Below are positions 1-23,336 of a stretch of DNA of 23,336 nt, one piece after another. The position numbers and the translations under genes were made by a program. Under the pieces are notes generated by a model. It was not told the DNA's origin. It saw nothing but the letters and a program-made list of their open reading frames with translations, and did no database searches. The stretch comes from Candidatus Altarchaeum sp. (GTDB lineage Archaea; Altiarchaeota; Altiarchaeia; Altiarchaeales; Altiarchaeaceae): positions 19,376-42,711 of the forward strand of contig JAGTWP010000001.1 of the NCBI GenBank assembly GCA_018260755.1. Reading direction: 5' to 3'. The stretch's first letter is position 1; every line of letters starts with the position of its first letter.

Positions 1-159
1 TTTTGTATTGATTGTATTACTTGCATTTGTTTTATGTCTTTGAAATGTAGGAAATTGTCTTAAAAATCGGAGGGATGACAGGAGATACTTACGGCGCGCT
101 CACTGAAATTTCAGAAATTTTTGTATTGATTGTATTACTTGCATTTGTTTTATGCCTTT
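1..159 (+). repeat. Direct repeat of about 40 bp at 118-bp spacing
   Basis: Positions 1-41 and 119-159 are identical except for one base (t at 36, c at 154). The repeat begins at or before the window edge, so the full unit is probably a tandem duplication of at least 118 bp covering the cobS 3' end. Confidence 0.85.
2..43 (+). CDS. Cobalamin synthase (CobS)-like, last residues of a gene entering from the left
   Basis: Only the last 13 codons are inside the window. They read FVLIVLLAFVLCL and end at TGA (41-43). The same peptide recurs at 120-158, where it follows a recognisable CobS C-terminal motif, so this stretch is inferred to be the end of the same gene. CobS is a membrane enzyme that joins adenosylcobinamide-GDP to alpha-ribazole in cobalamin synthesis. 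Which of the two copies belongs to the functional gene cannot be decided without the sequence to the left. Confidence 0.45.
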   Translation, partial: FVLIVLLAFVLCL

Positions 160-170
160 ATTGTTTTTAA
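66..170 (+). pseudogene. cobS: Duplicated C-terminal fragment of CobS
   Basis: The frame starting at 66 reads IGGMTGDTYGALTEISEIF followed by a hydrophobic tail ending in CLYCF and TAA (168-170). GGxTGDxxGAxxE is the characteristic last motif of adenosylcobinamide-GDP ribazoletransferase (CobS). In-frame stop TAG at 48-50 separates it from anything upstream, and no start codon is well placed, so it looks like a fragment. It arose by a duplication with a 118-bp offset, which is not a multiple of three. It overlaps convergently with the end of the histone-deacetylase-family gene, whose stop lies at 150-152. Confidence 0.6.
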
Positions 171-1052
171 CACACCTTCTGAAAGTCCTTTTAAATTATA
201 TCCTCCTTCAAGTATGAAAGCAACTCCGACATCAGTCATCTTTGCGGTTTCTTTTATGTATTTTGAAATTTTTCCAAATCCATCAATCGTAATATTCATT
301 GAAGTTAAAGGGTCATCTATGTAAGTATCGTAGCCCGCAGAAACCAAAATTACATCTGGATTATAGTCAATAGCGACTTTTCTGAAAATTTTAAGTTTTT
401 CAATATACTCATTGTCGGTTGTGCGCGGATGCAACGGAATATTTAATGTGTAATTTTTTCCTTCTCCTACGCCTGTTTCATCGGCACTTCCTGTCCCGGG
501 ATATGCAGGATATTGATGTAAAGAAATGTAATAAACATCTTTGCGAGCGTAAAAAATTTCCTGCGTTCCGTTTCCGTGATGACAGTCAATATCCAAGAGC
601 AAAATTTTTTTGGTTTTGCCTGTGCTGAGTAAATATTCTGCAGCAATTGCTATATTGTTAAAAATACAAAATCCCATTCCTGTGTGTTTGCAGGCGTGAT
701 GTCCCGGTGGTCTAACAAGCGCGAATGAATTTTTCTTATCTGCCGCATAATCAGCAGCATTTATGCTCGCAGCAACTGCTTTACATGCAATCTTGTATGT
801 TTCCTTTACGAGATATGTATCAGGATCAAGCATCACGTCAGATTTAGAATTCTTTATCAATTCTACATATTCTTCCGAATGAACTTTTTTAATTTTTTCT
901 TCTATATTTCCAACATCAGTGGGCTCAATTGGCTCAATTGTGGTATAATTATATTTATCAAGGAGAGCTTTTATAGCGAGCAATCTGTTTTTATTTTCAG
1001 GGTGTGTACTTTTATTATGTTCCAAAAATTTATCGCTGTAAATAATGAGCAT
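150..1052 (-). CDS. Histone deacetylase / AcuC / acetylpolyamine amidohydrolase family protein
   Basis: A 300-residue zinc-dependent deacetylase of the arginase/deacetylase superfamily. Visible signatures are RPPGHHA at 114-120, GFCIFNN at 127-133, the zinc-binding and catalytic DIDCHHGNGT at 154-163, SAGYD at 238-242 (third zinc ligand Asp) and EGGY at 282-285, so the active site looks complete. Family members remove acetyl groups from acetyl-lysine or acetylated polyamines; the substrate cannot be read from sequence. The ATG (1050-1052) lies inside the end of the upstream aldolase gene (23-nt overlap), so the two are probably co-transcribed. Since the operon carries probable methylthioadenosine salvage enzymes and methylthioadenosine is a by-product of polyamine synthesis, an acetylpolyamine substrate is an attractive but unproven inference. 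The 3' end lies in a duplicated cobS segment. Confidence 0.93.
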   Translation of the reverse strand: MLIIYSDKFLEHNKSTHPENKNRLLAIKALLDKYNYTTIEPIEPTDVGNIEEKIKKVHSEEYVELIKNSKSDVMLDPDTYLVKETYKIACKAVAASINAADYAADKKNSFALVRPPGHHACKHTGMGFCIFNNIAIAAEYLLSTGKTKKILLLDIDCHHGNGTQEIFYARKDVYYISLHQYPAYPGTGSADETGVGEGKNYTLNIPLHPRTTDNEYIEKLKIFRKVAIDYNPDVILVSAGYDTYIDDPLTSMNITIDGFGKISKYIKETAKMTDVGVAFILEGGYNLKGLSEGVLKTIKA

Positions 1053-1656
1053 TTTGTAAATTTTTATCTCTTAATTCAACTGCTTTTTTGTGTTGTTCAA
1101 TTGCATTATTCCCTGCTTCATCTATCATTTTTCCGAGTGAAATAAATCCGTGCTTTTTGATTAAAAAGTAATTGCAATTCATATTCAAAATTTTAACCAC
1201 TTCATCAACCAATTCCTTTGAGCCGTAAGGTTGCTCTTTTTTGGTTATGGGAAAATTTAACATGTCATTAAATTTCAAGGTTAATTTGTCGTGTCCGTGA
1301 AAGACCACATTAATGTCTTGTCTTTTAATATAAATTGCATGATGCAAAAATGATTCGGATGATGGTTCCTTTAATCCGCAAACAAAAATTTGTTTTAAAC
1401 TTACATCAACATTCATTACTTCAACAAAGTCGTCATCATTGAGTTCTGATAAATTTGCACCCGATGTCGTAATAATAAATCCATGATGTGTTCTGAAACT
1501 TAAATTTCCTGCAAAACCGCCTTCAATTTTTGGTGCTAAATTTAGGTCTGCAAATTTCTTTCCCCAAAATTTTAATTTTTCAATTCGTTCTTCTTCAATC
1601 CTTTTATCTTCCTTAAAAATTGTCTTAAATCTTACACCTAAATATTTTTCAGACAT
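1030..1656 (-). CDS. Class II aldolase/adducin family protein, probable (deoxy/methylthio)ribulose-1-phosphate aldolase
   Basis: A 208-residue zinc-dependent class II aldolase. Motifs: GNLS at 50-53 and TSGANL at 64-69 (phosphate-binding region), EPSSE at 97-101 (catalytic Glu region), HGH at 120-122 and His169 in KKHGF as zinc ligands. Fuculose-phosphate aldolases, MtnB dehydratases and 5-methylthioribulose/5-deoxyribulose-1-phosphate aldolases share this fold. It starts 3 nt after the stop of mtnA, whose product makes methylthioribulose-1-phosphate or deoxyribulose-1-phosphate. This points to cleavage into dihydroxyacetone phosphate and an aldehyde, or alternatively to MtnB-type dehydration. 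No other methionine-salvage genes (mtnC, mtnD, mtnK) are nearby, which favours the aldolase reading. The final codons overlap the deacetylase-family gene. No Shine-Dalgarno is visible before the ATG. Confidence 0.88.
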   Translation of the reverse strand: MSEKYLGVRFKTIFKEDKRIEEERIEKLKFWGKKFADLNLAPKIEGGFAGNLSFRTHHGFIITTSGANLSELNDDDFVEVMNVDVSLKQIFVCGLKEPSSESFLHHAIYIKRQDINVVFHGHDKLTLKFNDMLNFPITKKEQPYGSKELVDEVVKILNMNCNYFLIKKHGFISLGKMIDEAGNNAIEQHKKAVELRDKNLQNAHYLQR

Positions 1657-1659
1657 ACT

Positions 1660-2718
1660 TTATTTTTTCAATTTATAAATTTCATCCGGTTTTAAAATCC
1701 CGATTTCAGTTATAATCCCGGTTATATATTTTGCAGGAGTGACATCAAATGCGGGATTTAATGCATGCGAACCAATAGGAGCGATTCTTTTATCATTTAC
1801 GATTAAGACCTCATCTTCACTTCTTTCCTCAATCGGAATTTCTCCGCCTACTTTTATGTTGAAATCAATCGTGCTTAGCGGTGCTGCAACATAAAACGGA
1901 ATATTGTTTTCCTTTGCCAAAACAGCTTTTTCATAAGTTCCTATTTTATTTGCAACATCTCCGTTTAAGGCGATTCTATCTGCTCCGACAATGCACAAAT
2001 CAATTTCTCCTTTTTGCATAAAATAACCTGTTGCATTATCTGCAATAATTCTGTGTTCAATTCCTTCATTCAATAATTCCCATGCAGTAAGTTTTGCTCC
2101 CTGCAATCTCGGTCTTGTTTCATCAACAAAAACAAAAATTTCTTTTCCAGTATATTTTGCTATCCTGATTGGGGAAAGTGCTGTTCCAAAATCAACACAG
2201 GCAAGTGCCCCTGCATTACAATGGGTTAAAATTTTGGAGTTATTTTTGAGCACTTCGTTTCCGAATTCACCGATTTTTTTGCAGGCATCAACGGTTTCAT
2301 ATCCAATTTTTTGTGCCTCGGAAATAGAAATCTCAGTTGCTTTTTCATTGTCTTCAGCAGCATTATCTGTATCCTTAATTTTATTTAAAATTCTGTCAAT
2401 CACATAAAACAAATCAACAGCAGTTGGCCTCGTTGACTTCAATATATCTGCTGCTTTTTCCAAATAGTGTATAAAATTTTGTTTTGGTACCTGCATACAT
2501 GCCTGAGCAATACCGAAGCCGGCTGTAACACCAATTGCAGGAGCTCCGCGAATCGTCATTATTTTTATTGCGTTTGCTGTTTCTGTGTATGTTTTTAATT
2601 CAATAATTTCAAATTCACGAGGTAGTTTATTTTGGTTAATTGCTTTAATAATTCCGGATGCCGATTCAAACCAAACAGACCTGTAATTTTCAACTTTATT
2701 GTTTATTTTGACCTTCAT
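1660..2718 (-). CDS. mtnA: S-methyl-5-thioribose-1-phosphate isomerase (MtnA)
   Basis: Converts the ring-form 5-methylthioribose-1-phosphate (and in some archaea 5-deoxyribose-1-phosphate) to the open-chain ribulose-1-phosphate. It belongs to the MtnA/eIF2B-alpha family; full length, about 352 residues. From the ATG at 2718: RGAPAIG at 57-63, RPTAVDLF near 97-104, THCNAG at 165-170 with the catalytic Cys167, DETRPRLQG at 199-207, and GADRIALNGDVANKIGTY at 245-262 with catalytic Asp247. These specific blocks favour MtnA over the related ribose-1,5-bisphosphate isomerase. An in-frame TTG at 2734-2736 overlaps the leuD stop by 4 nt and would add six residues; ATG is preferred because bacterial MtnA begins at a similar point. 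It lies in the leuD-mtnA-aldolase-deacetylase operon. Confidence 0.95.
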   Translation of the reverse strand: MKVKINNKVENYRSVWFESASGIIKAINQNKLPREFEIIELKTYTETANAIKIMTIRGAPAIGVTAGFGIAQACMQVPKQNFIHYLEKAADILKSTRPTAVDLFYVIDRILNKIKDTDNAAEDNEKATEISISEAQKIGYETVDACKKIGEFGNEVLKNNSKILTHCNAGALACVDFGTALSPIRIAKYTGKEIFVFVDETRPRLQGAKLTAWELLNEGIEHRIIADNATGYFMQKGEIDLCIVGADRIALNGDVANKIGTYEKAVLAKENNIPFYVAAPLSTIDFNIKVGGEIPIEERSEDEVLIVNDKRIAPIGSHALNPAFDVTPAKYITGIITEIGILKPDEIYKLKK

Positions 2719-2732
2719 TTTAAGGTTCTTTC

Positions 2733-3227
2733 TCAACCTTTATTTCTCTCTGAAATCTTCCTTTTCGTGTATTCTATCAGCCCGATTTCAGTTAAGTCAT
2801 CAAAAAATTTAGGCATCTTCTTAAACCCATAAATTTTGCTACTGTTTAAATTTTTTATTTCACCTTTTTCAAAATCAACATCAAGTATATCATTATCTTT
2901 CGCTTCGATTTCACATTCTATAAGCCGCAATCCCAGATTTATTGAATTTCTGTAAAATATTCGTGCAAATGATTTGGCAATTATTACTTTAATTCCATTT
3001 CCCAATAAGCACGACGGGGCATGTTCCCTGCTGCTTCCACATCCGAAATTTTTTTCCGCAACAATAATGTCGCCTTCCTTCACATTTGTTGCAAATTCCT
3101 GCCTTACTTTTTCAAATGAGTGTTTTGCCAGTTCCTTTCTGTCAGCAGTAACCAAATATTCTGCTGGAATTATCTGGTCCGTATCCACATTGTCTCCGAA
3201 TTTCCAGACACTGCCTGAAATTTTCAT
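2733..3227 (-). CDS. leuD: 3-isopropylmalate dehydratase (or homoaconitase-type) small subunit
   Basis: A 164-residue swivel-domain subunit of the aconitase superfamily. Motifs: GDNVDTDQIIPAEYL near 11-25, NFGCGSSREHAP near 60-71 and SFARIFYRNSINLGL near 85-99. It pairs with a LeuC-type iron-sulfur subunit, which is not in the window. The substrate-loop region reads YLVT; archaeal isopropylmalate enzymes are reported with a hydrophobic residue after YL and homoaconitases with Arg (YLRT), so leucine synthesis is the better guess, with 2,3-dimethylmalate or homoaconitate not excluded. It is the first gene of a minus-strand operon and abuts or overlaps mtnA. The divergent gene mptE lies 85 bp away. 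Confidence 0.92.
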   Translation of the reverse strand: MKISGSVWKFGDNVDTDQIIPAEYLVTADRKELAKHSFEKVRQEFATNVKEGDIIVAEKNFGCGSSREHAPSCLLGNGIKVIIAKSFARIFYRNSINLGLRLIECEIEAKDNDILDVDFEKGEIKNLNSSKIYGFKKMPKFFDDLTEIGLIEYTKRKISERNKG

Positions 3228-3312
3228 CTTAATTTTAAAATTTTAAATTGAATAATAAATTAGATAACAATTTAAATAACAATTACAATAAAAAATTTAA
3301 ACAATATTTAAA
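3228..3312. promoter_or_regulatory. Divergent promoter region between leuD and mptE
   Basis: The 85-bp gap is nearly all A/T and must hold start signals for both directions. A TATA-like TTTAAATAA at 3271-3279 lies about 42 bp before the mptE ATG, which would give a very short leader. No Shine-Dalgarno precedes either start. The exact box is uncertain in such AT-rich DNA. Confidence 0.3.
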
Positions 3313-4074
3313 ATGCTTTATAAAGACATCATTCAAGTTTTAAATTTAGACAATAAAAAGGATGCGAAGTCGGCAAAAATTTTGTCAAAAATATCCTGCG
3401 GGATGCAAAAGCAAATTTTGGATTTGAAATATATTAAGGAAAGAATTGTCGGCAAAAATATAATAATCTTTGGAGCAGGACCTTCATTAATACCTGATTT
3501 GGAACGGCTGATGAAATTGAAAAATTTTGACCTGTTTATTAAAATTTGTGCCGATGGGGCAACAAAGGCGTTGATTGAGCAAAAAATCATTCCTTACTTT
3601 GTTGTCAGTGATTTAGACGGAGATATTGGTGCGATAAAAAAAGCAAATGAAAAAGGGGCAATTTTACTCATTCACGCTCACGGGGATAATATTAAAGCAA
3701 TCAAAAAGTATGTTCCGAAATTTAAAAATTTAATTCTGACAACGCAGACAAATCTGAAATTAAAAAATTTACACAATTTTTGGGGCTTTACCGATGGAGA
3801 CAGAAGTGTGTTTTTTGCATTGAAATTTAAACCAAAAGTTGTCATTCTTGCGGGAATGGATTTCGGGAACAAAATCGGAGAATATTCAAAGAAAATTTCA
3901 GGCGAAAGGGCTAAATTTAAATTAAAGAAATTGGAAATCGGAAAGAAACTGATTGAAGAAAAATGTGGTCAAGTATGTATTCAAGCCAAAAATTTAAAGA
4001 TTTATGATTTTACAAAAAACGGAAATTTAAAAATTAAAAAAATTTCATTCGGAGAAATTGAAAAGATGACATAG
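3313..4074 (+). CDS. mptE: 6-hydroxymethyl-7,8-dihydropterin pyrophosphokinase, archaeal type (MptE)
   Basis: A 253-residue protein of the archaeal DUF115/MptE family, which transfers pyrophosphate from ATP to 6-hydroxymethyl-dihydropterin in methanopterin (and archaeal folate) synthesis. Conserved blocks: FGAGPSL at 53-59, CADGATKALIE at 79-89, VVSDLDGD at 97-104, HAHGDN at 121-126, TTQT at 143-146, GFTDGDR at 158-164 and LAGMDFG at 179-185 followed by IGEYSK. The spread of Asp-rich motifs matches the family. It stands alone on the plus strand, divergent from leuD. The DHPS-like protein and Ftr elsewhere in the window act in the same cofactor system. A T-rich stretch follows the stop codon. 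Confidence 0.92.
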   Translation: MLYKDIIQVLNLDNKKDAKSAKILSKISCGMQKQILDLKYIKERIVGKNIIIFGAGPSLIPDLERLMKLKNFDLFIKICADGATKALIEQKIIPYFVVSDLDGDIGAIKKANEKGAILLIHAHGDNIKAIKKYVPKFKNLILTTQTNLKLKNLHNFWGFTDGDRSVFFALKFKPKVVILAGMDFGNKIGEYSKKISGERAKFKLKKLEIGKKLIEEKCGQVCIQAKNLKIYDFTKNGNLKIKKISFGEIEKMT

Positions 4075-4085
4075 TCTTTTTTATT
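4075..4085 (+). terminator. T-rich probable terminator after mptE
   Basis: A run of six T residues (4077-4082) follows within 3 nt of the mptE stop. Archaeal RNA polymerase terminates on oligo-T tracts. The evidence is weak because the whole region is AT-rich. Confidence 0.3.
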
Positions 4086-4100
4086 AAATTATTATCAACA

Positions 4101-4169
4101 AATTACACGCAAGATTACACGCGAATTACACGCAAGATTACACGCGAATTACACGCAAGATTACACGCG
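4101..4169. repeat. Three perfect copies of a 23-bp tandem repeat
   Basis: The unit AATTACACGCAAGATTACACGCG begins at 4101, 4124 and 4147 (written here as two halves built on ATTACACGC). Each unit contains two half-units of 11-12 bp, so the motif ATTACACGC occurs six times in 69 bp. It lies 26 bp past mptE in noncoding DNA and has a higher G+C content than its surroundings. It is too regular and has no spacers, so it is not a CRISPR array. Confidence 0.9.
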
Positions 4170-4220
4170 AGACAATATATAATAGGTGTATTTTCCACCT
4201 CCTTCTTGTATTATTAATTT

Positions 4221-4414
4221 TGGCTCATATTTTTAAGAGAGTGATACGCTTAAAATGATGTTAAAATTTTCAAAAATTGTCGATTTTTTAGATATTGTAA
4301 AAAGTACAAAAAAATAATGATCTTATTAATGGCTTGCGACACTATTTCAATATAATTATGAGGTATATAATTTATAACAAATATAATTAATCACTCTTTA
4401 AGAAATATGAGCCA
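4221..4414. mobile_element. MITE-like element with 25-bp terminal inverted repeats
   Basis: The left end 4221-4245 starts TGGCTCATATTT and the right end 4390-4414 is its near-perfect reverse complement, differing only in the middle of the arm. The 194-bp interior has no open reading frame of note. Flanks are A/T-rich, and no convincing target-site duplication can be told apart from them. It occupies most of the 363-bp gap between mptE and the transketolase gene. A structured regulatory RNA is an alternative, but the long loop argues for a transposon derivative. Confidence 0.6.
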
Positions 4415-4437
4415 AATAAATAATGTAGCAAAAATTT

Positions 4438-5415
4438 TTATTTCTTCAAAATTTCCTTTGCGGCATTAGCTATATCCTTTGCAGTCATTTCATAATATTT
4501 ATAAAGTTCATCATGAGTTCCTGACTGTCCAAAGCAATCATTTGTACCAATCCTTTTCATAATCGTTGGCTTCTTTTCAGATAAAATTTCTGCAACCGCA
4601 CTTCCCAAACCGCCGATAACGCTATGATCTTCAGCCGTAATAATAGCATTAGTTCTATTCGCTTCTTCCAATATTGCATTCTCATCAATCGGTTTTATTG
4701 AGGACATATTTATAACACTTGCATTGATTCCTTCATTTTTTAAAATTTTACTCGCTTCTATTGCTTTACTTACCATAACCCCGCATGCAATTATTGAAAC
4801 ATCTCTTCCATCAACCAGTTTTACTGCATTCCCTAATTCAAACTCATAGTCATCATCAAAAATTTTCGGAACATTTTGTCTCACCAATCTTACATACATT
4901 GGCCCTCTCATTGCACTATCAATTTCAACACTTTTTTCAATAACTTTTTTTGTTTCCGTTGCATCTGCTGGAACAATTACTTTCATACCTGGAATTATCC
5001 GCATTAATGCAATATCTTCCAGTGCCTGATGCGAAAGCCCGTCCTCGCCCACACCCAATCCGCTATGTGTAACAACAATCCGCACATTTAATTTATCATG
5101 AGCAATTATATTCCTAACCTGGTCCCACGCCCTTCCACTTCCGAAATATGCAAATGTGCTCGCAAAAGCAATCTTTCCAGACATTGCCAAACCCGCTGCA
5201 ACATCCATTAAATTCTGTTCGGCAACTCCTACATCAAAAAATCTTTTCGGAAATTTTTTCTTAAATTTTATAGTCCTTGTTGATTCAGACAAATCAGCAT
5301 CCAGAACAACCACATTATTGAACTTTTCTCCTAAATTTACAAGTGTGTCTCCGTAAGCACTTCTCACATCTTCCCGCGTTTCCAAATTTTTTGTATTTAC
5401 GGGCTCAAATTTCAT
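4438..5415 (-). CDS. Transketolase, C-terminal subunit
   Basis: A 325-residue protein with the pyrimidine-binding and C-terminal domains of transketolase, as found in archaea where the enzyme is split in two. Features: VGVAEQNLM at 62-70 with the cofactor-activating Glu66, THSGLGVGEDGLSHQALEDI starting at 116, and a C-terminal DHSVIGGLG block. The thiamine-diphosphate-binding N-terminal subunit is not in the window; it would lie elsewhere, since the gene upstream in the same direction is rpe. The enzyme exchanges two-carbon units between pentose, triose and hexose phosphates. The related 1-deoxyxylulose-phosphate synthase is unlikely in an archaeon. It is last of three sugar-phosphate genes on the minus strand, 35 bp from rpe. 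Confidence 0.9.
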   Translation of the reverse strand: MKFEPVNTKNLETREDVRSAYGDTLVNLGEKFNNVVVLDADLSESTRTIKFKKKFPKRFFDVGVAEQNLMDVAAGLAMSGKIAFASTFAYFGSGRAWDQVRNIIAHDKLNVRIVVTHSGLGVGEDGLSHQALEDIALMRIIPGMKVIVPADATETKKVIEKSVEIDSAMRGPMYVRLVRQNVPKIFDDDYEFELGNAVKLVDGRDVSIIACGVMVSKAIEASKILKNEGINASVINMSSIKPIDENAILEEANRTNAIITAEDHSVIGGLGSAVAEILSEKKPTIMKRIGTNDCFGQSGTHDELYKYYEMTAKDIANAAKEILKK

Positions 5416-5450
5416 TTTTAAATTTCTGTTTTAAATTTACAAATAAAAAT

Positions 5451-6137
5451 TTATTTATTTTTAATTTTTAGTATATTTTCATCAGGATTACCTTCAAATA
5501 TTTCACTTCCCATTACAACAATATCCGCTCCGTTTTCAATAATTTTATCAACATTCCAAAATTTTACCCCTCCGTCAACTGCAACCTTTATATCTAAATT
5601 TTTAGCCGAATTACACTCATCAACTATTTTCTTGATATTTTTTATTTTCTCAAAGACCTCATTTATAAATTTCTGTCCGCTATAACCAGGATGAACACCC
5701 ATAATTAACAAAATATCCGGCTTTCCTTCGGTAAGCAATATATTTAATTCCTCTTCTGGCAGATATGTTTCCGGATTTATTGCAATCCCTGCTTTAATTC
5801 CAAAATTTTTGATAAATTTTATGGTTTTGTTGCATTTTTCAATATTTCTATACGCTTCATAATGAAAGGTTATACTGTCTGCTCCCAACTCGTAAAATTC
5901 TTTAATGTGCTCATGCGGATTGACGAGCATTAAATGAACATCAGATAAAATTTTTAAATTTAAATCCCTTAAAATATTTTTTGTTGTCTTTACTATTACC
6001 TGCCCGAATGTTAAATTCGGAACAAAAATACCATCCATTACATCAATGTGGAGCATATCTGTGTTTCTTATTCTTTCTATTTCCTCCTTTAAACATGTAA
6101 AATTTGCAGATAAAATTGATGTTGAAATTATTGGCAT
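5451..6137 (-). CDS. rpe: Ribulose-phosphate 3-epimerase
   Basis: A 228-residue TIM-barrel enzyme interconverting ribulose-5-phosphate and xylulose-5-phosphate. Motifs in order: SILSANF at 7-13, HIDVMDGIFVPNLTFG at 30-45 (metal ligands His30 and Asp32), DVHLML at 66-71 (metal His68), MGVHPGYSGQKF at 146-157 (phosphate grip) and VAVDGG at 185-190 with catalytic Asp188. Length and motif spacing are ordinary for the family. Many archaea lack this enzyme and use the ribulose monophosphate route, so its presence next to a transketolase subunit supports a non-oxidative pentose phosphate pathway. It lies between glucose-6-phosphate isomerase (79 bp upstream) and transketolase (35 bp downstream). Confidence 0.96.
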   Translation of the reverse strand: MPIISTSILSANFTCLKEEIERIRNTDMLHIDVMDGIFVPNLTFGQVIVKTTKNILRDLNLKILSDVHLMLVNPHEHIKEFYELGADSITFHYEAYRNIEKCNKTIKFIKNFGIKAGIAINPETYLPEEELNILLTEGKPDILLIMGVHPGYSGQKFINEVFEKIKNIKKIVDECNSAKNLDIKVAVDGGVKFWNVDKIIENGADIVVMGSEIFEGNPDENILKIKNK

Positions 6138-6216
6138 TTTTGAAAATTGTATTTAAATTTAAAATAGTATTTAAATTTATAAATTTATAACCTTATATTT
6201 TTAAAATTTTATAATC

Positions 6217-6906
6217 TTATATTTCTAAAATTTCCCCCATCTTTTCTATATTTGTCCAAAATAAATTTTCAGAGTCAATATTCTGAGGAATCCCTAAAGC
6301 AATGTCAAAATTTTTGAATTTTTTGTTTTTCCTGAATATTATTTCCTTATTAATTGTGTCATAGAATAAGTGATATGGAAAACCCCTGTTTTTTATTGCA
6401 TCATAATCATGCCCCGCATCATTTGGCACAAATCCTAGAACAACCGCCGAATTGAAGGTATATACGCGATGAGGATATTTAAAATTTATCAGATATTCGT
6501 CTCCTTTCTTCATATCAATAATTGTTTCTTTCTTCACATCTTCATCAACTAATACAAGAAATGCCCTTCCCCTTATTACTTTATAAATTTCGTTTCTTTT
6601 AGATGTATGGATATGTCCGTAAGTCGGAAACATTTCCCCGATTCCGTTTTTCTCCTTCAATATCCCTCCATTCATTATCGTCACATCACAGTTTATACCG
6701 CTTTTCTTGCATATTTCTTTAAATTCCTTCAGTTCGGAAAGATGATAAACCTTATAAATTTCTCGGTTCTTTTTAATTTTATTGCTGTGTAGTAAAACAT
6801 TGTCGTCTTTCATCTTTCCAAGTTCTCTGTTCCAGCCCTGTGTTTTAATGTCCAAATAAAAATTTCTACCCTTCTTTTTTATGTTTAAAAATTTTTCAAT
6901 TTCCAT
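6217..6906 (-). CDS. Glucose-6-phosphate isomerase, archaeal cupin type
   Basis: A 229-residue cupin. The central block TYGHIHTSKRNEIY with His98, His100 and Glu106, plus YPHRVY with His146, supplies the expected metal site of archaeal cupin phosphoglucose isomerases. The following PNDAGHDYDAIKNRGF closely matches the family's conserved DAGHDY segment. The enzyme interconverts glucose-6-phosphate and fructose-6-phosphate using iron or another divalent metal. It is longer than the roughly 190 residues of Pyrococcus-type enzymes, with extra residues at both ends. It is first of a minus-strand cluster with rpe and transketolase. The start is the only ATG in a suitable place, preceded by A/T-rich DNA without a ribosome-binding site. 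Confidence 0.9.
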   Translation of the reverse strand: MEIEKFLNIKKKGRNFYLDIKTQGWNRELGKMKDDNVLLHSNKIKKNREIYKVYHLSELKEFKEICKKSGINCDVTIMNGGILKEKNGIGEMFPTYGHIHTSKRNEIYKVIRGRAFLVLVDEDVKKETIIDMKKGDEYLINFKYPHRVYTFNSAVVLGFVPNDAGHDYDAIKNRGFPYHLFYDTINKEIIFRKNKKFKNFDIALGIPQNIDSENLFWTNIEKMGEILEI

Positions 6907-7007
6907 TTTAAATTTTGATAAATTTTACTTTAATAATTAAAAATACAAATTAAATTTCAATTAAATTTAACTAATAATATGTTTTATTAAGTCCCTAAAA
7001 ATAATTA

Positions 7008-8609
7008 CTACTGAAATAACTCCTCGTCCTGAATATAATTCTTACCTAATTTTAAGGCAATCTCTGCTTTACCTAATTCCTTCCCCAGATATGCACAATG
7101 CTCATTACTTATTTTAAGTTCTTGCTTTGCGATGTAATCAAGAATTGTCTGATAAATTTCTTCGCATTTGCTCCCTTTTATGCAAATTTTCGGATTTTCA
7201 GCAGGACTCCTGTTTTCACGCAACATGACATAAATTTTATCCTTAACAATTATCCGGAAATTTATTTTATCAAGTTTCCTTCCGAATTTAAAATTTTCCG
7301 CATCAAAAAAATCCTTGCACTTTAATTCAAAATTTACCTTATGTTTGTCCTTTAAAATTAACATGTTAATTCCGACTTCCTTTGGCGGCTGGTTTCTTTT
7401 ATTTGACAAATACATCATATTAATTGCTTTATTAATCTCTCTAACCGAACCCTTTGCCTTTGTGCTGTATTCAGGAGTAAATAACAGGTCAATTTTCAAT
7501 TCATAAGCAATCGCAGTAAGCAAGGCATTAATTCCATGCGAATCAACATCCATCAGTTCTGTTACATTCCCTACCCCCATCAGCATCGGGATGTCTTTGT
7601 ACCTTTTCCTGAATTTTCCATAAAGAGCAATTGATTCCGAAAGTCCAAAATTCGGAGGGTCAAGAATCAAATCGGCAATAATTTTTATATTTTCATTTAT
7701 TTTTTTTATATCTTTGATTAAATTTTCAATAAATTTTATTCTCTCCTTGTGATTTTTTACGCCTTTCTCATCTCTCGGAATTACAACAACAGGGACATCA
7801 AAATTTTCAACGATTTTAAAATTTGTCCTGTCAATACTCATAACCATTCCAATGCCGTACTTTACTCCTTCTAAAATTTCATCGGGGTTTATTGTATCAA
7901 TTGAAAGCGGAACATTAGTAACTTCCCTGATTGCCCTAATTACTCTCTTAACTTCATCGGGCTTTGGTTCAGGCATCATTCCTATATCAATAATATTCGC
8001 CCCTGCATCTGTAAAATATTTTGTTCTGTCTTTCAATTTTTCATCACTCATCATCGGAGCATCACAAATTTCTGCAACAACCTTTGAAATTCCGTTAAGC
8101 ATTACATTGATATTTGCTCCTTTTATTTCAAATTTTGCACTTCCGTCATGAGCAATAAATTTTAATTCATCATTTAATTTTTCCTTTATAAGTTCTTTTA
8201 AAATTTCATCTGCCGGCTTAAAATGTAATTGTTCAATTTCTTGAATGTTCAAACCATCAATATTTTCAAGCAAAATTCCGATATCACTTAAATTTTTTGT
8301 TCCTTTGATAACAACAGGATATTTGTCTGTGTTTGTTGTTTCTGTGTTTATTGCCTTTATCTTTTCTTCAATTACTTTTGTATTTCCGACAAAATTTCCC
8401 GGTAGAATTACGATGTCAAAATTTTTGCCATTCCTTATGCAATTGCTTATCAAACGGACAACATCTGCTGATTTCATAAATGCGGCAATTTCAACATCAA
8501 TCTCTAAAATTTCAACATTCATTCCATTTCCTTTCGTTCTATTTACTTCCTTTTTTGCGTTTTCTTTTAATTTTTCAGAGGTGAGCAAAGCAATTTTAAA
8601 ACATGCCAT
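7008..8609 (-). CDS. Dihydropteroate synthase-like protein (TIGR00284-type), probable methanopterin synthesis enzyme
   Basis: About 533 residues from the ATG at 8609. The N-terminal ~165 residues form an archaeal-specific domain; a TIM barrel related to dihydropteroate synthase follows, with GANIIDIGMMPEPKP near 203-217, PLSIDT near 234-239, and later DPPNFGLSES, GVGNVTELMDVDSHG and FTPEYSTKAKGSVRE. This matches the archaeal DHPS-related family proposed to couple the pterin diphosphate to the ribofuranosylaminobenzene moiety of methanopterin; the reaction assignment for this paralogue is inference. The reading frame extends to another ATG at 8666, but those 19 codons run into the repeat motif at 8650-8660, so the later start is chosen. 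MptE, elsewhere in the window, makes the pterin diphosphate expected as its substrate. Confidence 0.85.
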   Translation of the reverse strand: MACFKIALLTSEKLKENAKKEVNRTKGNGMNVEILEIDVEIAAFMKSADVVRLISNCIRNGKNFDIVILPGNFVGNTKVIEEKIKAINTETTNTDKYPVVIKGTKNLSDIGILLENIDGLNIQEIEQLHFKPADEILKELIKEKLNDELKFIAHDGSAKFEIKGANINVMLNGISKVVAEICDAPMMSDEKLKDRTKYFTDAGANIIDIGMMPEPKPDEVKRVIRAIREVTNVPLSIDTINPDEILEGVKYGIGMVMSIDRTNFKIVENFDVPVVVIPRDEKGVKNHKERIKFIENLIKDIKKINENIKIIADLILDPPNFGLSESIALYGKFRKRYKDIPMLMGVGNVTELMDVDSHGINALLTAIAYELKIDLLFTPEYSTKAKGSVREINKAINMMYLSNKRNQPPKEVGINMLILKDKHKVNFELKCKDFFDAENFKFGRKLDKINFRIIVKDKIYVMLRENRSPAENPKICIKGSKCEEIYQTILDYIAKQELKISNEHCAYLGKELGKAEIALKLGKNYIQDEELFQ

Positions 8610-8649
8610 TTGAAATTTTAAATTTTTAAAATACTTTCTAAATTTAACA

Positions 8650-8694
8650 GGACTTACGCATTTCAAACTTTTTTAGTATAACATGACTTACGCA
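8650..8694. repeat. Two direct copies of GACTTACGCA
   Basis: GGACTTACGCA at 8650-8660 and TGACTTACGCA at 8684-8694 lie just upstream of the DHPS-like gene; a third copy is at 15019-15029. From memory, similar strings occur at the ends of several insertion-sequence families, so these may be relics of transposon ends. No transposase gene is associated. Confidence 0.5.
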
Positions 8695-8759
8695 AAATGT
8701 ACTATAACAAGTACTTTTTAGGCATATAATAGACGTATTTGTTTAGCTAACTGGATTTT

Positions 8760-8990
8760 ACTGAAAACTACAGGTTTTCAATCTTTAAAAATTTATGAAA
8801 TTTTTAAATTACCTCGTCATATTTGCTCTTGCAGTTATTTTCAAAACCCCGAGTTTTGAAATACTGAAATCTTTTGATTTCAATCTTACAAAATGTTTGG
8901 AACATTTTGTAATACTGAAAATCTGCAAGATTTTCAATCTTACAAAATGCAAAGCATTTTGTAAATCTCCGAGCAACAGCGAGGTGATTT
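8760..8990. repeat. Array of seven short hairpins of three recurring types
   Basis: Successive palindromes occur at about 8760-8785, 8838-8861, 8862-8887, 8888-8910, 8914-8941, 8942-8962 and 8963-8990. Type A reads CTGAAA...TTTCAATCTT with a variable core; type B reads ACAAAATG...CATTTTGT; the last is AAATCTCCGAG...CGAGGTGATTT. Types A and B alternate twice in a row (8862-8910 and 8914-8962), showing duplication of a two-hairpin unit with diverged loops. Stems stay paired although the cores differ, which suggests selection for structure or a shared origin. Both strands have open frames of 65-75 codons here, but their peptides follow the repeat, so they are not called genes. Confidence 0.75.
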
Positions 8991-8999
8991 TTTTCATAA

Positions 9000-9044
9000 T
9001 TTTCACACTTAATTTTTTATAGTTTTCACACTTAATTTTTTAAG
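9000..9044. repeat. 22-23-bp direct repeat, two copies
   Basis: TTTTCACACTTAATTTTTTA starts at 9000 and again at 9023, followed by TAG in the first and AG in the second copy. It lies just inside the right inner inverted repeat of the MITE-like element. Confidence 0.75.
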
Positions 9045-9273
9045 CAGCTAAACAAATACGAATTAGATTTACTATACAAAATGTTCTATAATTACTGTCG
9101 TTTATATGGAAAAATACGTTTGTTATAGTACAACTGGTTTAAAAATACGAGCATTAAATTTAAATCAAATTACAGTTTTTCTTTTATTTATTTTTACCAA
9201 AACATAATTATTGAGCAAATCAAAATTAAACCAAATTAAAATTAATAAGTTAAAAATTTAAAAAAAAAATAAG

Positions 9274-9831
9274 ATGGGAGATATAAGACCGGCACATTGC
9301 TACAGGTGGGATAGTCCGAGTTTTACAAGAGTAAGTAAAACGCCAAGTAATTCATACATTACTGGAATTCCAGCAAATAAAATTTTGCACTTTACTTATG
9401 GCAAGCCGGAAATTTACGAAAAGGAAATTTCAGTAATTTATAAGACTAGAATGATGGTGAGGCACAATGCTATGGAGTCAGCCAGAATCGCAGCCCAGAA
9501 TTTTCTTTTAAAAAATATAAAGGAAAATTTTGCATTGCTGATAAGACCTTATCCGCATCATGTGATGAGGGAAAATGCACAGGCGAGCGGTGCAGGAGCA
9601 GACAGAGTGCAGCAGGGTATGAGACAGTCATTTGGAAAGGCAACAGGAAGAACAGCAAAGGTATATAAAGGACAAAAATTTGCGAGTATTTTTGTGCATC
9701 CTGAAAATTTAGAAGTTGCAAAAAAAGCAGGGGAACGAATGCTTGCAAAACTTCCGGGACTGAAAATAATTGTGGTTGAAGATACAAAAAAAGCAACGAA
9801 AATAAGTGCTGTTGAGGAGATAAAGAAATAA
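9274..9831 (+). CDS. rpl10e: Large-subunit ribosomal protein L10e (uL16)
   Basis: A 185-residue archaeal/eukaryotic-type uL16, a 60S/50S protein near the tRNA and peptidyl-transferase region. It begins GDIRPAHCYRW, followed by PANKILHFTYG, RHNAMESARIAAQ, LIRPYPHHVMREN, the highly conserved GAGADRVQQGMRQSFGK and GQKFASIFV. Length is normal. It is a stand-alone plus-strand gene after a 600-bp repeat-filled region, preceded by a poly-A leader without a Shine-Dalgarno. Relative to other L10e proteins it has a few extra residues in the segment at 14-30 (SPSFTRVSKTPSNSYI), where most have a short PPYTR-type stretch. Confidence 0.95.
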   Translation: MGDIRPAHCYRWDSPSFTRVSKTPSNSYITGIPANKILHFTYGKPEIYEKEISVIYKTRMMVRHNAMESARIAAQNFLLKNIKENFALLIRPYPHHVMRENAQASGAGADRVQQGMRQSFGKATGRTAKVYKGQKFASIFVHPENLEVAKKAGERMLAKLPGLKIIVVEDTKKATKISAVEEIKK

Positions 9832-9886
9832 AGAATAACAAGGCACAAGGATTATAAACCGGAATTGTTTGAAGTTTTTTATTTTT

Positions 9887-10270
9887 TGTAACTATTTTGG
9901 TAAAGAAGAGATATTCAACGAATTGTCTTGCCTGATAGAAAAAGACACATATCTGACAATTAGTATATTTTCATTAGCCGAGTTATATAGGAGGAGTTTA
10001 TGGCACTGATAATCAAGAAAGGGGGATGAAAAATATATTAGGTTTAAATGATTTTTTAACAGGTGTTACTGTTCTGGAAATAGACAATAAAATTGCTAAC
10101 ATATTTGATAAACAAAGAGCAACAATGAGGAAAGAAGGCAAACTGATTGATAACTTTGATCTTTTAATTGCTGTTACATGTCTATCTTATCCTTACTTTA
10201 ATGACCAATAATACTATTCATTTTAGCAGGAGAGGATAAAGGGACTGAAAATAGGACAAAAAAGAAATCA
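9887..10270 (+). pseudogene. Frameshifted vapC-type PIN-domain toxin relic
   Basis: Reading three frames in turn reconstructs a PIN-domain ribonuclease. Frame one (from 9887) gives NYFGKEEIFNELSCLIEK and then TISIFSLAELYRR, ending at TGA 10007-10009. Frame two (10002-10211) gives MKNILGLNDFLTGVTV, then RKEGKLIDNFDLLIAV. Frame three (from about 10186) gives LTLMTNNTIHFSR before TAA, and a further shift at about 10233 gives RIKGLKIGQ. The AELY, GKLIDNFDLLIA and LTLMTNNTxHFSR segments are those of VapC proteins (acidic catalytic residues, conserved TNN). At least three frameshifts and no clear N-terminal LLDTN motif mean it is dead. No partner vapB antitoxin remnant was recognised. It fills the gap between rpl10e and the alcohol dehydrogenase gene. 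Confidence 0.75.
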
Positions 10271-10297
10271 AAAATATACTCCTTAAATTACTTGAAA

Positions 10298-11329
10298 ATG
10301 TTCTCTATAAAAACAAAAATAATATTCGGAAGGACTGAAAATGAAATTTCTGATTTAAATTTAAAAGGTAATGGTTTATTATGCACAAGAAGGCATAATG
10401 ACCTTAAATTTGATGGTTTAAATTTATACAATTTAAAAATTTCCCCTGAGCCAACTGTTGATGACCTTTATAGATATTTTGATGAAGTGAGGGACTTAAA
10501 TTTTGACTATGTGCTCGCTGTTGGCGGCGGAAGTGTTTTGGATACTGCAAAAATTTTATCTGTGATGGCGAGTGATACAAAAGTTGAGGACTTAATAGGA
10601 AATAATAAAGTTAAGAGCAGAGCAAAAACCATCGTTGCAATTCCCACAACACACGGAAGCGGGAGCGAAGTGACGAAGTATGCGGTTTTAAAATTTCAGA
10701 ATTTAAAGCAAACCGTTGTTTCTGAAAATATTGTTCCCGACTATGCGCTCATTGACGAAAATTTAGCAATGAATTTGCCTGCAGAATTAACCTTGCACAC
10801 TTCAATTGACGCCTTTTGCCATAACATTGAAGCATACTTTTCAAAAATTTCCGAGCCGTTAACCGATTTGAATTGCGAGAACGGAATGAAATTTTTCTTT
10901 GACGGGATTGACGAAGCAATGGAGAATAAAATTTCGGGAAGGAGAAAGATGCTTGTCTGCTCTGTTTTGGGGGGAATTGCCATAACAAATTTAAGGACAA
11001 ATTTAATTCATGCTTTAAGTCATGTGATTGGAGCGGAAAAAAATGTTTCACACGGACTGGCGAATGCGTTATTTTTGCGAGGTTATCTGAAATTTTATAA
11101 GGGGGATGAGAAATTTAAAAATCTGTGCAAAATTTTGAATGTTGACATTATAAAGCGGACTGATGAAATTTATGAAAAATATAATACAAAACGACTAAGT
11201 GATTTTGTCTCTCAAAGTGATATTAAGCATATTGCTGAAAAAACTTATGAAAATAAACGGCTTTTAAACGTAATGAAAAGAGAAATAAGCAAAGAAAATA
11301 TAGTGAAGATTATTGAAGAAGCGATGTAA
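10298..11329 (+). CDS. Iron-containing alcohol dehydrogenase family protein
   Basis: About 343 residues, group III iron-dependent dehydrogenase. From the ATG at 10298: the nucleotide-binding AVGGGSVLDTAK near 74-85, IPTTHGSGSEVTKYAVL near 115-131, and all four metal ligands, Asp171 and His175 in SIDAFCHNIEAY, His242 in HALSHVIG and His252 in VSHGLANA. It should reduce an aldehyde or oxidise an alcohol with NAD(P)H; the substrate is not predictable. It lacks the glycerol-1-phosphate dehydrogenase context and looks closer to lactaldehyde/butanol dehydrogenases. Handling the aldehyde made by the class II aldolase at 1030-1656 is possible but speculative, as the genes are 8.6 kb apart. An in-frame TTG two codons earlier is less likely to be the start. 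It is convergent with ftr. Confidence 0.87.
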   Translation: MFSIKTKIIFGRTENEISDLNLKGNGLLCTRRHNDLKFDGLNLYNLKISPEPTVDDLYRYFDEVRDLNFDYVLAVGGGSVLDTAKILSVMASDTKVEDLIGNNKVKSRAKTIVAIPTTHGSGSEVTKYAVLKFQNLKQTVVSENIVPDYALIDENLAMNLPAELTLHTSIDAFCHNIEAYFSKISEPLTDLNCENGMKFFFDGIDEAMENKISGRRKMLVCSVLGGIAITNLRTNLIHALSHVIGAEKNVSHGLANALFLRGYLKFYKGDEKFKNLCKILNVDIIKRTDEIYEKYNTKRLSDFVSQSDIKHIAEKTYENKRLLNVMKREISKENIVKIIEEAM

Positions 11330-11434
11330 ATTTAAAAACAATAGAGTTGTTACAAATTAAAAATTTTAAAGGTGAAAAGTAATAAAATTTAAAGGAATTC
11401 AAAGGTGGAAAAGTTATTTTGCAACATGTCTATT

Positions 11435-12370
11435 TTATTTGAATAGTTCGTGCAGATGAATATTAAATTTCCCCAACTTTCCGCCATAATTTCCTGCTGT
11501 TATTCTTGTTATACCTTCAGTAGTGCATGCCGCCTCAATTCCGCATTTGATTGCCTTTTTCATTGAATCCAAATCTAGCGCATCCACAACAATTTCCATA
11601 ACACATTCCTCACCTTCTTTTAATAAGGAGTTTTTTGACTGTGCTTTTAATGTCGGACAGAATGCATCATTTGTTGATGCCTTCAATGCAGTATATTTTG
11701 AACCGACTTTACTTCCGCTCCTTACAATACCTCCCGGGAACGGCATAATTACATTTTCAACTTTTTTCATTTCTGTAATTGCCCGTTCGCATGCCTCTAA
11801 TACAGACTCGACATTTTTTCCGACAACCAGAAAATTTCCCCCTCCGAATGCCTTTTGAATGTGAAATGTATCCTCGCATAAAAATTCTCCTTCCATTATG
11901 GGAATACGCCAGAATCTTCTTGCTTCTTTTCCTTTGCTTGTTGAAGGCAGTCTTTTGCTTATCTGAAACCCATCTCCGAAAAATTTTAATTTTCCTCCGA
12001 CAACAACAGGAATTGTTTCAGGTTTCGGATTTATGGCATTATAGCATGCTGCAGTAGGTGATGTAAGAACACATTGTCCTATTCTGTTAATTAAAAGATG
12101 CTCCATATTTACCGCAACATCCTTTTTTGAAGAGGTTATACAGAACACAATTCTTGCTCCGGGCCGACTATCAGGACTTTCTTCAGGTTTTAAAATTTTA
12201 TCCGTTCCGCCTTCGCAACCGCATGCAATTACAGATGTTGCAAAGCCGGTTATGGTTGTTGCTGTTGTTAAAACCCACTTTTCATTTATTGCCGTAATTA
12301 TAAATTTTGACGCCCACATTCCAAAGCCCTCTGCAAAGGTATCTACTATTTCAACATTGTTTATGTGCAT
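11435..12370 (-). CDS. ftr: Formylmethanofuran:tetrahydromethanopterin formyltransferase (Ftr)
   Basis: A 311-residue cytoplasmic enzyme transferring the formyl group between methanofuran and H4MPT in methanogenesis, its reverse, or the archaeal Wood-Ljungdahl branch. Recognisable segments are the N-terminal VEIVDTFAEGFGMWASK, the TTATTITGFATSVIACGCE region, SPDSRPGAR, LINRIGQCVLTSPTAACYN, AFGGGNFLVVG, and FPGGIVRSGSKVGSKY. Length is slightly above the typical 297 residues. It is a single gene on the minus strand, convergent with the alcohol dehydrogenase and divergent from glyA across a 493-bp repeat-rich gap. No other genes of the pathway (fmd/fwd, mch, mtd, mer) are adjacent. Confidence 0.97.
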   Translation of the reverse strand: MHINNVEIVDTFAEGFGMWASKFIITAINEKWVLTTATTITGFATSVIACGCEGGTDKILKPEESPDSRPGARIVFCITSSKKDVAVNMEHLLINRIGQCVLTSPTAACYNAINPKPETIPVVVGGKLKFFGDGFQISKRLPSTSKGKEARRFWRIPIMEGEFLCEDTFHIQKAFGGGNFLVVGKNVESVLEACERAITEMKKVENVIMPFPGGIVRSGSKVGSKYTALKASTNDAFCPTLKAQSKNSLLKEGEECVMEIVVDALDLDSMKKAIKCGIEAACTTEGITRITAGNYGGKLGKFNIHLHELFK

Positions 12371-12420
12371 TTTGATTAATTAAAAATAGATCAAATGGAT
12401 TAATTAGACTGCTATAATAA

Positions 12421-12440
12421 CCTACCTATACCTACCTATA
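12421..12440. repeat. Two tandem copies of CCTACCTATA
   Basis: A perfect 10-bp tandem duplication 50 bp upstream of the ftr start. It could be a regulatory half-site pair for ftr or simple slippage. Confidence 0.6.
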
Positions 12441-12480
12441 AAGTAGATCGTATTCTTGTGTAATAAGTTATATGTATTTA

Positions 12481-12560
12481 ATGTTGTGGCTACATCTGAG
12501 AAAATTATACGGAGCTTTTAAAGCTACCGCTATACTTAGAATGATGAGCCACATATTTAT
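12481..12560. repeat. Long imperfect palindrome
   Basis: A roughly 75-bp inverted repeat centred on the perfect 13-nt palindrome AGCTTTTAAAGCT (12513-12525). Moving outward, CGG pairs with CCG, TATA with TATA, CTGAG with CTTAG, and TGTGGCT with AGCCACA near the ends. It lies between ftr and glyA, in the 493-bp noncoding gap. It may be a degenerate MITE or a strong hairpin in a leader transcript; it encodes nothing visible. Confidence 0.6.
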
Positions 12561-12584
12561 ATTAAATTTTTTGTAATAAATATA

Positions 12585-12656
12585 AAATACAACAATAAAT
12601 TCAAAAAAAGTTAAATAAAAAAATACAACAATAAATTCAAAAAAAGTTAAATAAAG
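12585..12656. repeat. 36-bp tandem repeat, two copies
   Basis: Two essentially perfect copies (12585-12620, 12621-12656) beginning AAATACAACAATAAATTC and ending AAAGTTAAATAAA. Open frames crossing it on the minus strand simply repeat a hydrophobic peptide and have no support as genes. Confidence 0.85.
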
Positions 12657-12680
12657 GTAACTATTCAGATGGTAGAAAAA

Positions 12681-12713
12681 TTTCACCTCGCTGTTGCTTG
12701 AAGATTTTCAAAC
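12681..12713 (-). repeat. Dispersed hairpin module, CCGAGCAACAGCGAGG family
   Basis: On the minus strand this reads AAAATCTTCAAGCAACAGCG followed by AGGTGAAA. It shares AGCAACAGCGAGGTGA exactly with the last hairpin at 8963-8990. It lies in the noncoding region upstream of glyA. Confidence 0.7.
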
Positions 12714-12863
12714 AAGTTTTAAAAGATTAAAAATAATGGTGATTTGAAATTATTCCGTGAAGTTATCTATTATCTGAAAAGCAGTTAAATGAATCTTAAA
12801 ATTTAGCCAAAAAAATGAAATTTATAAGAACTAATTTAAAATAATATTCAAAAACAAAAGAAA

Positions 12864-14114
12864 ATGTATGGTATAAAACATATAGAAAAATCGGATCCGG
12901 AAATTGCAAATGCAATGAAAAACGAGTTAAATAGACAAAAGAATTATGTAAATTTAATTGCGTCTGAAAATTATGCGAGCAAAGCAATTTTAGAAGCACA
13001 GGGAAGCATAATGACAAATAAATATGCTGAGGGTTACCCTCATAAGCGATATTATGGAGGATGTGAATTTGTTGATGTTGCAGAGAATTTGGCAATAGAG
13101 CGGGCAAAGAAATTATTTGGTGCGGAACATGCAAATGTTCAGCCAAATTCCGGAACAACTGCAAATTTTGCTGTTTATAATGCTGTGCTTAAACCAGGAG
13201 ATACAATACTGGGAATGAGTTTGACATGCGGAGGACATTTGTCACACGGTGCAAAATTCAGTGCAAGCGGAAAAATTTATAATTCCGTGCAATACGGAGT
13301 AAATAAAGAGACCGAGCGAATTGATTTTGCAGAAATTTCAGACCTTGCAAAAAAAACAAAACCCAAGATCATTGTAGCAGGTGCAAGTTCTTATTCGAGG
13401 GAGATTGATTTTAAGGCATTCAGGGAAATTGCAGACGATGTCGGTGCGTATTTAATGGCAGATATTGCCCATACTGCTGGATTAGTTGCCGCAAAATTTC
13501 ATATATCTCCCGTTCCCTATGCTGATTTTGTAACATCAACGACACAAAAAACATTACGAGGTCCCAGAGGTGCATTTATTCTTTGCAAGGAAAAATACCA
13601 AAAGGAAATAGACAAGTCAGTTTTTCCCGGAATTCAGGGAGGTCCTTTTATGCATGTAATTGCTGCAAAGGCAATTTGTTTTAAATATGCAATGACAGAT
13701 GACTTTAAAAATTATATCGCAGATGTTATCAAAAATTCAAAGAGAATAGCAAAGGTATTTGCAGAAGAAGGTTACAGAATTGTTTCAGGAGGAACAGATA
13801 ATCATTTATGTTTGATTGACCTCACTTCACAAAAAATTACAGGTAAAGATGCGGTAGAATCATTATACGACGCAGGAATCGTTGTAAACAAAAATGCAAT
13901 TCCTTTTGATCCCCTGTCACCGACCATAGCAAGCGGAATAAGAATCGGAACACCTGCTGTTACCTCAAGAGGAATGAAAGAAAAAGAAATGGACAAGATA
14001 GCAAGCCAGATAATAGATGTCCTGAAAAATTTAAATAATAAAGAAGTTCAGGAAAAAGTAAGGAAAGAAATATTAAATTTATGTAATGAGTTTCCTATAT
14101 ATGAAGATTTGTAA
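12864..14114 (+). CDS. glyA: Serine hydroxymethyltransferase
   Basis: A 416-residue PLP enzyme converting serine plus tetrahydropterin (H4MPT or folate) to glycine and the methylene derivative. Motifs: LIASENY at 31-37, [19 protein letters not shown] at 53-71, QPNSGTTAN at 93-101, [11 protein letters not shown] at 198-208 (Asp and His stacking on PLP) and the PLP-lysine segment [12 protein letters not shown] with Lys229. In most family members the residue before this lysine is His; here it is Gln228. The protein is otherwise complete and of normal length. The next gene, a Get3/ArsA-type ATPase, starts at the base after the stop codon, so the two are co-transcribed. With Ftr and the methanopterin genes it supports one-carbon metabolism on H4MPT. 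Confidence 0.97.
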
Positions 14115-14996
14115 ATGAAAAATTGTAAGGTTTTAATGCTCAGCGGTAAAGGCGGCGTTGGAAAAAGCACAATATCGGTATCTATCGCACTTCATTTTGC
14201 TTCAAAAGGAAAGAAAACATTAGTTCTTTCAACAGATCCTGCTCCGTCTTTATCCAACATATTCGGTATAAATTTATCCGATAAAATTTCAAAGCTCAAA
14301 GAAAATCTTTACGGAACTGAAATTTCAGGCGACGAAATTATAAAGCGATGGAATGAAAAATTCGGAAATGAAATTTATACCGTTATGCGCGCCTTTGCGG
14401 ATGTTGATTACAGCATTGTTGAGTACCTAGGAACCGCACCCGGAATTGAGGAAGAATTTATGCTTGATTATATTATGGAGCTCGTGAAGAGTAAAAAATT
14501 TGACATTGTTATCTGGGATACCGCACCGATGGGAAATACATTAAAACTGCTTTCTATGCCGTCAAAATTTATTACCCATTTAAATTTCGCAACAAAGGTT
14601 TATACAAAATTTTACAAAAGGAATTCGGCAAAGTCTATATATGAAATCATTGACGAATGGAAAGTCCTTTCGGAGCAAATCATTAAATTTCTCAAAGAAG
14701 AGGTCTGTCTTATGGCTGTATGTATTCCTGAAAATCTGGCTGTTGAGCAGACGGAAAAACTGCTGGACGAGTTTAAAGAGCATGATATAAGAGTTCAGAA
14801 GGTTATTATCAACAATGTTATTCAAAAAGATATCCAAGACAGTAAATTTATGCTAAAAAAGGCAGAAATTCAAAGGCAGTATGTTGAAAAAATAAAAAAT
14901 TTACATAGCGATGTTGTTGAAATTCCTTTGTTTGAGGAAATAACGGAAGAAAATTTAATTAAAATTATGAGAGAAATTTTTAAAGATGAAATTTGA
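14115..14996 (+). CDS. Get3/ArsA-family ATPase
   Basis: A 293-residue P-loop ATPase of the ArsA/TRC40 group. It has the deviant Walker A SGKGGVGKST at 10-19, STDPAPSLSNIF (switch I) at 39-50, PGIEEEFMLDYI near 109-120, and WDTAPMGNTLKLLSMP (switch II) at 134-149. One ATPase domain is present, as in eukaryotic Get3 and archaeal homologues, whereas bacterial ArsA usually has two. No CxxC zinc motif for the Get3 dimer is visible. Archaeal family members are thought to target tail-anchored membrane proteins; some bind metalloids, but no ars genes are near. Its start directly abuts the glyA stop with no ribosome-binding site. A T-rich tract follows. Confidence 0.88.
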   Translation: MKNCKVLMLSGKGGVGKSTISVSIALHFASKGKKTLVLSTDPAPSLSNIFGINLSDKISKLKENLYGTEISGDEIIKRWNEKFGNEIYTVMRAFADVDYSIVEYLGTAPGIEEEFMLDYIMELVKSKKFDIVIWDTAPMGNTLKLLSMPSKFITHLNFATKVYTKFYKRNSAKSIYEIIDEWKVLSEQIIKFLKEEVCLMAVCIPENLAVEQTEKLLDEFKEHDIRVQKVIINNVIQKDIQDSKFMLKKAEIQRQYVEKIKNLHSDVVEIPLFEEITEENLIKIMREIFKDEI

Positions 14997-14997
14997 C

Positions 14998-15014
14998 TTT
15001 CTTTTATTTTTTCT
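14998..15014 (+). terminator. T-rich probable terminator after the Get3/ArsA gene
   Basis: The stretch TTTCTTTTATTTTTTCTT starts right after the stop codon, as expected for oligo-T-driven archaeal termination of the glyA-Get3 transcript. Confidence 0.45.
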
Positions 15015-15018
15015 TACA

Positions 15019-15033
15019 GGACTTACGCAGTCC
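15019..15033. repeat. GGACTTACGCA motif inside a small hairpin
   Basis: GGACTTACGCAGTCC can form a 5-bp stem (GGACT/AGTCC) with a TACGC loop. It is the third copy in the window of the motif at 8650 and 8684 and lies in the purD upstream region. Confidence 0.5.
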
Positions 15034-15055
15034 AACACATAAAAAGGTCTTAAAT

Positions 15056-15114
15056 TCATATATTAATGCAGAATTAATGCGATAAAATTATAAACATCTC
15101 TAAAAATATCTAAA
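15056..15114 (+). promoter_or_regulatory. Probable purD promoter region
   Basis: A TATA-like CATATATTA at 15058-15066 lies about 50 bp before the purD ATG, giving a leader of roughly 25 nt. A short direct repeat ATTAATGC follows. No Shine-Dalgarno is present. Confidence 0.3.
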
Positions 15115-16413
15115 ATGCAAAAAATTTTACTAATAGGAAACGGAGCAAGGGAAAACGCCATAGCCGAAAGTGTTGTCAAATTCGGATACGAACTTTATGG
15201 ATTTATGTCTGCAAAAAATCCCGGAATTGTTAAATTGTGCAGAGAATATAAGATAGGAAATATATTGGATGCCGAAAGTGCGGTAAATTTTGCAAAAGGT
15301 CTGAATGCAGATGCGGTAATTATTGGTCCAGAAGCACCGCTTGCAGCAGGAGTTAGCGACAAAATTTTGGAAAACGAAATACCTTGCATTTCTCCGACAA
15401 AATGTCTAGCGCGACTTGAAACAAGTAAGGAATTTGCCAGAAATTTAATGAAAGAATATCATATTAACGCATATCCTAAATTTGAAATTTTTAAAAGCGA
15501 TGAAATTAAAGAGGTGTTTAAATTTATTGATGATTTGCAGGATGTTGCAGTAAAACCAATCGGGCTGACCGGTGGAAAAGGAGTAAAGGTTACTGGAAAG
15601 CAACTGAATAATGCAGAAGAAGCAAAGACGTATGCAGGTGAAATTTTAAAAAAAGACAATGTTGTTTTAATTGAAGAAAAACTTGAAGGTGAGGAATTTA
15701 CCCTGCAGGCATTCTGTGACGGAGAAAATTTAGCACCATGTCCACTGGTTCAGGACCATAAGTCAGCTTATGAAAATGATGTCGGACCAAACACAGGAGG
15801 GATGGGCTCTTATTCTGACAAAAATCTTATGTTGCCTTTTGTTACACGGACAGATTATGAAGATGCGCTTGGAAATTTAAAAAAAGTAATTAATGTATTG
15901 AAAAAGGACTACGGAAAGTATATAGGAATTTTATACGGGCAGTTCATTGCCACAAAAGACGGTGTCAAAGTTATTGAGTTCAATGCACGGTTTGGGGACC
16001 CCGAAGCGCTCAATGTTTTGCCTTTAATTAAGGATAACTGGATTGAAAAAATTTTAGACAAAAAATTAAGTTCAGGGCTGAAATTTGAAAACAAAGCAAC
16101 TGTCTGTAAATATCTGGTTCCTGCGGGCTATCCTGAAAATCCCGTAAAGACGGAAATTTCTGTTGATGAAAGCAAGTTTGGAAATAATTCAAAAATTTAT
16201 TATGCGAACGTTTATGAAGAAAACGGAAAAATTTTCAGCACACATTCAAGGGCGATTGCTCTGCTTGGAATTGCAGAAACAATTGAAGAAGCGGAAAAAA
16301 TCGCTGAAAATTCAACAAAATTTGTTAAGGGAAATTTATATCACAGAAAGGATATCGGGACAAAGGAATTGATAAATAAAAGGATTGAGCATATAAAAAA
16401 GATACGGAAATAA
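15115..16413 (+). CDS. purD: Phosphoribosylamine--glycine ligase (GARS)
   Basis: A 432-residue ATP-grasp ligase joining phosphoribosylamine and glycine in the second step of purine synthesis. Motifs: N-terminal LLIGNGARENAIAE at 5-18, GPEAPLAAG at 71-79, the ATP-binding KPIGLTGGKGVKV at 147-159, DVGPNTGGMGSYS at 222-234 and EFNARFGDPEALN at 288-300. Most homologues have REHA where this protein has RENA, replacing a usually conserved His by Asn. Length is standard for a stand-alone PurD (no fused PurM or PurN). It is a single transcription unit by appearance: a T-rich tract precedes it and 231 bp without a recognised feature follow before the converging gatB. Confidence 0.95.
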   Translation: MQKILLIGNGARENAIAESVVKFGYELYGFMSAKNPGIVKLCREYKIGNILDAESAVNFAKGLNADAVIIGPEAPLAAGVSDKILENEIPCISPTKCLARLETSKEFARNLMKEYHINAYPKFEIFKSDEIKEVFKFIDDLQDVAVKPIGLTGGKGVKVTGKQLNNAEEAKTYAGEILKKDNVVLIEEKLEGEEFTLQAFCDGENLAPCPLVQDHKSAYENDVGPNTGGMGSYSDKNLMLPFVTRTDYEDALGNLKKVINVLKKDYGKYIGILYGQFIATKDGVKVIEFNARFGDPEALNVLPLIKDNWIEKILDKKLSSGLKFENKATVCKYLVPAGYPENPVKTEISVDESKFGNNSKIYYANVYEENGKIFSTHSRAIALLGIAETIEEAEKIAENSTKFVKGNLYHRKDIGTKELINKRIEHIKKIRK

Positions 16414-16644
16414 AGATTGGAAAATAGAAATTTAGAAATTTAAAGTGGTAAGAGCTAAAATTCTGTAAGGTTAAAACACATAAAATTGTTACAAAATATC
16501 ATTACGTCTTTATCAATATCAAAAATTAATTATTAGTAAAGTAGAAAAGAAGAGTTTACAAAGAAAAAATATTTGTTATAAACAAACAAGTTATTTTGCT
16601 ACAATGACATAGTTAAAGATAGTTATCGGTTTATTAAATTTATC

Positions 16645-18123
16645 TTAATTTCCTAATTTTCTATCTAAAATTTCCCTTACTTTTTTATTATCTGCCTTTC
16701 CTTTTGTGTTTCTCATAATTTGCCCAACCAAAAAATTTAAAGATGACTTATTTCCGTTTTTATAATCATCAACTGCCTTTTGATTTTTTGCGAGCACATC
16801 ATTAATAATATTTTTTAACACATCATCATTACTTTCAGTCATTAAATTTTCCTTTTCAACAATGTCGCTTGGTAATTCTCCACTGTCAATAACCATTTCT
16901 AAAATTTTCTTTCCCGTATTTTCAGTAATCTGATTATCCAACAATAACACAAACAAATCCGCCAAAATTTTTTTGTTTAGCTTATTTTTTTCATCATTCC
17001 ACTCTATATCTCTGTAATTAAGCTGCCTGAGCACTTCCCTGCATATCCATGATGATGAAATTTCAGCCATTTTAAAAACGGAGTTTTTGAAATCTCCGAA
17101 GGATAGTGAAGCGATAAATTTGTCATGCGAGACGATTTCTTCAAAAATGTCTGCAAGTTCCTTATTTCGGACAAGAATATCTGCATAATCATCTCTTATA
17201 CTGTATTTGGAAATCAGTCGCTTCTTTCTGCTCTGAGGTGTTTCGGGAAGGACTATTTTTTCTGAAATTTCCTTCAGATAAATCGGCGGAATATCAGGGT
17301 CGGGAAGATATCGGTAATCATCTGCTGTCTCTTTTGTTCTCAACGGAACTGTGAGCATCTGGTTTTCATCATAACCGCGCGTTTCCATCTTTGCTTCGCT
17401 GCCGACACTTTTTAAATTTTTCTGTCTTAAAATTTCATATTTCAGGGCTTTGACCATACCTTTTTGCGAATTTACATTCTTAATTTCTACCCTTGCACCG
17501 CCTTCTATTGAGACATTGACATCTGCACGCATTACACCCCCCACATCCACGGTTCTGTTTGTATATTTTACTAAATTTATCAGTTCCTTTAAAAAATTTC
17601 TCGCTTCTTCGGGAGAATGCATATCTGGAGCACTAACGATTTCCGCAAGAACTGTTCCAGACCTGCTGTAATCAACTCTTCTGTAATTTAAATCATATTT
17701 TCCAGGATCCTCTTCAATATGAACTTCCCAAATCCCAACATTATTTAAATTTCCATCAACACCTATCGGCTCCGATGTTCTCTGGTAACCGCTTGGAAGG
17801 TCCGGATAATTATAGTGTTTTCTCTTTACAAATATTTTTTCATTTATTTTGCAGTTCAGGAGTTTTGCAAGCATAACAACGGACTTTAATCCTTCTGAAT
17901 TGATCGGATACGGTTTAATCCCAGGCATTCCCGTGCAAACCGGACAGATATTTACATTTGGTTCTGAAATTTCATAGTAATTTGTCGGACAATCACAGAA
18001 TAATTTTTCTTTTGTTTTTATCGGAATGTGAATTTCAAGCCCGATTTTTACATCATATATTTTACCTTCTTCTTTCTTTGTTCCTGTCTCTATATTTCCT
18101 GATGGAGATAATGTCTGATTCAT
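16645..18123 (-). CDS. gatB: Aspartyl/glutamyl-tRNA amidotransferase subunit B
   Basis: A 492-residue subunit of the GatCAB amidotransferase that phosphorylates and amidates Glu-tRNA(Gln) or Asp-tRNA(Asn). The cradle domain shows DVKIGLEIHIPIKTKEKLFC at 24-43, a zinc site built from CDC (43-45) and CPVC (60-63), DLPSGYQ at 108-114, VDYSRSGTVLAEIVS at 150-164, GVMRADVNVSI at 196-206 and DDYRYLPDPDIPP at 268-280. The C-terminal YqeY-like domain ends in NFLVGQIMRNTKGKADNKKVRE. Residues about 335-351 form an extra segment between KELADIFEEIV and the conserved Trp359; it coincides with a repeat module and looks inserted. The gene follows rpl10 on the same strand; gatA and gatC are not in the window. 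Confidence 0.96.
   Translation of the reverse strand: MNQTLSPSGNIETGTKKEEGKIYDVKIGLEIHIPIKTKEKLFCDCPTNYYEISEPNVNICPVCTGMPGIKPYPINSEGLKSVVMLAKLLNCKINEKIFVKRKHYNYPDLPSGYQRTSEPIGVDGNLNNVGIWEVHIEEDPGKYDLNYRRVDYSRSGTVLAEIVSAPDMHSPEEARNFLKELINLVKYTNRTVDVGGVMRADVNVSIEGGARVEIKNVNSQKGMVKALKYEILRQKNLKSVGSEAKMETRGYDENQMLTVPLRTKETADDYRYLPDPDIPPIYLKEISEKIVLPETPQSRKKRLISKYSIRDDYADILVRNKELADIFEEIVSHDKFIASLSFGDFKNSVFKMAEISSSWICREVLRQLNYRDIEWNDEKNKLNKKILADLFVLLLDNQITENTGKKILEMVIDSGELPSDIVEKENLMTESNDDVLKNIINDVLAKNQKAVDDYKNGNKSSLNFLVGQIMRNTKGKADNKKVREILDRKLGN
17071..17121 (-). repeat. Two-hairpin repeat module inserted in frame in gatB
   Basis: On the plus strand a perfect hairpin AAAAAC-GGA-GTTTTT (17074-17088) is followed by AAATCTCCGAAGGATAGTGA and then AGCGATAAATTT (17090-17121). 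The second part matches the dispersed family at 8963-8990, 12681-12713 and 18189-18217. The 51 bp encode residues 335-351 of GatB (KFIASLSFGDFKNSVFK), a stretch that bacterial GatB proteins lack, as far as remembered. Confidence 0.6.
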
Positions 18124-18184
18124 TTTTCAAAAAGAATAAAATTTCAAACCTTCCTTTCGGTGCAATTTTCAAATTCGTAGAGGA

Positions 18185-18230
18185 TTTAAAAATCTCCGAA
18201 CGAAGTGAGGTGACTTTTCCTGTGGAAAAG
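18185..18230. repeat. Hairpin repeat module between rpl10 and gatB
   Basis: AAAAATCTCCGAACGAAGTG, then AGGTGACTTTT (18189-18218), belongs to the CTCCGA...GAGGTGA family. It is directly followed by a perfect hairpin CTTTTCC-TGT-GGAAAAG at 18214-18230. It lies in the 139-bp gap between the shortened rpl10 and gatB. On the transcribed strand the module ends in GGAGATTTTT, so it could also act as a terminator or processing site. Confidence 0.65.
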
Positions 18231-18262
18231 GTGCTGTTTGATTCATTTGCTCAAAACGAGTA

Positions 18263-19090
18263 TTACTCCTTCACATTACTTTTCAATGCCGATGCGTATC
18301 TACCTGCTTTTGCAATCAAATCATTTACCGTTTCTTTTGTGGGAATTCCTCTTTCTATTGCTAAATTTTTTGTATTAAAGAAGGCATTTACAATTAAGTT
18401 ATTTACAGTATATTTATTGCAGATTCCCTTTGCGATTGCCAGACCAATTGCCGTTTGATGTGCGGATATAATTTTATTTTTGCATGCATCAGTATCAATA
18501 TTTAAAATTTCCGGCGAAAATATTGTTCCGTTCTGATATCCTGCTTTTATTCTTAACCATAGCTCTATCGGGGTTATTCCGAGTTTTCCCAGTATTTGTG
18601 AAACAGCAGCGGGAACTCTATCTCCTTTCTTTACTATTACACCGTCTTCTCTGATTTCAACCTTTCCTTTTTTTATTGCCGCTTTTATTCCGTATTTCTG
18701 CATTTCTGCAACCATTGGCCCTGGAGAAAATGGTGTCGGACCTGCTTTTATAACAATGTCTTCTTTTGATATGGAATTTGGTTTCGGAGGAGAGTATGTC
18801 TTAATTTGTGCTATTTTTTTATACATCTTAAAAGGATTTTCATTTGAAAATATTAAAGCAGTATTTCCGATAAGATAATTTGTCATTTGCGGGTTATTTG
18901 CATTTTCAAATGCCTTTTTTGCTAATGTGTTTTTTACAACATAAATTTCTCCGAATTCCTTTGTTGCTTTCCTGATATTATGAAAATTTGCCGAAGGTAA
19001 ACCCAGAAAGTCGCCAAGTATAATTGTTTTGGAATTCCTTATTTTTGTTGTTAAATTTTCAACGATTTTTATTTTTGCCTGTTTGACCAT
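18263..19090 (-). CDS. rpl10: Large-subunit ribosomal protein L10 (uL10, P0), C-terminally shortened
   Basis: A 275-residue stalk-base protein that binds 23S rRNA and carries the L12 dimers. The rRNA-binding half is clear: VKQAKIKIVENL at the start, SKTIILGDFLGLP, NTLAKKAFENANN, and the archaeal insertion domain with AGPTPFSPGPMVAEMQKYGI and VKKGDRVPAAVSQILGKLGI. Two alpha-helical spine segments typical for L12 binding follow, ending TKETVNDLIAKAGRYASAL. The protein then stops at KSNVKE. Archaeal P0 proteins normally continue with a charged linker and a conserved GLGALFG-like end, absent here, leaving it roughly 50-70 residues short. The expected downstream rpl12 is also missing; a repeat module and gatB follow. 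Rpl1 lies 43 bp upstream. Confidence 0.9.
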   Translation of the reverse strand: MVKQAKIKIVENLTTKIRNSKTIILGDFLGLPSANFHNIRKATKEFGEIYVVKNTLAKKAFENANNPQMTNYLIGNTALIFSNENPFKMYKKIAQIKTYSPPKPNSISKEDIVIKAGPTPFSPGPMVAEMQKYGIKAAIKKGKVEIREDGVIVKKGDRVPAAVSQILGKLGITPIELWLRIKAGYQNGTIFSPEILNIDTDACKNKIISAHQTAIGLAIAKGICNKYTVNNLIVNAFFNTKNLAIERGIPTKETVNDLIAKAGRYASALKSNVKE

Positions 19091-19133
19091 TTTTAATCTT
19101 GCTTTGATAGTAATTAGATTTTAATTAAATTTT

Positions 19134-19781
19134 TTATTGTATTCTTACCGGCTGACCCATTGTTGTTTTAAGATAAATTGCAGCAATTTTTTTCTTATCT
19201 GCTTTTTCGGCAATTCCTTCCATCAGGGCATTATAATTTGCTATTAAATCATCTACAGGCATTTTTTCATTCCCTATTTTTGCATAAAGAACATTGTTTT
19301 TCTTTGAAGTAATTTTAATGCTCTTTTTTAGTCGTTCAAATATGGGTGCGAGCGGTGCATTCGGGGGCATAATTTGCGGAATCTTTCCTCTTGGTCCTAA
19401 TATTGTTCCCCATGTTTTTCCGATTAATCCCATTAAATCCTGCTGAGACATAAAAAATGCACATTCATTTGCAATTTTTCTTATTTTTCTTTTTGAATTC
19501 TTTAAGCTGTTGATATCATCCTTCCCAAAGACATTGTCAGTAATCTTTTTTGCCTCAATAAATCTATCCCCGTCTGCAAATATTCCTATCTTCTGCTCTC
19601 TTCCGATACCTTTTGGAAGTACTACTGTCAAATCAATTTTATTCTCGGGTTTTTTAAAGTCAATATCCTTAAATTTCAACGCCACATCTACACTTTGAAC
19701 AAATTTTTTCTTAGGTGACTTTTCAATCATCTCTTTAAATTTTTCCTCAACCTTTACTGTCTTCTTTTCTTTTTCAACCAT
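19134..19781 (-). CDS. rpl1: Large-subunit ribosomal protein L1 (uL1)
   Basis: A 215-residue L1-stalk protein. It shows SVDVALKFKDIDFKKPENKI, LTVVLPKGIGREQKIGIFA, the conserved LMGLIGKTWGTILGPRGKIP segment (rRNA-binding domain core), MPPNAPLAPI, and the C-terminal YLKTTMGQPVRIQ. Length is normal for archaea. In Methanococcus, L1 represses its own operon by binding an mRNA mimic of its rRNA site; whether such a site exists here could not be checked by eye. rpl10 follows after 43 bp as in the usual archaeal L1-L10-L12 order, but rpl11 is not upstream. The divergent neighbour is a surface lipoprotein gene. Confidence 0.95.
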   Translation of the reverse strand: MVEKEKKTVKVEEKFKEMIEKSPKKKFVQSVDVALKFKDIDFKKPENKIDLTVVLPKGIGREQKIGIFADGDRFIEAKKITDNVFGKDDINSLKNSKRKIRKIANECAFFMSQQDLMGLIGKTWGTILGPRGKIPQIMPPNAPLAPIFERLKKSIKITSKKNNVLYAKIGNEKMPVDDLIANYNALMEGIAEKADKKKIAAIYLKTTMGQPVRIQ

Positions 19782-19881
19782 CTTAATAAATTTATTAATA
19801 AACTTTATAGTAATTAGGAGTGAAAATTAAAAACTTAATATTATTTTGTTAAATTTATTTTTAAATTCATTTTATTAATAT

Positions 19882-19936
19882 ATTGGAATTCCAATTAAAA
19901 AAGATAAAAGATAAAAGATAAAAGATAAAAGATAAA
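19882..19936. promoter_or_regulatory. Palindrome and 7-bp tandem repeat upstream of the lipoprotein gene
   Basis: A perfect 14-bp palindrome ATTGGAATTCCAAT lies at 19882-19895, followed by nearly five copies of GATAAAA (19903-19936) reaching to within 8 bp of the ATG at 19944. The palindrome could be an operator for either divergent gene. The repeat replaces the usual leader and could vary in length by slippage. Functions are inferred only from position. Confidence 0.4.
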
Positions 19937-19943
19937 TTTCAGA

Positions 19944-21092
19944 ATGAAGAAAGAAAAATCTGTGCTGCGTGTATCAATATCTCCACTACTTGTATTAATA
20001 CTTACAATTGTAATTGCAATAAGCGGATGTATTGAAAATACAAATATAAATAATTCTGCCCATTCAAATAGCCAACATTCAAATAGTCATCTGAATATTA
20101 CAGATGATTCAGACAACACCTCGCTGGGTAATTCTTCTGACAATACGACAGACAATACTACTGATTATAAGACAGACCGTTCTTCTGACAATACGACAGA
20201 TAATGCTACGGACCATAAGACAGACCGTAAGAATAATGTGAATATCACTATAAAAAAGAGCACGGATAATGCCACAACGGGAGAGGATGAGTACAATGTT
20301 ATTGTTGTTATTACCCTAAGCAATGTTTCATTGTTAAAAATTTCATTGTTAAAAATTTCAGTCAAAAATATTGAAACGGACAATAAAATTTACGGATGGA
20401 AGGAACTAAATAAATCCATTAATCAAACGGATAACCAAAGCACGCATTCGGGAAATTTACCTGCTGGAAAATATGTTCAAATCAGAATTATGTTCAATGA
20501 ATCCGTATTTGAAATTCCCATTGATTTTTCACTTAATAAAACAGATAAAATTTATATGAATTTAGATATGAGCACAGAGACAAACAAAGCGAATAATACA
20601 ACAAATAGTACGATAGTAATAAATGCCACGGTTTATAAAAATTTAAATTTAACGATGAGTAAAATTTTTAGGTTTGAAATAAGAACAAACAGCGGGAGAA
20701 ACAAAACGGAAATTTCAGATTGTAAGGCAAAATGTGAAACAATGTGCAATAATAGTGCAGAAGAAAAATGCAATGTGAATAATGCCGATATTAATGAAAA
20801 ATGTGCGAGCGGATGCGAGCAAAATTTATATTCGGCCGACTCAACTCAAAAATGCCAAAAGGAAATAAACGAAAGATGCAAAATAAAATGTGAATCGGGA
20901 GACATAGATACAGAGAATCAGACACAATGCAATTTTCAGTGTAAAATGAATTCCTTGCAACCGTGTATGGAAAAATATGTCGCAGATGAACGAAATATTT
21001 GTATATCTCAATGCAGAGCAAATGCATCTTCACAGTGTTCAAATCCAAATTTTGAATGCTATAACAAATGTTTAAATGAATGCAAAGAATGA
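19944..21092 (+). CDS. Putative surface lipoprotein with N-glycosylation-rich linker and cysteine-rich C-terminal domain
   Basis: A 382-residue protein not assignable to a named protein. It starts with a lysine-rich N-terminus and hydrophobic segment ending in a lipobox AISGC (Cys29), so it is probably anchored by lipid on the outer face. Residues 30-100 are low-complexity Asn/Ser/Thr/Asp and include two tandem 16-residue repeats (64-79, 80-95). The middle part (about 100-255) looks beta-rich; its NLPAGKYVQIRI stretch resembles the archaeal lipoprotein domain DUF4382, a tentative match. About two dozen N-x-S/T sequons are present. The last ~120 residues hold 18 cysteines, many as CxxxC pairs (CKAKC, CASGC, CKIKC, CNFQC, CISQC, CYNKC), suggesting a disulfide-knotted or metal-binding domain. 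Two tiny membrane-protein genes follow. Confidence 0.8.
   Translation: MKKEKSVLRVSISPLLVLILTIVIAISGCIENTNINNSAHSNSQHSNSHLNITDDSDNTSLGNSSDNTTDNTTDYKTDRSSDNTTDNATDHKTDRKNNVNITIKKSTDNATTGEDEYNVIVVITLSNVSLLKISLLKISVKNIETDNKIYGWKELNKSINQTDNQSTHSGNLPAGKYVQIRIMFNESVFEIPIDFSLNKTDKIYMNLDMSTETNKANNTTNSTIVINATVYKNLNLTMSKIFRFEIRTNSGRNKTEISDCKAKCETMCNNSAEEKCNVNNADINEKCASGCEQNLYSADSTQKCQKEINERCKIKCESGDIDTENQTQCNFQCKMNSLQPCMEKYVADERNICISQCRANASSQCSNPNFECYNKCLNECKE
20133..20228 (+). repeat. 48-bp in-frame tandem repeat in the lipoprotein gene
   Basis: Two copies encode SSDNTTDNTTDYKTDR and SSDNTTDNATDHKTDR. A smaller duplication nearby (20331-20360) repeats the SLLKI peptide. Such repeats suggest a length-variable, glycosylated surface linker. 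Confidence 0.85.
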
Positions 21093-21136
21093 ATAAAAAT
21101 ATTTATTTTCGTATTTTTAATTTAAATATTTATAAC

Positions 21137-21218
21137 AAAAAAGTAATTTATTTACAATAAAAAAGTAATTTATTTACAATAAAAAAGTAATTTATTTATA
21201 ACAAAAAAGTAATTACAT
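21137..21218. repeat. 22-bp tandem repeat, four copies
   Basis: Units starting AAAAAAGTAATTTATTT begin at 21137, 21159, 21181 and 21203; the last is cut short after AAAAAAGTAATTACAT, and the unit ends alternate between ACAAT and ATAAC. It fills the gap between the cysteine-rich lipoprotein and the first small membrane-protein gene. Confidence 0.85.
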
Positions 21219-21258
21219 ATAAACAAAATTTATATAAACAAAATTTAAAAAATTTAAA

Positions 21259-21429
21259 ATGAGTGTTCATTTAAGCAAAAAGGATAAAGTTGTAGTTGTA
21301 TTGATATCACTTTTGTTGATTGCATTTATGGCAATGATGGCAATTTTTGCATCGTGTAATTTTTTTGAACATTTTGCCATAGATAAATGTGCAGTCGGAT
21401 GCTTATTTAAGGATTTGGCATCCTGTTAA
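21259..21429 (+). CDS. Small cysteine-containing membrane protein or mini-lipoprotein
   Basis: A 56-residue reading frame with a start context (TTTAAAATG) like that of its neighbours. It has a basic N-terminus (SKKDK), a hydrophobic segment at 11-32 and then FASC with Cys33, which resembles a lipobox. If cleaved there, the mature peptide would be 24 residues containing CAVGC (a CxxxC pair, Cys44 and Cys48) and a terminal Cys56. The CxxxC spacing echoes the preceding lipoprotein's cysteine-rich domain. It could equally be a single-pass membrane protein. No family is recognised. Support comes from the signal-like composition and position, not from homology. Confidence 0.55.
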   Translation: MSVHLSKKDKVVVVLISLLLIAFMAMMAIFASCNFFEHFAIDKCAVGCLFKDLASC

Positions 21430-21488
21430 AATAGAAATAATAAAATTTAACAAAAAAATAACAAAAAACTAAAAATATATAATTTAAA

Positions 21489-21617
21489 ATGCCGCAAATA
21501 TTTAGTCCGATAGATATGAAAATTGCATTGGTTTTTAGTGCAATTGTCCTGATTTTTCTGATTATCGGGGCAATTATCTGGGGGATGCATCCGCCTGTTG
21601 TTGGTGTAGGAGAGTAG
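21489..21617 (+). CDS. Small single-pass membrane protein, possibly Sec61-beta-like
   Basis: A 42-residue frame starting at ATG in the same TTTAAAATG context, 59 bp after the previous small gene. A hydrophobic helix spans about 12-31, followed by WGMHPPVVGVGE. The stretch FSPIDMKIALVFSAIV vaguely recalls the SPK-plus-helix end of archaeal Sec61-beta (SecG), and a Pro-rich end is compatible, but the usual cytosolic N-terminal part is missing, so this is a weak suggestion. No family is firmly recognised. Confidence 0.45.
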   Translation: MPQIFSPIDMKIALVFSAIVLIFLIIGAIIWGMHPPVVGVGE

Positions 21618-21680
21618 GAGTAAAAAAGAATAAAGGAGGAAAAAACATAAATAATAAATAAATCCATACATTATTTAGAT

Positions 21681-21755
21681 ATTCAAAAGAGTAATTGTTT
21701 ATATTGCCTCCCGAGTAATAGTTATAATGTTTACTCAAGGTTTACTCTTTGAATT
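21681..21755. other. Nested stem-loop between the small membrane protein and trkH
   Basis: ATTCAAAAGAGTAA (21681-21694) pairs with TTACTCTTTGAATT (21742-21755) apart from one bulged A. Between them GAGTAA (21713-21718) pairs with TTACTC (21731-21736). It may end transcripts from either side or be a small mobile-element relic. The stretch 21618-21680 holds AAAGGAGG at 21634-21641 with no start codon at a useful distance. Confidence 0.5.
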
Positions 21756-21840
21756 AAATAGAGTTAAATTTTTCTAATAATTTAAGAATAAAAACCAGAT
21801 AAATTTAATGAGATAAACTTTTATGTCCCAAATTTATTTT

Positions 21841-23310
21841 TCACTTGATTCTTTTAACTATTCCGAAAATTAATGCAAGAACAGGTAAAATTTCTAACCT
21901 TCCTGCATACATTAAAAAAATAAGCGTTCCCTTTCCAACTGGGCTCATATCAAACCACGCAGTTCCGCTTAATGTATTTACTCCGTTATCACTTATTGCC
22001 GTTGCACACACAAACAATGCATCCATAGTTGGATATCCCAAATAAAGAAATATTATAACTCCAAAACCATAAATTATAAAAAACAGAAAAGCAAGAAATG
22101 TTATGTAAGAAATTTCTTCCTCTGTCAGCAAAATTCCTCCTAATTTTACTTTAACAACCGCACTTTCAGGAAGCAGTGCTTTTTTTATTCTCATCCACGC
22201 ATTCTCAGTAAGAATTAAAATTTTAAGGACTTTTAATCCGCCTGCCGTTGATATACTGCATCCTCCGATTATCATCAATATAATAAGAATAAATTTACTC
22301 GCGTTGTCAAAATTTCCAATATCAGTATTGGAAAATCCCGTAGTTGTTACTGCTGAAACGACATTGAATGTTGATTGTTTTATGGCATCCTCTGTTGCAT
22401 AGTGTTGCAAAAATAATAAATTTGCACAAATAACTATACTTCCTATAACTATTAGCAGGATAAAAATTTTTAACTCTAAATTTCTCAAAACAACGGAAAA
22501 TTTCCTATCTAAAAGATTGAAATGGATATAGAAAGATATTGCTCCGATTATCATAAAGAGCATTAAGATAATTTGCACAGGGATATTATTGTAATAAAAA
22601 CCAATACTTGCATCATGTGTTGAAAATCCCTGCGTTCCGATTGCTGTCATAATATGAGTAGCGGAGTCAAGAAAATTTACACCCAATAACAGCAAAGCAA
22701 TAACTCCGATTATTGTCCATAAAATATAAATTTTCCATATTTCTTGGACTGTTCCCTTCATCGTTGATTTTATTCTTCCTGTTCTTGCTTCTGCTGAATA
22801 TAATTTTGCTACTGCTGGAGATGGACTTAATATTAAAAGAAAAAGCATAATAATCCCGACACCTCCAATCCATGCAAGTCCGCTTCTGAAAAACAGAAAT
22901 GTTGAAGAATGCGTATCTAAATTTTGAATCATAGTTAATCCGGCTCCTGTAAAAGCAGACATCGCTTCAAAATATGCATCAACAAATTTTGCTAACGGAT
23001 CAACAGAAGTTGAAGCAATATAGAAAGGAATTGAACAAAATAAAGGAATGAGCAGCCATGCTATTGCGGAAAGTACAAGTGCTTGTCTTGTTTCCATCCT
23101 TTCACTCTTATCAACGTTAACTCTTGAAAGAAATGACGCAAGTACTACCATCAGTCCGCCCGGCAAAATATATGAAATGTTTTCATAATGTTTGTAATCC
23201 GAAATAAGGGAAAAGAATCCCAAAATAAATACACTCATTCCTATAATTTGCAATGCATCCCCTAAAAATTTCAATACTATTTTGAAGTCATGCTTGTCAA
23301 TGTATCGCAT
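21841..23310 (-). CDS. trkH: Trk-type potassium uptake protein, TrkH family
   Basis: A 489-residue integral membrane protein of the TrkH/KtrB superfamily, which lets potassium into the cell. All four pore-loop filters are visible: TGAG at 121-124, GTQG at 225-228, TTTG at 322-325 and SDNG at 440-443, each followed by predicted membrane helices. The GGCSISTAGGLKVLK segment at 349-363 (intramembrane loop region) and the C-terminal MYAGRLEILPVLAL at 467-480 are typical. Length is normal. The regulatory nucleotide-binding subunit TrkA is not in the window but could lie just upstream, beyond the right edge. The ATG at 23308-23310 has no Shine-Dalgarno. Confidence 0.96.
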   Translation of the reverse strand: MRYIDKHDFKIVLKFLGDALQIIGMSVFILGFFSLISDYKHYENISYILPGGLMVVLASFLSRVNVDKSERMETRQALVLSAIAWLLIPLFCSIPFYIASTSVDPLAKFVDAYFEAMSAFTGAGLTMIQNLDTHSSTFLFFRSGLAWIGGVGIIMLFLLILSPSPAVAKLYSAEARTGRIKSTMKGTVQEIWKIYILWTIIGVIALLLLGVNFLDSATHIMTAIGTQGFSTHDASIGFYYNNIPVQIILMLFMIIGAISFYIHFNLLDRKFSVVLRNLELKIFILLIVIGSIVICANLLFLQHYATEDAIKQSTFNVVSAVTTTGFSNTDIGNFDNASKFILIILMIIGGCSISTAGGLKVLKILILTENAWMRIKKALLPESAVVKVKLGGILLTEEEISYITFLAFLFFIIYGFGVIIFLYLGYPTMDALFVCATAISDNGVNTLSGTAWFDMSPVGKGTLIFLMYAGRLEILPVLALIFGIVKRIK

Positions 23311-23336
23311 TTGGATAAAATTTAATAAAAATTTGA

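Follow-up and report, generated by a model that had tools for sequence, protein, structure and literature searches.

A dispersed two-hairpin repeat of Altiarchaeum genomes has very probably been inserted in frame into gatB

Introduction
The gatB gene lies in the 23,336-nucleotide stretch of Altiarchaeum DNA analysed here (hereafter the window) and carries a short hairpin sequence within its reading frame, which raises the question of whether a mobile palindromic repeat has entered this gene and is translated as part of the protein. Elements that behave in a comparable way have been described in several lineages. Rickettsia and Wolbachia palindromic elements occur both as intergenic copies and as in-frame copies in unrelated conserved proteins, where they persist as peptide loops (PMC2229807, PMC10969869, PMC3767692), the enterobacterial ERIC and RU MITEs are small non-autonomous repeats whose frames may fuse to host genes (PMC2229807), and palindromic repeats fused in frame into protein genes are on record for Methanocaldococcus jannaschii, as far as the accounts of Suyama et al. 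2005 in PMC2229807 and PMC2996958 go. We find that the segment in gatB is very probably a 45-bp copy of a dispersed two-hairpin repeat that was inserted after the split from three sequenced congeners and would be translated and tolerated as a loop.

Materials and methods
The window belongs to contig C71 of a draft assembly (1.32 Mb, 78 contigs, 85% complete; G000), whose nearest named relatives are Candidatus Altarchaeum HURL_140, Ca. Altarchaeum CG2_30_32_3053, and Altiarchaeales archaeon A3. Three genomes of the same genus (G001, G002, and G003) were compared with it, G003 being the closest relative. Copies of the repeat were located by searches, and only the stretches around matches were taken. 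For in-frame copies, units were scanned against long open frames, orthologues were then aligned, and proteins were named by Pfam; units at protein ends (L227, L283, L118, L254, and L294) were left out of the count of internal insertions. Since the gatB copy was part of the unit model, it was tested separately by a profile lacking it.

Results

Insertion in gatB
The gene is intact and full-length (Pfam GatB_N 2.8e-80, GatB_Yqey 5.8e-35; TIGR00133 1.2e-136). In the DNA alignment, gatB of G003 reads GACAAATTT-ATGGCTGAAATTTC, whereas the gene analysed here has 45 bp between GACAAATTT and ATGGCTGAAATTTC, flanked on either side by the same bases as in G003. The gatB genes of G001 and G002 show the same 45-column gap at the same place. 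Because AT opens the insert in the gene direction and AT also follows it, the edges may slide by 2 bp (to the left on the plus strand). The 15 inserted residues (337-351, IASLSFGDFKNSVFK) form a block that is unique to this genome in the protein alignment and missing from all 29 archaeal homologues, and phmmer alignments with solved bacterial GatB structures have a gap in the same stretch. A first-pass annotation of the DNA had described the insert as an AAAAAC-GGA-GTTTTT hairpin plus a AAATCTCCGA...GCGAT module, both of which are present in the sequence, and had placed it at 17071-17121 (51 bp, 17 residues, 335-351). Its start is right, while its end lies 6 bp too far by the closest-relative alignment, and the residues are corrected as given above. 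The excess that it had noted, 30 residues here against about 14 in bacterial GatB, agrees with the lack of the block in the archaeal homologues and the bacterial structures; the homologue alignment that it had proposed revealed a precise insertion, and no close relative was seen to have these residues while lacking the repeat family.

In an AlphaFold2 model of GatB (17 sequences, mean pLDDT 83), the insert falls in a low-confidence stretch, one of the weakest in the folded part, between helices predicted at residues 320-331 and 344-369. A GatE homologue is also encoded in the genome (G000:C7:1435-1977), so that the substrate of GatCAB here may be Asp-tRNA(Asn) and not Glu-tRNA(Gln).

Table 1. 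Positions of gatB, repeat units, filled and empty sites, and unit-carrying genes (window coordinates unless a locus is named)
Feature	Genome	Position	Strand	Frame type of unit	Remarks
gatB, Asp-tRNA(Asn)/Glu-tRNA(Gln) amidotransferase subunit B, 492 aa	G000	16645..18123	-	GDF	Residues 337-351 insert-derived
45-bp inserted repeat unit	G000	17071..17115	+ (unit orientation; gatB reads antisense)	GDF	Exact gap against G003; family match
Hairpin 1 of gatB unit, ATTTTAAAAAC-GGA-GTTTTTGAAAT	G000	17069..17093	+		Stem 11, one T-G pair; from sequence
Degraded hairpin 2 of gatB unit, AAATCTCCGAAGGATAGTGAAGCGAT	G000	17090..17115	+		Alignment A2
Second family unit, between rpl10 and gatB	G000	18168..18216	+		1.1 kb from insert; model match G000:C71:37543-37591
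Third family unit, intergenic	G000	8941..8990	+		Model match G000:C71:28316-28365
Degenerate further unit, intergenic	G000	12675..12729	-		Approximate ends; inverted repeat I3 with 8958-8995; pattern match
Empty site in Fe-alcohol dehydrogenase gene (10292-11329)	G000	11180..11181	+		Filled in G001
Fe-alcohol dehydrogenase	G001			GDF	42-bp in-frame unit; filled/empty alignment
AMP phosphorylase	G000			GDF	In-frame unit, 42 bp; not in G003
ManC	G000			RRFSK	In-frame unit, 48-54 bp by alignment; not in G003
Hydantoinase-like protein	G000			RRFSK	In-frame unit; gap against 3c0b
CBS-domain protein	G000			SEI/SDI	In-frame unit
572-residue protein of no known family	G000				Carries one unit
G1P dehydrogenase (G1PDH)	G003			RRFSK	In-frame unit, 45-48 bp; missing from the other genomes
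Chorismate-dehydratase-like protein	G003	L303:3458-4411		RRFSK	Two tandem in-frame units
Glycogen debranching enzyme (GDE)	G001	L356:47-2176		SEI/SDI	Three or four in-frame units; none in orthologues of three congeners
Longer composite repeat		L077, L078, L079, L081, L082 (e.g., L079:172-438)			

The repeat family
A blastn search of the genome with the gatB stretch found nine further places, the best with 29 of 31 bases identical (E 4.5e-7). Read from the copies, the unit consists of two hairpins, a palindrome (e.g., ATTTTCAAAAC-CCAGA-GTTTTGAAAAT) followed by CTCCGAGC-AACA-GCGAGGTGAT. The palindrome of hairpin 1 recurs in other copies with altered stem bases. Hairpin 2, which has the family form AAATMTCCGA-NNNNNNNN-GAGGTKAT with about 8 bases between, shows covariation at three pairs (C-G 18 and A-U 10; G-C 16 and A-U 12; C-G 28 and U-A 2), and its two internal G/A oppositions do not vary among the copies aligned. 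The unit consensus folds better than shuffled sequences, whether as RNA or as DNA (z -2 to -4); the folding of the gatB copy alone is not clearly better than that of shuffles, the structure being visible only in the family. No Rfam family matches the window. Head-to-tail arrays have a period of 47 bp in 27 of 60 spacings, which fixes the unit length independently of gatB, and units measure 42-48 bp.

The unit model finds 75 copies in this genome and at least 149, at least 111, and at least 149 in the congeners. A stricter pattern gives 37, 97, 45, and 158 matches in the four Altiarchaeum genomes and a single match in 14 other archaeal genomes, so that the repeat appears, as far as tested, to be restricted to the genus. 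A profile from which the gatB and ManC copies had been left out still detected gatB at E 1e-4 in a 1.3-Mb search, and genes with in-frame units were found at E 1e-4 to 2e-11. The nearest other unit, from G003, shares 41 of 47 bases with the gatB copy in an ungapped match that covers the whole insert. Judged by these comparisons, the match of the gatB insert to the family is well beyond chance. Translated, the G003 unit gives ITSLSFGDFKNSVFK, so that six base differences amount to one residue change (random probability 0.002-0.012); this is a hint rather than a test, because the unit compared was selected for being the best match and belongs to a different species.

In-frame copies in other proteins
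The same event has taken place in other genes and in other species of the genus (Table 1). In-frame copies with orthologues that lack them were found in AMP phosphorylase, ManC, G1PDH, Fe-alcohol dehydrogenase, and GDE, and one of the GDE units (45 bp) has clean empty sites in G002 and G003. At the three cleanest sites, AT, ATAA, and AT are repeated at the edges, a weak target-site signature drawn from these sites only that could reflect a 2-bp duplication or a target preference. Open reading frames in L122, L087, L249, L231, L246, and L292 were set aside as unit carriers, as they look like non-coding arrays or come without a comparison. The first-pass annotation had suggested searching for the translated module, and it does recur inside other proteins of this genome and its congeners; its proposal that a mobile palindrome had been inserted into gatB is well supported by the precise gap against relatives, the dispersed family, and the same event elsewhere.

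Unit peptides use three frames of the same strand, and a given frame of the unit is open in no more than some one-quarter to one-half of the copies. Internal copies in identified proteins all lie antisense to the unit. The mean number of open frames, out of three, is 1.46 in antisense versus 0.98 in sense; antisense frames are thus open more often, and about 60% of copies would be expected in antisense. Under this ratio, the probability that ten genes are all antisense is near 0.006 if they are independent. The in-gene antisense bias is graded as suggestive because the sample was picked by open frame.

Discussion

How the unit may have entered gatB
By these comparisons, a copy very probably entered gatB in this lineage after its divergence from the three sequenced congeners. 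Since the length was a multiple of three and the entered frame had no stops, gatB stayed open, and translation of the copy would give a loop of 15 residues, placed between two helices and tolerated by the protein. The repeat would most likely be a non-autonomous hairpin element with AT-rich insertion sites, which moves with the help of an enzyme provided in trans or through hairpin-primed copying. Selection removes gene-breaking copies, so most survivors are intergenic and the few copies within genes keep the frame. Among the well-flanked copies in this genome, 38 are found between ORFs; another 11 overlap ORFs of at least 110 codons, and only some of these overlaps are convincing. The rpl10-gatB spacer, which holds a second unit here, is shorter and has no unit in two congeners (L122 and L123), compatible with ongoing movement.

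A Y1 (REP-type) transposase was considered as the mobiliser and rejected: PF01797 was not found in the four Altiarchaeum genomes, which are incomplete (65-87%), while five control genomes were positive, and the search of the four genomes for a mobilising enzyme of this kind yielded no candidate. A bolder reading is that an unusually small, still active palindrome with a novel mobilising route keeps adding loops to core enzymes (up to four per protein), and that the strand bias reflects an RNA-level activity of the sense hairpin, which is barred from coding transcripts; we regard this extension as doubtful.

Other explanations of the insert
It is practically inconceivable that the extra residues represent an old GatB loop lost elsewhere whose likeness to the repeat arose by chance. 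Indels do occur in the inter-helix stretch (G001 has one extra codon nearby), but the repeat match spans the entire insert, no homologue has the block, and the idea is already contradicted. We consider it extremely unlikely that a repeat copy was misjoined into gatB during assembly. Although contigs of these assemblies often end near repeats, the insert is located within a 64.9-kb contig and preserves the reading frame, its sequence has diverged from every other copy seen, and the same pattern is found in independent assemblies of other species.

The stretch could also be left untranslated, skipped by the ribosome or lost from the RNA, so that a normal GatB protein is made. The Altiarchaeum unit is a palindrome of a small size similar to that of the bypassing elements of Magnusiomyces. 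In the mitochondria of these yeasts, palindromic inserts remain untranslated because ribosomes skip them as mobile bypassing elements (PMC6649704), a precedent for such skipping. However, if an insert were bypassed or spliced out, nothing would require its length to be divisible by three or its frame to lack stops, whereas the clean inserts (45, 42, and 45 bp) show both features; other units within genes keep the frame open as well, even though any frame of the unit is open in no more than about half of the copies; and most of the base changes that separate the gatB copy from the unit nearest to it are silent. We consider skipping or removal from the RNA very unlikely. Somewhat less improbable, but still unlikely, is that the 15-residue block has become useful and that selection for the peptide maintains it in gatB. 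The low residue change relative to the nearest unit would fit such selection, but that unit belongs to another species and need not be the parent, one insert provides too little data, and the other copies are themselves structurally constrained. Moreover, the loop that holds the block is modelled with low confidence, and unrelated proteins contain similar peptides, read in three frames. A peptide that is made and simply tolerated seems to us the best account of the gatB insert.

Relation to known elements
Like the Rickettsia palindromic elements (RPE) and their Wolbachia counterparts, the Altiarchaeum repeat is a dispersed, multi-copy palindrome found between genes and in frame in unrelated conserved proteins, having entered gatB, AMP phosphorylase, ManC, G1PDH, Fe-alcohol dehydrogenase, and GDE. 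The comparison with Rickettsia made in the first-pass annotation holds for the way of working, but M. jannaschii provides an archaeal precedent in the accounts cited above (PMC2229807, PMC2996958). RPE comprise ten families of about 105-150 bp, a length that the two-hairpin unit of 42-48 bp does not match. RPE sites are common to Rickettsia orthologues (in one R. japonica study), whereas filled and empty sites in Altiarchaeum differ between congeneric species. As far as those same accounts describe them, the M. jannaschii elements are likewise archaeal palindromes in frame within protein genes, but they belong to a different lineage, and the Altiarchaeum unit is nearly confined to its genus among the archaeal genomes searched.

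REP sequences with their RAYT transposases (PMC3733652) are similar in being short, numerous, and structured, some REPs lying inside genes. The Altiarchaeum repeat differs from them in the absence of a detectable Y1 transposase from the four genomes, and no conserved tetranucleotide of the GTAG or CGTC type was found at the unit end in alignments A1 and A2. ERIC and RU MITEs are 103-168 bp long, and most have terminal inverted repeats and target duplications; the Altiarchaeum unit has only AT-rich short repeats at its edges and, being made of two side-by-side hairpins, lacks terminal inverted repeats that would span it as a whole. We found no report of Altiarchaeum coding palindromes in the literature searched, with most subscription journals outside the search. 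The repeat is thus a new family of RPE-type coding palindromes, with a known way of working and not the first archaeal case, which is smaller than RPE, restricted to its genus as far as tested, and distinguished by unusually clean filled and empty sites. It offers a clean natural series in which insertions of one mobile palindrome into protein genes can be compared as filled and empty sites in close archaeal species. The series makes it possible to ask how conserved enzymes acquire new peptide segments, what sites and frames they tolerate, and by what means so small an element moves.

Other repeats and annotation
Loops of this kind in Altiarchaeum proteins should be annotated as repeat-derived, with attention to contig ends, which often lie near repeats. 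Together with another hairpin (AAAACTC...GAGTTTT; Table 1), the unit also forms part of a longer repeat, likewise dispersed and about 130-220 bp in length, and many contigs finish near such composite repeats. Long head-to-tail arrays of units (L122:4793-5168, with similar ones in L231 and L246) have more than one frame open over 90-128 codons and could mislead gene callers. The window also contains short tandem arrays at 4101-4170 (23 bp, three copies) and 12584-12655 (36 bp, two identical copies), and a 48-bp repeat at 20132-20227 lies inside an Asn/Asp/Thr-rich ORF (19944-21092).
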